A DNA stretch of 64,000 bases, taken from Gemmatales bacterium (lineage in GTDB: Bacteria; Planctomycetota; Planctomycetia; Gemmatales; Gemmataceae). The stretch lies in NCBI GenBank assembly GCA_026004675.1, contig BPJP01000005.1, positions 62,001-126,000 on the forward strand, in the 5' to 3' direction. A program made the translations under genes and the position numbers. Shown one piece after another: positions 1 through 64,000 of this stretch (position 1 is its first letter; each line of letters begins with the position of its first letter). The notes under the pieces were generated by a model, which made no database searches, was not told the origin of the DNA, and worked only from the letters and a program-made list of their open reading frames with translations.

Positions 1-676
1 CCGACTGTCGGTGGGCATTCAGGTCCCCCAGCACGATGACATGTTTGCCAGCGTTCAACAAGGGCAGATAGTTTCGCCGGACGATCGACGCTTGCGCCAA
101 TCGTTGCGCGTCGGCACTATGGCCTCCCAGCTGGCTCTTCAAATGACACGCGAACAAATGCAGCCTTTCGCCGCGATAATCGATGGCAACGCTCAAGCCG
201 CGCGTGACGGTTGCTTGTCGTTCGTCGGAGTTGGCATCCAGTTCTTCGTCATACCATTCCGTTCCAGGGATTTCTGAACTTCGACTCTGGAAAGGCAAGG
301 TCGAAAAGATCGCCACTTTCAGCGGCCCACTCGTCTTAGAGACCCAGAAATGCGGGTAACGGCGCCCTCCCAAGTCGGCAATCCGCTCGCGTAATGCTTG
401 GACGTCGGAAATGGTGCCAACCTCGCATAACGCCAGAACGTCGGCGTCGATGTCCTTAATGACATTGGCGACAGCCGACCTGGCAGCTTCCCATTTCTTT
501 TCCCGATCTTCTTTCGGCAATTTCACCCACTCTTCCTGTTTGATATCGTATTTCATGTAAAGATGGGACCGCACCAGCCACTCGCAATTGAACGTGGCGA
601 TCTTCAAATCGGCTGACGAGTGAGCTGCCGACAACAAAAGGGCGGCACAGACTAGCAGTAACCGTTTCGAAAACAT
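1..676 (-). CDS. Endonuclease/exonuclease/phosphatase (EEP) family protein, 3' end cut by the window edge
   Basis: Read by translating the minus strand from the ATG at 676. The N-terminus is a signal peptide (hydrophobic run LLLVCAALLLSAAHSS) followed by LKIATFNCEW, the usual opening of the EEP fold with its catalytic Asn. Later come DADVLALCEV, which supplies the metal-binding Glu, and VLGDLNAHR, the conserved GDxN motif. The family includes nucleases and phosphodiesterases; the substrate here is not predictable, but the signal peptide implies export. GGAG lies just upstream of the start. It sits 18 bp downstream of the SGNH hydrolase on the same strand, so the two are probably co-transcribed. 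The C-terminal catalytic His region lies outside the window. Confidence 0.85.
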   Translation of the reverse strand, partial: MFSKRLLLVCAALLLSAAHSSADLKIATFNCEWLVRSHLYMKYDIKQEEWVKLPKEDREKKWEAARSAVANVIKDIDADVLALCEVGTISDVQALRERIADLGGRRYPHFWVSKTSGPLKVAIFSTLPFQSRSSEIPGTEWYDEELDANSDERQATVTRGLSVAIDYRGERLHLFACHLKSQLGGHSADAQRLAQASIVRRNYLPLLNAGKHVIVLGDLNAHRQS

Positions 677-694
677 GATTGGCTCCTCGATGGT

Positions 695-1352
695 TTAGCG
701 ATTCCCAAGTGCTTTCTCGATCTGCTTCGCCACTGCTATGGCGAGTCGGTCATACCCTTTTGCCGTGTAGTGCGTGCCGTCCCCTGGAAAGCAGGTTTTC
801 CATGCCGCCATCGATAATGACCTGGTGTAGATCGTTGATCTCGACTTTTTCTTTCTTCATTACTTCCCGCGCGATCTTGTTGTAAAGCTGCACATCCTTT
901 TCGAAGCGGTCGAAATCGGCCCCACGACGCGCATGGCGTTCGTCGTGGATCGGAGTCGTCGTGGCGAAGATGATTTTCGCTTTGGTACCTTTGCGAATTC
1001 GGGCAATGATGGCCTGCAGATTATTTCTGTACTGGTCCGGTTCCACCTGGTGCGTTTTGGTTTTTTTGCGGAAACGCAAATCGTGCAGGCCGCAATTGAT
1101 ATGCACGACGTCGGGATGCTGTTCGATCACCCACGAGTCGAGATTTTTCAGAACGTTGTTGGAATCGCCGCCGTTCTGTCGTGGGCTGATGATGTCGGCT
1201 TTTCCTTTGAGGAGCGCCGCCACGCGGGGAGCGTAGCCGAGGCGGATGGAATCGCCGATCAAAACGACTTTGGGGAGTGTCGGCTCGGCAGCCAGACCGC
1301 AACAAGCGAGGGAAGGAAGAACAACTGCGAGACACAAACGCCAAGACATCAT
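695..1352 (-). CDS. SGNH/GDSL hydrolase, secreted, interrupted by a +1 frameshift
   Basis: Starts at the tandem ATGATG (1352/1349) just after a strong AGGAGG; the second ATG has the better spacing. A signal peptide (LCLAVVLPSLACCGLAAEP) is followed by VVLIGDSIRLGY, carrying the SGNH block I nucleophile Ser, and HINCGLHDLR, the block III Asn. The reading frame then stops early at 750, while the block V motif DGTHYTAKGY, which carries the catalytic Asp and His, continues in the +1 frame to a stop at 695. The shift falls at a four-base run at 781-784, where removing one base restores a normal-length esterase of about 218 residues. This is either a sequence error or a real mutation. The family comprises carbohydrate or lipid esterases; the substrate is unknown. 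Confidence 0.8.
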
Positions 1353-1457
1353 CTCCTCCTTTGTTTCTCGATTGGTCGCTGGCAAAACCAGACACGAATC
1401 GTCTGCTGTTGCTAGAATAAGACTTTCTCCCGAATTTGACCGCGGAAGGGAGCCACC

Positions 1458-2339
1458 ATGAAGATCGAAGGCATTATTCCGCCCGTGGCGACGCCGATGC
1501 AAGCCAATGAGGACCTGGATATTCCCGGTTTGAAAGCATTTCTTGACCACCTGATCGAAGAAGGCGTTCATGGCATTTTTGTGCTGGGGACAAACAGCGA
1601 GTTTTATGCTTTGGATGAGAAGGAAAAACAGGAGGTAATAGCGACAGCGGTCGCGCATGTGAACAAGCGGGTTCCCGTGTTTGCCGGCACGGGAGCCGAA
1701 ACCACAAGGGAAGCCATCCGCCTCACGCAAATCGCCGAACGGGAAGGGGTAGACGGCGTATCGGTCATCACGCCGTATTTCATCTTGCCCAACCAGCAAG
1801 AGATTTTCGACCATTATCGCCGGATTGCCGAGAGCACGTCGCTGCCTGTCATCCTTTACAACAATCCAGGAACGTGCGGCGGCTTGAAGATCGAGCCAGC
1901 GACGATTGCCAGGCTTGCCGAGATCGAAAACATCGTAGCCGTCAAAGATTCAAGCGGCGATTTGCAAAATACGATCGAATACATCCGCTCGGTGCCGGAG
2001 CGGTTTTCCGTACTCATGGGGCGGGACACTTTGATCTATTCGGCTTTGATCCTTGGCGCCCGGGGAGCGATTCCGGCGACGGGAAATATCGCACCGAGTT
2101 TGCTGGTGGAAATCTACGAGGCGTATCGGCGTGGGGATCATGCAGCGGCCAAAGCGGCCCAAGATCGCGTTCATCCGCTGCGGATGGCAATGGGCTTGTG
2201 CACTCCTCCTGGTGGAGTCAAAGCGGCCCTCGACATGCTTGGGCGATCGATCGGTCCGTGTCGTAGTCCGGTGGGTCCTATTGCTGCCGACAAAGTTCCC
2301 AAATTAAGGCTGGCCTTGCAACAGGCGGGGCTGTTGTAG
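1458..2339 (+). CDS. Dihydrodipicolinate synthase/N-acetylneuraminate lyase family aldolase
   Basis: A 293-residue TIM-barrel class I aldolase of normal family length. It shows GTNSEF near residues 44-49 (the carboxylate-binding GTxxE motif), YNNPG at about 134 with the conserved Tyr, and VKDSSGD with the Schiff-base Lys at about 163. The family condenses or cleaves pyruvate (DapA, NanA, KDG aldolase and others). The GTNSE variant and the lack of lysine-pathway neighbours leave the exact substrate open, so no gene symbol is given. The start ATG follows a GGAAGGGAG ribosome site. It is transcribed divergently from the SGNH hydrolase. Confidence 0.85.
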   Translation: MKIEGIIPPVATPMQANEDLDIPGLKAFLDHLIEEGVHGIFVLGTNSEFYALDEKEKQEVIATAVAHVNKRVPVFAGTGAETTREAIRLTQIAEREGVDGVSVITPYFILPNQQEIFDHYRRIAESTSLPVILYNNPGTCGGLKIEPATIARLAEIENIVAVKDSSGDLQNTIEYIRSVPERFSVLMGRDTLIYSALILGARGAIPATGNIAPSLLVEIYEAYRRGDHAAAKAAQDRVHPLRMAMGLCTPPGGVKAALDMLGRSIGPCRSPVGPIAADKVPKLRLALQQAGLL

Positions 2340-2466
2340 CCGAGCCAAAGCAACGGAACATGGCTGAGCCAGAATTGCCGCCGACCGCCGGCAGCTTGAA
2401 GTGCGCTTTTCCCTGCCCGCTGTCGGCGGGGATGCTCGGCCATCGCCCATCTTGCCGGAGGTCGTG

Positions 2467-3447
2467 ATGTTTATCCCTCTCGGTGATGACGTCGATACCC
2501 GCAAATTCCCAGCGGTCGGCAGCATCCTGATCGCGCTTTGCTGTGTCGTGTACGCCTTCGAACATCGTCTTTGGGTCGAGTCGCGGTCGCGCTTGCCTCG
2601 GTTCCAGCTTGAAGACCTTCACAGCCAAGTGGACGAAAAAGCTCATGCCGAGCGTGTTGCGGCAGCCGTCAAAATGACCCCTTATTACGACTTCATCGAC
2701 ACATGGGCCGTTTCGCCCAGGAACCTTCGCCAGGGGCATTTCTTATCGTTGGTTTCGTATATGTTTCTGCATGGCGATTTCTTCCACCTGTTGGGCAACA
2801 TGGTCGTGTTGTGGGCTTTTGTCGGAACCCTGGAAAATGCCCTTGGCCCGGCTGGGTTCCTCTGCATGTATCTCCTTTGGGGAGTGCTGGCGGCCCTTGC
2901 CCATTTGGCGTTCAACTGGCAGGCGGATCTGCCGATGATCGGCGCCAGCGGAGCGATTTCCGGAATGATCGGCGGATACTTTATTGTCTTCGGTGCGTTG
3001 ACCCACATTCGCGTCTTGGTCTGGTTCATTGTTCCGTTGGGACGGTACCATATTCCTGCGGGGGCGTTCGTATTGATTTGGATATGTACCCAATTGCACG
3101 GTCTCGATCAGGCCCAGCAATATGGCATCGATGACGTTGCCTGGTACGCCCATTTGGGCGGGTTCGCTGCTGGTACGCTCACCATGCTGTTTATGCGCCG
3201 CGAAATCCGAAGCCGAATGTATCGCGACGCCTATGGCGTTTGGCAAATTAGGGACGTTTCGCCGACGCCAGATACCGAGGCTGTCAAAGAATTGCCAGCG
3301 GAAGAGCTTCCTTCCCGGACCGAGGTTCCTCCTGGCATGCCGGTTTGCCCCGATTGTGGAACCGAACTTTCTGATAAAAATAAAATCCACGACTTTCTCT
3401 TGCGTTGCCCCAATCCGAAATGTCAAAAGCTGATTTATACCCAGTAG
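2467..3447 (+). CDS. Rhomboid family intramembrane serine protease with C-terminal zinc ribbon
   Basis: The ATG at 2467 is chosen because GGAGG precedes it at good spacing; the open frame upstream to 2401 has no such site. The 326-residue product has about six hydrophobic segments. GASGAISG supplies the catalytic Ser and YAHLGGF the catalytic His of the rhomboid dyad. The first transmembrane segment and loop contain FEHRLW, and HGDFFHLLGN is the typical helix-2 His/Asn motif. The last 35 residues form a cytosolic zinc ribbon with CPDC and CPNPKC pairs, a common planctomycete addition. Its 3' end overlaps the start of the FAD oxidase, suggesting translational coupling. The substrate is unknown. 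Confidence 0.9.
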   Translation: MFIPLGDDVDTRKFPAVGSILIALCCVVYAFEHRLWVESRSRLPRFQLEDLHSQVDEKAHAERVAAAVKMTPYYDFIDTWAVSPRNLRQGHFLSLVSYMFLHGDFFHLLGNMVVLWAFVGTLENALGPAGFLCMYLLWGVLAALAHLAFNWQADLPMIGASGAISGMIGGYFIVFGALTHIRVLVWFIVPLGRYHIPAGAFVLIWICTQLHGLDQAQQYGIDDVAWYAHLGGFAAGTLTMLFMRREIRSRMYRDAYGVWQIRDVSPTPDTEAVKELPAEELPSRTEVPPGMPVCPDCGTELSDKNKIHDFLLRCPNPKCQKLIYTQ

Positions 3448-4877
3448 CCGTGGACGCGACACCACTTATCCGCGACTTGCAGGCAGTCGTTGGCCCCAAC
3501 GCCTTGTTGACCGCTCCAAGCGACCTGCTGGTTTACGAGTGCGACGGTTACACGATCGAAAAAAACAAACCGGATGTCGTCGTCTTTCCTTCCTCCACCG
3601 AGCAAGTCGTCGGGATCGTTGAGACATGCAACCGGCACGAGGTTCCCTTCTTGGCTCGCGGAGCGGGGACCAGCCTTGCCGGTGGCTGCCTGCCCGTTGG
3701 CGGCGGCGTGATGATCGCCTTGACCCGCATGAAACGCATCCTCGAGGTCAATACCCGCGACCGCTATGCGACCGTCGAGCCAGGAGTCATCAACCTCGGC
3801 TTGACGAATCACCTCAAACCTTATGGATTTCACTTCGCTCCCGATCCCTCCAGCCAGGGAGCGTGCACGATCGGTGGCAATGTCGCCACCAATTCCGGCG
3901 GACCGCATACTTTGAAGGAAGGCGTTACCGTCAACCACGTTCTCGGCGTCGAGTTGGTGTTGCCCGATGGTCGAATCGTTTACACCGGCGGCGCCGCCGA
4001 AGACCATCCGGGTTACGATCTGACCGGTGTGATCGTTGGCTCGGAAGGGACTTTCGGAATCGTCACGAAAATCTGGGTCCGTATTACTCGCAACCCACAG
4101 GCGTATCGTACTTTGCTGGCCGTCTTCGAGACCGTCGACGACGCGACCAACACCATCAGCGACATTATCGGCGCCGGCATTATACCCGCCGCTTTGGAGA
4201 TGCTCGACCAATTGATTTTACAGGCGGTCGAAGAGGCGTTTCACTTCGGCTTTCCGCTCGACGCCGGGGCCGTGCTTATCATGGAAGTCGATGGGATCGA
4301 AGCCGGTCTGGATCGCGACGCCGAGCGAATTGCCGACATAGCCCGCCAGAACCGCGCTCGCGAAGTCCGCCAGGCGCAGAACGACGCGGAGCGCCTGCTG
4401 TTGTGGAAATGCCGAAAACAAGCTTTTGGCGCCGTCGGCCGGCTGGCACCGAGCTACTGTACACAGGATGGTGTTGTGCCCCGGACCAAACTGCCGCACA
4501 TCCTCCGCGTCATCCAAGCCATCAGCCAAAAATATCAAATCCGAATTTGCAATGTCTTTCATGCTGGCGACGGCAACATCCACCCTATTCTGCTGTTCGA
4601 CGAACGGGACGCCGACCAGGTGAAGCGTGTCCTCGAGGCCAGTCACGAAATTCTCGAAGAATGCATCCGTTGCGGGGGCAGCGTCACGGGCGAGCACGGC
4701 ATCGGCGTCGAAAAACTGAACTTCATGCCCAAACTATTTACACCCGAAGACCTGAACATGATGCTGCGACTGAGGACCGCATTCAACCCCCTGGGGCGAT
4801 GCAGCCCGGCAAAGATGCTGCCGACCGCTGGCGCCTGTATCGAACCGAGCAAACCAGGACGCCGAGCACCGCTGTAG
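3420..4877 (+). CDS. glcD: FAD-linked oxidase, glycolate oxidase subunit GlcD type
   Basis: A 485-residue protein with the complete GlcD layout. An N-terminal PCMH-type FAD-binding domain carries GAGTSLAGG, GGNVATNSGG and GSEGTFGIVT, and the C-terminal FAD-oxidase domain carries HAGDGNIHP and GGSVTGEHGIG. Such enzymes oxidise glycolate or D-lactate, or related 2-hydroxy acids, usually with GlcE and GlcF; neither partner is next door, so the substrate is not certain. The ATG at 3420 lies inside the rhomboid coding region (28-nt overlap); a start at 3405 is also possible. No clear ribosome site is seen, so expression probably relies on coupling with the rhomboid. Confidence 0.88.
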   Translation: MSKADLYPVAVDATPLIRDLQAVVGPNALLTAPSDLLVYECDGYTIEKNKPDVVVFPSSTEQVVGIVETCNRHEVPFLARGAGTSLAGGCLPVGGGVMIALTRMKRILEVNTRDRYATVEPGVINLGLTNHLKPYGFHFAPDPSSQGACTIGGNVATNSGGPHTLKEGVTVNHVLGVELVLPDGRIVYTGGAAEDHPGYDLTGVIVGSEGTFGIVTKIWVRITRNPQAYRTLLAVFETVDDATNTISDIIGAGIIPAALEMLDQLILQAVEEAFHFGFPLDAGAVLIMEVDGIEAGLDRDAERIADIARQNRAREVRQAQNDAERLLLWKCRKQAFGAVGRLAPSYCTQDGVVPRTKLPHILRVIQAISQKYQIRICNVFHAGDGNIHPILLFDERDADQVKRVLEASHEILEECIRCGGSVTGEHGIGVEKLNFMPKLFTPEDLNMMLRLRTAFNPLGRCSPAKMLPTAGACIEPSKPGRRAPL

Positions 4878-4924
4878 CCCGCCCGCGCGACTGGCAACCG
4901 GTCCGCTACGGTGTTTGTCTCGCG

Positions 4925-6493
4925 TCAGTGATTGACAAAAAACTCGGTACTGTTGAGCAACGCCCAAAAGACATCGGCGAGGGCTTTTTTGCGATCACCG
5001 GCAGCGCCGCCGCTGTCGACGTAGGACACAAGCCGTTTCAATTCCTCGGGGCGAGGCTTTCTGGAAAGCGTTACCAGATAAAGATCACGAATCCGCCGCT
5101 CCGTGTTCACTTTGGGACCGGCATTCACCACTACGTCGAGCGACCCGCCCGGCACATGCATCGTCTCTTGCACCCACGAACTGTTCATCATGTAAAGAGC
5201 CTGCATGATCGAAGTAGGCAACTCGGTTCGGCGGTCAATATTGTTGGAGAAGTTGTCAAGAAACTCCAGGACGCCTTCTTGGTTTTGGGGTTCGTTCGGA
5301 CGGCGTGGCGGTGGTTCCGGTGCACCAGTAGCCGTGATCAAGCTGTCGAGCAGTTGGTTCGCGCTCAGCCCGCGAGGCAACATGCGAGCATAAAGCAAGG
5401 GGTTCTTTTGGCTGTCGTCGGTCAGCTCGCTGCTACGCTGATAGGCTTTCGTGGCCGTGATCGCTCGGATCAGGTACTTCACGTCGAAATCATGTGCCTT
5501 GAATTGGTACGCCAGTTCTTCTAACAGCTCTGGATGACTCGGAGGATTGGATTCGATCTCCATGAAATCGATCGGGTCGACAAGCCCGATACCGAAGAAG
5601 TAATGCCAGTAGCGATTGACGGCAGCCCGCGCGAAATAAAGATTGTCTCGGCTGGTCATCCATTCCGCGAGCACGATATGGGCCGGTTTTCGGCTTTTCC
5701 ACGACGGTTTCGCCCCATCGAGAAATCGAGCCTCCACCATTTTGTCTTTGCCTTCGATCTTGATTCGCGGCGGAGAGGTCGATGGACGCTGGGCAAAAGC
5801 CGAACGAATCTCCGAAAAAAACGCAGCGAATTCCCAGAACTGTTCCCTGGTCCAGTTCCCGCCCGAACGATCATCGTGGCACTGGGCACATTCGAGTTTG
5901 ATCCCCAGAAACAGCCTGCTGGTGTTGGCCGTCAGCTGTGCAGGCAGCTCTGCATTGGCCACGCTTAAGGCGGAAAGGATCACGTTGTCCGCCAGCATTC
6001 GCCGAACCATGCGATCGTACGACGTATTGTTTTTTAGCTGGTGAGACAGCCAGACACGCAACCACTCTCCTGTTCCCCGACCAGGTGTTTCATACCGGGA
6101 AAGCAGCCAATGTTGCCACACATTGGCGAAATGCTCCACATAACGCTGGCGAAACTCCGGATGCACCAGCTTGAAGTCCGGATCGGTACCGTCCATGAGT
6201 TTATCGACCCAGATAACACGTTTGTTGGGGCGGCGATCGTCAAGGAAATCCGTCAGGCTGGTAATGGTCGGAATCCGGCCATTAAGATCCAGACTAATGC
6301 GACGGAAAAAGGCAGCGTCTTCAGCAAGCGGAGCCGGCTTCACCTCTGGACCCCATTTCGCTTCGATCATCTGGTCGATTCTTCGAGCGAGCTGGTCTGC
6401 ACTCAGTGGCAGTCGCGTAGAAGCCGATTCCGCCGAAACACCCCCCGTGATCATCAACATTACCACTAGGACGATACTGGTTCGCTTTTGCAT
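4925..6493 (-). CDS. DUF1549/DUF1553 domain protein, exported
   Basis: The start at 6493 gives a signal peptide ([18 protein letters not shown]); the frame upstream to 6550 lacks one. The 522-residue product has an N-terminal DUF1549 part with [13 protein letters not shown] and [13 protein letters not shown], a CxxCH motif of the kind that binds heme c or a related site. It also has a C-terminal DUF1553 part with [15 protein letters not shown] and [12 protein letters not shown]. These planctomycete and verrucomicrobial proteins are normally paired with a DUF1501 protein and are thought to act in polysaccharide or sulfated-sugar use. Here no DUF1501 gene is adjacent. The function is unproven. 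Confidence 0.88.
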
Positions 6494-6824
6494 TGTGCTT
6501 CCCGCCGTGATCGAAGCCTGCTCAATCGACGATTCGGCAAGTCCTTCCAACGATACTTCGCCGGACTTTCCAGGCCATTTCCCCTGCCCGGTGAAAAAAC
6601 GACGATTGCAGAACGCCAGCGCAACACACCATCCAAGCGAGTATACGATTATACGTCAAAAACGTTGGCGCGACGTCCTTTTGAGGAAGGGGAAAAAGAC
6701 CGGTGTTTGGTTTGATGGCGCTTGGGCCGAATTTTCTGCTGGACGATTGCTTTTCCGCGCTCAGATCGTAGGATGCACGATGTCGCCAGCGTGGTATTCG
6801 GCGTTCGTTAATGGGCAGCGAAAA
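6494..6824. other. Divergent intergenic region with no gene called
   Basis: Holds the back-to-back control region of the DUF1549/DUF1553 gene and the RraA-like gene. Open frames on both strands here have no ribosome sites or recognisable motifs. The first 45 bases before 6825 may belong to the RraA-like gene if translation begins at the ATG at 6780. I found no confident promoter or terminator. Confidence 0.5.
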
Positions 6825-7553
6825 ATGTCGGGCGAAAGTGTTTCCCACGAAGTTCTGGAGCAATTGCGGCAATATGACACGCCGACAGTGTGCAATGTCA
6901 TCGAGCTGTTCGACGTTCGCCCGCGTACAGCCGGATACATGGACGCTCGGATCAAGGCATGTTACCCGAAATTGCCGCCCATGGTTGGTTTCGCATCGAC
7001 AGCGACGTTCCGCTCGGCCGCACCTCCTCGAGCCGGGGATGTCTATGCAGGTCTGGCCGACCAGGTTGCTTCTTTCGCCGACCTTCCCGGTCCAGCTGTC
7101 GTCGTTTTTCAGGACCTCGATGACCCAGTGGCCGCTGCCACGTTTGGCGAAGTCATGTGCACGACATACAAGGCATTTGGTTCGGTCGGCTTGATCACCA
7201 GTGGCGCGGGCCGCGATCTCGAACAAGTTGAAGCCCTGCAATACCCCTGCTTTACGAATGGCACGATCTGTGCTCACGGTTATTGCCATATTGTCCAGAT
7301 CAACGTTCCGGTCCATGTCGGCGGTGTTACCGTGCATCCGGGCGACTTGCTGCATGGAGATTGCAACGGCGTGACAACGATTCCCAACGAGATCGCTGCC
7401 GCAGTCGCTGGAGCGTGTGCCGAATTCATGGAAGCCGAGGCTGTCGTGTTGAACTATCTGAAAAAAGGCAATCCCGATCCCAAGGGCTATGCCGCCGCCC
7501 GGAAAGAATGCCAGGATCGCATTCAGGCTTTGGCCAAAAAAGTCAAATCCTGA
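6825..7553 (+). CDS. RraA family protein (HMG/CHA aldolase-like)
   Basis: A 242-residue RraA-fold protein. It opens with [16 protein letters not shown], the usual N-terminal helix. It contains [10 protein letters not shown] and [25 protein letters not shown], in which the G-S/T-xGxxRD block forms the substrate and metal site, and [14 protein letters not shown], the conserved PGD-x-x-x-xD metal-binding motif. Homologues act as metal-dependent 4-hydroxy-4-methyl-2-oxoglutarate or oxaloacetate aldolases or as RNase E inhibitors, and many databases mislabel them dimethylmenaquinone methyltransferases. The start is uncertain: 6825 gives the usual family length, and 6780 would add 15 residues. Confidence 0.8.
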
Positions 7554-7639
7554 TTTGGTCAAGTTGTCGGGGGGATCGTGCCGATTTTAACGCAGGTCGA
7601 ATTGACACCCGTGCTGACGCTGATTAGGATTCAGCCAAC

Positions 7640-7710
7640 GGCCCCTTAGCCAAGTGGTAAGGCAGCGGATTGCAAATCCGCCAGCGCCGGTTCGAATCCG
7701 GCAGGGGCCT
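7640..7710 (+). tRNA. tRNA-Cys (anticodon GCA)
   Basis: Read directly as a cloverleaf. The acceptor stem GGCCCCT pairs with AGGGGCC. The D arm is GCC/GGC around AAGTGGTAA, the anticodon stem GCGGA/TCCGC encloses TTGCAAA (anticodon GCA), and the T arm is GCCGG-TTCGAAT-CCGGC. The discriminator base is T, as usual for tRNA-Cys. No CCA is encoded, and a short T tract (TTTTTC) follows directly. It lies between the RraA-like gene and the convergent CNNM transporter. Confidence 0.97.
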
Positions 7711-7888
7711 TTTTCTTCGCGCAACCTGATGCAGCTGGGTGCCAATCGGCGCTATCCTGCCTTGACCTGCGGCGTCGGTCTCTGTCGACTTGTCCCCGTT
7801 TCCAGTTGCGAATGGCGGATGAACGTTTTCGGCAACGAATGCGGCATCCATTCCGTCAAACGAACGTTTTGCGAAATCGTCGTTCGCA

Positions 7889-9064
7889 TCAGGTGCCACT
7901 GCGGTCGCTTTCGACTTTCGCGTCGGCAGCCCGTCTGGTGGTAACGCGAACGAATTTGACTTTCGGGGTCGGGCGATCGTGTTCGTCTTCGATGTCGCCG
8001 ACAATCTCTTCGAGCACATCTTCCAGGGTAATAAGCCCGAGGATCTTGCCTTTGTCGTCGCGGACCAGCGCCATGTGCCTCCGTGCCTTGCGAAACAAAC
8101 GCAGTGCTTCGGCGACGGTGTTATTGGGGTGCAAAAACAACGGTGGGTACATCGCGTCGTGCAGGATAACGACGCCCTTGAGACTGAAAAGATAAAATAA
8201 GTCTTTCGTATTGACGATGCCGACGATGTTGTCGATGTGCCCTTCGTAGACGGGCATGCGTGTGTGGGCGCCTTGGCGGACCGCTTCGAGTATCCTTTCG
8301 GGGGGCATATGCAGTTCCAAGGCAGCCATTTTCTCCACAGGAACGAGCACCTCGCCGACCTTGCGATCTGCCAGTTCGAGGACATTTTGCACGTATTCGG
8401 CTCGTTCGTGGTCGAGCAAGCCGGCTTCTTCCGTATCTTCGACAGCCAGGGCCAACTCTTCGACCGAATGGACCATTTGTTCGCCCCGTGCCGGCCGGAA
8501 GCCGCACCAGCGCACGATCGAGTTCGCCGTGCCATTCATCAGCACGATCAAGGGGCGGGTCAATTTGGTAAAAACGACGAGCGGAGCAGCGATCCACAGT
8601 GCTGTGCGGTCGGGTTTCTGCAGGGCCAGCGTTTTCGGAATCAACTCACCAAAGACGACATGCATAAAGGTGATGAGCAAAAAGGCGATGGCGGTCGCGG
8701 AAGAATGGGTGGCGAACCCGGCCCAAATACCAGGCAACGATTCGAACAGAGGATGCAGCAGCCGCGCCAATGCCGGTTCGCCGATCCAGCCCAAACCGAT
8801 ACTGGTCGCCGTGATCCCTAACTGGGTGGCGGCAATCGAGCGGTCAAGATGGGCGATGGCCGATGCGACCATCGGAGCGCCGCGTTCGCCCGCCTGGACC
8901 ATTTCTTCGACGCGCGTTTTGCGCACGGCCACGAGGGCGAATTCGGCCGCAACAAAAAATCCATTGACCACCACCAGGGCTGGTACGCTCAATAATCCGA
9001 ACAGGCTCCAAAACCACGACAGCTCCGAAGCGGCAAAATACAACGCAAACAACAAAGTCGACAT
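7889..9064 (-). CDS. CNNM/HlyC-CorC family membrane protein (DUF21-CBS-CorC_HlyC)
   Basis: The start at 9064 is fixed by TAGGAGC just before the ATG; the open frame extends to 9340 without support. The 391-residue product has an N-terminal DUF21 membrane domain with about four helices (FFVAAEFALVAVRKTR and FGELIPKTLAL are the hallmark motifs). A CBS pair follows, with RMPVYEGHIDNIVGIV and ALVRDDKGKILGLITLEDV ending in EEIVGDI. The protein is cut shortly after the CBS pair and lacks most of the usual C-terminal CorC_HlyC transporter-associated domain. Relatives export Mg2+ or Co2+, or Na+ (MpfA, CNNM); the old hemolysin label is not functional evidence. It is convergent with the tRNA gene. Confidence 0.88.
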   Translation of the reverse strand: MSTLLFALYFAASELSWFWSLFGLLSVPALVVVNGFFVAAEFALVAVRKTRVEEMVQAGERGAPMVASAIAHLDRSIAATQLGITATSIGLGWIGEPALARLLHPLFESLPGIWAGFATHSSATAIAFLLITFMHVVFGELIPKTLALQKPDRTALWIAAPLVVFTKLTRPLIVLMNGTANSIVRWCGFRPARGEQMVHSVEELALAVEDTEEAGLLDHERAEYVQNVLELADRKVGEVLVPVEKMAALELHMPPERILEAVRQGAHTRMPVYEGHIDNIVGIVNTKDLFYLFSLKGVVILHDAMYPPLFLHPNNTVAEALRLFRKARRHMALVRDDKGKILGLITLEDVLEEIVGDIEDEHDRPTPKVKFVRVTTRRAADAKVESDRSGT

Positions 9065-9451
9065 GCTCCTACATAACGCTGGGTTTACTCCACCATACCA
9101 TACTATCAAGACAACACCAAACAGGCTGCCAGCCGGTCCGTTCGCCAAACACCCCACGAACCGGAGGTTGGCCAGGCATGACGCAGCTGAATCCAGACCG
9201 GGCGTCGTCCTGCTCGTCCATGCTCGTGCACCTTCCCCGCCGAGACCCCACCGGTTTCCGCATCCTGGTTCGCAGGCTGTGCCCGGGAACCAACTGGTTC
9301 GAGGCTCCGCCTCGGATGGTCCGAACGGGATGCGTGGCACGCCCTCACCGATGGCAAGGGTGTGCGAACCTCGGCTGGCTGGGATCGACCACCTTCATCG
9401 AAGTGGTTTGGTGGCTGGCTACGCGACGGCACCTTCGACATACTGCAAGCC
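9065..9451. other. Region without a supported gene between the CNNM transporter and the first RHS fragment
   Basis: Open frames on both strands exist but have no ribosome site, no recognisable motif and unbalanced composition. The bases next to 9065 carry the promoter and leader of the minus-strand CNNM gene. The rest may be decayed RHS or insertion-sequence DNA, but I cannot assign it. Confidence 0.4.
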
Positions 9452-9628
9452 GCCGGCAGCAATCCGTACCTCTTCACCGGCCAACGCTTCGACCCAGAAA
9501 CGGGATTATACTACTACAAGGAGAGATATTATCTTGCAGATGAAGGCCGATTCCTGAGGAAGATACGGCCATGTCTCTTCTCCAAAAAACGGATGTGTTC
9601 CTGGAGAATCGTAGGCGCCGCCCCTTGA
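9452..9628 (+). pseudogene. RHS core C-terminal fragment (fragment 0)
   Basis: An in-frame stretch reading NPYLFTGQRFDPETGLYYYK then ERYYLADEGRFL matches the hyperconserved end of RHS/YD-repeat cores. Nothing upstream (9065-9450) encodes YD repeats and no toxin-like tip follows, because the frame closes within about 25 residues. It is therefore a detached piece of an RHS gene. It is different in sequence from the three later fragments, which share near-identical DNA with each other. It marks the left edge of the RHS island. Confidence 0.75.
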
Positions 9629-9670
9629 CGAAATCAACCCGGCCGCAATAATTCAGGCGATCTGTGATGC

Positions 9671-9710
9671 GCCGGCCCTGGGGTTGATATGGGGCCGGCT
9701 TTATAAAAAT
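9671..9710 (+). terminator. Candidate intrinsic terminator after the RHS fragment
   Basis: GCCGGCCC at 9671-9678 pairs perfectly with GGGCCGGC at 9692-9699 around a 13-base loop and is followed by TTTATAAAAAT. The stem is strong but the T tract is short, so termination efficiency is uncertain. It would separate the RHS fragment from the membrane protein at 9769. Confidence 0.5.
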
Positions 9711-9768
9711 CTCAACTTTTGACATTAACCGGAGCGGTGAAGGAGGTAACCGAGAGAGGAAGTATTCA

Positions 9769-10200
9769 ATGCCAAAATCCCTTTTTCAAACGATATCACT
9801 GATTTCTTGCGGGATCATCAGTGGGACGATCTCTGGCTTCTTGGTCGTTGTATTCGAGTATGTATTAGATCCACTCGGACCGGTGTCACATTACTCATGG
9901 AACTATTCGCTTGGCGGATTGATCTGCGGTTTTCTGGCCGCAGCCGTACATACGGTCGTCAGCTGCTACTGGCCAAGTGTTAGCAATGCGAGAGGCTCGA
10001 CGGTTTTTTGGGCATTGTTCGCAGGAGTTCTGATGTTAGGGCTCAGCTTGCTCGGGTCGGCAAATGGAGACAATCCAATTCGAGTAATCCAATCGACAGG
10101 CATTGCCATAATTGTCGGGGCGGTGTTTGGAGCGATGCTTGGACTCTTGTACTTTTTATCTTGGTATTTATTTAGATCGCATGATAGTCACGAAATGTGA
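9769..10200 (+). CDS. Small four-helix membrane protein of unknown function
   Basis: 143 residues with four clear hydrophobic segments (about residues 8-30, 43-66, 76-96 and 106-132) and short polar loops. It has no recognised domain. GAGGAAG lies six bases before the ATG, so the gene looks intact. It sits between two RHS pieces, and its stop codon directly abuts the first in-frame GTG of the next RHS frame. In RHS polymorphic-toxin loci the position after a tip is where immunity genes lie, and small membrane proteins are frequent there. That role is inference from position only. Confidence 0.6.
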
Positions 10201-12188
10201 AGCGGCGTCGAGGCAATATCATCGTTCATACTTACGACGGCATCAATCGGCAATTGCAGTCGAATACTCTCCTGGCCAACGGGGGCGAAGGCAACAGCCT
10301 CCTCGTCGGCTTCACCCACGACTACGACCGCATGAACAACAAGCTGACCGAAGGCAAACTGCACGACGGCTTGAACAGCGAATTCTACGCCTACGACTCG
10401 GCTTATCGGCTGGTCGGCTTCAACCGCACCGCCGGTGGCCAGAATCCCTTGCACAGCCAGTGGACCCTGGACGGCGTCGGCAACTGGCAGACCGTTGACA
10501 GTGAAACGCGCCAGCATTCCGCCTTCAACGAGTTGACCTCGCGACAAACCCAGAATTTGACGCCGGGCGTCCGCCTTATCGACGGCGTGCTCGTCATCAG
10601 CGGCAGCGACCAGGACGACCGGATCGAGGTCAAAGGCCAGGGGAACAACCTCAAAATCAAAGCCGACTTCTTGCCTGATGACGTGACCCTGCCCGCTGGC
10701 GACGTGACGCAGATCATAGTTGTCGCGGGTGCCGGAGACGACCGGGTGACGATCAAGAATAATGTCACCATCGCTGCCCGTCTCGAAGGCGGCCCCGGAA
10801 ACGACCGGTTGCGCGGCGGCAAGGGGAACGATATCCTGGTCGGCGGCTTGGGCGACGACAACCTGCGCGGCGGTGATGGCGACGATACCCTCATCGGCAA
10901 TGACGGCAACGACCGGCTGCGCGGTGAAAAGGGCAATGACCTATTGATCGGCGGTGATGGCGATGATCGGCTCGAAGGCGGCCAGGGGGATGACATTCTT
11001 TTAGGCGGCCCAGGTAACGACAAGCTCAAAGGCGGGCCGGGCAACGACCAGGAAGACCAGGACGGCGACCAGACGGTTGTGTTGCCCTCGTTGCCGGCGG
11101 TGTCGCTGACTTATGACGACAGCGGCAACCAGACGAGCGACGGCGAGTTTTTGTACGAATGGGATTTCCAGAATCGGCTGAGGCGGGTGCGCAGGACAGC
11201 GGGCGGCGTGCTGATTGCCGAGTACGCTTACGATGCCGCCGGGCGGCGGGTTCGCAAGGAAGCGGCCAACTCCGGCAAACGCGACGGCACCACCGATTTT
11301 TACCTCGACGGCTGGCAGGAAATCGAGGAATATCAACTCAAGGGGCAAAACGAAAAACTCGCCCGCGGATACATCTTTGGCATCGGCATCGACGAACCGC
11401 TGGTGATGTCGGTCAAAGGCGAGAAGCTGTTCTATCATCAAAACACGCTCGGCTCGGTGTTTGCCCTGACGAACGCCGGCGGCGATCTGGTCGAGCTATA
11501 CCAATATGACGCCTACGGCCGGCAGACGGTCTTCGACTCGTTTGGGCAGCCGATCCTTGGCGGCGTGTCGGAGGTGGGCAATCCGTTCCTGTTCGTCGGC
11601 CGCCGCCTGGATGCGGAGACGTTGCTGATCTACAACCGGGCGCGGTATTTGGATGTCGTGCAGGGGCGGTTCTTGGGGAGGGATCCGATCGGTCGCTGCG
11701 TGGGAGTGAACCTTTACGCCTATACTAACGGCAGTCCTACGAATACGCGCGACAGCTTCGGTTTGGCTCCACAGAAAAAGAAAATCGCTGGCAAACTCTC
11801 ATGTACTTGCAGCTTCACCTGTGGCGGACTTAAAGCCACGGGGACAGCGCAAGTTGATCTTGCACTAAACGTAAAGTTGTTTCCATGGCAATTAATCGGT
11901 CTTAGGCTCGTGGGGGAAGCGACTAAGGTCATGGCCGCTGGTAACTTGGCGAATTTGTTTACTATTCGTGCTGGTGAAGCGTGCCGTGGGGCGATTAGCA
12001 ACCTGAATTTTGGCGAATTCTGGGGGTGGTGTAAAGCTGCCGCCAAAGGAAGCGCCAAAGGACAAAAGTTTGAGGGGCTTTCAAAAGACAATCTGACACA
12101 AACATGGAAACTCACTAATACTTTTGATCCGGCTTTCGGCGCTCCACGAAAGGCGACAGGTATATGCACAGCAACTGTCAAGATGTGA
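10197..12188 (+). CDS. RHS protein fragment 1 with ten internal RTX repeats and a Cys-rich C-terminal tip
   Basis: A 663-residue frame without signal peptide or convincing start (first codon GTG at 10197), so the N-terminus of the RHS shell is missing. Order: YD-type repeats (residues 1-130), a short beta segment, then about ten nonapeptides of the type GGxGNDxLx (about 196-285, the calcium-binding beta-roll of RTX proteins). More RHS core follows ([39 protein letters not shown]), then the terminal [21 protein letters not shown] junction. A tip of about 150 residues with six cysteines (C-x-C-x3-C plus three more) comes last and resembles nothing I recognise. RHS cores encapsulate or present variable C-terminal effectors; RTX repeats placed inside the core are unusual. 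Confidence 0.75.
10771..11693. repeat. RHS/RTX repeat unit, copy 1
   Basis: DNA nearly identical to 13252-14112 and, for its last 400 bases, to 17953-18362. Copy 1 has 54 bases more than copy 2 within the RTX part, exactly two 27-bp nonapeptide units (ten against eight). Identity ends at the conserved RHS tip junction, after which the three tips are unrelated. This is the substrate expected for homologous recombination between tip cassettes. Confidence 0.85.
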
Positions 12189-12236
12189 CGCTTGTTCGCG
12201 TCAGCTCCGCACTTTGATAATAAGAACGAGAGGTGG

Positions 12237-13244
12237 ATGATGGCTTTCCAGATGTTTGTTGTGGTCTCCTGTGCGTTATGTGGTGTTGCTGATTGTCAGG
12301 GCGTGACTTTCAGGTCGTACCTTTTGGAAGGGGCAAACGGTGTCTTCGTGCTAAACCTGAAAAAGCTGTTTGCTGATCGAGCCGGGACGAAGCAATTGCA
12401 AAAAACATTTGCCGACTTTGTGCCGTCGCCATTAAGTGCTGCTATCAAACATCGAAGCGAGACATTTGACGTTGTCCGTGATATTGATCGCCTAACAGTT
12501 GTCAAAGCCAATAGTTTGTGTCCTCGTAAAGGTAAATATCATAATAAACCACTTCCGTGTACGTTTTATGCTATAATCGAAGGCGAAATAGATTCGCAAA
12601 AGATCCGCGCGTATCTGGAGTGGCTTTCTCGGAAAGCACCCATCAAGGCAACCAGTCAGCGAGTGAGGTCGATCTCATTGTGGGAGGTTAAAACAGGCGA
12701 CAAGGTCTGCTATGTCGCGGTACCGCAAAGGGGGACGATGATTATCTCGGGTGCGCGACAGCACATCGTCGATACCCTATCAAAGTCTGGGAGTAAAAAA
12801 CCAGGCCACCTCGGTGGCACCATCGCAGAACTCCTCAAAAGGGTCAACTGCCGCGGCGTTGCTGGTTGGGTTGCGAGCAGCGACATGATAATCGGCACTT
12901 TTTACAAGGGGACGCAGAGCATCACGGTCGAGCATATCACATTGGCAGCGAATGGCATCAAGTCGGTCGTGGGATCGGTCACTGGTAGAGACCGCCTAGA
13001 CGTTGAGATGAGCATTGCATGCAAAAATGCACACGTAGCAGAAAAAATAGGTGATGAACTCGTGAGTTTTGCGAAACGAGGAGCAAACGTGTTACGTGAA
13101 CGAGGCAAAGACTTTGAGCCTCTTAGGGAGTCGTTGAAAACCGTTACGGTTACCTCAAAGAACGACGTGGTCCGGCTACAATGGACACTCACGGCAGGCG
13201 CAATCAGCGGGTTACTCAAGACTTTGTACGATGACTCCTTGTAG
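12237..13244 (+). CDS. Secreted protein of unknown function following RHS fragment 1
   Basis: 335 residues. The start at the ATGATG at 12237/12240 follows AGAGGTGG and gives a signal peptide (FQMFVVVSCALCGVADC). The mature part is a mixed alpha/beta protein with no motif I can name. Its last 80 residues (LESLKTVTV-like helix-strand pattern, VRLQWTLTAGAISGLLKTL) resemble the C-termini of large planctomycete secreted proteins of unknown function, such as the one at 38070. It fills the slot directly behind an RHS tip, 48 bp after the stop, and the next RHS fragment resumes immediately after its stop codon. It could be an immunity or cargo partner, but this is not supported by any motif. Confidence 0.65.
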   Translation: MMAFQMFVVVSCALCGVADCQGVTFRSYLLEGANGVFVLNLKKLFADRAGTKQLQKTFADFVPSPLSAAIKHRSETFDVVRDIDRLTVVKANSLCPRKGKYHNKPLPCTFYAIIEGEIDSQKIRAYLEWLSRKAPIKATSQRVRSISLWEVKTGDKVCYVAVPQRGTMIISGARQHIVDTLSKSGSKKPGHLGGTIAELLKRVNCRGVAGWVASSDMIIGTFYKGTQSITVEHITLAANGIKSVVGSVTGRDRLDVEMSIACKNAHVAEKIGDELVSFAKRGANVLRERGKDFEPLRESLKTVTVTSKNDVVRLQWTLTAGAISGLLKTLYDDSL

Positions 13245-14885
13245 CGGCCCTTCGCTGTCCGACTGGAAGGCGGCCCCAATGACGACAACCTGCGCGTCGG
13301 CGCTGGTGACGATACCCTCATCGGCAACGACGGCGACGACCGGCTGGGGGACGACAAGGGCAATGACCTGCTGATTGGCGGTGCTCGCGATGATCGGCTC
13401 GAAGGCGGCCAGGGGGGTGATGTCCTTTTAGGCGGCCCAGGTAACGACAACCTCAAAGGCGGGCCGGGCAACGACCAGGAAGACCAGGACGGCGACCAGA
13501 CGGTTGTGTTGCTGCCGTTGCCAGCGGTGTCGGTGACTTATGACGACAGCGGCAACCAGACCAGCGACGGCGAGTTCCTATATGAATGGGATTTCCAAAA
13601 TCGGCTGCGGCGGGTGCGCCGGACGGCGGGCGGCGTCCTGATTGCCGAGTACGATTACGATGCGGCCGGGCGGCGGGTTCGCAAGGAAGCGGCCAACTCC
13701 GGCAAACTCGACGGCACGACCGATTTTTACCTCGACGGCTGGCAGGAAATCGAGGAATATCAACTCAAGGGGCAAAACGAAAAACTCGCCCGCGGATACA
13801 TCTTTGGCATCGGCATCGACGAGCCGCTGGCGATGTCGGTCAAAGGCGAGAAGCTGTTCTATCATCAAAACACGCTCGGCTCGGTGTTTGCCCTGACGAA
13901 CGCCGGCGGCGATCTGGTCGAGCTATATCAATATGACGCCTACGGCCGGCAGACGGTCTTCGACTCGTTTGGGCAGCCGATCCCCGGCGGCGTGTCGGCG
14001 TTCGGCAATCCGTTTCTGTTTACAGGGCGAAGATTGGATTCGGAGACGTTGCTGATTTACAACCGGGCGCGGTATTTGGATGTCGTGCAGGGGCGGTTTC
14101 TCGCCCGCGATCTTTACACTGATTTCGATTTGTATGCGTATGTGCAGAACAATCCGACGAATTCGACTGATCCGACTGGATTGCAAGCAAAGCGGGCCTT
14201 TGACGAGAAAATACTTAACCTGCCTTTCGATCGCGCAAGGGACGAACTAGGTAAAATTTTAATGAAAAAGCCAATTCCGCACTTGCAACAAGAGGACATT
14301 GCAATTTTGCTTCGATTTAGGATTAAGGAAATAGAACTCAAGAAGCTAGCATCCCCAGGAGTAATAGGGATGGCACTTCTGGCAGGCGTACGTAATCCAC
14401 TCGAGCAGGCGCTAAATCTCCAGCTCGCGAATTTGATCATCGATAACGCCAAATTGCCAGTCGCATACCGTCTACTAACAGCCGCCCTGGTCCAAAGGAA
14501 GGAAGAATTTTCTAAGCTTCCAAACCCGCCGGTCGTGGTTATCGGTAATGTCAATCTTTTCGCGATCCCGGGTAAAATTGCCCAGAATGTTGTTCACAAA
14601 CTCATAAAAGACCTTGGCAGTGAGGATTTCAACGTTCGAGAAAGGGCCACAAAAGAGCTTATGGAGGTGGGTTCCTGGGCACCAGAACTGCTGCGAAAAG
14701 CAACCAAGAGCAACGATGCAGAGGTTTCTAGACGTGCACAACGGATCCTTGGGCAGTTGGCAGAGGACTTCGCCGCCTCCAGCTTTCGCGGGGTTGTCAA
14801 GTTCATTCCAGAAGAAGATCTCAAGAAATTAAGAAGTATAATGCAAGGCGAGATACCATCAGCGCTTCATCCAGCACTCAAATAA
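13245..14885 (+). CDS. RHS protein fragment 2 with eight RTX repeats and a HEAT-like C-terminal tip
   Basis: The frame opens immediately after the TAG that ends the preceding gene and has no start codon of its own near the RTX part, so this is a 5'-truncated RHS piece. It shows about eight RTX nonapeptides (13260-13480), then RHS core almost identical to fragment 1, ending at YVQNNPTNSTDPTGL. The tip of about 230 residues is all-helical. Near its end it contains DLGSEDFNVRERATKELMEV, a HEAT-like repeat typical of planctomycete WD40 proteins, and the same module ends the next gene. Without a start it may be silent until recombined behind an intact RHS N-terminus. Confidence 0.7.
   Translation, partial: RPFAVRLEGGPNDDNLRVGAGDDTLIGNDGDDRLGDDKGNDLLIGGARDDRLEGGQGGDVLLGGPGNDNLKGGPGNDQEDQDGDQTVVLLPLPAVSVTYDDSGNQTSDGEFLYEWDFQNRLRRVRRTAGGVLIAEYDYDAAGRRVRKEAANSGKLDGTTDFYLDGWQEIEEYQLKGQNEKLARGYIFGIGIDEPLAMSVKGEKLFYHQNTLGSVFALTNAGGDLVELYQYDAYGRQTVFDSFGQPIPGGVSAFGNPFLFTGRRLDSETLLIYNRARYLDVVQGRFLARDLYTDFDLYAYVQNNPTNSTDPTGLQAKRAFDEKILNLPFDRARDELGKILMKKPIPHLQQEDIAILLRFRIKEIELKKLASPGVIGMALLAGVRNPLEQALNLQLANLIIDNAKLPVAYRLLTAALVQRKEEFSKLPNPPVVVIGNVNLFAIPGKIAQNVVHKLIKDLGSEDFNVRERATKELMEVGSWAPELLRKATKSNDAEVSRRAQRILGQLAEDFAASSFRGVVKFIPEEDLKKLRSIMQGEIPSALHPALK
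13252..14112. repeat. RHS/RTX repeat unit, copy 2
   Basis: Matches 10771-11693 almost base for base except for a 54-bp shortening in the RTX region and scattered substitutions. It diverges from copy 1 near the end: GGVSAFGNPFLFTG here against [14 protein letters not shown], and LARDLYTD in place of GRDPIG. The left junction is abrupt, within ten bases of the stop codon of the previous gene. Confidence 0.85.
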
Positions 14886-14902
14886 GACCCGAGGTGGGCA
14901 AA

Positions 14903-17393
14903 ATGTGTTTAGTGAGAGATTGCTCGCTAATGAACGGAATGGCGACCATTTTGTTGGTATTCTTGACGCATGCGTCTTTCGCTCAGCCTAAACCAACTAC
15001 TATCGGAACAGAGCGGTTTCGCCATTTTGCGCCTGTCAATGATGTAGCCTTCTCACCGGATGGGACGAAGGTCGCCTCATGCAGTAACGACCGGACTGTT
15101 CGAATATGGAAGACATCGACTGGAGAAGAATTACGGCGGTATGTATTTGACACTTACCCCGAGACCGTGTCATTTTCGCCCGATGGCAAGACACTTGTGG
15201 TCGGTGCTTCACCTGGGATATGGGTATGGAACTGGGAAAACGGCGATCCTCGACTGTATGTAAAGTCAACACCGTTAGAGTTCAGAATCGGCAACAAAGT
15301 CCATCATACTTACTATCGAGTTTTATCGGCCAATCTTCTTAAAGGCGGACGTTTGGCCTGGAGTGACCGAAGTGGCTCGATCGCTGTGCGAGATATGGAT
15401 TCAGGCAAGACTATTTTCTTCAAAAGACATAGATCGCCAATTAGTTTTCTTTTGGGAGAGAATTACTGTGCACCAGTTTTTTCTTTTGACGGCAAGGTTG
15501 TCGCCTGCCATGAATCTGAAGACGTCGTATCAGTTTCGAGTATCGAGAAAAACAAAGTGATATGTCGGATCAAGGTAAAAGCCCTGGCGACAATGGCGTT
15601 TGCTCCGAATAGCAGTTGCCTTGCGTTGGGATGTACTACAGGCTCGGTGGCTATTTGGGATTTGGCCACTGGCAAGCTGTGTCGTCGCCTCGAAACAGGC
15701 ATTCAAGCAGATACTATAGAATTCGCGCCTAACGGTAAGGCAGTCGCTATGGTAACTAAGGGTGGCCTCATTCGCATCGTGGGCTTACCGCAGGGCAACA
15801 AGATACAAGAGATTCAAGGGCCTCTTACCGGCGTGCTTTCTCTGCGTTTTTCTAACGATAGCGTCCTTCTCGCCGCGGGAGGGGAAGTAGAAGCCGTTCG
15901 CATTTGGAACGTTGAAACTGGTGTCGCTCTTGGGCCACAAGGCGTACATTATGCTCGCGTTTCGTCGCTGTGCTTATCGCCTAAAGGACAGATAGCATCT
16001 GTTGGGTATGATGGCCAAGTAGGCGTCTGGAATTCACAGACGGGAAAACGAGTGCATCTTCTCCAAGGTCATAAAGACAGGCTGCTTACGGTGGCCTTTT
16101 CATCAGATGGCAAGCTAATAGCGTCCGGAGGATTCGGAGGGGAGATTCGAGTGTGGAATGCATTCAATGGAACGCTGGCATTCGTGTTAAAAAGTGCCGA
16201 AAAACACATATTGAAGTTAGTGTTTGCCCAAAGTGATAGAGTTTTGGTTTCACTTGGAGGCACCGCAATAGAGGTCTGGGACATTAGCAGTAAAAAAAAG
16301 AAGATCAGTATTGATGTCCGTCACAAAGTGGATGTGATCTGTGCTTCAGGCGGTAGTCGCTTGGTAACGGTCATGCAAGAGAAAGTAGCTATATGGGATT
16401 TGGCTACACACTCGATTGTCAAGTTCATTGATCTTCAAAGCCCGAAAAAGCCAACAATAACAGCTTTGTCGCCCGACGGTAGGATGTTAGCGGTGGCCTC
16501 GAACTGGCGAGTTTCTGATTTTCCGGAAATTGTTGAGCCAGTGCCGTCCGTTACGCTTTATGAAATGTATACCGGAAGGAAAATTCGAACTATGCACTTC
16601 ACGCAACCATTGTTTTTTGGAGCGCGTTCGGTTTTCAAGTTTGATGCGGAAATAAGTTCAATGTGTTTCGTTGGAAACCAGCTGGTGGCATGTGGACTAG
16701 AGAAGGGAAAGATTGTCCTTGGCAAAGTTGTGGACGGACATCTTTTTTGCCAGCTTACAGGAGGCTCTGGGCAGGTCTTGTCCTTAGTTAGTTCCGAAAA
16801 CGGAGGATACCTTGTGTCCGGAAACTCCGATTCGACGATCCGAATGTGGCGATTGAGCGAGAAACGGCCCAAGCTCCAAATAGAATCGCTCACACAAGAA
16901 CGATGTGAATCATTTTGGAAAGACCTGTCATCCCAGGATGCCCGCGCGGCTTATCAAGCGATTTTTTGCATTTGCAAGCGCACCAGATGATGCAGTTAAA
17001 TTCTTGAAAAAGCGGATACATATAGTTCCGCGCGTACCAGAACGGACAATTGAGGCGTATATCGACGACCTGGATAGCGATTTCTTCAATCAGCGCAAAC
17101 TCGCCTTCGAACAATTATGCACGCTTGGTGATCTGGCAGTTCCTGCTTTGAGGCGACGATTGAATGAAAAACCTTCGAATGAACAACGTCGAGCCATCGA
17201 AAGAATACTAACAAGAGTTCGCCAGCGTTCGTATTCGTCCGCGGAGCTCCAGCAGCTTCGTTCTATTCAGATTCTCGAGTATGCATCCACGAACGAAGCT
17301 AAAGAAATTCTAGAATCTATTTCAATGGGCGCGCCAGCTTCTCGGATTACGCAAGAGGCTAAATATGCGATTCTGCGACTACAGAGGAAGTGA
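14903..17393 (+). CDS. Secreted WD40 protein with C-terminal HEAT-like domain, interrupted by a +1 frameshift
   Basis: The ATG at 14903 follows GAGGTGG; a signal peptide (MATILLVFLTHASFAQ) comes next. About fourteen WD40-type blades can be counted (FSPDGTKVASCSNDRTVRIW is the first, SGNSDSTIRMW the last), enough for two seven-bladed propellers. The frame closes at 16990 after FWKDLSSQDARAAYQAIF, but the family's continuation (AFASAPDDAVKFLKKRI, then AYIDDLDSDFFNQRKLAFEQ and LGDLAVPALRRRL) runs on in the +1 frame to 17393. The shift lies in a run of six T at 16962-16967; five T would restore one protein of about 829 residues. WD40-HEAT proteins of this form are common in planctomycetes; the ligand is unknown. 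Confidence 0.8.
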
Positions 17394-17444
17394 TGTCCGC
17401 ACTGAAAACTCAATCCGGTGAACGCTTGCGGGATCGGAACCACA

Positions 17445-17540
17445 CGCCCTTGCTGGGCGGCTCAACATCGCGGCCAACGGGCGAATCGCCGCCCAACGCT
17501 CGATGGCAACGCGACTCGTTGTAATAGGCGAAGTAAACGG
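17445..17540 (-). pseudogene. Remnant of an integrase-type (IS3/IS481-like) transposase C-terminus
   Basis: On the minus strand this reads VYFAYYNESRCHRALGGDSP followed by VGRDVEPP, matching the end of DDE integrase-core transposases (the NxxRxHxxL signature before the terminal P-rich segment). Everything upstream of it has been lost. It is flanked by pieces of the dispersed repeat (17400 and 17733), showing that this interval was built by several insertions. Confidence 0.7.
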
Positions 17541-17732
17541 GAAGGCTTCGGTGATTTGCTGGGCAACCCACTTCCCTACGCCCTCCTCTCTTTTCCCTCC
17601 TCCACCGCTGGCACGCCCGGCAGCGCCGCAATCGCTGCCTCCTGGTCATGCAAGCCGACGTGCGTATAGAGTATCCGTCCTGTTGAGTACACGTGCGCGG
17701 CAGGCCAGTCGGCAGCGAAAAGTCCCTGTCCG

Positions 17733-17815
17733 TACCGAAAACTCAATCCGATGAACAAATGGCCATGAATCGAGCCGGTCGCAGCAGGCCGCCAGAGCGA
17801 TAACGGGAGACGAAA
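17733..17815. repeat. Dispersed repeat, copy A
   Basis: Starts with TGTCCGTACCGAAAACTCAA and ends with GCCGCCAGAGCGATAACGGG. Closely related copies lie at 22484-22567 and 22753-22803, with a fragment at 17396-17424. Length is about 85 bases and identity is high in both halves. It is not a tRNA or a terminator. Its association with RHS debris suggests it belongs to a mobile or recombining unit. Confidence 0.7.
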
Positions 17816-17951
17816 GGGTGTCAAAAACAAAACGAAGCCCGAGAATCGGACGAAAACGCGGGCACGCGCATACCCTGATCGCGGCAATCGATCAAAACGC
17901 CGAAACTACGCCGCTCGCGTATACAGATGATGCAAGCCGCCAGCTTGCGGG

Positions 17952-18935
17952 ATCGGCACGACCGATTTTTACCTCGACGGCTGGCAGGAAATCGAGGAAT
18001 ATCAACTCAAGGGGCAAAACGAAAAACTCGACCGCGGATACATCTTTGGCATCGGCATCGACGAACCGCTGGTGATGTCGGTCAAAGGCGAGAAGCTGTT
18101 TTACCATCAAAACACGCTCGGTTCGGTGTTTGCCCTGACGAACGCCGGCGGCGATCTGGTCGAGCTATATCAATATGACGCCTACGGCCGGCAGACGGTC
18201 TTCGACTCGTTTGGGCAGCCGATCCTCGGCGGCGTGTCGGAAGTGGGCAATCCGTTCCTGTTCGTCGGTCGGCGGCTCGATGCGGAGACATTGCTCATCT
18301 ACAATCGAGCGCGGTATTTGGATGTCGTGCAGGGGAGGTTTGTGGGGAGGGATCCGATTGGCTTTTCCACCGGGGACGGGACTCTTTACGAATATGTGGC
18401 AAACAATTCGGCCAACGTTACCGATCCAACCGGAGAGCAGCAACTCACAAAACAAGATCACGTGCGAATCATTCGACAGATTGACGGAACTATTAAATGG
18501 ATCAGGATCGATAAAGAGATGCGAGCGCAGGAACGACAGCAATATCTAAAGGCTCTTGAGACAGTACGACAATCTTTGGTTGGGACGAAGCCAAATGTTG
18601 TCATCAGGCTAAAGATGGTTTTCGCACCCGCTACGCTTGTTACGCCTACAATTAACAAGACGGTGAAAATCACATTTCCCCAGGTAGGAGGCTTGGCGAA
18701 AAAACGCATGCTTCTTTTCTATGATGGTCGCCAGATTTATGGTGGGAAGGTCCAGAAACAGTATGAATTGACCGTGAGGCGCAACCTCAAACCATTCAAT
18801 CCGAATCAAATACGCGGCAATGCGGCTGATCCGGCGAATCTCGGATACCGCGTAAATGCATGGATTTTTGACGAACGTGGACGTCTTTGGGCCACTTCGT
18901 GGGGATGGATTGCGGTCGTTCCTGGTCAGCGGTGA
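17952..18935 (+). CDS. RHS protein fragment 3 with unrelated C-terminal tip
   Basis: The RHS core begins abruptly at [16 protein letters not shown] with no upstream RTX or YD repeats; the first in-frame ATG is 18072, inside the core. The core ends at GRDPIGFSTGDGTLYEYVAN and NVTDPTG. The tip of about 165 residues starts with a charged helix and then becomes beta-rich (TLVTPTINKTVKITFP, RMLLFYDGRQIYGGKV, GYRVNAWIFDERGRLW), with no recognised motif. Like the other fragments it lacks a signal, a start and most of the shell. Expression as such is doubtful; a role as a donor cassette is inference. Confidence 0.65.
   Translation: MGTTDFYLDGWQEIEEYQLKGQNEKLDRGYIFGIGIDEPLVMSVKGEKLFYHQNTLGSVFALTNAGGDLVELYQYDAYGRQTVFDSFGQPILGGVSEVGNPFLFVGRRLDAETLLIYNRARYLDVVQGRFVGRDPIGFSTGDGTLYEYVANNSANVTDPTGEQQLTKQDHVRIIRQIDGTIKWIRIDKEMRAQERQQYLKALETVRQSLVGTKPNVVIRLKMVFAPATLVTPTINKTVKITFPQVGGLAKKRMLLFYDGRQIYGGKVQKQYELTVRRNLKPFNPNQIRGNAADPANLGYRVNAWIFDERGRLWATSWGWIAVVPGQR
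17953..18362. repeat. RHS repeat unit, copy 3 (5' truncated)
   Basis: Nearly identical to 11290-11693 of copy 1, including the downstream GRDPIG junction, but lacking the RTX segment. It differs from copy 1 by only scattered bases, for example one change giving LDRGYIF in place of LARGYIF. Confidence 0.85.
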
Positions 18936-18965
18936 TAATCGCCACAAGTTTAACGAGAGCGAGCG

Positions 18966-19121
18966 ATGAAACCCGCGATCTTGGTCATTGGCGCCTTGCT
19001 GGCGGATCCATCTTCGCCACTACTGACGGCGCAACACTCCCTTAGAATTCCGTTGCTTGCGGCTAAAAGGCTACCTATACTGCGACTCAAACAAGCGAAG
19101 GCCCGCATGCTTTTTGGCTAG
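18966..19121 (+). CDS. Possible small protein, 51 residues
   Basis: ATG at 18966 with a weak purine-rich leader, a hydrophobic N-terminus (AILVIGALLA) and a basic C-terminus, ending 15 bases before the TerB-AAA+ gene. It has no recognisable domain. It may be a leader peptide, the remains of a larger gene, or a chance frame. Confidence 0.3.
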   Translation: MKPAILVIGALLADPSSPLLTAQHSLRIPLLAAKRLPILRLKQAKARMLFG

Positions 19122-19447
19122 GCGAGAACCAGGAGAATGATACGTATGAACGGTAGCGACAAAATCGAAGCGATGCTCGAGCTAATGTGCTCTGAAGTCG
19201 GCAATGTTATTCTGAATAATCGAGCGGAAGCAGCCAAGTTCGCTCAAAACTTACCCATTCGTCAGCTTTTTGAAGATTTCGGCGACACTGGCACCGGAAT
19301 CGGCTTAATGCTGAACGCCGCTTCGATGTCAGACGTGTTCTTCTTTCTCGTTCACTCTATCCAAGCTGACGGCCAAGTCGACCAAGAAGAGCTTTTTTGT
19401 GCGATGCAATTGGTTTCACAATCGTTATACCGCTACTGCTGGCTTAA

Positions 19448-20923
19448 CAGCCCGTTGTTTTAGTCGGTTTTGTGGTGAAACGGCGGCGAGGCGGCGGGAA
19501 TATCCTTCCTCAATGAACATCGACCCAGCAAGGTCGCGGACGTCTCCAATACATCACTATGGAAAAATAGAACATCATAATGTAAAAATAGAGAAGCCTA
19601 AAAGCATACATAAGGCCCTGTAGGCTCCGCGGCGTGCCCACTCCGAACAACTTCCGCAGGATCAGACTCAGGTTCCGCGCCGCCACCTGGATCAAATATC
19701 GCTTGGTCACCTTCTCCAGTCCGCGTAACCAACATCTACGCGCCCCGCCGGTCTCACACACATGGGCAAAACTTCGTTCCGTCAACTCGCTCCGCAGTCG
19801 TTGCAGCCGTTTGCCCCGCGCGCCACGCACGCGACGACGGTTCCCGTACACCGCCGCCCGATACTCCGGCGGCTTGTCGGTCCAGCGATGACGATGTCTC
19901 CTTTTCGGCTCCGGAATGTACGTCCGCCACTTCATGAACGCGCACATCTCCAGCGTGCTCGCCTTGTGATACCCCTTGTCGGCCACCGCCTCCTCGATCT
20001 CCACCTTCTCGCCAACGTTGATTTGCGCCTGCATCACACTGTCGCACAGCGTCTGCGCGTCACTATGATCGGCCGGCGAGATCGTCGCCGCCAGCACCAG
20101 ATCGCTCTGCATATCGACCACATGCTCGGCCTTGTACGCCAAGCGCGTCGTGCCGTCCTTCATCCGCGCAATCCGGCTATCGGCGTCGGTTTTCGACTCC
20201 CATTCCTCGTTGCTCACCTTCTTGTCCTTGCGGCTTTGGTCGAAGCGACGCAGGTCCTCATCATTGGCTTCTTTGATCCCTTCCGCTTCCGCCAAACGAC
20301 GCAAGTACTCCTTATAGTCTTCCCCCGTCTCCTTGCGGACGATCGACTTCATTGCCGCGTTCGCCTCCAGCATGGTCGAGTCCACAGCCACCGTCTTGCC
20401 GTGGAGAAGCTTCTTGTCGGCGGCCAGACGCAACACAAACGCGAAGACTTGCTCGTGCACCTCCAGCGGCAACCGTTGCTGCGTCCGACTCATCGAAGAA
20501 TGATCCGGCGTCCTCTCTTGCGGACCGTAGCCCAGAAATTCCGCCAGCGATCGGCTATCGCTGCACCGCCAGGCAATGCCACGCTGCGACGACACCCCCT
20601 CGAAATAGCCCACCAGGATCATGCGAAAGTAGACGCCCGGCGGAATCGACGGCCGACCCATCACCGCATGATAGAACGGAGCACACAGCCGTTCGACCCA
20701 GTCATCGAAACCGGCTTCCGCCAGCAACTGGTTCAGTTTTCTGTAAAAGGGGTGACCCGGCGATTTCGGCAAGTCCGTGGTCGCCACCCACATCTCTTGT
20801 TGTTCGCGCTTGCGTTTACCCAGCGCCATTGCGACTCCTGTCGTTCGTCCCTGAAATCAGTGAATAACACCCGCCAATATACCACGCCTGTCAAGCCCCC
20901 GAACCGACTTTTTCAACGGGCTG
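19448..20923 (-). mobile_element. Insertion sequence of 1476 bp with DDE transposase, TTAA target duplication
   Basis: The ends are inverted repeats. The left end begins CAGCCCGTTG then AGTCGGTT after four bases, and the right end read inward begins CAGCCCGTTG then AGTCGGTT after four bases. TTAA flanks both sides (19444-19447 and 20924-20927) as the target duplication. It carries one transposase gene on the minus strand occupying most of the element, so it looks complete. The transposase resembles the IS1182/IS4-like DDE groups; exact family assignment needs a database match. Confidence 0.9.
19510..20829 (-). CDS. DDE transposase, IS1182-like
   Basis: A 439-residue protein. Its N-terminal region (HPFYRKLNQLLAEAGFDDW, then GRPSIPPGVYFRMILVGYFE) is the DUF772-type domain. 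The catalytic core has VAVDSTMLEANAA (first Asp), ADHSDAQTL, the second conserved Asp block in VADKGYHKAST, and late conserved residues in RSFAHVCETGGARRCWLRG. The C-terminus is a hydrophobic tail of about 30 residues. It lies wholly within the inverted repeats. The start ATG at 20829 lies 94 bases inside the right end. The gene has no frameshift, so the element may still be active. Confidence 0.9.
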   Translation of the reverse strand: MALGKRKREQQEMWVATTDLPKSPGHPFYRKLNQLLAEAGFDDWVERLCAPFYHAVMGRPSIPPGVYFRMILVGYFEGVSSQRGIAWRCSDSRSLAEFLGYGPQERTPDHSSMSRTQQRLPLEVHEQVFAFVLRLAADKKLLHGKTVAVDSTMLEANAAMKSIVRKETGEDYKEYLRRLAEAEGIKEANDEDLRRFDQSRKDKKVSNEEWESKTDADSRIARMKDGTTRLAYKAEHVVDMQSDLVLAATISPADHSDAQTLCDSVMQAQINVGEKVEIEEAVADKGYHKASTLEMCAFMKWRTYIPEPKRRHRHRWTDKPPEYRAAVYGNRRRVRGARGKRLQRLRSELTERSFAHVCETGGARRCWLRGLEKVTKRYLIQVAARNLSLILRKLFGVGTPRSLQGLMYAFRLLYFYIMMFYFSIVMYWRRPRPCWVDVH

Positions 20924-22483
20924 TTAAGGGCTATGAACCATTTCGGCATGCCACAGATGCGGATCATTTACTGGAACTGCTCCGCAAGTGGTCAAATGAT
21001 TCATCTTCACTCGGGGGCAATTACGCTAATGGCGAGACCTATTTGCCATTTTGTGGTCTCGTCGTTTTATCGTGTTTCCTATCAAGATCAATTAGTATAT
21101 TTAAAACATATACTAAATGCTGTTTACTGATCGTAAAGATCATTCTCGGAGTAGGCGGCGTCACGACGTCTGAACGTGACTTTTACGACAGCCTGTCTTC
21201 GATGTTTAGACGTTTGGAGGGCCAATTAACTGAACAACTCTCGACTGTGCCCGGGGATGCGTCAGCAATACCAATACAGAATGATGGGCTGAGCGAGACT
21301 GACAATGTTATTGCGCCTGAAGAAGCATTAAAAGACGGGTTGGCTGATTTAGATGCTCTAGTCGGCGTTGAAGGTGTTAAGCAAGAGGTGCGCCGGTTGA
21401 TGAATTTTCTGACCATCCGCCAACAAAGAATTAGGCAAGGGATGGTTGTTCCGAAGCAATCGTTGCATTTTGTTTTCACCGGAAATCCCGGAACCGGTAA
21501 AACAACGGTTGCGCGAATTCTTGCAAAGATCCTGTATGGCTTCCAGATTCTGGAAACCCCTAATTTAGTTGAGGCCGATAGAGTTGCAATGGTCGGCGGG
21601 TACGTTGGACAAACAGCGATCAAAACAGAGGAAGTGATCAACAAGGCGACGAATGGCGTATTGTTTATCGACGAAGCCTATACGCTCGCGAAATCTAACG
21701 ACAACGATTTTGGCCGGGAGGCTATTGATACGTTGCTGAAACGAATGGAGGATCTAAGAGACAAGCTGGTCGTGATCGTAGCGGGGTATCCAAGTGAAAT
21801 GAAACAATTCATTCACTCAAACCCAGGCTTGGAATCACGTTTTTCCAGATATATTAATTTTGATGATTATCATGTTTCTGAACTTTGTCAAATCTTTGAT
21901 CGAATGTGTGCGGCGAATGAATACAGAATGACTCAGGAAGCCCGCGCCAATTTGGCAATCTTGTTCAATCGGGTATTTGTCAATCGAGATCGTAATTTCG
22001 GAAATGCAAGATTCGTAAGAAATGTCTATGAGAAAGTGATAGCAAATCAATCGGACCGTCTTGTTGCGTTGTCGCGTGCTGACATAACCAAAGATTTGCT
22101 TGGGACTATTGAAGCAGAGGACTTGCCATACGATCTAGCAGACGGAATCCATAAGCCTTTCGATGTATCTCAATCGAAGTGGATTGCGCAGTGCCCGAAA
22201 TGCGAGAAAGTTTCACGTGTCCACTTAGCATTAATTGGAAAGGTCGTGAAATGCAAATGCGGTGCTCGATTCCGATGCCCCTGGTGGAACCTTGAAAAGA
22301 CGACGGTGCCGGGCTTAGCGGCGTTTAAGACGTTTGATCGACCATCTGACCTTAGAGGCTTAGAGCTTCCCGCCTTCTGAAATATGGTATCCGTTCCGCC
22401 AAGTGAAGGTGCGGACGGTTGCCTGGGAAAGGGGTGGGTCAATCGCCTTGGCGGCGAGCGACGTTGACCCTTTCCGTTGTCCC

Positions 22484-22567
22484 TACCGAAACTCAATCCG
22501 GTGAACGAATGCCCATGAAGGGGGCCGGTCGCAGCAGGCCGCCAGAGCGATAACGGGAGAGGAAAGG
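22484..22567. repeat. Dispersed repeat, copy B
   Basis: Full-length copy of the element at 17733-17815, reading TGTCCCTACCGAAACTCAAT at its start (one A fewer in the A run) and GCCGCCAGAGCGATAACGGG at its end. It is immediately downstream of the TerB-AAA+ gene. Confidence 0.7.
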
Positions 22568-22687
22568 CTTCGCCCGTGAATTAGCCGAAAGCGAACCTAC
22601 AGCTCTTTGACAACTCGCAAAGCACATCCAAAGGACCCAGACGCGGATGGCGTATAGGACGGCCTGCCCGCGTTGATGGTTCCCTCT

Positions 22688-22750
22688 GGCCGATATCGCT
22701 TCACCGGCCGTGAATTCGAATCCATCACCGGTTTCCAATACCACCGCGCC
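22688..22750 (+). pseudogene. RHS core C-terminal remnant
   Basis: Reads GRYRFTGREFESITGFQYHR, the FTGREFD-x-ETGLYYYRAR motif of RHS cores in degraded form. It runs directly into the dispersed repeat at 22753. No YD repeats or tip remain. It marks the right edge of the RHS island, matching the fragment at 9452 on the left. Confidence 0.7.
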
Positions 22751-22752
22751 CT

Positions 22753-22803
22753 GTCCGTACCGAAAACTCAATCCAGTGAACGAATGCCCATGAAGGGGGC
22801 CGG
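22753..22803. repeat. Dispersed repeat, copy C (5' half)
   Basis: Shares TGTCCGTACCGAAAACTCAA and GAACGAATGCCCATGAAGGG with copy B, then diverges where copies A and B continue into the CGCAGCAGGCCGCC half. It is joined to RHS core DNA on its left. Confidence 0.65.
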
Positions 22804-22961
22804 TGCCGAACGTAATCAGCCGCATGCCCATGCAAAGCCGTGGGCATGGCACACATGCTATCGGTCATTTTCCAACGGCCTTGTAGGAATACAATGTTAG
22901 GTCGTCAATATCGTCATTGGTTGTTCGATTTCTTCAAAGCAGAGGTTGCGGCTGGAAGCGG

Positions 22962-24351
22962 TTAATCTCTGCTCAGCGGTTTTTCCGTTTGCTTTGTAGC
23001 TCCCTTCGCTACGTCGGTTTGCCAGGTAGCGATGGCCTTCAGCATGGCTTGGACCCGTTTCGGCTGCTGGGCGGCCAGGTCGTTGGTTTCGGAAAGGTCC
23101 TCGGCTAGATCGTAAAGCGCGGGAGTCTTCTGTCCTGGCAGATTGCGAACCAATTTCCACGCACCGTCACGCATCGCGACCTGATTCCGGTATTCCCAAA
23201 AGAGAGTACGATGGAATGTCTTTTTCCCGAACAATACGGGAACCAGGCTTTTGCCGTCGAGCGGGTGTCCATCTGGCGGGCTGGACGCCAGCCAACTCGA
23301 GAATGGTGGGCATGACATCGAGACAGATGGCGAGCTGTTCGGACACGGTGCCGGGTTTGATTTGTCCCGGCCACCAGGCGATGGCAGGGACACGATGGCC
23401 TCCTTCCCAGAGCTGACCTTTGTGTCCGCGCAGCCTGCCATTTTGGCCGAATGCTGTCGCGCCATTATCGGAAAAGAAAAAGACGAGCGTTCGGCTGTCG
23501 AGATGAAGCCGTTTCAAGGTCTCGATGATCGCGCCGACGCCTTTATCCATTTCCTGGACCATTTCGCGATAAGCACGTTTTTTGAAGTCGGCACTTCGTT
23601 TTTCCGGAACCACTTTGCCTTTCACCCGAAAAGGTTTGTCGTTGGGTCCTTGAAAGGGGGTGTGCGGCGCTTCATGGGCGACATAGACGCAAAATGGCTT
23701 GTCCTTGTTATCTTCGATAAAGCGGAGGGTGTGCCGGGTGATCAAATGAGTCGAGTAGCCTGGTTCTTCGACCGTCTTGTCGCCATCCCACCAGTCATAG
23801 ACGCCGACCCTGTCGATGTGGGAATGGTAGTCGATGTTGCCGCTGACATAACCTCGAAAACGGTCGAAGCCGTGGTGAATGGGATTGAACTTTGGCAGGT
23901 ATCCGAGATGCCATTTGCCGAAAATGGCCGTAGCATAGCCGGCGTTTTTGAGCAGTTCGGCGAAAGTCCATTCTTTCGGATAGAGGCCGTGGTGTCGGTT
24001 CTGCTGGAAATCGGCAACGATGACGCCCGGGATGCCGGCGCGTTGCTGGTATCGACCTGTAAGCAAGCCGGCGCGAGTCGGACTGCAGACTGGACCGCTG
24101 CGTTGAAAATCGACGAACTTCATTCCCTGTGCCGCCAGCGAGTCGAGATGCGGTGTGTGATATTCGCGGTTGCCGTAGCAGCTCAAATCGCCATAGCCCA
24201 GATCATCCGCCAGAATAATGACGAAATTCGGCCGCTTTGCTGGCTCCGCGGCATGGGCGGCGCTTTCGAAAACGCTTGCAGCAAGTGACACAACGACGGC
24301 AGCGAAAAGCCATGCTGGCGTCTGATATTTGCGGCGAATGTGCATCATCAT
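22962..24351 (-). CDS. Secreted sulfatase (formylglycine type), interrupted by a +1 frameshift
   Basis: Signal peptide (LFAAVVVSLAASVFESAAHA), then the sulfatase entry motif ILADDLGYGDLSCYG, which holds metal-binding Asp residues. CSPTRAGLLTGR follows, the C-x-P-x-R site whose Cys becomes formylglycine. Further active-site blocks are IFGKWHLGY, APHTPFQ and FFSDNGA. The first frame ends at 23167 after MPTILELAGVQPAR. The expected C-terminus (PPDGHPLDGKSLVPVLFGKK, FWEYRNQVAMRDGAWKLVRN) continues in the +1 frame to 22962. The shift is at a GGG run (23278-23280), and removing one base gives one protein of about 462 residues. It probably removes sulfate esters from polysaccharides; the substrate is unknown. 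Confidence 0.85.
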
Positions 24352-24511
24352 GTTTGGCCTTCGTCCCTAGCGACTATCCAAGAGCAACGATTGCCGTAGT
24401 ATCTCACCTGCGGTGCGTGGCGTCAAATGGCTCACCGGCGCGTTCTGGGTCTGTTTAATGAGACGAAAAACATCTGATGGTTGGCGTGGCAGAGAAGAGA
24501 GAGAAGAACGA

Positions 24512-24539
24512 TTGCCAAAATCGGGGCGGTCACTAGAAT
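24512..24539 (+). promoter_or_regulatory. Candidate sigma-70-type promoter of the riboswitch operon
   Basis: TTGCCA at 24512-24517 and TAGAAT at 24534-24539, separated by 16 bases, would start transcription around 24546. That is just upstream of the riboswitch P1 stem at 24563. This is a fit by eye, supported by its position. Confidence 0.5.
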
Positions 24540-24562
24540 GGTCGTAACAATTTGGTGACCGT

Positions 24563-24670
24563 CTTATCCAGAGTGGCTGAGGGAAGGGCCCGATGAAGCC
24601 ACAGCAACCGATTCGCCTTCCTCGGCGGATGCAGGTGCTAACTCCCACCCGGTAAGCCGGGAGAGATAAG
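24563..24670 (+). promoter_or_regulatory. SAM-I (S-box) riboswitch
   Basis: All conserved S-box blocks are present in order. P1 is CTTATC (24563) pairing with GATAAG (24665-24670). GAGTGGCTGAGGGA is followed by GGCCCGATGAAGCC with the pseudoknot and kink-turn segments, then CAGCAACC, GGTGCTAACTCC and GGAGAGATAAG. SAM-I elements bind S-adenosylmethionine and normally switch off methionine or cysteine synthesis and transport genes when SAM is plentiful. Here the element leads into the threonine-synthase-like gene 143 bases downstream. I did not find an unambiguous terminator or anti-terminator in the linker, so control could be translational. Confidence 0.95.
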
Positions 24671-24812
24671 ATTGGGTGTCTCGCACGCCTCTTCTTCTCC
24701 GAATCTGGACGATCATCACCAAACGAATGTGATTTGGCCCCGGCAGGAGCCAGCATCCGGGCGGATGAATCGTGCCCCTGCTACCATCAACAGTTACGAC
24801 GAGAGAGACGTG

Positions 24813-26063
24813 ATGAGTGGTTTCGTTCGCGGATTGAAGTGCCGACTTTGCGGCACGACGTACGGCAAAGAGCCGTTGAATTTCTGCACAGAGGATTTTG
24901 GCCCGCTCGAAGTCGACTATGACTACGATGCCATCCGCCAAAACGTCAGCCGAGATTTGCTCGAACGCCGCCCGGATACCATGTGGCGTTTTCGCGAGTT
25001 TTTGCCGATCGACGGCGAACCTGCCGTGGGCGCACAGGTGGGCGGCACCCCTTTGATCAAAGCAGACCGTCTGGCGGAGGCTCTCGGCGTAGACAAGCTG
25101 TGGATCAAGAACGACGCCGTCAATTTCCCCACCTTGTCTTTCAAAGATCGCGTCGTTTCCGTCGCGCTGAGCAAGGCCAAGGAGTTCGGATTTGAAACGG
25201 TCGGTTGTGCTTCAACGGGGAACCTGGCCAACAGCGTGGCTGCGAATAGTGCTGCCGCCGGACTGACCAGCTATATCTTCATTCCCGCCGACCTGGAAGC
25301 CACGAAGATTCTCGGCACGAGCATCTACGGTGCGAAAGTGATCGGCGTGCGTGGCACTTACGACGAGGTCAATCGACTGTGTACGCAGGTTGCGTTCAAA
25401 TACAACTGGGGGTTCGTCAACATCAACCTGAGGCCGTTCTATGCCGAAGGCTCCAAGTCGGTCGGTTTCGAAATCGCCCAGCAACTCGGCTGGCGCGTGC
25501 CGCAGCACATCGTCGTGCCGATGGCGGGCGGCAGCCTGATCGGCAAAATCCCCAAAGCCTTCGATGAGCTTGCCAGGGTCGGCTTGATCGACGATGCCAC
25601 TTGCAAGGTTTACGGTGCGCAACCGGCGGGGTGCAGTCCCATCAGCACGGCAGTCAAAAACGGCTGGGACAGTCACAGACCGGTGCGCAAGCCGAATACC
25701 ATCGCCAAATCGCTGGCTATCGGCGATCCGGCCGACGGTTACTTCGCGATCAAACTGATTCGCGAATCTGGCGGGTGGGCGGAAGACGTTACCGACGACG
25801 AAATCGCCGACGCCATGGTCTTGTTGGGTCGAACGGAAGGCATCTTCGCAGAAACCGCCGGCGGCGTCACCGTTGCCGTCGCCCGCAAGCTGATCGAGCA
25901 GGGACGGATTCCCCGGAACGAAGAGATCGTTCTGTGCATCACGGGTAACGGCTTGAAAACCCAGGATGCGGTCGTCGATCGTCTCGAAGCGCCAACGATC
26001 ATTCGACCGTCGTTGGAAGAGTTTTCGCCCCTTGTTGCGGAAACGCCAGCAGCGGTTGTTTGA
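24813..26063 (+). CDS. Threonine synthase-like PLP enzyme under SAM riboswitch control
   Basis: The ATG at 24813 follows GAGAGACGTG; the frame upstream to 24672 overlaps the end of the riboswitch linker. The 416-residue protein has an N-terminal cysteine motif (LKCRLCGTTYGKEPLNFC), then a fold-type II PLP domain with FPTLSFKDR (the PLP Lys) and CASTGNLANSVAANSAAAGL (phosphate-binding loop). PMAGGSLIGKI and AETAGGVTVAVARKL follow. The closest known family is threonine synthase, which acts on O-phosphohomoserine. The SAM riboswitch and the downstream CysO-like carrier and E1 enzyme suggest instead, or in addition, a sulfur-transfer reaction (homocysteine or cysteine synthesis). The family label is secure, the reaction is not. 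Confidence 0.85.
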   Translation: MSGFVRGLKCRLCGTTYGKEPLNFCTEDFGPLEVDYDYDAIRQNVSRDLLERRPDTMWRFREFLPIDGEPAVGAQVGGTPLIKADRLAEALGVDKLWIKNDAVNFPTLSFKDRVVSVALSKAKEFGFETVGCASTGNLANSVAANSAAAGLTSYIFIPADLEATKILGTSIYGAKVIGVRGTYDEVNRLCTQVAFKYNWGFVNINLRPFYAEGSKSVGFEIAQQLGWRVPQHIVVPMAGGSLIGKIPKAFDELARVGLIDDATCKVYGAQPAGCSPISTAVKNGWDSHRPVRKPNTIAKSLAIGDPADGYFAIKLIRESGGWAEDVTDDEIADAMVLLGRTEGIFAETAGGVTVAVARKLIEQGRIPRNEEIVLCITGNGLKTQDAVVDRLEAPTIIRPSLEEFSPLVAETPAAVV

Positions 26064-26162
26064 AAGCGACAAAACGATGCGGACCGGCAGCTGGGCGTGG
26101 TATACTTGCAACACGTGCGCTCCGGGGCAACTTTCCGATCGTTTCGGTTGTCGAGTGTAGCT

Positions 26163-26534
26163 ATGTACTACCGTCTGGCATTGCTGGCCATGAGTGTCGT
26201 GATCGGGTCCGCGTCGGCGGTGCCCTTGCTCGAGGACGTTTATCCGGCTTATACCGATCTGACCGGTACCACCTGGTCAGGAGATGGCGCGGTCGCCTAT
26301 ACCATCTACGTTTTCGAGCGTGGCGGGGTCTTGCAGTACAGCTACAACGGCAATACGTATCGCAACGGCACTTGGAAACAGCACGGCCCGAACGTCTATT
26401 TCGAGGCCAATCAGAAATACTGGGAATTCGAGGGAGTCATCCGCGGCGACGTCATCGTCGGAAAATCATGGAACCGGGCGGGCCGAAAATGGCCCATCAT
26501 GACAATGAGACGGCAACCCAGCGTTTCGCGATAG
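26163..26534 (+). CDS. Small exported protein of unknown function within the riboswitch operon
   Basis: 123 residues with a signal peptide (LALLAMSVVIGSASAVP) and a compact beta-rich domain (TGTTWSGD, YTIYVFERGGVLQYSYNG, NGTWKQHGPNVYFEANQKYW, FEGVIRGDVIVGKSW) resembling small antiparallel-sheet domains that measure background matrix or ligand contact. I do not recognise the family. It ends eight bases before the CysO-like gene, so it is probably co-transcribed, though an exported protein is an odd member of a cytosolic sulfur-transfer operon. The ribosome site is weak. Confidence 0.6.
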   Translation: MYYRLALLAMSVVIGSASAVPLLEDVYPAYTDLTGTTWSGDGAVAYTIYVFERGGVLQYSYNGNTYRNGTWKQHGPNVYFEANQKYWEFEGVIRGDVIVGKSWNRAGRKWPIMTMRRQPSVSR

Positions 26535-26542
26535 GAGTTGAC

Positions 26543-26815
26543 ATGGCCATTCGCATACACATTCCCACACCGATGCGGCAACACACCGACGGCAACGCCG
26601 TCGTCGAAGTCAGCGGAGAGACCATCCAGGCCGCTTTGGATGCTTTGGGCGAAAAATATCCAGCCATCACGCAAAGAGTTTTTGACAACGGCCAGGTGCG
26701 CCGGTTCATCAATATCTACCTCAACGATGAGGACATCCGCTATCTCGACAACCTCGAAACGGCGGTCAAAGACGGGGACGAAGTGAGCATCATTCCGGCC
26801 GTTGCGGGAGGCTGA
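26543..26815 (+). CDS. CysO-like sulfur carrier protein (MoaD/ThiS family)
   Basis: 90 residues with AGGAG five bases before the ATG. It is a beta-grasp protein ending in the required diglycine (IIPAVAGG), the site of adenylation and thiocarboxylate formation. It resembles mycobacterial CysO along its whole length: IRIHIPTPMRQHTDG at the N-terminus, RRFINIYLNDEDIRYLDNLE in the middle and the same AVAGG ending. CysO delivers sulfide to the PLP enzyme CysM. Here the upstream PLP enzyme is threonine-synthase-like and the downstream ThiF-like enzyme is the natural activator. That partnership is inferred from the operon. Confidence 0.88.
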   Translation: MAIRIHIPTPMRQHTDGNAVVEVSGETIQAALDALGEKYPAITQRVFDNGQVRRFINIYLNDEDIRYLDNLETAVKDGDEVSIIPAVAGG

Positions 26816-26816
26816 C

Positions 26817-27140
26817 ATGGCGGACACCAGCGACGACTGGGAAGAAGGAGTCGGCGTTTTTCCGACGATTCCGCCAAAAGTCGGTGCCGATCCGCTCGTC
26901 CTGGCTCTGTTGCATGCTCTCGTTTTTCTGGAAGGTTCCAGCGACGACATCGTCGAACGCGATGCCGCAGACGAGGCTGTCGAGCAGATGGCTGCCTACC
27001 TCAGGCGGCTAAGCCCTCAGCAAAAAGCGGATTTCCAGCAGTCGCTGCAACGACTGATCGAATATGCCCGCGACGAACATTGGGACGACGACCAGATTCT
27101 TTATCTCAAAGAGTTTTTCGAGAACTACGGCATCGAATGA
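26817..27140 (+). CDS. Small acidic protein of unknown function between carrier and E1 genes
   Basis: 107 residues, strongly acidic and largely helical (ALLHALVFLEGSSDDIVERD, AVEQMAAYLRRLSPQQKADF, LIEYARDEHWDDDQILYLKE), with no signal peptide. GGGAGG precedes the ATG at 26817, which starts one base after the CysO-like stop, so translational coupling is likely. No domain is recognised. Its fixed place between sulfur carrier and E1 suggests an accessory role in the same pathway, but this is inference. Confidence 0.65.
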   Translation: MADTSDDWEEGVGVFPTIPPKVGADPLVLALLHALVFLEGSSDDIVERDAADEAVEQMAAYLRRLSPQQKADFQQSLQRLIEYARDEHWDDDQILYLKEFFENYGIE

Positions 27141-27200
27141 TCTTGCGTTGGCTTGCCGCCGGGCGGTCGAACGGAAGGAATTCTGAGGTAAGCGACTCTT

Positions 27201-28235
27201 ATGGATTCTGCTTTGGAACGGTACAGTCGGCAAATGCGATTTTACGGCATTGGCGAAGCCGGCCAGAGAAAACTGATTGAAAGCCATGTTACGTTGTGCG
27301 GCTGCGGCGCTCTTGGCACCGTTCTGGCAAACGTTCTGGTCCGTGCCGGTGTCGGCCATCTTCGCCTCGTCGACCGCGACTTCATCGAAACGAACAATTT
27401 GCAGCGGCAAGTCCTGTTCGACGAGCACGACGTTGCAGAAAACCTGCCGAAAGCCGAAGCCGCCGCACGCAAGCTCGCCGCCATCAACTCCAGCGTGCAC
27501 GTCGAGCCAATCGTCACCGATATCGACCGCACCAATATTGTCGAACTGGTCAAAGATGCCGACGTCATCCTTGATGGGACCGACAACTTCGAGGTTCGTT
27601 ACCTCATCAACGACGTCGCTGTCAAGCTTGGCAAGCCGTGGGTTTACGGGGGTTGTATTGGCAGTCACGGCCAGACGATGACCATCGTGCCCGGCGAGAC
27701 CCCTTGTCTGCGCTGCGTCTTCGAAGCCGCCCCCGCGCCAGGAGAAGCGGGCACCTGCGAAACCGCGGGCGTTCTCTCTCCCATCGTCAACATCGTCGCC
27801 AGCTACCAGGCGGCCGAAGCTTTCAAAATCCTCGTCGGCGCGAAACAGCAGATCAACCGAGAGTTGATCTATATCGACGTTTGGGAAAACATCCTCAAGC
27901 GAATCAAAATCGCTCCACTGTTCGGCAAAGTCGATTGCCCCTGCTGCCGACACAAACGTTTCGACTGGCTCGATGGCGAGCATGGCACACAGACGACCAG
28001 CCTGTGCGGTCGCAATGCCGTGCAGGTGTCGCACCGCCGTGCCGAACGTCTCGACTTCGAAGCCATGGCCCGGCATCTGCAGACCCTGGGCGACGTGCAA
28101 TACAACCGGTTTCTTCTGAAATTCGACGTCGACGGCTTCAACTTCACTGTCTTCCCGGATGGCCGTGCTATCATCAAGGGCACGAATGACGTGGAAAAAG
28201 CTCGTACTCTCTATGCCAAATACATCGGCTACTAA
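27201..28235 (+). CDS. ThiF/MoeB-family adenylyltransferase (E1-like)
   Basis: 344 residues. The N-terminal E1 fold has RYSRQMRFYGIGEAGQRKL, then the ATP-binding GCGALGTVLANVLVRAGVG, the conserved RQVLFDE, and DGTDNFEVRYLIND with the catalytic Asp. A zinc site is visible as CLRC with CPCC. GTCETAGVLSPI is the conserved TC-x-x-x-GV loop. A C-terminal domain of about 80 residues (TTSLCGRNAVQV, FPDGRAIIKGTND, ARTLYAKYIG) replaces the rhodanese domain of MoeZ. Such enzymes adenylate the C-terminal glycine of MoaD, ThiS or CysO carriers; the adjacent CysO-like protein is the likely partner. Confidence 0.9.
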   Translation: MDSALERYSRQMRFYGIGEAGQRKLIESHVTLCGCGALGTVLANVLVRAGVGHLRLVDRDFIETNNLQRQVLFDEHDVAENLPKAEAAARKLAAINSSVHVEPIVTDIDRTNIVELVKDADVILDGTDNFEVRYLINDVAVKLGKPWVYGGCIGSHGQTMTIVPGETPCLRCVFEAAPAPGEAGTCETAGVLSPIVNIVASYQAAEAFKILVGAKQQINRELIYIDVWENILKRIKIAPLFGKVDCPCCRHKRFDWLDGEHGTQTTSLCGRNAVQVSHRRAERLDFEAMARHLQTLGDVQYNRFLLKFDVDGFNFTVFPDGRAIIKGTNDVEKARTLYAKYIGY

Positions 28236-28326
28236 GCCGTCCGCCAGTCGGAAAGGGGAACAAATCCGTTGAATCCCGTTTTTCGCCGGATAAGATGGAA
28301 ACAAATAATGATGAGCGAGGGCAGCC

Positions 28327-29757
28327 ATGTTCCCTGATGGATTTGCGATCCTGAACCGGCGCGAGGCACTGAAGACGGTAGCGTGCGGCTTTGGCTATTT
28401 GGCGCTGAGAGGTTTGGCCCAGGAGGCAGCCGCCGCCGAAGATCCGCTCGCCCCCAAACCGCCGCATCACACGCCGCGCGCCAAACGCGTGATCTTCATC
28501 TTCATGCAGGGCGGCCCAAGCCATGTCGATACCTTCGATTACAAACCGCGTCTTGTCCGCGACGACGGCAAGATGTTCGAATTCGACGACGCTCGCACTC
28601 TCGCCAAAACGCGCAAGATCGTCAAACATCGCGTCATGAAATCGCCATGGCAGTTTCGTCCCTACGGCGAGTGCGGCCGGCGTATCTCCGATCTGTTTCC
28701 CGAAATCGCCAAACATGCCGACGATCTCTGTTTTCTCCACGGCATGCACACCGAAGGCATCGCTCACGGACCGGCTACTTTGTTTTTGCACACCGGCTCG
28801 ATCAACCTGGTCCGGCCATCGGTCGGTTCGTGGATAACGTATGGCCTGGGAACCGAAAACCGCAATCTGCCCGGTTTCGTGACGATCAGCCCGTCGATGG
28901 GAAATGGCGGACCCAGAAACTACAACAACGCCTTTTTGCCCGCAGCATACCAGGGAACGGCGATCGGCCGAGCCGGCATCCCCATCCGGGATGCCAAAAT
29001 CCGCGACCTGGTCAACAATCGGCTGTCTCTGGCCGAGCAGCGGCGACAATTCGAACTGCTGCAAGCTCTCAATGCCGACCAATTGAGACAAACCGGCGGC
29101 ACGAACGCCGAACTGGAAGCGGTGATCAGTTCGTTCGAACTCGCTTTCCGGATGCAGCAGCACGCACCCGATGTCCTCGATTTGTCCAAGGAAAGCAAAG
29201 AAACCCTTGCACTATACGGCATCGGCGAAAAAGAGACCGACAGCTTCGGGCGACAATGCCTCATGGCTCGCCGCTTGTCCGAAGCCGGTGTACGCTATGT
29301 CCAGATCAATTATGGGGACAACACCAACAACCCCGCGTGGGATCAGCATTCCAACTTGCCCAAACATGCCTTCCATGCCAGGGCCACCGACAAACCAGTC
29401 GCTGGCTTGCTGGAAGACCTCAAACGGCGCGGGCTGCTGGACGAAACCATCGTCTGGTGGGGAGGCGAATTTGGCCGAACCCCCTACGCCCAGCAAAACG
29501 GAACTGGACGAGACCACAACCCCGATGGCTTCACTGTCTGGCTCGCCGGTGGCGGCGTAAAACGGGGATTCGCCTTCGGCGAAACCGACGAATTCGGCCA
29601 TCATGCCATTCGCGATAAAGTTCACATGCACGACCTCCATGCCACGATCCTGCACCTGCTCGGCATGGACCATGAAAAATTGACCTATCGCTACGCCGGC
29701 CGGGATTTCCGACTCACAGACGTTGCCGGTCGTGTCGTTCACGAAATCATCGCCTGA
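28327..29757 (+). CDS. DUF1501 domain protein, probable twin-arginine export
   Basis: 476 residues with NRREALKTVACGFGYLALRG at the N-terminus, a twin-arginine-like signal. Characteristic DUF1501 blocks follow: IFMQGGPSHVDTFDYKP, GMHTEGIAHGP, TYGLGTENRNLPGFV, YNNAFLPAAYQGT, and the late metal-site region WWGGEFGRTPYAQ with GRDHNPDGF. The fold is related to alkaline phosphatase and sulfatases. DUF1501 proteins normally pair with DUF1549/DUF1553 proteins, but here the neighbour is the riboswitch operon. The function is unknown. Confidence 0.9.
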   Translation: MFPDGFAILNRREALKTVACGFGYLALRGLAQEAAAAEDPLAPKPPHHTPRAKRVIFIFMQGGPSHVDTFDYKPRLVRDDGKMFEFDDARTLAKTRKIVKHRVMKSPWQFRPYGECGRRISDLFPEIAKHADDLCFLHGMHTEGIAHGPATLFLHTGSINLVRPSVGSWITYGLGTENRNLPGFVTISPSMGNGGPRNYNNAFLPAAYQGTAIGRAGIPIRDAKIRDLVNNRLSLAEQRRQFELLQALNADQLRQTGGTNAELEAVISSFELAFRMQQHAPDVLDLSKESKETLALYGIGEKETDSFGRQCLMARRLSEAGVRYVQINYGDNTNNPAWDQHSNLPKHAFHARATDKPVAGLLEDLKRRGLLDETIVWWGGEFGRTPYAQQNGTGRDHNPDGFTVWLAGGGVKRGFAFGETDEFGHHAIRDKVHMHDLHATILHLLGMDHEKLTYRYAGRDFRLTDVAGRVVHEIIA

Positions 29758-29926
29758 AAGCTATCACTCATTACGTCTGCGCGACGAGCCAAGCTTATCT
29801 TCTTTTCCAGTATGCACTTCCAGCCAAAACTGGAGCCAGTCAGGCTTTTTTGTGGAGTTTGGTTTGGAACGTGTGTATACTATTGTACAGATAAACACAC
29901 TGTCCTTCAGTTCAAGGAGCACGCCC

Positions 29927-30613
29927 ATGAATCCGCAAAGCGAGTCGGGTCGGAACGAAAATGGCCAGTTCGCCAAAGGCAACCGCTTCGGCAAAGGCAA
30001 TCCTTTCGCCAGGCAAGTAGCTCAGCTGCGCAAAGCACTGGTCGATGCGTTTTCTGAAGAGGATATCGCAGAAATTGCTGAGAAGCTGAAGCAAATGTGC
30101 CTGGAAGGGAACCTGGCAGCGATCAAGATCGTCTTTTCCTATCTGTTGGGCAAGCCGGATGCGCCGGTCGATCCGGACACGTTGGACTTGCAGGAATGGC
30201 AAATCCGCGAGCAGGAGCCGACGATGGCGGAGTTGCACGCCTTGTCGCAAAGCTATTTGCCGGCTGGGTTTGCGAACATCATCGCTCATGGCCGGGCAAT
30301 GGTGAACATGAAGCAGATCATGTCCAACGTGGACGAGATCAACCAGGAAAAAGAACGCCAACGTGCCAAGCGCGAAGCTCGACGAAAGAAAGAAGAAGAG
30401 CGTCGCAGCGAGCGTCGCAGCGCGAGCGCGACGAGCAACGAGCGTCAAAGCGTGAGCGTGACGAGCGCGAGCGAACCGTCACCAAACGGTGATTTCGGTG
30501 AGCGTCGCAGCGTGAGCGCGACGTGTAACGAGCGTCAAAGCGTCAGCGCGACGTGCGAACCGTCAACCAACGGTGAATTTCGCGATCGCTGGCGAGATAA
30601 ACCAGATGCGTAA
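29927..30613 (+). CDS. Planctomycete-type basic protein with repetitive C-terminal tail
   Basis: 228 residues, starting at the ATG at 29927 behind AAGGAG. The N-terminal half (GRNENGQFAKGNRFGKGNPF, then ALVDAFSEEDIAEIAEKLKQ, IVFSYLLGKPDAPVDPDTLD) resembles a family I associate with planctomycete genomes and with DUF5681-type phage or terminase-associated proteins. The function is unknown. The second half is a highly charged helix (QEKERQRAKREARRKKEEER) followed by five imperfect ERRSVSAT / ERQSVSAT units, whose DNA is the reverse complement of the minisatellite at 30744-30965. Confidence 0.65.
   Translation: MNPQSESGRNENGQFAKGNRFGKGNPFARQVAQLRKALVDAFSEEDIAEIAEKLKQMCLEGNLAAIKIVFSYLLGKPDAPVDPDTLDLQEWQIREQEPTMAELHALSQSYLPAGFANIIAHGRAMVNMKQIMSNVDEINQEKERQRAKREARRKKEEERRSERRSASATSNERQSVSVTSASEPSPNGDFGERRSVSATCNERQSVSATCEPSTNGEFRDRWRDKPDA
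30400..30570. repeat. Repeats encoding ERRSVSAT-type units
   Basis: Several imperfect copies of GAGCGTCGCAGCGTGAGCG within the 3' part of the basic-protein gene. On the opposite strand they equal the unit of the downstream minisatellite, so the two arrays are inverted relative to each other. Confidence 0.75.
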
Positions 30614-31054
30614 AGTCTCTACTTAGACCTATAGCGGACTGTCGAGGTCGGAAAATCGACCTCGCGGGACGCTCTGGCGGAATTTTTTGAAAAAGCGAGA
30701 GCTTTTCTGCGGAGACGGTGCGCGCTACACGTCGCGAAACACGTCGCGCTGACGCTGCGCTGCACGTCGCGCTCACGCTGCGACGCTCACCAATCGCGCT
30801 GACGCTGCGACGCTCACCAATCGCGCTGACGCTGCGACGCTCACCAATCGCGCTGACGCTGCGACGCTCACCAATCGCGCTGACGCTGCGACGCTCACCA
30901 ATCGCGCTGACGCTGCGACGCTCGCTGGTCGCGCTGACGCTGCGATGCTCGCTACACGTCGCGCTGACGCCAGTTGTTTTCGCGGAGACGATTGACGCTG
31001 TGGACCGGGATGGGGATACTACTTGCAAACGATTCGTTTCTTTGAGGTTGCACT
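30614..31054. other. Gene-free interval dominated by the minisatellite
   Basis: Open frames exist through the repeat on both strands but merely reflect the 27-base period, which keeps every frame open. The last 60 bases carry the leader of the sulfatase, including TTTGAGG before its ATG. No promoter is confidently recognised. Confidence 0.6.
30744..30965. repeat. 27-bp minisatellite
   Basis: Five perfect tandem copies of a 27-base unit beginning CGCTCACCAATCGCGCTGAC occupy roughly 30787-30921, with diverged copies on both sides. On the minus strand each unit encodes the nonapeptide GERRSVSAI, which links it to the C-terminal tail of the upstream gene. There is no spacer diversity, so it is not a CRISPR array. 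It lies in the 441-base gap before the second sulfatase. Confidence 0.9.
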
Positions 31055-32428
31055 ATGGGAAAAACCGTCGGCTATCGAGCGTTCGTTTTCGCTGCCTTGA
31101 TCGTTTCACTGATCGGCTCGAAGCTACCAGCAAGTAAAGGGGAAGAACCAGCACGTCCGAACGTGCTTTTGATCCTGGCGGACGATCTCGGTTTCGGCGA
31201 TCTTGCCTGCTGCGGTGCGACGGATATGCAAACGCCGAACCTCGACCGATTTTTCCAGGCCGGCATTCGTTTCAAGCATTTTTACGCCAACTGTCCGGTC
31301 TGCTCCCCGACACGAGCCGCCCTGTTGACGGGACGGTACCAGGAACTCGTGGGAGTACCAGGGGTCATTCGAACCCATCCAGAAAGTAACTGGGGCTACT
31401 TGCGTCCCGATGCCGTTCTGCTGCCCAAATTCCTGAAAAAAGCGGGATACCAGACGGCCATCATTGGCAAATGGCATCTTGGGCTGGCATCTCCCAATAC
31501 GCCGAACGAACGTGGTTTTGACCACTTCCACGGATTTCTCGGCGACATGATGGACGACTACTACACGCATCGTCGGCACGGCCAAAACTACATGCGTTTG
31601 AATGACAAAGTGATCGACCCGAAAGGCCATGCGACCGATCTGTTTAGCGAATGGGCCTGCGATTATCTTCGCGGCGTAAAGAAAGACACACCGTTTTTTC
31701 TTTATCTTGCCTACAACGCGCCGCACACTCCCATCCAGCCGCCCGATGATTTCCTGGCTCGGGTGCAAAAACGCGAGCCGAGCATCACAGCCAAGCGGGC
31801 CAAACTCGTGGCCCTTATCGAACATCTTGACGCAGGCATCGGCAAAGTGTTGAAAACGCTCGACGAAACTGGACTGGGCAAACGGACATTCGTTCTTTTT
31901 ACCTCGGATAACGGCGGACAATTGAGTGTGGGAGCCAACAATGGCCCCTGGCGCGATGGGAAAGGAAGCATGTACGAAGGGGGCTTGCGTGTCCCGGCGG
32001 CAGCGGTATGGCCTGGGCGGATTCCACCAGGTTCCTCCACGGATGTCGTGGCCTTGTCGATGGACTTGTTCCCCACCATTCTCGATGCTGCCGGCGTTGG
32101 CATTCCGAAGGGGATCGACGGTGTCAGCATCCTGCCTGCCTTGCTAGGGAAAAAGCAATCGCTACCGAAGCGCGATTTGTTTTTCACCCGCCGCGAAGGC
32201 GGACCCGCGTTTGCAGGCAAGACGATCGATGCCGTTCGCCGGGGGGATTGGAAACTGGTTCAAAACAGCCCATGGCGGCCTTTCGAATTGTATCATCTCG
32301 CCAAAGACCCGCAGGAACAACACAACCTGGCGCAGAAAGAGCCTAAGGTCTATCGCGAGTTGTTGGCTGTATTCCAGAAGCACATTCAGCGTGGCGGTGC
32401 CGTCCCTTGGCAGCCCCCGCCAAAATGA
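31055..32428 (+). CDS. Secreted sulfatase (formylglycine type)
   Basis: 457 residues with a signal peptide (RAFVFAALIVSLIGSKLPAS). Active-site blocks are LILADDLGFGDLACCG, CSPTRAALLTGR (the C-x-P-x-R formylglycine site), IGKWHLGLA, APHTPIQPPDDF and LFTSDNGGQLSVG. The C-terminal substrate-side region is complete (DGVSILPALLGKK, GDWKLVQN). It requires a formylglycine-generating enzyme and acts outside the cytoplasm on sulfate esters. It is similar in layout to the sulfatase at 22962 but not a close copy. GAGG lies before the ATG. Confidence 0.92.
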   Translation: MGKTVGYRAFVFAALIVSLIGSKLPASKGEEPARPNVLLILADDLGFGDLACCGATDMQTPNLDRFFQAGIRFKHFYANCPVCSPTRAALLTGRYQELVGVPGVIRTHPESNWGYLRPDAVLLPKFLKKAGYQTAIIGKWHLGLASPNTPNERGFDHFHGFLGDMMDDYYTHRRHGQNYMRLNDKVIDPKGHATDLFSEWACDYLRGVKKDTPFFLYLAYNAPHTPIQPPDDFLARVQKREPSITAKRAKLVALIEHLDAGIGKVLKTLDETGLGKRTFVLFTSDNGGQLSVGANNGPWRDGKGSMYEGGLRVPAAAVWPGRIPPGSSTDVVALSMDLFPTILDAAGVGIPKGIDGVSILPALLGKKQSLPKRDLFFTRREGGPAFAGKTIDAVRRGDWKLVQNSPWRPFELYHLAKDPQEQHNLAQKEPKVYRELLAVFQKHIQRGGAVPWQPPPK

Positions 32429-32458
32429 TTCCTCATGCCAACGAGAAGGAGAAGTCCG

Positions 32459-32866
32459 ATGCGTCTTTTGGTGACCCTGACTGCTAGTGTGGCGATTCTC
32501 TGGCCGCTTTCGTCCATTGCCGGTGAGGAGCTTGTCAAGGAAATCAAGATAAAAGGACTGACGCAACTCGTTTCCGCCAAGGGAAGCGTGACGAAACCAA
32601 CAACCGTCAAGAGCAGAGAAGAACTTGTCAAGGTGATTCGCGACAAGACCGCTCGGCTTCGTATCGAAAGCCAGGTCCGGTTCGCAACCGACGAGTTATT
32701 GATCTTTGCCTGGCAGGGTTCGAGCGGCGACCGCCTGGAGGCGAAGGTAAAGGGAAACCAGGTCGAGTTCATTTATAGTCCCGGCGTTACGGATGATGTG
32801 CGCCCGCTTGTTCGGCTATTCGCGTTGAAAAAGGGGACGAAGTGGGAGGTGAAAAGCCGGCCTTGA
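32459..32866 (+). CDS. Small secreted protein of unknown function downstream of sulfatase
   Basis: 135 residues with a signal peptide (LLVTLTASVAILWPLSSIAG) and a small alpha/beta domain (REELVKVIRDKTARLRIESQ, LLIFAWQGSSGDRLE, VEFIYSPGVTDDVRP). AAGGAGAAG precedes the ATG at 32459. It follows the sulfatase by 30 bases and is probably co-transcribed. The pattern, in which a buried tryptophan strand is followed by a predicted ligand-free beta hairpin, recalls small protease-inhibitor-like folds, but I cannot assign a family. Confidence 0.65.
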   Translation: MRLLVTLTASVAILWPLSSIAGEELVKEIKIKGLTQLVSAKGSVTKPTTVKSREELVKVIRDKTARLRIESQVRFATDELLIFAWQGSSGDRLEAKVKGNQVEFIYSPGVTDDVRPLVRLFALKKGTKWEVKSRP

Positions 32867-32874
32867 TTGCCGTC

Positions 32875-33729
32875 TCAGGCGAGAAACAGGACTCCTGCAC
32901 CGGCGGCGACGATAAACGCCAACGCCAGCAACCGAAGCCACACGGTGTAATACCCTTTGCTGCTTTCGTCTAGCCGAATATACAGGGCGACTGTTCCCAG
33001 GAAGACGGACAAGATGCCGAGTGCTTTCGCCAGCCAGAGCATGCGTTTTTGCATCTGGTATTTGCGATTCTGCTCGAACAAGTCGTCTCTGTCCTGTTTG
33101 TCGATGGCGACCTGAATGATGACTCGCTGTGCCATAGTCTGGTCATCCACCTTGACAGGCTCGGCGTGGCCGATGCGTTTGACAAAGTGTTGCCGAATAT
33201 ATTCTTCCGTCGGTTGCCATTCGAGTTGTGGAAATTCCATTTGCAGATAGCCGGCGATTTTCCTTTGTGCTTTGGCGACGGCGTCCTTGATGGCGTCGTC
33301 ACGGGTCGGGCCGAGGCCGTCGATCGTCCATTTCGGCGACGAACCCCATTCCAGTTCGTCGGCAGGGGGTTGCCCGTTCCGGGCAGCGGCGGGTTTGGCC
33401 GTCGCTTTCGCTGTCGGAGTCAGCTGAACCACGGTCGGAGTGAGTGGTTGCGCGAACTCCGATCGTGTTCCGGAATGGACAAATGCCTCGGAATGGGATT
33501 CGCTCCAAGCGCCCAACATCAATAACGTAACGACGAGAACGCCCAAAAGCAGGACCGTCACCGATACACCGGCATGTTCTCTGCGAACGGGGTGCGGCGG
33601 AGAGGTGCGCGCGCTATCCTGATGTTGGATTGTCTTCACAAGCCAGGTCAGGAACCAGCACAAGGCGAACAGCCCGGCACCGAGGAAAATCAAGATCAAA
33701 AAGAACAAAAAACTGATTGCTACGCTCAT
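32875..33729 (-). CDS. Membrane protein of unknown function, last gene of the kinase operon
   Basis: 284 residues from the ATG at 33729, which has AAGGAG eight bases upstream. Two hydrophobic segments lie near the N-terminus (residues 3-30 and 52-73) and two at the C-terminus (LAKALGILSVFLGTVALYI and LALAFIVAAGAGVLFLA). Between them is a soluble domain (WTIDGLGPTRDDAIKDAVAK, RVIIQVAIDKQDRDDLFEQN). It lies 44 bases behind the Ser/Thr kinase gene, suggesting it is a kinase substrate or membrane partner. No domain is recognised. Confidence 0.7.
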   Translation of the reverse strand: MSVAISFLFFLILIFLGAGLFALCWFLTWLVKTIQHQDSARTSPPHPVRREHAGVSVTVLLLGVLVVTLLMLGAWSESHSEAFVHSGTRSEFAQPLTPTVVQLTPTAKATAKPAAARNGQPPADELEWGSSPKWTIDGLGPTRDDAIKDAVAKAQRKIAGYLQMEFPQLEWQPTEEYIRQHFVKRIGHAEPVKVDDQTMAQRVIIQVAIDKQDRDDLFEQNRKYQMQKRMLWLAKALGILSVFLGTVALYIRLDESSKGYYTVWLRLLALAFIVAAGAGVLFLA

Positions 33730-33773
33730 CGCATCCGCTCCTTGTTGTCGCATGCAAGGCGGTAAATGGTTCG

Positions 33774-35297
33774 TCAGGCATAGCGCAGACGCATGGGGCG
33801 GGCCGCGCGGGGCGGCGGTGGCGCCCATGGACTGACGATCTGGACGATCAACGATGCCAGGATCAGGGCGATGGCGGCGCGCGTATCAGGCCAAATCAGT
33901 TGCAAGATCAAAGCCCAAAACGATGCTGCCATCACCGGCAACAAACTCACTCGGCTGGATCGCATCCGCTCCGCCATGCGCCACCAGCGAACAGAGAAGA
34001 ACGTCAAACCGAAATAGCTCAAGTAACCGGCGAGGTTAGAGAATCCTTCGTTGGTTTGCAGGAGCGGAGAGGACCAGTTTTTGAATTCGAACGGGCGTCC
34101 TTTTGGCCAGCTGACAAGCGACCAACCGTCCAGCCATAACGCGAGCAGGCCTAGCAGCAAGCCGACAAAAAGCATTACGAGACGGCGGTAAGCCGAATCG
34201 TTCCGCCGGCGTTGCCAGAACTTCGAGGGGATGAGAACCGCCCAACAGGCAGCCACGGTAAGGAAGAAGCCGGAGCCGATGCGGGTGAGGGCATCCGCAC
34301 CGTTGAGGGCAGCGAACCTGGCCCAAAGTGTGCACAGAAGCAGCGCAAGGAGGACCGAAAGGGCCATCGAGCCGAACAATTCGCCGACTTGAACGCGCAG
34401 CGAGGCGGCGGGAAGGGCATGAAGAATAGATTCCTGGACTTGCCTGGCATTGGGCCGCGGGCGAGCCGGCGACGGCGGCACGGCTTGCCGTGGAGGCTCC
34501 GGTCGGTTGTTGCTGCCTTCGACGTCGCGAGCCATCTCCGCCATGCTGCTGTAGCGGTGGGCTGGATTCTTCGCCAGCGCCTTGGCGATGATCGGCACGT
34601 ATTCGCCTGGGACAGGGCTCAAGTCGGGGGCCGACGTCAAGTGCTTCATCAGAATCTCGCCCGCGCTTTCACCATCGAAGGGGACTCTACCGGTAAGCAT
34701 TTCGTAGAAGATGACGCCGGCAGCGTAGATGTCGATCTGCTTGTTGTAATTGCCGGTGGAGACTTCGGGCGCCATGTAGTGGACGGTGCCGACGCTTTGC
34801 GTCTGTGCGGTCCGTTGGCTGCTGCTGATGCACTTGCTCAGGCCATAATCGCCGAGTTTGACGATGCCATTTTCGATAAAGATGTTTCCCGGCTTGAGGT
34901 CGCGGTGAACGATGCCATGGTCGTGAAGGTAGCCGATGGCTTTGGCCAAATCCAAGAACCATTGGTGGGCAAGCTCCTTGGGCAGTCCATGCGGATGGCG
35001 ATTCAAGATCGTGCTGAGGGTATCGCCGGCGACATATTCCATCACGACCCAGTGGTTGCCATCTTCATCGGTGCGGAGGTCGTAGAGGTCGAGCAGATTC
35101 GGATGCTTGAGATTGAGGCACTGGGCCATGCCGCGGAGCTCGATGTCCCTGTTATGGCTGTGAACGAGCTTGAGAGCCACTTCCTTGCCGCCATCGGAAA
35201 CGGCATAGTAGACTTCGCCGAAACCTCCCTGCCCGATGCCTCGCTTCAAGGTATAACTGTCGAGCACGCGCTGTCCGGAACTGTAGGTGAACTTCAT
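33774..35297 (-). CDS. Ser/Thr protein kinase with C-terminal membrane helices
   Basis: 507 residues. An N-terminal Hanks-type kinase domain (about 14-270) has GIGQGGFG (P-loop, 20-27), VALKL (catalytic Lys 43), HRDLKPGN (131-138) and GTVHYMAPE (activation-loop end). The usual DFG is DYG here (150-152), a tolerated variant. A proline-rich linker (PPRQAVPPSPARPRPN) follows. Then come about five hydrophobic segments, an unusual multi-span tail in place of a single anchor. The start is 14 bases after the FHA gene stop, so the two are clearly one operon. Confidence 0.92.
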   Translation of the reverse strand: MKFTYSSGQRVLDSYTLKRGIGQGGFGEVYYAVSDGGKEVALKLVHSHNRDIELRGMAQCLNLKHPNLLDLYDLRTDEDGNHWVVMEYVAGDTLSTILNRHPHGLPKELAHQWFLDLAKAIGYLHDHGIVHRDLKPGNIFIENGIVKLGDYGLSKCISSSQRTAQTQSVGTVHYMAPEVSTGNYNKQIDIYAAGVIFYEMLTGRVPFDGESAGEILMKHLTSAPDLSPVPGEYVPIIAKALAKNPAHRYSSMAEMARDVEGSNNRPEPPRQAVPPSPARPRPNARQVQESILHALPAASLRVQVGELFGSMALSVLLALLLCTLWARFAALNGADALTRIGSGFFLTVAACWAVLIPSKFWQRRRNDSAYRRLVMLFVGLLLGLLALWLDGWSLVSWPKGRPFEFKNWSSPLLQTNEGFSNLAGYLSYFGLTFFSVRWWRMAERMRSSRVSLLPVMAASFWALILQLIWPDTRAAIALILASLIVQIVSPWAPPPPRAARPMRLRYA

Positions 35298-35311
35298 CTT
35301 GCTACTCTCCG

Positions 35312-36658
35312 CTACTTCAAATGCCTGCCCACCAATTCGAGAGCGAAGGCAAAGTCGTCGCCGCGCACCTGCGACGACGTTGTCAGCGAGCCGCGCTCTT
35401 CAAACTCGTTCCCGTCGATGTTCAGTTTGCCGGCGTAGCGAATGCCGAGTCCTTCTTTTTGGCGATACAATATCACCGGTTTTTCGATGTCCATTTCGAT
35501 ATGCACTTGCGGACCGCGTCCCAGAACCAAAGTCTCGGCCATCAGGATGACCTTTTCCACGGCCAGGGGCAGTCGATGGCCACTGACCATGTCGAGCCGG
35601 GCGGTGGCGCTGATCGGCACCGGCTGGAGGAATTGAAACTGGCAACTCTTTCCCAAGGTAACGCGGTCGCCGGGACGCAACAAGGTTCGTTCCACCGCCT
35701 GCCCATTGATCTGCACCGTCCTCTCCGCCTCGAGCAAATAGCCTTCCACGTCGCGGGTCAACCAGGCATGCCTTCTCGAGATGTCGGCAAACAAAGGGAT
35801 ATCGGCGATGCCATCCGGCGCTGCCTGACCGATGGAGACTTTCGCATCCAAACAAATCAGGTAACCCCCGACGCCATCCACCCAGAGCATCAAACGCTGC
35901 GAAGAAGGCTGTTCGTCGGGAGGAACAGGCGTTTTTTGCGAGCTTTCCAAAGCGACCGTTGGCGCCTCGATCACCTGCCAGGCGCGCGTGCGAGCTTTTC
36001 GAGCGGCAGCATGCAACGGCGCCAAAGCCAAGGCCTTTTCCGATAATTCCAACACCTTGCGCCATTGGCTGGCTTCCGCCGCTTCGTGGAGTTCACTAAT
36101 AATCTGCATGAATGCAGTCCGGTTTTCCTCGACCTCTCGGCGAAACGTCTTCAAGGGGGACGGTTCGTTGCCGAGCAAGTCAGCCACCCGTTTGGCCGAC
36201 TGCGCCGCCAGGGCGAACTCTCCATGGTCGGCGGCGTCTCGCGCCTGTTGCCAACTTTTGGCTGCTTCGTGCCATAACGCCAATTCGCTGGACTCGACGC
36301 CCCGCGAGCGGAGCTGGGCAAACACCTCAGCGGCCCGCCCGGGTTCACCCGCTTCCAGGTAACGGCGCCCTTCGCGCAGGCTCCGTTTCGCCAGTTCCTG
36401 CCTCAGGGCAAGCGATCGGGCATCGAGAATGCCGAGTTGCTCAGCCTGCAAGAGGTCGTGCCACGCCTTCGCGATCTGGTCGACTTCCAAGCTGCGTTCG
36501 CCGCGGGCGACATACGCCTGGCCGATTTTTTGCAGCAAATCAGCGGCATGTTTATGCCCCTGGACTTCCGGCTGACCAATGAGCCGAACCGCTTCTTCCA
36601 GCCGCCCGTTTTTCAACGCGGCTTGGACCTGTCGCAGTGTCAGCCAGGCTGAAGTCAT
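35312..36658 (-). CDS. FHA-domain protein with N-terminal helical repeats
   Basis: 448 residues from the ATG at 36658. The first 240 residues are helical TPR-like repeats (LKNGRLEEAVRLIGQPEVQG, YLEAGEPGRAAEVFAQLRSR, AEASQWRKVLELSEKALALA). Residues about 270-360 form an FHA domain with ISRRHAWLTRD as the phosphothreonine-binding S-R-x-H block and VQINGQAV then LRPGDRVTLG. A further beta domain follows (VSGHRLPLAVEKVILMAETL, VHIEMDIEKPVILYRQ). FHA domains bind phosphothreonine, and the kinase encoded 14 bases downstream is the obvious partner. Confidence 0.85.
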   Translation of the reverse strand: MTSAWLTLRQVQAALKNGRLEEAVRLIGQPEVQGHKHAADLLQKIGQAYVARGERSLEVDQIAKAWHDLLQAEQLGILDARSLALRQELAKRSLREGRRYLEAGEPGRAAEVFAQLRSRGVESSELALWHEAAKSWQQARDAADHGEFALAAQSAKRVADLLGNEPSPLKTFRREVEENRTAFMQIISELHEAAEASQWRKVLELSEKALALAPLHAAARKARTRAWQVIEAPTVALESSQKTPVPPDEQPSSQRLMLWVDGVGGYLICLDAKVSIGQAAPDGIADIPLFADISRRHAWLTRDVEGYLLEAERTVQINGQAVERTLLRPGDRVTLGKSCQFQFLQPVPISATARLDMVSGHRLPLAVEKVILMAETLVLGRGPQVHIEMDIEKPVILYRQKEGLGIRYAGKLNIDGNEFEERGSLTTSSQVRGDDFAFALELVGRHLK

Positions 36659-36696
36659 GTGCTCGTTGCCCCCGAAATGGTTGCCAGTCGCCCGGG

Positions 36697-36828
36697 CTAG
36701 TCGTCGTCCTTTCGTCGCCACGATGTCAAGGCGAGAACGATCACGATCACTGCCCCGAGAACCAAGACACCGCCGGCTCCAAGAATAAGAAGCTCGAGGA
36801 CACCAATGTTCATCCCTCCTGCATCCAT
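36697..36828 (-). CDS. Tiny single-span membrane protein, 43 residues
   Basis: On the minus strand ATG at 36828 (or 36813) leads into VLELLILGAGGVLVLGAVIV, a single transmembrane helix, and a basic-acidic tail (SWRRKDDD) before the stop at 36697. It is too short for routine gene calling. GGAG lies about nine bases upstream of the longer start. It is 38 bases upstream of the FHA gene and 117 bases downstream of the coiled-coil gene on the same strand. The position suggests a small membrane component of the kinase operon. Confidence 0.65.
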   Translation of the reverse strand: MDAGGMNIGVLELLILGAGGVLVLGAVIVIVLALTSWRRKDDD

Positions 36829-36896
36829 CGTCTGGTTCTCCCGGCTCGCTGGCGATCTTGCGATTCGACATGTCCATTATAAGCGACGTTATGGCA

Positions 36897-36926
36897 GCGA
36901 GTGGATCGGCGAACCGACCCACTCGC
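36897..36926. terminator. Hairpin between coiled-coil and tiny membrane genes
   Basis: GCGAGTGG-A-TCGG pairs with CCGA-C-CCACTCGC around CGAA, a twelve-pair stem with one A-C mismatch. It lies 20 bases after the stop of the coiled-coil gene (minus strand). No T run follows on either strand, so it may be a transcript-stabilising or attenuating hairpin rather than a full terminator. Confidence 0.5.
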
Positions 36927-36945
36927 TTGGGAGAGAGACGACGAT

Positions 36946-37737
36946 CTATTCCGCGGAGGCGTTCCGTTCGCCGAAGTGCTCGCGGATTTCCTTGATCAAC
37001 TCATGGGTTGATTTGGTTTTCTTGTGAACGGGGATCGGATCAGCCGTGAACTCCGCTCGAAGTTCGAGTGTTTTCCGTTCGGTCGCCAGGCGATTTTTGA
37101 TCTCGGCCAGCATGCCCTGGCATTTGGAGAGCTGGCCGTGGTCGAAATGGAATTCATCTTTGGCCTGGGCCAGTCGCAACGATTTCAATTCCGCCTCGAG
37201 TTGGGCAATCTGCACTTCAAGGTCGTGTTTGAGCGTGCGCATCGCGACCAGTTGTTCGCGAGCGACGTCGAGCGACTGTTCTTTGGCTGCGAGCAATTCC
37301 TCTTTGCTCTTGAGTTCGGCTTCGGCGAGTTGGTACGAAGCCCAATCGCGTTCCAGTTTTTTCTGCACCCGTTCGGCGGGATAAGGCCGGCCGTCATAAG
37401 TGACGAACTTCGAACCCTTTTCCAGGCCCTCCGACATGGTCAGCAGTTCTTGCTTCCGTTTCGCCAGATTCTCCCTCGTGGTGGCGATTTCCTGACGCAG
37501 ATTCTCGACTTGAACGATCTCGCTGGCAATGGAGCTGATGTGTCGGTTCATTTCAGGATCGAGTTGGGCGACTTCATGCCGCAAGCGTTCCAGTTCGAAT
37601 TCCAGCGGCACCTGGCCTTTGACTTGTTTTTGGATACTCGACCACGCCGTAGCCGTGTAGCTGCTCAGCCCTGTCCAGGCGGCGAGAGCAAAGAGGGCGA
37701 CCAGGATTCCCACTCCGATGCCGAGTTTTTTGCACAT
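36946..37737 (-). CDS. Membrane-anchored coiled-coil protein
   Basis: 263 residues with an N-terminal membrane anchor (IGVGILVALFALAAWTG). Almost continuous heptad-rich helix follows (LEFELERLRHEVAQLDPEMN, QEIATTRENLAKRKQELLTM, LEVQIAQLEAELKSLRLAQ). The centre contains a short conserved YDGRPYPAERVQKKLERD hinge. The C-terminus is basic and flexible. Proteins of this shape are common in planctomycete signalling loci and their role is unknown; AAGGGG lies before the ATG. It is the first gene of the minus-strand kinase operon unless the downstream hairpin terminates transcription. Confidence 0.8.
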   Translation of the reverse strand: MCKKLGIGVGILVALFALAAWTGLSSYTATAWSSIQKQVKGQVPLEFELERLRHEVAQLDPEMNRHISSIASEIVQVENLRQEIATTRENLAKRKQELLTMSEGLEKGSKFVTYDGRPYPAERVQKKLERDWASYQLAEAELKSKEELLAAKEQSLDVAREQLVAMRTLKHDLEVQIAQLEAELKSLRLAQAKDEFHFDHGQLSKCQGMLAEIKNRLATERKTLELRAEFTADPIPVHKKTKSTHELIKEIREHFGERNASAE

Positions 37738-38069
37738 GCTTCAACCCCTTTCCAACCCTTGAGACGAATACCCTTACAGGACGCGTGCTATCGTCCTCTC
37801 CCGTCCTGTAATTCGCTCGTCGCCGGGCATGATTTAGCCAGTGACGAATTTTTTCGTGCTCAGCGCCGAAACGCCCAGAAGCCGGCGGCCATGAGATTTT
37901 TGGTGAAAAAACTGGCAAATGGACCGTAAATCGTGAAGATGGAAGCGTGACGAGAGCCGAAGGCCGGGTGCCTTCAAATAATGCTATAAAAGTTAAATCC
38001 AGCACGGCAACGAACGAACAACGAACAACGTCTAAGAGCCGTGCACCAACATTCGCAGGAGACACGAAA
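37738..38069. other. Divergent intergenic region upstream of coiled-coil and zinc-ribbon genes
   Basis: Control region for both flanking genes. Apart from GCAGGAGAC before the ATG at 38070 I see no convincing operator, riboswitch or small gene. AT-rich strings such as GCTATAAAAGTTAAATCC near 37984 could hold a promoter. Confidence 0.4.
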
Positions 38070-39269
38070 ATGGCCATCTCGATTCGATGCGGGCAATGTG
38101 GTCAAGGCTACCGTGTGCCGGACGAGGCCGTTGGCCGCAGAATCAAATGCCGAAAATGCAGCACTATCATCACCATCGCTCCTGCGGAAACCGCGCCGAC
38201 AGAGGCATTTACGGCAGCGCCTCCGATGCCGGCCGTCGCCGCAATGGCAGCCCCTGGGCCTCGACGCCGATCTCGTTCCAGGTTGCTGCCGATCACCGTT
38301 GCCGGTTCTTTGGCTGTCTTGTTCTTGGTCGGCGCTTTTCTGGCTGCCCGCTGGCTCTTTGGCGGCTATCCCCTCGGACCAGGACAGAAGTACCTCCCCG
38401 ACAAACCCAACTTCGTGGGTGTCTTCAACGTTCCTCGATTCGTCGAAAGCGATCTGTACAGCGAATTGAAAAAACTCGACCTTTTGAAAAAGACCGAACT
38501 GGACGACTACCCCGCTTCGCCTGAAGAAATCAACCGGATCATCTCTGCCGGGCAATCGAACGACGATTCCGTCGTCGTGATCGAAGCCGCCAAAGCGCTA
38601 GACGCCGACAAGTTCAAGGAACAGCTGAAAAAGCAAAACCCGCAGATTAAGACTTTCAAAGAGGAAAAGGTAGGTTCTTACACGGTCGTCCGCTATCCGG
38701 CGAAAAGAATACCAAGGACGTTTCAAGAGGTGGGCAACCTTGTCGCGGGCGGCCAAGCCAGTGAGCCGGAATACACGGAAGCGTTCTGTTTGCCGGAAAA
38801 GAACATTGCCGTCTTGGGGAAATTCGAGGCACTCAAGCCGATTCTGCAAAGGGACTCGGCACCCGAGTTTTCTAAAGAATTGCAAGCCGCAATGGGCAGG
38901 GTGGATTTCAGCCAGGCGGTCGCCTTTGCGGGCGTGCTAAATAAGAAGCTGGACAAGAAAGACGTCTCTATGCTCTCGGAAGACTTCGTCGAATACGTAA
39001 ACTCCGTTGAGGAAGCGACCGCTGTGGTGGATTTCGACGAAGGTGTCGACGCGCAATTGACCGTTCGTTTTTCCGATGAAAAAAAGGCGAAAACCGCTTG
39101 CGACCTGGCAAATGGCGGCATCGCGGCGGCGAAGACCTTTGGCAAAATGCCCAAGGAAATGGTGGAGATTTTCGACGCCATCAGCTTGAAGCACGACGGA
39201 AAGTTGCTCATCGGTCGAATGAAAATCTCGACAGAGTTGATCGTGAATGCAGTCAAAGCCGCGAAATGA
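38070..39269 (+). CDS. Zinc-ribbon membrane protein with large exported domain of unknown function
   Basis: 399 residues from the ATG at 38070 (GCAGGAG upstream). The N-terminal zinc ribbon (IRCGQCGQGYRVPDEAVGRR, CRKC) resembles MJ0042-type fingers. A proline-alanine linker and one membrane helix (VAGSLAVLFLVGAFLAARWL, about 78-97) follow. The remaining 300 residues lie outside: FVGVFNVPRF, FKEQLKKQNPQIKTFKEEKV, EKNIAVLGKFEALKPILQRD. It is a typical planctomycete protein of unknown function, in which the cytosolic finger and external domain suggest a signal or assembly role. Confidence 0.75.
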   Translation: MAISIRCGQCGQGYRVPDEAVGRRIKCRKCSTIITIAPAETAPTEAFTAAPPMPAVAAMAAPGPRRRSRSRLLPITVAGSLAVLFLVGAFLAARWLFGGYPLGPGQKYLPDKPNFVGVFNVPRFVESDLYSELKKLDLLKKTELDDYPASPEEINRIISAGQSNDDSVVVIEAAKALDADKFKEQLKKQNPQIKTFKEEKVGSYTVVRYPAKRIPRTFQEVGNLVAGGQASEPEYTEAFCLPEKNIAVLGKFEALKPILQRDSAPEFSKELQAAMGRVDFSQAVAFAGVLNKKLDKKDVSMLSEDFVEYVNSVEEATAVVDFDEGVDAQLTVRFSDEKKAKTACDLANGGIAAAKTFGKMPKEMVEIFDAISLKHDGKLLIGRMKISTELIVNAVKAAK

Positions 39270-39430
39270 ACGGCACGAACCCAGGCGAAGCCTATTGGAC
39301 CTCGCACCGGAGAATAGCTACAGATTCGAAGATCGTTTTGGCCTTTGCATTCAGCGGAGGCCAATTTCGTTTTCTGACAAGGAGTTCAGCAAGCGAAACG
39401 CACACGAACGAACATTGCGGTCGGCATTGT

Positions 39431-39829
39431 TCAGGAATCGAAGCGATGGCCGAGTCGTCGGCTGTTGATGTCGAGCATTTCGAGGATGTGCAGAACTCGA
39501 TCCATGGGAAGGTTGAATTCGTGGGCCCAGAGAATGATATCGAGGTTCTCTTTGCCAGCTTTTATGCGATCGAGAATCCGGTCGAGTAGAAGTGCGTCTT
39601 CACTGAATTGGCTTTTGAGGATGCCGAAGTCGCCGCGGTCGAGTTCGACCCAGAAGCATTTGCCCTGGAGATGTTCGATCCAGCGGGCTCTAAGGTAGCC
39701 TCCCCAATGTTCCTTGACCCATCGCCGAATGGCCACTTCGCCCAGATCGCAGCCCGCTTTTTCGCTTTCGAGCCACTTGAAACGAAGCGCTTCTTTTTCG
39801 CTTTCGACGTAAACGCTGGCTTTCTCCAT
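39431..39829 (-). CDS. Cytosolic protein of unknown function
   Basis: 132 residues, no signal peptide, mixed helix and strand (YVESEKEALRFKWLESEKAG, RWVKEHWGGYLRARWIEHLQ, FWVELDRGDFGILKSQFSED). It ends near the gene start region of nothing obvious; the ribosome site is weak (CAGAGATG). The composition and codon pattern look genuine, and the tryptophan-rich W-x3-H-W-x-G-Y-x-R-A-R-W segment may form a small nucleic-acid or membrane-binding surface. I do not recognise a family. Confidence 0.6.
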   Translation of the reverse strand: MEKASVYVESEKEALRFKWLESEKAGCDLGEVAIRRWVKEHWGGYLRARWIEHLQGKCFWVELDRGDFGILKSQFSEDALLLDRILDRIKAGKENLDIILWAHEFNLPMDRVLHILEMLDINSRRLGHRFDS

Positions 39830-40288
39830 ACTGCATCTCTGGGTCGAACCAACTCATCCCACGGTTCACCGTGGATCGAGCAATTCTGCCAGGGTCATTG
39901 TAGCTTTCGCTACCCGGTGATTCAAGCGCAGGTAGCTCGGCTTTTCTCTCCGCTAAAGGACCTGTATCGCGGTTGGACCCTCGCTGTCACTCCACATAAC
40001 CGGAGTTCAATTAGCCCGGTTTTCACCAGGCAGTCCAATCGTTTTCGCGCCTCGACTCGGTGCCATTCGGCGACGAGATGAGGGACCGCAGCGCAGGCGG
40101 CCATGATCCGGCCCCAGCGATCGCATTTCGATCGCTCTTGACCCTGTTGCCGCAAGCAGATTAACTTTTACAAAAATGACGCTGGTTCGCGACGCATCCA
40201 CTCTGATCGCCTTTGAACGGAACAACTGACTTCCCATTTTTTCACTAATCATTGGAAGCATCCAACGCGCTTTAACGTGGAGCACACC
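39830..40288. other. Gene-free region before the large membrane protein
   Basis: About 460 bases without a supportable gene. A minus-strand open frame (39922-40155) has no ribosome site and no recognised motif. The last 20 bases contain GTGGAGCACACC leading to the ATG at 40289. Confidence 0.5.
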
Positions 40289-43200
40289 ATGGAAGGTGGC
40301 AAAAATCGAATGGCTCGGCTGACGATCCCAGCAGGACTCTTGGCCTTTTACTTTGTGGCTTATGGCATTTTGCTTGCCGCTAATGACGGCTTGCCGTACG
40401 TCATCGACAACAATGAAACGTATTCGGCATTCGTGCATGCCAGGAATTTTTGGAGGTTCGGCATCGACAAGAGTGCCGGACTTGCGGACGAATCGTGTCA
40501 TCCCAACGAAAGCGGCCACCCATTCGTCCATACGCACCAGGGAAATTTCCCTCGGGTCTTTGCCATTCTCCTGTATGCCGTCGGCGTCCGCACCGCTGCG
40601 GGTCAGCTGCTTGTGACCGCGGCCACGATCGGTTCGCTGACAATTCTCATGTACTATTTTCTGTTTCTTCGCCTAACGACTCCCGGCTTTGCCAGTCTGT
40701 TCCTATTGCTTCTTTTGACCAATTATTTGATGTTCGCCCAGTGGTTTTTGAATTCGTATCGCATCTGGCACTTTTTCTTCATCGCGTCCAGCCTGCATTG
40801 CGTGCACGGCATTGGCAGCCAGAAACCAAAGCGGTGGTTCTTGTTGGCGATTTTGAATTTTGCCGCCTTGTTTTATTACGAGTTGATATTCGTTGCGTTT
40901 GTCACAATTCTGAGCGCGATCTATTGTGCTGCGACGTACGGTCGAAAGTGGCGAACGTCAGTGCGTTTTCTGGCGTGCCAGGCGATCGGTGCCGGCTGTG
41001 CGCTGGGACTGCTGTTTGTGCAGCTGGTTCATTACATGGGACCGGCGAACACCTGGCAGGACGCCGTCTACACGTTCACGCAGCGAAATTTCGGCAGTCC
41101 CGCTTCCCCCGAAGCGCTACGTGCGCGAGCCTTTTATGCGGAGCACAACATTCTGTTTTGGCCGAATATTTTTGATGGCCGATCGTTATTGAGCCTGAGG
41201 GCGTTTATCAAGAATCATTTTACCTTCGACTACATGTTGTTTACGCCGTTTCTGGTGCTTCATTTTGTGGTGCTCGCAGTGGGCATCATCCTGGGGCAGA
41301 TCGGCGGTCTGGCGGCAGCTGGCTGTCGCAGATGGGTTTCTTCATCGTGGCCCGAACGGCCGAGTTCCATTCTGACCTGGGCGTCGCTGTTGCCTTTGTG
41401 CTCTTTGCTCGCCAAGTGCGTTCTCTGCGACAACACGTTTATTGGCCAAAGCCGGCAGATTCCGATGATCGCTTTTACTGGCGGCCATTGGTTCCTCAAC
41501 GCCCTTTCCTTGACTGTGGGGATGATCGTTTCGACGTGTCTGATAAGGCTTGTAACCGGGTCGTATCGAGGAGCCCGCGACGTCAGTTGGGTGAACCTGG
41601 CAGCAATGGGCGGCACGGTTCTGTTCGCCATCTTCTGGCTTCGGAATCATTACGAACTATACAACCTCGCCATGCTCCCTGTCTGGGAAAGCATGCGGCA
41701 CAAGGTGCCGTCCTTCTTCATGCGGTTATCGGTTTTGGCAACGACCATCTTGGCCAGCTGCATCGCAACTCGCCCGTTCGCCCTTGCCGTTGGTCGCAGC
41801 AGGGTTTTCAAACACGGAGGATTGTTGCTGGGCTGTGCCGCTTTGGCCTATCTCACTGTCTATCGTCTTTCTCCCGGCTACATCTACACCGGCTATATGG
41901 TGCGCTGGCTGTCGTTTTACGTCGTGTTCAGCACCCTCCTTGCCGCCGCGTTTTTCTACGCCTTCTTCCACATGATGCATCGTCTGCAAAGCCGCAGCTT
42001 GTCCACGAGTGATCGTCTTCTTGTCGCTGGTCTGACTATCGCCCCGTGCCTTCTGTTGTCCTTCTATTGGCTGCGCCTGCAAGCCTTTTATTTGCAGTTA
42101 TGGCCGGCGGACAACTACCAGTTTCTGAGCAAGCTGGAACGTCCTCCTTTTGCCGGCCAGTCTTTTGTCACCAATGCTTATCCGCTGCCGATCGCTTGCC
42201 ATACCGGTGGTTGGGCTTACATGGATCCGGTGATCGGCGCCGGTATTGTTCAAGAAACCGATGCCGGTTTCCTGGTTGAGCAGGACGCGAACACGTTTTT
42301 GTGGTTCCCTGACCGAAACAATCCTGGTTACCGCCGGCCCAAGTATTTGTTGCTGGTCAGCAGCTTCGATTTGTGGCGAAATGTCAATAAACTTCGCGAC
42401 TACGCGGTTCCCAATCGGTTTGAGGACGTTCGGCTTTTCGAGGTCTGCAAACTGGCGCGTCGATCAACCGATGCATCCGACGCAGGTCGGGATTTCGTTC
42501 CGTTGCAGCACAAGTTGATCGACTGCGATGACGACGGGAGGTGGGCCATTGTGGAATTGGACTGGGATTTCCCGCCCTATTTGCGGCCATTGCCCAGCAC
42601 GACCTTCGAGCATCCGGTCCAAATCGAGATTGCCCGCTTAGCCGACAAGATTCATGTCGATGTCCGTTACGAATTTTGTCATCAAGAGGGGAAAGAAGAA
42701 GCGGACACGGTAATGAGGCTGTATGCCGCGTATCCGCATAAACGAGTGCTGCTTCAAGAAAAGATCAACGACGGCGAGGGGTTTGAGCTGGACAAGGATT
42801 TTGCCGGTAACATCATGGTGAGCGTGATTCCGAAGACGGCCACGAAATGCGGCCGGGAATACTCGAGCGATACGTATCGGATCGGCGAAGTCGCATCGTT
42901 GCGACCGCCGCAACTGAAACCCCTGTCGCAGTCGCCGGGGCGATTCGTCGCCGTAAACCACCTCGGCGCCGGCCGATTTCGGGTTCGTTACGCGTACTAC
43001 CATTCGGAAGCGGAACCGGAACACGGCAGCATCATCAAAGTCTACGAAGAGACGGACGACGGCGAACTTCGTCTGCTGCAACAACAGACGAATGCAGACC
43101 AGATCGTTCTCGACCAGCCAGAATCGCTGGAACGTCTGCGCGTGTCCATTACGCCGTGCACCCAGTTGAAAAAAGGACGCGAATACTTCTCAGAATCCAT

Positions 43201-43552
43201 CGTCGATGTCCAAAACCACCTATCGGCCTATTCGACCATCCCCTATCTGAAGGCTGAGGGGGACGCAAATCCGGTGAAGCTGAACGTGTCCTATTTCGAG
43301 GACTACGCCAAGGTTACCGTAACCTATCGATTCGGCGATCGCACCGGACGGCAGGAAAAGGGAACCCAATTGCGGCTCTACCGCCAGACCGAAGCCGGTG
43401 GCGTTGAGCTATTGAACATCGTCAGCCAATCGAACACGTTTCTGGTACCCGCAAAATATTTCGGCACGCTGCGCGTGAGCGTCACGCCAGGTAACGGCAT
43501 CGCATTCGGGCCGGAATACTTCAGCGATCCCGTGGTGTTGCGTTTGGAATAG
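40289..43552 (+). CDS. Large multi-spanning membrane protein (GT-C-like) with C-terminal beta-rich repeats
   Basis: About 1087 residues. GGAG lies eight bases before the ATG at 40289. The N-terminal 600 residues hold about eleven hydrophobic helices with an early luminal loop (NNETYSAFVHARNFWRFGID, VHTHQGNFPRVFAILLYAVG), reminiscent of GT-C glycosyltransferases of the PMT/ArnT type. A DE or DD pair typical of catalysis is not obvious. A soluble linker follows (LPIACHTGGWAYMDPVIG, DRNNPGYRRPKYLLLV). The last 330 residues contain three repeats of a beta-sandwich pattern, each with RVRYAY/VTVTYRF-type strands, a charged loop, LRLY/IKVYEE, LRVSVTP and GREYFSE endings. Function unknown; probably acts in envelope glycan assembly. 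Confidence 0.7.
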   Translation: MEGGKNRMARLTIPAGLLAFYFVAYGILLAANDGLPYVIDNNETYSAFVHARNFWRFGIDKSAGLADESCHPNESGHPFVHTHQGNFPRVFAILLYAVGVRTAAGQLLVTAATIGSLTILMYYFLFLRLTTPGFASLFLLLLLTNYLMFAQWFLNSYRIWHFFFIASSLHCVHGIGSQKPKRWFLLAILNFAALFYYELIFVAFVTILSAIYCAATYGRKWRTSVRFLACQAIGAGCALGLLFVQLVHYMGPANTWQDAVYTFTQRNFGSPASPEALRARAFYAEHNILFWPNIFDGRSLLSLRAFIKNHFTFDYMLFTPFLVLHFVVLAVGIILGQIGGLAAAGCRRWVSSSWPERPSSILTWASLLPLCSLLAKCVLCDNTFIGQSRQIPMIAFTGGHWFLNALSLTVGMIVSTCLIRLVTGSYRGARDVSWVNLAAMGGTVLFAIFWLRNHYELYNLAMLPVWESMRHKVPSFFMRLSVLATTILASCIATRPFALAVGRSRVFKHGGLLLGCAALAYLTVYRLSPGYIYTGYMVRWLSFYVVFSTLLAAAFFYAFFHMMHRLQSRSLSTSDRLLVAGLTIAPCLLLSFYWLRLQAFYLQLWPADNYQFLSKLERPPFAGQSFVTNAYPLPIACHTGGWAYMDPVIGAGIVQETDAGFLVEQDANTFLWFPDRNNPGYRRPKYLLLVSSFDLWRNVNKLRDYAVPNRFEDVRLFEVCKLARRSTDASDAGRDFVPLQHKLIDCDDDGRWAIVELDWDFPPYLRPLPSTTFEHPVQIEIARLADKIHVDVRYEFCHQEGKEEADTVMRLYAAYPHKRVLLQEKINDGEGFELDKDFAGNIMVSVIPKTATKCGREYSSDTYRIGEVASLRPPQLKPLSQSPGRFVAVNHLGAGRFRVRYAYYHSEAEPEHGSIIKVYEETDDGELRLLQQQTNADQIVLDQPESLERLRVSITPCTQLKKGREYFSESIVDVQNHLSAYSTIPYLKAEGDANPVKLNVSYFEDYAKVTVTYRFGDRTGRQEKGTQLRLYRQTEAGGVELLNIVSQSNTFLVPAKYFGTLRVSVTPGNGIAFGPEYFSDPVVLRLE

Positions 43553-43661
43553 AAGTTGCCAACGGTTCAAGCAGAAAGTTATGAATCGAATATCGCACGC
43601 GTGACTGTTCGGGCAGCTAGAATGCAGGAGTAGTTGATATGTCCAGCAAGGGATCGACGCC

Positions 43662-43892
43662 ATGACCGTTCATGTCAAGTTGATGGGTGTTTTGCGAAGC
43701 AAGCTGCCGGGGGGGAAGGCCGATCTGCAGGTCGACGAGCAAAGCACAGTTGAGTCGGTTTTGTCGCAACTGGAACTTTCTCAAGGACAAATCCATCTGG
43801 TCATGCTGAATGGCGAAGCCGTCAAGGAAGTAAAGAAGGCGCTGCACGACGGCGATGAATTGACCATTTTTCCACCCGTGGCAGGCGGCTGA
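43662..43892 (+). CDS. MoaD/ThiS-family protein, stand-alone
   Basis: 76 residues of beta-grasp fold ending in the functional diglycine (LTIFPPVAGG). It has VKLMGVLRSKLPGG at the N-terminus and VMLNGEAVKEVKKALHDGDE in the middle. Such carriers form a C-terminal thiocarboxylate for molybdopterin, thiamin, tungsten-cofactor or cysteine synthesis. No cofactor genes are adjacent, and the E1 enzyme at 27201 is the only candidate activator in the window. The ribosome site is weak (AAGGGA). Confidence 0.8.
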   Translation: MTVHVKLMGVLRSKLPGGKADLQVDEQSTVESVLSQLELSQGQIHLVMLNGEAVKEVKKALHDGDELTIFPPVAGG

Positions 43893-43998
43893 CGTCTCTC
43901 CGGATTGACAAACTTCGCCAATTTACCTCCGCCGATTCGGGCTTGAGCTGATTTTCTCAGTGCGGCACAATTCGTTTTTCGCCGCCTCGGAGATCGTC

Positions 43999-45024
43999 AT
44001 GGATGCGCTCTGCCAAATAGCCTGGGAAGAAACCAACTGTCCTTTATGTGGCCAAAGGCGAGAGAAGGTGCTGCTGGAAACGCGTCCGAAGGCAGACCAT
44101 CCCCCCTATCGAGTCGTGCAATGCGGCGTCTGCGAAATGGGCTACTTGAATCCTCGGCCAACGCCTGAAACGGTCGGCTTGCTTTATCCCGACAACTACG
44201 AATGTTACCAGCCTCGCGGCGAAAGCGGTCGAGAGCCTGGGTGGAAGCGATATTGCGAGCAGTTGGTCTGGTCTCGATGCTACGGCTACCCGCCGCCTTT
44301 GCGATCGTGGTACGAACGTCTGCTGGCGCGAATGGTGCGCCCGTGGTTTGGCCCGAGCCGGGATTCGATGACTGCCATTCCGTATACCGGCAAAGGGAGG
44401 TTGCTCGATTTCGGCTGCGGCGCCGGCTGGCTTTTAACCAGGATGAAAGAGCGCGGCTGGTCCGTTGCTGGGCTTGATTTCAGCTCTTACACCGCCCAGA
44501 GAGTGCAAAAGCGATTGCAGATTCCCGTTTATGTGGGTACCTTGCCGCATCCCGAAATCGCTGCCGAGAGCTTCGACGTGGTCACCATGGGTGCCGTCCT
44601 CGAACACGTTCACGATCCGCACGCCGTCATTTCCGGAGCGGCACGAATCCTCGCCGAAAACGGCCTGATTGTCATTTCGGTTCCCAATATCGCAAGTTGT
44701 CAGTTCGACTGGTTTCAGGAAGATTGCTGGTCGCTCGAGTTGCCTCGGCATTTGTTGCATTTTTCCCCCGCCACTATCACGCGGCTGGTGAGGATGCATG
44801 GTTTTGAAGTGGTGCAACTGCGCCTGTTGGGTCGCACCAGTTGGATGCGGCGCTCGGTCGAAGCCGCTTTGGCAAGACCGAAGCACAAGTGGTGGCTTCG
44901 GGCTGCACGTCTTCGCCCCATTGCCAGTTTGCTCACTTCCTGGACGGTTTTCCGGGGGCGGTCCGATTGTCTCATGTTGATCGCCAGGAAGGTCGGTAAA
45001 AACCAACAAAGATGTTCGGCATGA
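43999..45024 (+). CDS. Class I SAM-dependent methyltransferase with N-terminal zinc-binding segment
   Basis: 341 residues. The ATG at 43999 follows GGAGATC. The N-terminus has paired cysteines (CPLCGQRRE, VQCGVCEMGYLNPRP), the pattern of sugar C-methyltransferase-like proteins. Then the methyltransferase core: LLDFGCGAGWLL (motif I, SAM binding), VAGLDFS (motif II) and FDVVTMGAVLEHVHDP (motif IV). It is most like methyltransferases of surface polysaccharide loci; the acceptor is unknown. It is convergent with the amidohydrolase gene. Confidence 0.88.
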   Translation: MDALCQIAWEETNCPLCGQRREKVLLETRPKADHPPYRVVQCGVCEMGYLNPRPTPETVGLLYPDNYECYQPRGESGREPGWKRYCEQLVWSRCYGYPPPLRSWYERLLARMVRPWFGPSRDSMTAIPYTGKGRLLDFGCGAGWLLTRMKERGWSVAGLDFSSYTAQRVQKRLQIPVYVGTLPHPEIAAESFDVVTMGAVLEHVHDPHAVISGAARILAENGLIVISVPNIASCQFDWFQEDCWSLELPRHLLHFSPATITRLVRMHGFEVVQLRLLGRTSWMRRSVEAALARPKHKWWLRAARLRPIASLLTSWTVFRGRSDCLMLIARKVGKNQQRCSA

Positions 45025-45055
45025 GGGATAGCGGCCAGCAGCCATGTTCAGTGTC

Positions 45056-46093
45056 TCAAACCCGCTGCCCCGTGCGCCTGGCTGACGCCGGCTGGACATC
45101 GAGAAACTCCAATGCGGTTCCTGCGAGCAGGCGTTGCTTGACCCGTTTTGGCAACTTCATGGACTCGATCAGGCGACCTGGTTCAGCCTCACCAAGCGGA
45201 AATGGGTAGTCGGAACCAAGCGCGATTCGCTCCGGACCCACTACTTTCAAGAGGTAAGCCAACGCGTCGGGATCAAGAACCAGCGAATCGACATAGAACC
45301 GGCCAAGGTAGCTTCGGGGATTACGATTGTTATTGGTTGCACACAAGTCGGGCCGCGCATGAAAACCCTGTTCGATCCGGCCGATGGTTCCGGGAAACGC
45401 GCCCCCGCCGTGTGCGAAACAGACGCGGAGTTTCGGCAAGCGATCGAAAACATTGCCAAAGATCATCGAGCAGATTGCCAGTGAGGTTTCAGCCGGCATG
45501 CCGACAAGCCATGGCAGCCAGTAGTTTTTCATGCGTTCTTTGCCCAGCATGTCCCACGGATGGACAAACACGCTAGTATTCAATTCCTCGGCGGCTTCAA
45601 AAACTTCGAAGACGGCGGGATGGTCGAGGTTCCAGTCGTTGATGTGCGAACCGATCTCGACGCCGTGCAATCCCAGGGTTTTGACGCAACGTTCGAGTTC
45701 TCGGATGGCTAGCTTGGGTGCTTGCATCGGCAAAGTGGCTAGCCCGAAGAAATGACCGGGGTAATCCTGAACGACCTGGGCGATATGGTCGTTGAGCATG
45801 CGCGACAAATCGAGAGCGTCCTTCGGTTTAGCCCAATAGCAGAACATGATTGGTACGGTGGAGAGGACCTGAGCATCGACGCCGAGCCGCTGGCATTCTT
45901 CGATGCGGCGTTCGGGATTCCAGCAGTTTTCCTGGATTTCGCGGAAGAACTTTTTGCCGACCATCATGCGCGCGCACCCGGGACCATGATGCTCGAGATG
46001 GACGAAGCCGCCGTAACCGTAACGACGCCTGAGATTCGGCCAGCGCTCTGGCAAGATATGAGTATGCAAATCGATTTTGCGAAACGTGGCCAT
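45056..46093 (-). CDS. Amidohydrolase family protein, ACMSD-like decarboxylase
   Basis: 345 residues. The metal-binding HTH motif is at residues 10-12 (KIDLHTHILP), the third His in FVHPWDM, a further His in CFAHGGGAFPGTIGRI, and the metal Asp in LGSDYPFPLGE. These features match 2-amino-3-carboxymuconate-6-semialdehyde decarboxylase and related gamma-resorcylate decarboxylases. The kynurenine pathway genes are not nearby, so the substrate is uncertain. It lies 103 bases downstream of the ABC ATPase gene on the same strand. Confidence 0.85.
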   Translation of the reverse strand: MATFRKIDLHTHILPERWPNLRRRYGYGGFVHLEHHGPGCARMMVGKKFFREIQENCWNPERRIEECQRLGVDAQVLSTVPIMFCYWAKPKDALDLSRMLNDHIAQVVQDYPGHFFGLATLPMQAPKLAIRELERCVKTLGLHGVEIGSHINDWNLDHPAVFEVFEAAEELNTSVFVHPWDMLGKERMKNYWLPWLVGMPAETSLAICSMIFGNVFDRLPKLRVCFAHGGGAFPGTIGRIEQGFHARPDLCATNNNRNPRSYLGRFYVDSLVLDPDALAYLLKVVGPERIALGSDYPFPLGEAEPGRLIESMKLPKRVKQRLLAGTALEFLDVQPASARRTGQRV

Positions 46094-46196
46094 GGTTTTC
46101 GATCCAAAGAAGAGACGTGAGGGACAAATCGCATGACAAATGGCAGAGCCAGCGACCGGTGTATGACGTGGAAGAGCATGGGAACAGCACCCGTAG

Positions 46197-47282
46197 TCAA
46201 TTCGCGGTCACCGCCAAACGTCTCTTGGAGGCGGCGTCAAAAAAGTGAAGCTGGTGCCGCGAAAACCGCAAGCCGACTTTATCTCCCGCCTTGTGCAGAT
46301 CGGGTCTGGCGGCAAAGGTTTTCACGACGCATTCGTTGCCAATGTCCACGTGAACGACTGTTTGCTGACCCAAAAACTCTACCAACTGGACAATACCGAT
46401 CACGTCTGCCCGATCGAGTGCCTCCAGCGCAACATCCTGCGGTCGGATGCCCAGGAGTGCATCGCCGTTTTTCAATGGGACGGAGTTTTCGTGTAGTTCG
46501 AATTGCCCTGCATCAAAGACGAAATGTTTTCGTCCCGCTAACTCGGCAAATCGCCCTGAAATGAAATTCATGGGCGGGGTGCCGAAAAATCCCGCAACGA
46601 ACGTGTCAGTGGGATGGCCGTAGATTTCGGTCGGCGTGCCAACTTGCCGGAGTGTGCCCTGATCGAGGACCGCGATCCGGTCCGCCAGACTCATGGCCTC
46701 TTCCTGATCGTGCGTAACGTAAAGCATGGTGAATTCCAGTTTTTGTTTTAATTGTGCCAGTTCGCTGCGCAAGAGAAGACGCTGGGGCGGGTCGAGGTTG
46801 GAGAGTGGTTCATCCAGCAACAGAATCGCTGGTTCGCGAATCATGGCTCGAGCCAGTGCGACGCGTTGTTTCTCCCCGCCGGACAGTTCATGAGGTTTGC
46901 GGTCGAGAAGGTTGTCGAGATGCAAAGTTGCTGCCGTCTGCCGAACACGCTCGGCAATGCGATCGACCCCTTTCAAACGAAGCCCGAATTCCAGGTTGGC
47001 GCGAACCGTTTTGTGGGGGATGAGCGCCGGGTTCTGAAACACCATGGCGATGCCGCGACGATGAGGAGGCAGGTCCGTCACATCAGAGTCATGGATGAAG
47101 ACGCGCCCCGCGGTAGGGTGTTCCAGCCCGGCGAGGAGACGCAGCGTCGTTGTTTTGCCGCTACCTGATGGTCCGACGAGAACGAGCGTTTCACCCGACT
47201 CAATCGTTAGCGACAAATCACGGATCACCACGTGGTGCCTGGCGAAGATTTTGCACAGGTTGACGAATGCAACGGCCGCCAT
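46197..47282 (-). CDS. ABC transporter ATP-binding protein, MalK/UgpC-type
   Basis: 361 residues. Walker A is GPSGSGKTT, the Q-loop MVFQNPALIPH, the signature LSGGEKQRVALARAM, Walker B LLLDEPLSNLD, and the H-loop YVTHDQEEA. The C-terminal TOBE regulatory domain (LGIRPQDVAL, VVHVDIGNECVV) puts it in the CUT1 carbohydrate-importer group. No permease or binding protein is in the window, so it probably serves importers encoded elsewhere. It starts 24 bases after the DUF1501 stop and is likely in the same transcript. Confidence 0.92.
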   Translation of the reverse strand: MAAVAFVNLCKIFARHHVVIRDLSLTIESGETLVLVGPSGSGKTTTLRLLAGLEHPTAGRVFIHDSDVTDLPPHRRGIAMVFQNPALIPHKTVRANLEFGLRLKGVDRIAERVRQTAATLHLDNLLDRKPHELSGGEKQRVALARAMIREPAILLLDEPLSNLDPPQRLLLRSELAQLKQKLEFTMLYVTHDQEEAMSLADRIAVLDQGTLRQVGTPTEIYGHPTDTFVAGFFGTPPMNFISGRFAELAGRKHFVFDAGQFELHENSVPLKNGDALLGIRPQDVALEALDRADVIGIVQLVEFLGQQTVVHVDIGNECVVKTFAARPDLHKAGDKVGLRFSRHQLHFFDAASKRRLAVTAN

Positions 47283-47306
47283 CAGCGTTGTCGCCTTGAC
47301 GTAAAG

Positions 47307-48779
47307 TCAGGCCATGATATCTCGAATGGGTTCGGCGCCTTCGACGCCGACGAGTTTCTGGTCAAGGCCGTTATAGAAATAGCTTAAGCGGTTGGGATCC
47401 AGTCCCATTAAATGCAGAATCGTGGCATGAAGGCGTTTGACATGGAAGCGGTTTTCGACAGCGGCGCTGCCGATCTCGTCGGTCTTGCCGACGCTGATCC
47501 CTCCCTTGACACCGCCGCCGGCAAGCCACATGGTAAAGCCATAGGAGTTGTGGTCGCGACCTGTGCCTTTTGCGTATTCCGCCGTCGGTTGGCGACCGAA
47601 CTCGCCTCCCCAAATCACCAATGTGCTTTCGAGTAAACCGCGCTGTTTCAAATCTTTGAGCAAGGCGGCAATTGGCTGGTCGGTGTTGCCTGCATGATAG
47701 CTGTGGTTCTTGACAAGGTCGCCGTGCGCGTCCCAGTTGGCGTCATTGTGATTGCCGCCTGAGTAGATCTGGACAAAACGGACGCCCCGTTCCACAAGTC
47801 GTCGCGCCAGCAAGCATTTTTTGCCAAAATCTTCCGTCCGCTTATTGTCCAGTCCGTAAAGTCTTTTAATGTGTTCCGGTTCCCTGGAAAGATCGACTGC
47901 TTCCGGTGCATGTTGCTGCATCTTGAAGGCGAGTTCATAGCTGGCGATTCGGGCGCGCAGGTTACTGTTGCTGACTCGGCTACTATTATGAATAGAATTC
48001 ATTCGGTTAAGCTGGTCGAGTAGCCGGCGTTGGGCGCGCTGCGACATGCCCGCGGGAGGCTGGAGGTCGAGGATCGGTTCGCCATGCGGTCGGAGCAAAG
48101 TTCCCTGGTAGGAAGCCGGCATGTAACCACTCGACCAGTTCTTGGCGCCTGAAATTGGTCCTCCCGTGGGATCGAGCATCACGACGAAGCCAGGCAGATT
48201 TTCATTTTCGCTCCCCAGGCCATAGGTCACCCACGACCCGAGACAAGGATGGCCCGAGAGGATTCGCCCTGAATTCATCATCAGCATGGCGGAGCCGTGA
48301 ATCGGCGAGTCGGCCGTCATCGAGTGAATGAAAGCCATGTCGTCGACACAGGCGCCCAGGTGCGGGAACAAATCGGAAACGTATTTGCCGCACTGGCCGT
48401 AGGGTTTGAATTTCCATTTCGGTCCAACGATTCGCCCCTGATTCTTGTGCCCGCCCCGGCCGAAGGTCTTGACCGCGACCGTCTTGCCGTCGAGAGCATA
48501 CATCTTTGGCTTGTAATCAAAAGTATCGACGTGACTTGGGCCGCCGTACATGAACAAGAAGATGCAGGCTTTTGCCTTCGGCTCAAAATGAGGCTTCTTC
48601 GGAGCCATGGGATTGGCCAGGTGGAACGGAGTCACGCCGTCCGCCGCTACAGACTGGCTGGCAAAGAAGCGGTCGTCCAGCAGTCCCGCCAAAGCAACCG
48701 AGGCGAACCCGCCGCCGGCCTGCCACAGAAACTCACGCCGAGTTTGCCCACAAAAGGAGTTGCGTGGTTTGTCGGCCAT
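47307..48779 (-). CDS. DUF1501 domain protein, twin-arginine signal
   Basis: 490 residues from the ATG at 48779, preceded by AGGGAG. The N-terminus has TRREFLWQAGGGFASVALAG, a clear twin-arginine signal. DUF1501 blocks are IFLFMYGGPSHVDTFDYKP, SMTADSPIHGSAM, WVTYGLGSENENLPGF, IWGGEFGRQPTAEYAK and GRDHNSYGFTMWLAGGG. It resembles the DUF1501 protein at 28327 in all motifs but is a distinct paralogue. It has no adjacent DUF1549/DUF1553 partner and instead lies upstream of the ABC ATPase. Confidence 0.92.
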   Translation of the reverse strand: MADKPRNSFCGQTRREFLWQAGGGFASVALAGLLDDRFFASQSVAADGVTPFHLANPMAPKKPHFEPKAKACIFLFMYGGPSHVDTFDYKPKMYALDGKTVAVKTFGRGGHKNQGRIVGPKWKFKPYGQCGKYVSDLFPHLGACVDDMAFIHSMTADSPIHGSAMLMMNSGRILSGHPCLGSWVTYGLGSENENLPGFVVMLDPTGGPISGAKNWSSGYMPASYQGTLLRPHGEPILDLQPPAGMSQRAQRRLLDQLNRMNSIHNSSRVSNSNLRARIASYELAFKMQQHAPEAVDLSREPEHIKRLYGLDNKRTEDFGKKCLLARRLVERGVRFVQIYSGGNHNDANWDAHGDLVKNHSYHAGNTDQPIAALLKDLKQRGLLESTLVIWGGEFGRQPTAEYAKGTGRDHNSYGFTMWLAGGGVKGGISVGKTDEIGSAAVENRFHVKRLHATILHLMGLDPNRLSYFYNGLDQKLVGVEGAEPIRDIMA

Positions 48780-49185
48780 GAAAATCTCCCTTCGCTCCGC
48801 GCACTTGAAACTCGCGTCCCGTTTTGGGAATTCTACTTGGATGATCTTCGTTACAACAACAGGCAATCCCAATAGAGCGTATCAAATGTTCGCGCCGCTG
48901 CAAGACCTGGAAGGAACCAGCGACGCCTGGCTGAGGCCAGTATTGGCCTCGACGGAGCGGAGCCCTCCGTTCTCCGTTTGGAGGAATGCGCTCTGTCGCG
49001 TCCATGCTCCACCGGTCGGAAAGGCGGTGACAGAGCGGGGTTCCCCATTCCTGTTCCCGCCACAGGATTTCAGCGGCACCGCGACGCCTGCGACCACCTT
49101 GGTTCATCAAAGTCGCAAAGGTTGAAAGAAAAGAGTAGGATCGGCTTGCTTGACTCGGGCATCGGGCAGGCTTAGCTTGTAAAGC
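48780..49185. other. Divergent intergenic region with a small hairpin
   Basis: About 400 bases with no supported gene. GAGGCCA at 48933-48939 pairs with TGGCCTC at 48944-48950 around four bases. Neither strand has a T tract next to it. The region carries the control signals of the DUF1501 gene and of the ATPase-SPFH operon, but no promoter stands out, and the ATPase ATG has no clear ribosome site. Confidence 0.45.
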
Positions 49186-52100
49186 ATGCACCGCGAAATC
49201 TCACACGTTGACCAGGCTTTTCACGAAGAAAGCAACCTGTCGCTCTATTTTCTGACAGGTTTGCTAGGTCTATTGATCGGTGCCGACCTCTGGCCGGCGT
49301 TTGCATCATGGCTTAGTGACACGGGCGTGTCGCTTCCTACCTGGCCGAGGGAAGTTTATGGTTATCGGCTGGCCTTGATCGCTGCCGTGCTCGGCGGCGC
49401 TCGCATCCTCTACACGTCGCTCGAAAGCCTGTTCGAAGGGAGGATCGGCGCCGACCTGGCCTTGGCTATTGCCACCATTGCGGCCATCCTCTTCAACAAG
49501 CCGCTGGTAGCCGCCGAGGTGGTGTTTATCGGCATGGTGGGGGAATGCCTTGAAGCGATCACGTTCGCCCGCACGCAAAGTGCCATTCGCAAAATCGTCG
49601 AGGTCACGCCCAGGCGGTGCTGGCTCTTGCGCGACGGACAGGAACATCGTGTCTTTACGCACGAGTTGCAAGTCGGCGATCGCGTGGTGGTCAAACCCGG
49701 GGGCAAAGTCCCGGTCGATGGGACAGTAATTGAAGGACGCTCGGCTCTGGATATGAGTCCTTTGACGGGAGAGAGCCTGCCCGTCGATGTCGGGCCGGGA
49801 GACGAGGTCCTAGCCGGGTCGATCAATCAATTCGGTTCGTTGACCATCGAAGCGGCGCGAGTGGCCGAGCAAACAGTAGTCGGCCGCGTCATCGAACTGA
49901 CATCCAAGGCGCTGAAGGACAAAGCCTCGATCGAGCGAACAGCCGACCGAATGGCAAGGTTTTTCCTGCCGATCGTTTTAGTTCTCGCCGCCCTGACGTT
50001 TGCGGTAGGGTTGTATCTCAATTACGGCGGCGAGGGGGAACGCACTTTCTTCGCTGCCGCCCGCAAAGCTATTGATCCGACATTGGCGGTTCTCGTGGTT
50101 GCCTGCCCTTGTGCCTTGATCCTGGCTACTCCCGCCGCCATCATTGCCGCGCTAGGGCGACTCGCCGGCACGGGTGTCCTCATCAAGGGGGGGGTCTGCC
50201 CTGGAACGGCTCGCTTTTGTGTCACGCATCGCTTTCGACAAGACAGGAACGCTGACCGAAGGAAAGCTCGAACTCGGCGACATCGTCGCGTTCGATGACA
50301 AAAGTGAAAACGAATTGCTCCGTTTGGCCGCATCGGCAGAGCAACGCAGCGAACATCCCATTGCTCGCCTGATTGTCAGCGAAGCGCGCAACCGCAGCCT
50401 TGAGTGTCTTCAGCCTGCCGAGTTTCAAGCCTTTCCAGGGGCCGGAGTCATCGCGACTTTCGTCGCCGAAGGGGAGACCACCGGGAGCAAACTGGTCGTT
50501 GGCAATCGCCGTCTCATGGAGGAGTTCGGCATCACTCTATCCGAGGCTGTTTCACACGCACTGACCCGGCTCGATGAATCGGGACAAACACCGCTCATTA
50601 TTGCCGAGATCCGAGAACTCGCCGGCGAGGGCGGCCCGCGCCGCGAAGGCGATGAGCATATCACCGCCAAGCCGCAAAAAACCATGCCCGCGCGCATCCT
50701 CGGCGTCATCGGCGCCCGCGACCGCGTCCGTCCCGAAGCCTCGACGATTCTCGGCGAACTGCGCAGCCTCGGCATCTACGAGATCGCACTGCTAACCGGC
50801 GATCGCACTGCTGTCGCCAAATCGCTGGCCAACTATCTCGATATCCGGGAAGTCCATGCCGAATTACTTCCCGTCGATAAAGCCGAGTTCATCGCACACT
50901 GGGCTGAGAAAGGGGCAGGCGATCTTGACGAAAAACGCTCGTTCTGGCGGTCGATCTTTGAAGTCCCGACCTCAGGCAAAGTCGCCATGGTGGGCGACGG
51001 CATCAACGACGCGCCCGCGTTGGCTCGTGCGGATGTCGGCCTGGCCATCGGCGGAACCGGTACCGACATCGCCGCGGAGGCCGGCGACGTCGTCCTTATG
51101 GGCGATCCCCTTCGTCCCTTGCCCTTGTTGATTCGACTTTCGCGCGAGACCGTCCGGATTATTCGCCAAAACATCATCGTTTTCGCTTTCATCGTCAATG
51201 GTGTTGGCATCCTGCTTACCGCCTGGTTGTGGCCGCTTTTGACTCCCGTCGACTGGCACGAAGAAGCACCGCTGGCGGCGGTCTTGTATCACCAGTTCGG
51301 CTCGCTCGCCGTCTTGCTCAATTCCATGCGATTGCTCTGGTTCGAACGAGCCGCCAGCAATCCCACCTGGCAACGACTCAAACGGTGGTTGCAGACTGCC
51401 GACGAATGGCTTGGTCGTGTGGATCTGGAAGAGGGACTGCATTGGCTTTCGCACAACCTGAAACCAGTCGGTCTCGTGTCGGCGGTGGTACTGCCCGTGT
51501 TCTGGCTTTTGCTCGGCTTGACGCAAATTGGTCCTGATGAAATCGGCATTGTCCGCCGTTTCGGACGCCCGCTGCCCGAAGACTTGCCGCCTGGTCTGCA
51601 TTGGCGCTGGCCGTGGCCCATCGAGGACGTCATCCGCATCCAACCGAATCGAGTCCGATCTGTCGAAGTCGGCTTCCGCTCCGGTCAGGGAGTCGGCACG
51701 TCGTCGGGCGCCTGGTCGACCGAACATAGAGATGTCATCCAGCTTCGGCCCGATGAGGCGGTGATGATCACCGGTGATGGCAATCTGATCGAATTGCAGG
51801 CGGCGGTCCGCTACACGATCGCCGACCCGCGGACTTACGTGTTCGACATCGAGTCTCCCGACGAGATCATTCGGGCTGCCGCCGAATCGGTGTTGCGCGA
51901 AACCGTGGCACAACGCAAGTTCGTGGACCTGCTGACGGCACAACGTGGCCAGCTTCAGGCTGACGTGCTCAACGCATTGGATCGACGTTGCCGGCAATAC
52001 GGCAGCCATGGCCTTGGCATTCGACTTACTTCGCTGTCTTTGACCGACTTGCATCCGCCACGCGAGGTCGTGCGGGCTTACTATCAGGTGGCGCAAGCGA

Positions 52101-52474
52101 TGGAGGCTCGCGACCGACGTATCAATGAAGCCGAGGCCCAGGCGCTGCGAAAAACCCGCAGCGAAGAAGCCAGTGCGTTTCAAAAAGAATGCCAGGCCGA
52201 AGCCGAGAAGTACGGCAAGATCAAGTCAGCGGAAGCGGACCGGGCCTATTTCAACCTGCGCTTGCAATCGCGAACCCGTTTGACCGATTTTCGCATGTTC
52301 TGGGACGCCATAGGCGGCGCCCTGAACGGACGAAGCAAAATCATCATCGACGCGGATAAGGTTCCCGGGCGTCGCCAACTGCTGATCTTCGATCCGGAAG
52401 ACCTCAGGCCGCCTCCGGTTTTTTTGCCCAACCGGGGGCTTCCGCCTCGCCAAACATTACCAGACGGCCAGTGA
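49186..52474 (+). CDS. P1B-type cation ATPase fused to an SPFH (HflK-like) domain, with +1 frameshift
   Basis: ATPase part: membrane helices, LTGESLPV (actuator, residues 194-197), VVACPCALILATP (CPC metal site, about 307-309), DKTGTLTEGK (phosphorylation Asp), GDGINDAPAL (hinge) and two late helices with HQFGSLAVLLNSMRLLWFER. There is no N-terminal heavy-metal-associated domain. In the same frame, after about 50 residues of linker, comes a new membrane helix (VVLPVFWLLLGLTQIGPDEI). An SPFH domain follows: RRFGRPLPEDLPPGLHWRWP, VMITGDGNLIELQAAVRYTI and an Ala/Glu-rich helix. The frames meet at a G8 run (50187-50194); seven G would join them as about 1095 residues. The frame is open from ATPase to SPFH, so the fusion itself does not depend on the correction. 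Confidence 0.85.
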
Positions 52475-52511
52475 CGTCGATGAATTTGTCGATCTGATTG
52501 AGGAATAACCT

Positions 52512-53483
52512 ATGCGACTGCTGTTGGGTCTTATACTCGTTAGCGCCGCTTTGGTAGCTGTTTTCACCTGCTATTTCACCGTCGATCGGGCGGAATATGT
52601 CTATGTGACGCAGTTCGGTCGTCCCGTGGCGACGTACGATGGCGCGACGGAAGGCGGCTGGCATTGGAAATGGCCCTGGCCAATCCAAACGGTGCAACGG
52701 CTCGATGCCCGGCTACAGGTGTTCGACCTGAGCGAGCTGGAGTTGGTCACGCATGATCCCGAAAAGCAGACCGTCGAGCAGACACTGACGGTGATGGCCT
52801 ATGTCTGCTGGCGGATCGCCGGTAAAGAACACGTCGACCGCTTCATCCGCAGCGTGGGGTCATCCGACCGAGCACAAGCCATTCTGGGCGAACGGGCCCG
52901 CAGCCAATTGGGGGCGGCCATCGCCCGGATGGAAATGGACCATTTGTTCAATACTGCCCCTGGCGTGGTGGCGAGTGAGAGAAGCAAGCTGCGACAGTCT
53001 CTGTTGGACGAGCTTCGACCGAGTGCCCTGCAAGAATATGGCATCGAAGTTGTGGATATTCGGTTGCGGCGAACGAACCATCCGGAAGCCGTTCGTGACG
53101 ACATTTATCGTCGGATCGAAAGCGAACGGGGCAAGAAAGTGGCGGATTATGAAAGTCAAGGCGTCAAGTTAGCAGCCGAGATTGCCGCCAAGGCAGAACG
53201 CAAGGCGCGTGAGATTCGAGCCGATGCTGACGCCGCCGCCCGTCGGCTGATCGGCGAGGGAGACGCCGAGGCAGACCGCATCCGCAACGAGGCCCAAAGC
53301 CAAGACCCGGAATTCTACGCTTTTTTGAAAAAGCTGGAAGAATACAAACGAATTCTTGGCGACAACAAGACTGTGCTGTTGCTTTCGAGCCATCGGGAAT
53401 TGTTCGACATGCTGTTCAAGCCACCTGCCCCGAACGGCGCGAAAAAACCAGCGACACCGATGGCACCGGCAGGAAATCATTGA
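52512..53483 (+). CDS. SPFH-domain protein, HflC/HflK-like
   Basis: 323 residues. N-terminal membrane helix (LLLGLILVSAALVAVFTCYF), then an SPFH/Band 7 domain: YVTQFGRPVATYDGATEGGW, VEQTLTVMAYVCWRIAG, IEVVDIRLRRTNHPEAVRDD. The long Ala/Glu coiled helix (AAEIAAKAERKAREIRADAD) is typical of HflC and is followed by EFYAFLKKLEEYKRIL. HflK and HflC form the cage that controls the FtsH protease. The gene starts 37 bases after the ATPase-SPFH fusion, so it is in the same operon. Confidence 0.88.
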   Translation: MRLLLGLILVSAALVAVFTCYFTVDRAEYVYVTQFGRPVATYDGATEGGWHWKWPWPIQTVQRLDARLQVFDLSELELVTHDPEKQTVEQTLTVMAYVCWRIAGKEHVDRFIRSVGSSDRAQAILGERARSQLGAAIARMEMDHLFNTAPGVVASERSKLRQSLLDELRPSALQEYGIEVVDIRLRRTNHPEAVRDDIYRRIESERGKKVADYESQGVKLAAEIAAKAERKAREIRADADAAARRLIGEGDAEADRIRNEAQSQDPEFYAFLKKLEEYKRILGDNKTVLLLSSHRELFDMLFKPPAPNGAKKPATPMAPAGNH

Positions 53484-53497
53484 GAAGTGCGACCATC

Positions 53498-54443
53498 ATG
53501 AAAAAATTTTTCATTTTCGTTGCGGGTATTGGCCTGCTTGCCTACTTGGCGACCGGCGTGACGCAGGTGCAGCCAGGCGAACGAGCCGTGGTGCGTCGAT
53601 TTGGCCGAGTCCTGGAGTACAAGCCGAAGCCTGGGTTGTGGATCGGTTTGCCTTGGGGGATGGATCGTGTCGATCGCGTACCTGTTGATTTTGTCCGGCG
53701 AGTGCGAGTCGGATACCGCCCGGAAGAAGACCAGGCCGGCGCCCCCCCTGCCTCCGGGACAACTTCTCACCGGCGACCATAACCTGATCAACATTCAAGT
53801 CATTCTCGTCTACAGCGTCGTGGAAGACGAAGTGGAAGACTATGTGATTCAGGAACCGGAACGAGTAGATGAAATGGTGCAACGCGTTGGCGAGGCGGCC
53901 TTGGCTGAGTGGGTCGCAGAAAGGACCGTGGACGATGTGTTGCTGCGGGACAAAGCGCATTTGCCAAAATGGTTGGCTCAGGAAACGCAAAAGCGCATTC
54001 AGCCTTATCGACTAGGCATCCGCATTCGCAACGAAGCCTCGGTCGCTTATTTATATCCTCCTGATGAAGTGAAAGCTGCTTTCGATCGCGTTACTCGCGC
54101 TTTAGCAAAGATCGAGACCATGAGAAATCGGGCCGAAGAGGAAGCCGTTGCGACCATCCGCCAGGCCGAACAATACGCTTTCGAGAGACTTGAATTAGCC
54201 AAAGCGTACAAGACTACACAAAAGAAACTAGCGGAGGCGGATGCGGAGATCTTTCACAAGCGACTCGCCAAATACCGGGAGTTGAGTCGAAACAACCCCG
54301 ACTATCTTGCCGCGATATGGTGGAACGAAATGGGCCAACTCTTCGCCCAACTCAAGGACAACGGGCAGCTCGATCTGCTCGACAAACACTTGAGCGGCGA
54401 CGGTCTTGATATCACGTTGTTCCCACCGATGCCGGGCAAGTAA
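53498..54443 (+). CDS. SPFH-domain protein, HflK/HflC-like, with +1 frameshift
   Basis: The ATG at 53498 gives a membrane helix (FFIFVAGIGLLAYLATGVTQ) then VQPGERAVVRRFGRVLEYKP and WGMDRVDRVPVDFVRRVRVG. The frame breaks in a C7 run (53742-53748). In the +1 frame the domain resumes with GQLLTGDHNLINIQVILVYS, the counterpart of the HflK core MLTGDEN-VV-V block. RTVDDVLLRD, a long charged helix and LFPPMPGK at the end follow. Six C would restore one protein of about 314 residues. It is the third SPFH protein in a row and is back-to-back with the minus-strand HD-GYP gene. Confidence 0.83.
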
Positions 54444-55590
54444 TCAAGTGTTGTCGGGATAGGCTTCTTTGATGTTCAGAATCTTGTCGAGAACGGCGTC
54501 GAAGACTTTGACCAATTTGGGGTCGAACATGATTCCGGAATTCTTGCGAATTTCGGCGATCGATTCGTCGACCGAAAAGGCTTTCTTGTAGCAACGGGGA
54601 GAGGACAAGGCGTCGAAGACATCGGCGATAGCCGCGATCCGCCCGGCAAGCGGAATTTCTTCCCCCTTTTTGCCTTGTGGATATCCTGAGCCATCCCAGC
54701 GTTCGTGGTGGTTGCGGGCAATCACTTCGGAAAGCTGCAACACCGGGACTTTTGAATTGCTCAGGATTTTGCCGCCGATTTCCGTGTGCGTTTTCATCAC
54801 TTCGTATTCATCCTTGGTCAGTTTGCCTGGTTTAAGCAGAATCGCGTCTGGAATGCCTAGCTTGCCGATGTCGTGCATCGGGCAAGCATGGACGATCATT
54901 TCCACTTCGGTTTCCGAGAGGCCATAACCAGAGGCGATGGCACCGGCATATTGGCTCATGCGTTGGATGTGGCGCCCCATTTCGGGATCGCGGTGCTCCG
55001 CCGCATTGGATAGCCGCAGAATGGTTTCGTAATGCGCTTCTTTCAAATCCTGCGTCAATTGAGCATTGCGTATGGCGACGGCGGCTTGCGAAGCCAATGA
55101 CAGAATCAAGGGTTCGATCTTGGGATCGAATGTTGTCGGTTGCCCGTCGCGATCCAGTGCGTTAATCAGTTGTAAAACGCCGACGACGCTGCCCGCAGGC
55201 TCCTTGAACGGTACGCAGAGAATGGAACGAGTGCGATAGTTGTTTTTGCGGTCAAACTCTTTATTGAAACGATAAGGTCGGCTTTCGTCGATGGCATAGG
55301 CGTCGTCCAGATTGAGGATTTGGCCGGTCGAGCCGACAAAGCCAGCAAGGCTGGAGGGTGTCGAGAGGGATTTGGGCGTCGCTCCAAGCGGTGCCGGGTG
55401 GGGCACGGTCATTTTGGGCGATGGCGAAACGCAGCGACTGGCCGTCGCGCAAATAAAGAGTACCGGCTTCGGCTCTGGTGAAGTCGCGCGCTTCGGAAAG
55501 AATCAACTCCAGGAGCCGGTCGAGATCGCGTTCGCTCGACAGAGCGATACCGATCTGGTTGAGCCGAACGAGAAGCTCTTCAGTTTGCAT
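54444..55590 (-). CDS. GAF-HD-GYP signalling protein, with +1 frameshift
   Basis: The ATG at 55590 follows GGAAGG. The N-terminal GAF domain runs LLVRLNQIGIALSSERDLDR, AEAGTLYLRDGQSLRFAIAQ, then breaks near a G4 run (55400-55403 on the plus strand) and continues in the +1 frame as SSLAGFVGSTGQILNLDDAY, RSILCVPFKEPAGSVVGVLQ. The C-terminal HD-GYP domain is intact: HDIGKLGIPD, HHERWDGSGYP and IAAIADVFDAL. HD-GYP proteins hydrolyse cyclic di-GMP, and the GAF domain would sense a small ligand. Its start lies 20 bases after the mqnE stop, so it is co-transcribed with it. Removing one base gives about 381 residues. Confidence 0.85.
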
Positions 55591-55610
55591 CGCGGGCCTT
55601 CCATTTCGGA

Positions 55611-56735
55611 TCAAGCGACAGTTAGCTCTTTGCCCGTTTGCCAGGCAGTATCCTTGCGGACGACTTCCCGGTACAGCGTATCCCGTTCGACGGGAATGCG
55701 TCCAGCTTCTTCGATCAGTCGGCGAAGCTGCGCCACGGTCAATTCCTGAGGCGAATCCGAACCGGCATCGTGATAGATTTTTTCATGCACGACCGTGCCA
55801 TCCAGGTCGTCGGCACCATAGCTGAGTGCCAATTGGGCAGTGGGAATCCCAAGCATAACCCAGTAGGCTTTGATGTGGGGGAAGTTGTCGAGCATCATTC
55901 GGCTGATCGCCATGATCTTGAGGTCCATCAGGCTGCTAGGTTTTTGCAAATGGGACAGTTTGGTGTTGTCGGGGTGGAAAGCCAGTGGAATGAAAGTCTG
56001 AAAGCCGCCGGTGATGTCTTGCAGTTCGCGGAGCCTGCATAAATGATCGATGCGATGCACTGGTTTTTCGATGTGGCCATAAAGCATGGTGGCATTGGAC
56101 CGCAGCCCCAGTTCGTGTGCTTCGCGGTGGATGCGCAGCCAGGCGTCGGCATCGGACTTGTGTTCGCAGATGATTTCACGGATTTCGGGGTGAAAGATTT
56201 CGGCCCCGCCGCCAGGTAAGCTGCCTAGGCCGGCCTCTTTAAATTCCGCAAGGATGTCGCGTGTTGGCCGACCTGTCAGCTTGGAAAACCAATACCACTC
56301 GACAGCCGTGTACGCCTTCAGATGCAGACGGGGATGGGCCTGGTGGATGAGACGAACCACATTCAAATACCATTCGTATGGTAGTTGGTGGTGCAAGCCG
56401 CCAACGATGTGCAATTCCGTCGCACCGCGTGCCTCGGCTTGGGCGGCACGTTCCAGAATTTCTGCGTCCGACATCACATATCCTTTGGGACTCTTCAGGT
56501 CGGCCCGAAACGCGCAGAAAATGCACCGGTAGACGCAAACGTTGGTGGGATTCAAATGAGTGTTGACGTTGTAATAGGTGTAGTTCCCGTTTTTGCGTTC
56601 CCGGACGATATTGGCCAGTTCGCCCAGCGTGAAGAGATCGGCGTGCTCTTCCAAGTAGAGTCCATCGTCGAACGAGAGACGTTCGGCTGCTAAAACCTTC
56701 TCTCGAATCTCGTGAATGCGGGAATCCTGACGCAT
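55611..56735 (-). CDS. mqnE: Aminofutalosine synthase, menaquinone pathway
   Basis: 374 residues from the ATG at 56735 (AAGG upstream). HLNPTNVCVYRCIFCAF carries the radical-SAM C-x3-C-x2-C cluster. YYNVNTHLNPTN and GGLHHQLPYEWYLNVVRLIH with LKAYTAVEWYWF are typical of MqnE rather than CofH. GHIEKPVHRIDHLCRLRELQ and MLDNFPHIKAYWVMLG complete the family pattern. MqnE joins 3-(1-carboxyvinyloxy)benzoate to the adenosine moiety of SAM to make aminodeoxyfutalosine. This shows the organism uses the futalosine route to menaquinone. No other mqn genes are in the window. Confidence 0.92.
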   Translation of the reverse strand: MRQDSRIHEIREKVLAAERLSFDDGLYLEEHADLFTLGELANIVRERKNGNYTYYNVNTHLNPTNVCVYRCIFCAFRADLKSPKGYVMSDAEILERAAQAEARGATELHIVGGLHHQLPYEWYLNVVRLIHQAHPRLHLKAYTAVEWYWFSKLTGRPTRDILAEFKEAGLGSLPGGGAEIFHPEIREIICEHKSDADAWLRIHREAHELGLRSNATMLYGHIEKPVHRIDHLCRLRELQDITGGFQTFIPLAFHPDNTKLSHLQKPSSLMDLKIMAISRMMLDNFPHIKAYWVMLGIPTAQLALSYGADDLDGTVVHEKIYHDAGSDSPQELTVAQLRRLIEEAGRIPVERDTLYREVVRKDTAWQTGKELTVA

Positions 56736-56927
56736 GGAAAATGCCTTCAAACAAAAAGCCTGTTTCTTTTTTTCATACGGAAAACAGGTCGCTTTTCCAG
56801 CGATTGCCTCTCAGGCCGGCCTTCGCTCAACTCGCCCTTTGTGCATGATTTCTTCTCCAAACCCACCCGTCCACGTCCTATACTAACAGCCTTATGATTC
56901 GTAACGTGCGCTTTAGCCGAGTCCGCC

Positions 56928-58121
56928 ATGCTTTCCTCGCAACAAACGATTGAACTCTTTCAACGCTACGTCATTGGGAATTACACGCGCTACCCGGTTT
57001 GTCTGGTGCGCGGGCAGGGATCGTACGTCTGGGATGCCGAGGGAAACCGCTACCTTGACTTTTTTCCTGGTTGGGGCTGCGCGCTTTTGGGCCACTGCCC
57101 GCCTCGGGTCGTCAAGGCTGTTCAGGAACAAGTCGCGCAACTGATCCATGTGCCCAATACGTGGTACATCGAAGCGCAAGGTCTTCTGGCCCAGGCTTTG
57201 AGCGAACGCACGGGCTGGGGGGGACAGTGCTTTTTCTGTAATAGCGGCGCCGAGGCGGTGGAAGCGGCGATCAAGCTCGCTCGGCTCAACGGTAAACCTC
57301 ATCGCCGCTACAAGATCATCAGCATGCTGAACAGTTTCCATGGTCGAACGATGGGCGCGCTCAGCGCTACGGGCCAACCCAAGTATCACCACGGCCTCGA
57401 GCCTTTGCTGGCGGGATTTACCTATGTCCCGTTCGGCGATTTAGAGGCCGTCGCCAACGCCATGGATGACGAGACCTGCGCGATCCTGGTCGAGCCGATC
57501 CAAGGGGAAGGCGGAGTGAATTTGCCGCCCGATGGTTATCTGCAAGGGCTTCGCCAACTGGCGGACCAGAACCAGGCCCTTCTGATCTTCGACGAAGTAC
57601 AAACCGGGATGGGGCGAACGGGGAGATGGTTTGCCCACCAGCTTTGGTCCGTCAAGCCAGACGTAATGACCCTGGCGAAAGCGCTGGCCGGTGGGATCGC
57701 CTGCGGAGGAATCGTGGCCCGGCCCGATGTAGCCGAGAAACTCAAGCCGGGCACGCATGCGGCAACTTTCGGGGGCAACCCGATCGCTTGTCGTGCCGCA
57801 TTGGCAGCCATCGAAACCATCGAAGCAGACGGCCTCCTCGAACGTGGACGAGCGATCGGGCAGCGTTTTCAAGAACGATTGGAGAGCCTGCGGGCCCAGT
57901 GTCCGCTGATTCAGCAGATTCGCGTGCAAGGAACCATGATCGGTGTGGAACTGTCGATCGAGGGGACAGCCATCGTCAACGAATGCCTGAAGCGCGGCCT
58001 GTTGATCAATTGCACGCAGGGTACGGTGTTGCGTTTTCTCCCGGCGCTGACTTTGACCGACGAGGAGTTAGCCCAGGGCTGTGCTATTTTGGAAGAAGTT
58101 TTGTCAACATATCAACCGTGA
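56928..58121 (+). CDS. argD: Acetylornithine aminotransferase
   Basis: 397 residues, fold-type I PLP aminotransferase class III. Motifs are GNRYLDFFPGWGCALLGHCP, FFCNSGAEAVEAAIKLAR, FHGRTMGAL, VEPIQGEGGV, LIFDEVQTGMGRTG, LAKALAGGI (PLP Lys), HAATFGGNPIACRAALA and RVQGTMIGVEL. The length and motifs fit ArgD, which converts N-acetylglutamate semialdehyde to N-acetylornithine. The very next gene is argF, with its ribosome site overlapping the argD stop, which supports the arginine-pathway assignment. Confidence 0.93.
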   Translation: MLSSQQTIELFQRYVIGNYTRYPVCLVRGQGSYVWDAEGNRYLDFFPGWGCALLGHCPPRVVKAVQEQVAQLIHVPNTWYIEAQGLLAQALSERTGWGGQCFFCNSGAEAVEAAIKLARLNGKPHRRYKIISMLNSFHGRTMGALSATGQPKYHHGLEPLLAGFTYVPFGDLEAVANAMDDETCAILVEPIQGEGGVNLPPDGYLQGLRQLADQNQALLIFDEVQTGMGRTGRWFAHQLWSVKPDVMTLAKALAGGIACGGIVARPDVAEKLKPGTHAATFGGNPIACRAALAAIETIEADGLLERGRAIGQRFQERLESLRAQCPLIQQIRVQGTMIGVELSIEGTAIVNECLKRGLLINCTQGTVLRFLPALTLTDEELAQGCAILEEVLSTYQP

Positions 58122-58128
58122 AAGGAGG
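58121..58128 (+). promoter_or_regulatory. Ribosome binding site that fixes a GTG start for argF
   Basis: AAAGGAGG overlaps the TGA of argD and stands five bases before GTG at 58134, while an earlier in-frame GTG at 58128 lies inside the site itself. The later GTG is therefore the start, and argD-argF are translationally coupled. Confidence 0.85.
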
Positions 58129-58133
58129 TGAGC

Positions 58134-59096
58134 GTGCGTCACTTCCTGACCTTACTCGACTGGAGTGGTGCCGAAATTCGCCGGCTTCTCGCTGACGCGG
58201 CCAAGGCCAAGGCCAAAAGAAAAAATGCTAAAGGAATTAAATCGCTGGCCAATCGTGTAGTGGCTTTGATTTTCGAGAAACCATCGTTGCGCACCCGCGT
58301 CAGCTTCGAAACCGCCATCGCGCAGTTGGGAGGCACCAGCTTGTTCCTCGTCGGACAGGAGGTCGGGCTTGGAACACGTGAGACCATTCCCGACTGTGCC
58401 CGCACTCTGAGCGAGTATGTCGATGCCGTCGTGCTGCGCACATTTCGCCATGCCACGATCGAAGAGTTCGCTGCCTACGCACGTTGCCCTGTTATCAATG
58501 CTCTCTCTGATTGCTACCATCCCTGCCAGGCTCTCGGCGATTTGCTCACCATGCAGGAAATTTTTACGACCTTGCAAGGTCGAACGGTCGCCTTCGTGGG
58601 CGACGGCAACAATGTCGCCCGCTCCTTGGCGATCGGCTGCGGCAAACTGGGAATGCGATTTGTTCTGGCCTGTCCCCAGTCGTACGGCTTCGACCAGGCT
58701 TTCCTCGAACTCTACCAAAGTCACATTCCCGATAGCGAACTGATCATCTGCCACGATCCCAGGGAGGCCGTCACGTCGGCCGACGTGATCTACACCGACG
58801 TCTGGGCAAGCATGGGACAGGAGAACGAACGCGAACGTCGTCTCAAACAGTTCCGGTCGTATCAAGTGAACGAAGAGCTGTTGGCTCTTGCCCCGCCGCA
58901 TGCCCGAATCATGCATTGTCTGCCTGCTCATCGTGGAGAGGAGATCACCAGTGAAGTCCTTGAAAGCGAACGCAGCGTCGTTTTTCAGCAAGCAGGGAAC
59001 CGCCTTTACGTCCAAAAGGCTTTACTGCAATGGCTCTTTTCCGACAAGAAATCGTCGCCTGCAGCCAAAAACAGGGAGCGAAGCGCGCACCGCTGA
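58134..59096 (+). CDS. argF: Ornithine carbamoyltransferase
   Basis: 320 residues with a GTG start. FEKPSLRTRVSFE is the carbamoyl-phosphate site (SLRTR in place of the common STRTR), VVLRTFRH the conserved RxxxH block, SDCYHPCQALGD the DxxHP-x-Q motif, GDGNNVARSL the ornithine-domain loop and HCLPAHRGEEIT the ornithine-binding HCLPA. It transfers carbamoyl to ornithine, making citrulline. Together with argD it forms a two-gene arginine unit; the acetyl-route variant AOTCase is less likely because the sequence lacks its features. Confidence 0.93.
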   Translation: MRHFLTLLDWSGAEIRRLLADAAKAKAKRKNAKGIKSLANRVVALIFEKPSLRTRVSFETAIAQLGGTSLFLVGQEVGLGTRETIPDCARTLSEYVDAVVLRTFRHATIEEFAAYARCPVINALSDCYHPCQALGDLLTMQEIFTTLQGRTVAFVGDGNNVARSLAIGCGKLGMRFVLACPQSYGFDQAFLELYQSHIPDSELIICHDPREAVTSADVIYTDVWASMGQENERERRLKQFRSYQVNEELLALAPPHARIMHCLPAHRGEEITSEVLESERSVVFQQAGNRLYVQKALLQWLFSDKKSSPAAKNRERSAHR

Positions 59097-59238
59097 CGAA
59101 TCGATTTCTCTTTGTCGGCATGTTGCTGGTCGCTCGTTCTTGACCTTTAGGCAGACAGCTGGGCAGCCGTCGAACGACGTATTTGCCGCGCCACTCGGCT
59201 CCCAGCTGTTCGCATGAAGCCCAGCGGGAATCGGATTG

Positions 59239-60522
59239 CTAAACCGTTGGCAATTCGAATCCTTTGCGATATTCGCGTCCGAGGTATTCGTTGGCGTCCT
59301 TGTCGTCAAAAGTCTCGGTTTCAGGATTGAAGCGAAGTTTCTTGCCAGTACGCCAGGCGATATTGCCGGCATGGCACATCACACTGCTGATATGGCCGGA
59401 CTCGATATCTTGTGCGAGGTTCTGCCATTTTCGATCGCGCACGCAGTCCAGGAAGTTGCGGATGTGAAGAGCATGATTCACTCCGCCACTGCCGCGTTTT
59501 TCCACGACCAGTTTGCCCCTGGAGTCGAATGCTTTCCAGCCGCTGTTGTGAATGAGCAGCCAACCGGCGTCGCCATAGATCGCGGCTCCTTCAGTGATAT
59601 CAAAGAGCTTCGGGCCAGACCAGATACGCATCTCGTAGGTGAGCACTTTGCCGGGATAATCGAAGGTGACGAGCATCGTGTCGGGCCATTCCTGAGCATC
59701 GTCGAAGAAATACTTGCCACCGGAGCAACTAACGGTGTTGAACCAGCCGTCCAGACCCATGACGTATCGGCAATAATCCATGCGGTGGACGCCGTCGTTG
59801 CCGAGATCGCCGGTGCCGTAATCGAAAAACCAGCGCCATCGACCGTGGAAGCGGTTTGCATTGAATGGACGTTTGGGAGCCGGGCCAAGCCAGAGATCGT
59901 AATCGACGCCATCGGGGGGATGCGAATCCTTGACTCGCGGGACGGCACTTTGTTTTGCCGTTTCCCAGGCTCGGCCAAAGATGACTTTGCCCAAGTTCCC
60001 CTTTGCGACATACTCGCGGGCTTCGCGCAAATAGGGTGCACTGCGGGCTTGGGTGCCGAGCTGGACGACTCGCCCATATTTCCTTGCCGCCGCCACCATC
60101 GTCTTGCCTTCAATGATGTTGTGTCCGTCCGGCTTCTCGACGTAGACATCCTTCTTGTGCAAACACCCTTCAATGGTCGGCAACGCGTGCCAATGGTCCG
60201 GCGTGCCAATGACTAGCGCGTCGATCGAAGGATCGTTGAGAATCGTACGATAATCCTTGACGAGCTTCGGGTCATGTCCTTTGCTTTTCGTTTCGGCGCC
60301 TCGGCGTTCGAGAACATCTCGATCGACATCGCAGATATGCGTGACGGCCACATCTTTCTGCGATGCGAACGATTGCAACAAGGCATTGCCTCGACCGCGA
60401 ACTCCGATCACCGCCACACCGATTTTGTCGTTGGCGGCTACCGCTCTGCCTGCCAAAGCCGAAGCCACCGTCACGCTGGCTGCCGTCTCAACGAATCCTC
60501 GACGCGTCATTGTTTTAACCAT
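59239..60522 (-). CDS. Gfo/Idh/MocA family oxidoreductase, exported type
   Basis: 427 residues. The N-terminus has TRRGFVETAASVTVASALAG, a twin-arginine signal. The Rossmann motif is VAVIGVRGRGNALLQSFASQ, the domain boundary carries EKPDGHN, the conserved substrate-side region has GPAPKRPFNANRFH and FDYGTGDLGNDGVHRMDYCR. Family members oxidise or reduce sugars and related polyols with NAD(P). Planctomycetes carry many exported copies, whose substrates are unknown. It lies downstream of the DedA gene on the same strand, 201 bases away. Confidence 0.92.
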   Translation of the reverse strand: MVKTMTRRGFVETAASVTVASALAGRAVAANDKIGVAVIGVRGRGNALLQSFASQKDVAVTHICDVDRDVLERRGAETKSKGHDPKLVKDYRTILNDPSIDALVIGTPDHWHALPTIEGCLHKKDVYVEKPDGHNIIEGKTMVAAARKYGRVVQLGTQARSAPYLREAREYVAKGNLGKVIFGRAWETAKQSAVPRVKDSHPPDGVDYDLWLGPAPKRPFNANRFHGRWRWFFDYGTGDLGNDGVHRMDYCRYVMGLDGWFNTVSCSGGKYFFDDAQEWPDTMLVTFDYPGKVLTYEMRIWSGPKLFDITEGAAIYGDAGWLLIHNSGWKAFDSRGKLVVEKRGSGGVNHALHIRNFLDCVRDRKWQNLAQDIESGHISSVMCHAGNIAWRTGKKLRFNPETETFDDKDANEYLGREYRKGFELPTV

Positions 60523-60723
60523 GTTTGGCTCCCTCGATGCGTTGTTTTATGTGGCAAGACGAAGAAATCGCCGGGCGAGGTGCGAGTCGGGCAACGAGGA
60601 GGATTGCCGCTGCCCGGCCAATTTTGCCACCAGATTAACCGAATGGACGGACGATCTCGAATGAAAAATCAACGAGGGAACAAATGCGAAAACAGGCGAC
60701 GCAGTCGCGAAAACGTGAAGCGA

Positions 60724-61470
60724 CTATTCGACCGTGACTGGTTCGCGCTTGGGCAGGCAGGCAGAACGTTGCAGGCGTGAGCGGAGCCAGGCATAGATGC
60801 CGGGCGAGATGGACAGCAAGACGACGACGATAATGACTTTTTCGACATGTAATTCGACTCGGAACGAATCGTCACCTAATAGTTTGCGAATGGGCGGGTT
60901 GAGCAAAGCTGGCAAATAATATCCGGTCAACACCATGCTGCAAATCCAGCCGATGCCGCCGAAGATGTTGAAAAACAGGAAGCGTCGGTATTCCATTTTG
61001 CCGACGCCAGCAACCACGGGAGCGAAGGTGCGGATAAACGGCATGAACCTGGCAAGCACGATGGTTTTGCCGCCGTGGCGTTCGTAGAACGATTGAGCTT
61101 TGAGCAAGTGATCTTTGTGGAAGAAAAGCGATTGTTCCCGGCAAAAGATTTTCGGTCCGGTTTTGTAGCCGATCGCATAGCCGACGCTATCGCCGACGAT
61201 CGCCGCCAGGCTGAGAAGCATCAACAAAAGAGGCAGATTCCAATCACAAGCGGGACTGGAGCAAACCAGTCCAACAGTGACGAGCAAGGAATCGCCGGGC
61301 AGGAAAAACCCAATGAGCAGGCCAGTCTCGGTGAAAATAATAGCGGCCAAGACGATAAAGGCGGCGACCGTGAATTCGGGCTGGCTGAGAGTGGCGATCA
61401 ACTCCTGGCTGGAGAAGAGGTTTCGGCAAATCTCCATGGCCTGCGACCAGAAATGCGACAGCCATCCCAT
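60724..61470 (-). CDS. DedA/SNARE-associated family membrane protein
   Basis: 248 residues with GAGGAGAGG before the ATG. Five to six hydrophobic helices. FTETGLLIGFFLPGDSLLVT holds the E-x-x-x-x-x-x-x-x-P-G-D/E family motif; FYERHGGKTIVLARFMPFIR with FAPVVAGVGKM is the re-entrant F-x-R-x-x-P-x-x-R block. The family contains undecaprenyl-phosphate and phospholipid flippases. The basic C-terminus is probably cytosolic. Confidence 0.9.
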   Translation of the reverse strand: MGWLSHFWSQAMEICRNLFSSQELIATLSQPEFTVAAFIVLAAIIFTETGLLIGFFLPGDSLLVTVGLVCSSPACDWNLPLLLMLLSLAAIVGDSVGYAIGYKTGPKIFCREQSLFFHKDHLLKAQSFYERHGGKTIVLARFMPFIRTFAPVVAGVGKMEYRRFLFFNIFGGIGWICSMVLTGYYLPALLNPPIRKLLGDDSFRVELHVEKVIIVVVLLSISPGIYAWLRSRLQRSACLPKREPVTVE

Positions 61471-61790
61471 GAATACCTCTCCTCACGCCAGTGGCCAAGG
61501 CAACCGAAAACGACGGCGCTCCTTTCTGTCGCGCCAACCGGAATAAAATACCGAACCCCTTTTTCCGCACAAGACCAATCGAGCCTACTTAAAGATACGT
61601 TACCCAGGCAAGGAAGCAAAGGAGAAAGCGGGCGAGGTTCGTTTCCCCCTGCACGACCTCACGCTGCTTTCGTGATATTACCATTCGCTGACAGTTGTTC
61701 GGGCAGCACGAAGTGCTGATGTCCAGCCTCGTCGTGGTTGCCCACATGGCTTCGAGGTTTGCATTGTCTGGTCTCGTTTTTGGCCCGATA

Positions 61791-62528
61791 ATGGAAGTGA
61801 TGCAGAGAATGGGACAGATTGCCGTGGTAGTGCTCATGTCCCCGTTGCCATTTGCCGCTTTTGCCTGTTCGATGCCACGTCCGGAAGAATACCTTGGTCC
61901 GGCAACTCTGCGCAAACGGATGGTCGCGGAACAAATCAAGGCGCGAGGCATACGAGATGAGCGCGTTCTTCGGGCCATGGAACGTGTGCCACGGCACGAA
62001 TTCGTTCCGGACCATTTGCAGACTGTTGCATATCGTGATCATGCCATTGCTATCGATCACGGGCAATCCATTTCGCAGCCCTATGTTGTGGCCCTGATGA
62101 CGGAATTGCTCGAACTGAAGCCGAATTCGGTGGTGCTCGAAGTTGGAACGGGTAGTGGCTATCAGGCTGCCATCCTGGCGGAAATCGCCGCTAGAGTATT
62201 TTCCGTGGAACGCATTCCTCAGCTGGCGGATTCGGCACGCTGCCGACTGGAGCGGCTTGGTTATCGCCATGTTTCGGTGCGCACCGGAGACGGCTATGAG
62301 GGGTGGCCCGAAGCCGCCCCCTTTGACGCGATCATCGTCACCTGTGGCGGCGACCATGTGCCCGAACCTTTACTCCAGCAATTGAAACCAGGTGGCACTC
62401 TGGTCATGCCGGTCGGTCCGACGACCGACTGCCAAACCTTATGGTTGATCGAAAAAGATCACAAAGGCCGCCTGTCGAAACACAAAAAGGGCAACGTTCG
62501 CTTCGTGCCATTGCGACGCGGCGATTAA
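61791..62528 (+). CDS. pcm: Protein-L-isoaspartate O-methyltransferase, apparently exported
   Basis: The ATG at 61791 gives a 245-residue protein with an N-terminal signal (MGQIAVVVLMSPLPFAAFAC) whose cysteine could be a lipobox. The domain itself is complete: MVAEQIKARGIRDERVLRAM, VPRHEFVP, GQSISQPYVVALM, LEVGTGSGYQAAILAE (SAM-binding motif I), FDAIIVTCGGDHVP and GGTLVMPVG. PCMT repairs isoaspartyl residues in aged proteins. A methyltransferase outside the cytoplasm would need SAM there, so either the signal is not used or the protein acts with membrane-side substrates. Starts at 61800 or 61809 are also possible. Confidence 0.87.
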   Translation: MEVMQRMGQIAVVVLMSPLPFAAFACSMPRPEEYLGPATLRKRMVAEQIKARGIRDERVLRAMERVPRHEFVPDHLQTVAYRDHAIAIDHGQSISQPYVVALMTELLELKPNSVVLEVGTGSGYQAAILAEIAARVFSVERIPQLADSARCRLERLGYRHVSVRTGDGYEGWPEAAPFDAIIVTCGGDHVPEPLLQQLKPGGTLVMPVGPTTDCQTLWLIEKDHKGRLSKHKKGNVRFVPLRRGD

Positions 62529-62757
62529 GCGGTGAGTGGCAGTTTCGATGCGACAACGTCTTGCGGTTAATGCCGTCTCACCGAGAAAGCCGTTGGATTG
62601 GTTGCACGCGCGGCCTTTGCAAAAGAAGGCTCCAGCCCGCCCGGCGCTTGCCAGGCGACTGCTACACGCGGAAGTTGTGCCAGATGCTTGCAAATCCGCG
62701 CGCCATCGGGTAGAAACGAAGGCACCCGCCACCATCGTCATTCGAAAGGAGTAAACC
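62529..62757. other. Intergenic region between pcm and the last Gfo/Idh/MocA gene
   Basis: About 230 bases without a supported gene. It contains the AAAGGAG ribosome site of the next gene at its right end and no clear promoter or terminator. Confidence 0.45.
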
Positions 62758-64000
62758 ATGTCGAATTTGACCCGCCGTCGCTTTATGAAAGACACATTGG
62801 CGGCTGCCGCTACCATCACCATTGCCGGCACCAAGTCGTCCGGAAGGGTGCTTGGGGCCAACGACACGATTCGCATCGCGGTCGCTGGTTTGAATGGGCG
62901 CGGCGGCGCACATATTGCCGCCTACAAGGGCATGAAAAATGTACAGATTACGTACTTGATCGACCCGGATACGCGCACCTTCGACAAAAGGTTAAAGGGA
63001 TTCGAGGGAACCAAACCTCAGACGGTTCAGGACGTTCGCAAGGCTTTAGATGATAAGAATCTCGACGCTATCTCGATCGCGACCTGCAATCACTGGCACG
63101 CACTCATGGGCATCTGGGCCTGCCAGGCGGGTAAAGACGTCTATGTCGAGAAGCCTTGCAGCCATAACGTCTTCGAGGGGCGAAAACTCGTCGAAGCAGC
63201 CAAGAAATACAACCGTATCGTTTCCCATGGCACCCAGAGCCGAGGCAGTGCCAGTTGGGCACAAAAGGCGAAAGACATCGCCGAGGGCAAGCTCGGCAAA
63301 CTGACCGTCTCGCTGGGCACCTGTTACAAAACGCGGCGAAGTATCGGTTTCAAGAAAATCGAACCGCCACCCAGCGAACTCGATTTCAATCTCTGGACGG
63401 GACCGGCTCCCAAGCAGCCTTACCATGGCAATCTTGTCCACTACAACTGGCACTGGTTCTGGGACTTCGGCAACGGTGACATCGGCAACCAGGGCGTCCA
63501 CCAAATGGATATCGCCCGCTGGATGATTCCTGGTGCCACCCTGCCGAAAAGTGTCATCAGTGTGGGCGGACGTTTCGGTTATAAAGACCAGGGAGAAACA
63601 CCCAACACGCAACTCACCATCATGGATTATGGCGACACCTTGCTCGTCTTTGAAGTCCGCGGGCTCTGTGGCAGCGGTTTCAAAACGCCCAGAAACGTCG
63701 GCAACAAGGTCTTTTTCGATACCAATGCTTCCGCCAAACCGCAGGAAGTTTTCCGCCACGCCGGCGTCAAGAATCCGACAGCCAAGCGCGGCCCCGGGTC
63801 GGCAATCTTCGGCAACTTCATCGAATGCGTACGCTCGAGAAAAACCGAAGATCTCGACGCACATATTCTCGAAGGGCACCTTTCCAGCGCCTTGTGTCAT
63901 TTGGCCAACATTTCCTACCGTCTCGGTACGGACATGCCCATCACCAAAAAAACACGCGCTTTTGGCGACGACAAGGTCGCTTACGAATACTTCGAACGAA
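62758..64000 (+). CDS. Gfo/Idh/MocA family oxidoreductase, exported type, 3' end cut by the window edge
   Basis: Read from the sequence from the ATG at 62758, behind AAAGGAG. The N-terminus has LTRRRFMKDTLAAAATITIA, a twin-arginine signal. The nucleotide site is VAVAGLNGRGGAHIAAYKGM; EKPCSHNVFEGRKLVEAAKK is the domain boundary; then WTGPAPKQPYHGNLVHYNWH and WDFGNGDIGNQGVHQMDIAR. The family is the same as the gene at 59239 but the sequence differs widely. It continues to the last base without a stop, so its C-terminus is missing. Confidence 0.92.
   Translation, partial: MSNLTRRRFMKDTLAAAATITIAGTKSSGRVLGANDTIRIAVAGLNGRGGAHIAAYKGMKNVQITYLIDPDTRTFDKRLKGFEGTKPQTVQDVRKALDDKNLDAISIATCNHWHALMGIWACQAGKDVYVEKPCSHNVFEGRKLVEAAKKYNRIVSHGTQSRGSASWAQKAKDIAEGKLGKLTVSLGTCYKTRRSIGFKKIEPPPSELDFNLWTGPAPKQPYHGNLVHYNWHWFWDFGNGDIGNQGVHQMDIARWMIPGATLPKSVISVGGRFGYKDQGETPNTQLTIMDYGDTLLVFEVRGLCGSGFKTPRNVGNKVFFDTNASAKPQEVFRHAGVKNPTAKRGPGSAIFGNFIECVRSRKTEDLDAHILEGHLSSALCHLANISYRLGTDMPITKKTRAFGDDKVAYEYFER

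Follow-up and report, generated by a model that had tools for sequence, protein, structure and literature searches.

The four RHS pieces that lie in series on the plus strand of the window (P1, P2, P3 and P4) appear to form an orphan Rhs tip array, that is, a set of stored cassettes for the C-terminus of an Rhs polymorphic toxin; each has a downstream partner gene that probably encodes immunity and none has a normal start. We put the probability of this reading at about 0.68. It is based on the shared cores, the unrelated tips, the gene behind each tip, the lack of a credible start and the disruption by IS elements, together with the divergence of the cores under protein-level constraint and the toxin and immunity domains held by sister arrays in the same genome. 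An earlier sequence-only reading had compared the layout with orphan-tip arrays while holding an antigenic or adhesin-switching role equally possible, and the layout, the genome context and the relatives all support an orphan-tip array. The window is the whole 64,000-base stretch that was analysed, bases 62001-126000 of contig C5 of a genome (G000) of 6.03 Mb in 37 contigs with 91% completeness.

The NCBIfam model Rhs_assc_core, with a cut-off of 32.5 bits, matches P1, P2, P3 and P4 with 37.8, 58.6, 58.2 and 59.0 bits respectively, bearing out the description of four RHS pieces in a row. The pieces and their common core are:

9426..9558, plus strand: P1, a truncated RHS junction fragment that has lost its tip; 90.2% identical to G000:C6:103646-103778
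10188-12188 from stop to stop (feature from 10197), plus strand: P2, the end of an RHS shell with an RTX block, the junction and tip T1 (RHS_repeat, RTX repeats, Rhs_assc_core)
10854..11692 (P2 copy), plus strand: the core common to P2, P3 and P4, from DNA comparison
13245..14885, plus strand: P3, an RTX-RHS core followed by tip T2 (the core, 13281-14098, has 93% identity to P2)
17931..18935, plus strand: P4, a short RHS core and the beta-rich tip T3 (T3 at 18435-18935; 17954-18358 95% identical to P2)

At the DNA level the P2 core (10854-11671) is 92.7% identical to that of P3 (13281-14098), and its part from 11285 to 11689 is 95.3% identical to the P4 core (17954-18358). When the copies are compared base by base, the identity has gone down to chance level no more than about 30 bp from the codons that encode VVQGRF(L/V)(G/A)RD, and the tips behind the shared core are mutually unrelated, just as had been claimed from the sequence. 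The tip side of this break carries a second, DPxG-like motif. In motifs of the DPxG type, two aspartates some 20-24 residues apart have been linked to Rhs autocleavage; both junction-proximal aspartates are retained in P2, P3 and P4, with the full DPxG pair in P4 only.

One gene is found behind each piece, with gaps of 140 bp (P1, where the tip is lost), 3, 8 and 201 bp. The normal start and the N-terminal delivery part are absent, and the first possible starts of the fragments are GTG codons. P2 aligns to residues 2168-2267 and 2272-2511 of a 2790-aa RHS protein from a relative (G018) and thus starts deep inside the shell, in the same part that is matched by solved Rhs cores. P3 and P4 are shorter still, so the pieces do lack a proper start, as had been noted. 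Within the P2 unit lie:

10836..11084, plus strand: a block of calcium-binding RTX repeats within the RHS shell (PF00353, 2.9e-27)
11763..12188, plus strand: tip T1, about 141 aa and Cys-rich
12192..13244, plus strand: the partner of P2, a 350-aa protein with an N-terminal hydrophobic (signal-like) stretch, starting 3 bp past the P2 stop

The RTX block is missing at the same place in the G018 protein, where residue 2267 joins 2272 directly, and a search of the P2 protein against the genome_contigs collection gave no relatives. T1 and T3 were searched singly, a concatenated tip search having been dominated by the HEAT-like stretch of T2, and neither showed a relative in 398 genomes of the class. 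An AlphaFold model of T1 from the single sequence was uninformative (pLDDT 59), with no Foldseek match at E ≤ 0.001, and from that of T3 (single sequence, pLDDT 50) no inference was drawn. The secreted-type partner of P2 belongs to a broad, divergent planctomycete family, with distant relatives at 20-26% identity in other planctomycetes.

The P3 unit consists, beyond its core, of:

14181..14885, plus strand: tip T2, with one HEAT-like stretch (PF13646, 0.0024, below its cut-off)
14894..17393, plus strand: the partner of P3, a WD40-HEAT gene (PF00400, 3.6e-42; homology of the HEAT part)

Within T2, relatives (in 298 genomes) are confined to the HEAT-like stretch. The earlier statement that one gene follows each piece holds, with the correction that the WD40-HEAT gene is split by a frame change into ORFs 14894-16990 and 16905-17393. 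WD40 genes are found directly behind RHS tips in three genera, making up 4/84 adjacent genes against 5/509 others (p = 0.027), an enrichment that is suggestive only since the window's own case is counted in it. A profile search for a link between HEAT-like tips and WD40 partners matched only T2 itself and one weak tip. Two WD40-like genes are also located near an array on contig C3 (L023:3921-4904 and L023:13427-14614, G000:C3), not directly behind an RHS tip.

The array had been taken to end at 18935. The island in fact runs on to about 22.8 kb, with a fourth partner gene and a dead RHS junction remnant near 22633-22749:

19137..19463, plus strand: the N-terminal piece of a TerB-AAA ATPase gene in the partner position of P4 (matches residues 14-119 of a 606-aa relative)
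19444..20929, minus strand: an IS1182-family element interrupting the TerB-AAA gene (C2 and C13 carry 100% identical copies)
21160..22380, plus strand: the C-terminal (AAA) piece of the TerB-AAA gene (PF00004, 6.8e-19)
22478..22804, plus strand: the scar that closes the island on the right, made up of repeat R, a header, the dead RHS junction and a partial R (sequence comparison)

As the AAA piece is 59% identical to residues 197-600 of the 606-aa relative, which comes from another family, this gene would fit a housekeeping role equally well. Further to the right a SAM riboswitch (RF00162, 85.6 bits) is seen at 24561-24672 of the window, directly 5' of the ORF 24672-26063, and a tRNA-Cys is positioned at 7640-7710, about 1.7 kb to the left of the island.

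At the left end P1 is followed by:

9557..9680, minus strand: a 124-bp ISAs1-like end (99% identical to G000:C13:104925-105048)
9769..10200, plus strand: a protein of 143 aa in which four segments are hydrophobic (hydropathy peaks at 11-29, 48-66, 78-96 and 104-122)

The core of P1 is of the type found on C6 and not that of P2-P4. The ISAs1-like end, which is also 94-95% identical to copies on C2, C3 and C6 that adjoin transposase genes, abuts P1 exactly where the RHS homology stops, and it is because P1 runs into it at 9557 that the tip has been lost. The 143-aa protein has no Pfam or NCBIfam match and no relative among 398 genomes with three candidates scored per genome; its gene is possibly an immunity gene left over from the lost P1 tip.

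What the other arrays of the genome hold points to polymorphic toxins. Rhs_assc_core has 20 matches at six places (four on C5, seven on C13, four and three at two places on C3, and one each on C6 and C2), and most of the other junctions belong to tip cassettes with 9-45 residues ahead of the junction. One tip is Doc-like (TIGR01550, 4.7e-9, with 36.4 bits just under the cut-off of 38.65), and another is an LHH nuclease (2.5e-9), behind which lies a gene that matches SUKH weakly (0.0047). On C13 an ankyrin-SuFu gene (6.1e-33) is placed just ahead of the first unit. Over its final 129 aa, one of the C13 tips has 63% identity to the end of an RHS tip from a different genus (G027), where the linker is not the same, and the genes that follow the two tips are 48% identical, suggesting that tip domain and downstream gene move as a pair. 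The polymorphic-toxin reading is thus well supported for the genome as a whole, because these other arrays carry recognisable toxin and immunity domains; for the tips of the array studied here we infer it, and an immunity role for the partner genes would follow from their position alone.

Among the relatives the expected arrangement is seen. RHS junctions are present in 52/76 genomes of the family, many of them in ORFs of >2000 aa, and relatives have RHS genes of 2,400-2,800 aa. In one (G007) four ORFs of 1006, 488, 825 and 371 aa, separated by small genes, come after an RHS gene of 2406 aa, and in another (G058) a SUKH gene (5.7e-16) lies within an RHS array. The window holds no complete RHS shell, as had been stated, and six-frame searches of the assembly, which is 91% complete, found no full-length RHS gene either; searches with TIGR01643 and PF25023 for a full shell returned just a run at a contig end and the P2 and P3 pieces. 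That run of YD repeats (G000:C26:11363-11602, L053) is open to the end of its contig and is the sole candidate for the missing shell. The sequence-only reading had named the absence of a full-length gene with this core as evidence against an array. Such a gene is indeed absent from the assembly, but this is not decisive because of the incomplete assembly and the one RHS repeat run cut at a contig end.

The units share a border sequence. Repeat R is 91 bp long with 34 copies in the genome; its 5' edge (TGTCC...) is sharp and preceded by unrelated DNA, and most copies either begin no more than 64 bp from a gene's stop or have a gene running into them. Across the genome nearly all units have it at their 3' border, the P2 unit being without it. 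In most cases in the C13, C3 and C2 arrays, a header, 0-2 copies of a 48-bp unit and then the junction come after R; a few units instead have R joined straight to the mid-part of a tip linker. Comparison between or within arrays shows 94-97% identity for blocks of 1.1-1.9 kb whose start is at R or close to it, and the whole LHH unit is duplicated between C13 and C3 (94%). In the window the copies of R ahead of the right-end scar are:

17394..17424, plus strand: the first 31 bp of R, starting 0 bp past the WD40-HEAT stop
17727..17817, plus strand: a complete copy upstream of P4, 93% to the consensus

With the further copy at 22478, 97 bp past the AAA gene, these give the P3 and P4 units borders like those in the other arrays. 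The Rhs tip-partner units may form a dispersing cassette family with R and header as its border, in which whole units move among at least eight loci and the partners include new immunity classes (secreted WD40-HEAT, TerB-AAA), though we regard so broad a reading as doubtful. An integron-cassette (attC) reading of R was rejected, with fold z-scores of +1.0 and +0.5 that are no better than those of shuffles and no attC core site seen in R by eye. The header pattern had 0 matches in a collection of 84,980 species genomes from which the window's own genome is possibly left out. The conserved header, for example at G000:C13:96068, contains CAGCTCTTTGACAA, which we take to resemble boxA of rRNA leaders. 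A lone R-like copy is found at G000:C1:144483-144568 (L187) without header or RHS remains, and a minus-strand ORF at 17410-17649, between the partial and the full R, resembles, as judged by eye, the C-terminus of a DDE transposase.

Several findings count against an orphan array, namely the missing full RHS gene, the broken WD40-HEAT and TerB-AAA genes, and the size and origin of the partner genes, which are large, derive from broad planctomycete families and are unlike most immunity proteins. Also counted against it is that T1, T2 and T3 match no toxin family, in agreement with what had been noted from the sequence. This last point would suit antigenic or adhesin switching, in which the array keeps alternative tips, for binding or adhesion, of a large YD-repeat protein on the cell surface, with ordinary secreted or regulatory proteins encoded behind them. 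The HEAT-like stretch in T2 is of a protein-interaction type, the broad families of the partners would fit, and RTX repeats are typical of secreted surface proteins. We nevertheless consider such switching unlikely, since other arrays of the genome hold toxin and immunity domains and a same-strand gene lies 3-201 bp behind every tip here, as in toxin-immunity units.

The cores of P2, P3 and P4 differ from one another with a dS of 0.15-0.25 and a dN/dS of 0.03-0.20, with 17 synonymous and two non-synonymous changes between P2 and P4. This bias suggests that the divergence would mostly have arisen in translated genes, or that the cores were converted from translated genes; present translation of the orphan copies is not implied. 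It also bears on whether the island is a decaying relic, in which duplicated ends of a lost RHS gene have been broken by IS elements and have no current function. The IS remnant at 9557-9680, the IS1182 element, the split WD40-HEAT gene, the tipless P1 and the dead junction are all in keeping with decay, but the mainly synonymous divergence and the tips T1, T2 and T3, which are still open, make a relic improbable, although they count against it only in part, since the synonymous bias could predate silent storage. Although repeated cores are a known assembly hazard and the genome is in 37 contigs, duplication of a single core by the assembler, the objection raised in the earlier note, is highly improbable, since the copies are 5-7% different in a mostly synonymous, selection-like pattern, have unique flanks and all lie inside one contig.

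If the island is an orphan tip array, a full-length Rhs gene would exist or have existed, a candidate piece of which runs off contig C26. Homologous recombination in the core would transfer a tip together with its partner onto the full-length gene, and R, which borders units on their 3' side in the other arrays as well as P3 and P4, would supply further homology for exchange between loci. The stored partner genes may be expressed for protection, and T1, T2 and T3 would be toxic. One planctomycete genome shows a large stock of spare Rhs tips, with its layout, its copying between loci and its loss to IS elements, and yields a defined border of 91 bp and specific pairs of tip and partner. Should the partner genes protect, candidate immunity types such as WD40 proteins would be gained.

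The Maf toxin islands of Neisseria keep silent toxin cassettes beside a secreted scaffold gene; the storage is alike, but the scaffold is unrelated. Closer are the orphan cdiA-CT/cdiI and rhs-CT/rhsI modules described by Poole et al, 2011 (PMC3150448), which share with this array a varying core length, unrelated tips without a translation start, a gene behind each tip and IS disruptions, and for which exchange at a conserved motif is reported there. Unlike those modules, the array has no full-length gene alongside it or in the assembly, its tips are unclassified, its partner genes are large, its core contains an RTX block and its units are bordered by the 91-bp repeat. The sequence-only reading knew of no description in planctomycetes, which has to be corrected: polymorphic toxins with immunity genes were reported there by Zhang et al, 2012 (PMC3482391), and RHS junctions are widespread in the family. 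That paper lists LHH toxins and SuFu, SUKH, ankyrin and HEAT immunity proteins, and its systems resemble the array in the Rhs scaffold, the C-terminal cassettes and the adjacent immunity candidates; the term WD40 is absent from the part of its text that was compared. The array works like the orphan Rhs arrays of Poole et al, 2011 and by most testable features belongs with them, though its membership is incomplete. Both orphan arrays and planctomycete polymorphic toxins were already known, and what is new relative to the literature compared is the unit border R, the RTX insertion in the core and the large partner types (secreted, WD40-HEAT and TerB-AAA).

Follow-up and report, generated by a model that had tools for sequence, protein, structure and literature searches.

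A P1B-type metal ATPase fused to an HflK-like SPFH protein in Planctomycetia, and its unfused counterparts

Can a metal pump be part of an SPFH ring? SPFH proteins are present in all domains of life, and to our knowledge it is mostly unclear what the bacterial rings contain, FtsH in E. coli apart. A natural covalent fusion would name one such client, a metal pump. The window analysed here, a stretch of 64,000 nucleotides from a Gemmatales bacterium (contig BPJP01000005.1), raises this question. A sequence-only reading of it had pointed out a P1B-type ATPase that runs on into an HflK-like SPFH domain and is followed by two further SPFH genes. All features of this locus lie on the + strand.

Is the first part of the fused gene a P1B ATPase? 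A Pfam profile search placed E1-E2_ATPase, HAD hydrolase and Band_7 domains on the frames 49186-50298 and 50174-52474. The N-terminal half of the ATPase (49186-50194; PF00122, 2.9e-52; TIGR01525) comprises the first helices, the TGES actuator domain and CPC. The C-terminal half (50195-51339; PF00702, 1.1e-21) comprises the P and N domains and the last two ATPase helices, within which HQFGS is found at 51290-51304. The motifs from which the enzyme had been recognized were all located: CPC at 50104-50112, DKTGT at 50237-50251 and GDGINDAP at 50993-51016. A one-base frame shift splits the ATPase in a run of eight G (50187-50194) that is absent in relatives; resequencing of this stretch had been advised. 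Programmed frameshifting was rejected at this site, since the G run is not conserved.

Residue conservation was counted over an alignment of 59 non-redundant fusions. DKTGT, with its phosphorylated Asp, GDG and ND are each present in 59 of 59, as are the metal motif CPC of M4 and the M6 residues His, Ser and Asn of H-x3-S-x5-N. TGE is present in 58, the remaining one having SGE, so that the GE of this motif is kept in all 59, as is the His of the N-domain. The fusions thus combine the catalytic motifs with the x-P-C metal motif of M4 that mark P1B-type metal ATPases, and the alignment shows the catalytic and CPC residues to be intact. Which subclass might this be? The usual motif definitions of P1B-1 and P1B-2 do not cover CPC with H-x3-S-x5-N. 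The P1B-4 subclass, defined by SPC in M4 and HEGxT in M6 (PMC8880997), was rejected: the fusions have CPC, not SPC, and their M6 motif is H(Q/E)x(G/A)S, not HEGxT.

How is the ATPase joined to the SPFH domain? The continuity claimed for the two parts held up: a single open frame, 50174-52474, runs from the HAD half through the last ATPase helices and a ninth helix into the SPFH domain. Because the HAD domain, the last ATPase helices and the SPFH domain share this frame, the fusion is independent of the frameshifts. Hydropathy along the 59-row alignment places a cytoplasmic linker at about 51340-51466 and the ninth membrane helix at about 51467-51523, a placement backed by helices 681-731 in the structure model of a relative, L053 (mean pLDDT 81.8, pTM 0.60). 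There follows an HflK-like SPFH domain with a coiled coil (51524-52474; PF01145, 1.8e-25). Against the HflK equivalog TIGR01933, with its cut-off of 159.4, it scores 136.9 bits; two relatives, L067 and L097, score 165.4 and 164.6. E. coli HflK provides the nearest solved structures to the SPFH part. With eight ATPase helices and one more, the SPFH domain would lie on the outer side of the cytoplasmic membrane, where it also lies in HflK; we infer, with the model as a guide, a nine-helix topology with an extracytoplasmic SPFH domain.

Is the fusion peculiar to this genome? The class was searched by alignment, over 398 genomes. Fused frames were recovered in at least 143, the source genome included, this tally being a lower bound; a few matches run into a contig edge or contain a stop. 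The suggestion that the same fusion be sought elsewhere was borne out, for it occurs as an intact single frame, of about 1000-1170 codons, in relatives. The possibility that ATPase and SPFH are always separate in relatives falls away, as the intact frame is present in at least 140 of the 398. It occurs in at least 78 of 95 genomes of the same family, in five of seven of another family in the order, and in members of three further families. In a sample of the phylum, one genome of another class (G160) also has the fusion, with HflC and HflK2 alongside. Intact recurrence in more than 140 genomes means that the fusion is neither chance nor chimera. We consider it confirmed as real and conserved. 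In the tree all fused ATPases fall into one clade, within which the branching tracks the host families; vertical descent from a single fusion would give this pattern. The fused SPFH domains, too, form one clade.

What accompanies the fusion? It is followed by HflC (52512-53483; TIGR01932, 145.6 bits, passing the cut-off of 134.4; PF01145, 1.7e-24) and by a second HflK-like SPFH gene, HflK2 (53498-54443), which is frameshifted; its larger piece matches PF01145 at 3.6e-9 and TIGR01933 with 82.3 bits. The profile search found Band_7 on the frames 52512-53483 and 53601-54443. The intergenic gaps of 37 and 14 bases reported earlier were correct on recomputation. At the level of these profiles, both partners are shown to be SPFH proteins of the HflK/HflC type. 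HflK2 being HflK-like as well, the idea that the fusion is the organism's sole HflK was ruled out. Beyond the cluster no further HflK or HflC was found in the source genome.

Fusion, HflC and HflK2 are adjacent in 25 of 36 loci with flanking sequence; at the other 11, HflC/HflK2 are missing next to the fusion. Five of the 11 genomes whose fusion stands alone were searched for them: both were found elsewhere in the genome in all five, paired in four. All 10 checked genomes that have the fusion also have HflC, against 11 of 34 that lack it (Fisher p 1.4e-4, ignoring shared ancestry), and other genomes carry HflC/HflK2 without the fusion. Among the loci compared there is no widely conserved neighbour beyond the three genes. 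Genes for cytochrome oxidase subunits I and III lie directly downstream of the cluster in one genome (L008 10328-12720). Near the cluster of the window lies a radical SAM gene (55611-56750) that we read from its sequence as MqnE-like, and similar proteins occur near the clusters L067, L081 and L083. As neither feature is general, a conserved wider neighbourhood was rejected. Matches to Zur or Fur boxes upstream were no better than in shuffled sequence.

How might the three proteins work together? We infer from their sequences that the fusion, HflC and HflK2 may co-assemble and have a role in metal homeostasis. The fused gene would encode a bifunctional protein of nine helices, a P1B transition-metal ATPase whose cytoplasmic C-terminus is extended by a helix and an extracytoplasmic HflK domain. 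This protein and its two partners, HflC and HflK2, would form a ring of the HflK/HflC type. The pump would be positioned at the ring wall or within it, and would transport metal to or from the outer space enclosed by the ring. That a transition-metal pump is built into such a ring by way of the fusion is the reading we favour, and we hold it to be somewhat probable. A ring with as many as 12 ATPases would be hard to accommodate sterically, which counts against it, as do the 11 unlinked loci and the occurrence of HflC/HflK2 in genomes lacking the fusion. If it is true, the fusion offers a ready marker for cryo-EM and links HflK/HflC to metal homeostasis.

Need the ring be closed? The SPFH part might instead collect pumps in a membrane microdomain that lacks a closed cage, in the way that PacL proteins scaffold the P-ATPase CtpC. 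SPFH proteins are known scaffolds, and PacL1 and CtpC form foci and high-molecular-weight complexes that have been termed metal efflux platforms (PMC9374683). However, the partners here are specifically HflK and HflC, the pair known for a closed or nautilus-like cage, and flotillin is dispensable for the CtpC platforms (PMC9374683). We judge this arrangement to be unlikely. A role of the HflK part in quality control strikes us as distinctly improbable. There it would hand the pump to FtsH, or shield it, so that proteolysis sets the amount of pump. FtsH is indeed modulated by HflK/HflC (PMC12005517), and the source genome has three FtsH genes. But no FtsH gene was identified within the cluster, and a degradation tag needs less than a covalent fusion kept over the whole class.

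What of the frameshifts? The sequence-only reading had flagged the site in the ATPase and missed the one in the third gene, a one-base shift in a run of seven C (53742-53748). These runs are the longest of G or C in their vicinity. Elsewhere in the same assembly (contig C11, L004 1113-2241) a YdjI-like SPFH gene is broken in a run of six G, which points to homopolymer errors in the assembly. Such errors are the likeliest cause of both shifts, a recent true mutation being the alternative. That the shifts are real and the operon a decaying pseudogene in the source organism is very improbable: one operon does bear two of them, but both fall within long stretches of G or C with the motifs intact, the G6 break is of the same kind, and the intact relatives would be unaffected by such a reading.

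Is the partnership confined to the fusion? An unfused, four-gene form consists of a multi-TM HflK, HflC, HflK2 and a free-standing P-type ATPase nearby. Within the class it was seen in two genomes (L101, L107), and elsewhere in 20 of 20 loci fetched from other classes (L114-L133), which had been picked for nearby ATPase and HflK matches. These represent 20 of 60 genomes with a multi-TM HflK; by a rough estimate, the proximity of an ATPase in 20 of 60 is far above chance. Outside Planctomycetota, where plasmids were searched and genome contigs scanned once with a peptide pattern, plasmids of Klebsiella, Rhizobium, Burkholderia and Paraburkholderia have the order HflK-HflC-SPFH-ATPase. Of the sequence-only reading, the conserved fusion beside two further SPFH genes is supported, the cage around the pump being putative; the partnership itself reaches beyond the fusion, with unfused clusters in both Planctomycetota and Proteobacteria. 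Taken at the sequence level, the fusion joins two families already known, and a broader unfused system lies behind it.

Do the unfused and fused ATPases share one origin? Those of the unfused clusters, whichever of the two phyla they come from, group in a single clade (support 100), apart from the fused clade. Since the two lie in separate clades, P1B ATPases appear to have been joined on more than one occasion to HflK/HflC genes, the deep branches of the tree being weak; for the same reason, properties cannot be transferred from the unfused-cluster ATPases to the fused ones. The unfused P-type ATPases L101 7240-9231, L107 2064-4013 and L009 5074-7029 have CPG or CPV in place of CPC, with the catalytic motifs intact. 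In the complete-looking, 3.9 Mb genome G127, the cluster ATPase (L118) is the only E1-E2 ATPase match at E 1e-20. The HflK of this locus (L118 6333-8369) and its orthologues in L114-L133 begin with a multi-helix domain of some 300 residues. Considered as possibly of CDF origin, this domain has no Pfam match and no conserved HxxxD; its Foldseek matches to CDF transporters are weak (E 0.017-0.06). On a plasmid of Aquibium oceanicum (NZ_CP018172.1; L164 5322-6869) an HflK (TIGR01933, 215 bits) has an N-terminal Cation_efflux domain (PF01545, 4.5e-25). Its neighbours are HflC, a second HflK, a peptidylprolyl isomerase, a P1B ATPase, PCu(A)C and SCO. Together, the pump-HflK fusion and the looser proteobacterial partnerships suggest that cells build metal pumps into rings. 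Whether transition-metal transporters in HflK/HflC-type rings, each a walled membrane compartment, are a general design spanning Planctomycetia, the Aquibium CDF protein and the unfused clusters is a tentative idea, about which we have more doubt than confidence.

How does the fusion compare with known systems? It shares its catalytic motifs with the P1B ATPases ZntA, CopA and CoaT; the modelled ATPase part of L053 matches the fold of ZntA (4umw) with a TM-score of 0.86, normalized by the target, and also matches CopA. Its M6 motif is similar to the HEGxT of P1B-4, yet none of the ZntA, CopA and CoaT classes cleanly fits CPC with H-x3-S-x5-N, and among these proteins the fusion alone has a C-terminal SPFH domain. 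With the HflK-HflC-FtsH complex of E. coli, in which 12 HflK and 12 HflC form a cage around FtsH (PMC12005517), the cluster shares SPFH proteins of the HflK and HflC types (TIGR01933, TIGR01932). E. coli HflK, however, has one helix and no transporter, whereas the HflK of the fusion bears a whole ATPase and is accompanied by a second HflK. In the mycobacterial PacL1-CtpC platforms, too, a scaffold protein organizes a P-ATPase in the membrane (PMC9374683, PMC13043812); unlike the planctomycete fusion, that scaffold is a small PacL protein, neither SPFH nor fused.

The sequence-only reading knew of no experimental description. This holds for the ATPase-HflK fusion, of which we found none in open-licence papers, but not for the same parts unfused, which have been published as the zinc-responsive hmtA cluster of P. 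aeruginosa. That cluster (PA2434-PA2439) likewise contains a P-type metal ATPase and three proteins of the HflK/HflC family (PMC4542158, PMC11761036). HmtA (PA2435), a P-type importer, and the SPFH genes PA2437-PA2439 are up 5.6- to 14.4-fold in a znuA mutant depleted of zinc, and a weak Zur site lies nearby (PMC4542158); in proteomics the proteins follow the same trend, significantly for some only (PMC11761036). In the window, as in HmtA-type clusters, a P-type ATPase is encoded together with HflK, HflC and another SPFH protein, except that here it forms one protein with the first HflK. The likeness is drawn from the published description, our tree being without HmtA, and in the hmtA cluster ATPase and SPFH proteins are separate genes, unlike the fusion. 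If the fusion does build its pump into a ring, a role is suggested for the three SPFH genes beside hmtA in Pseudomonas.
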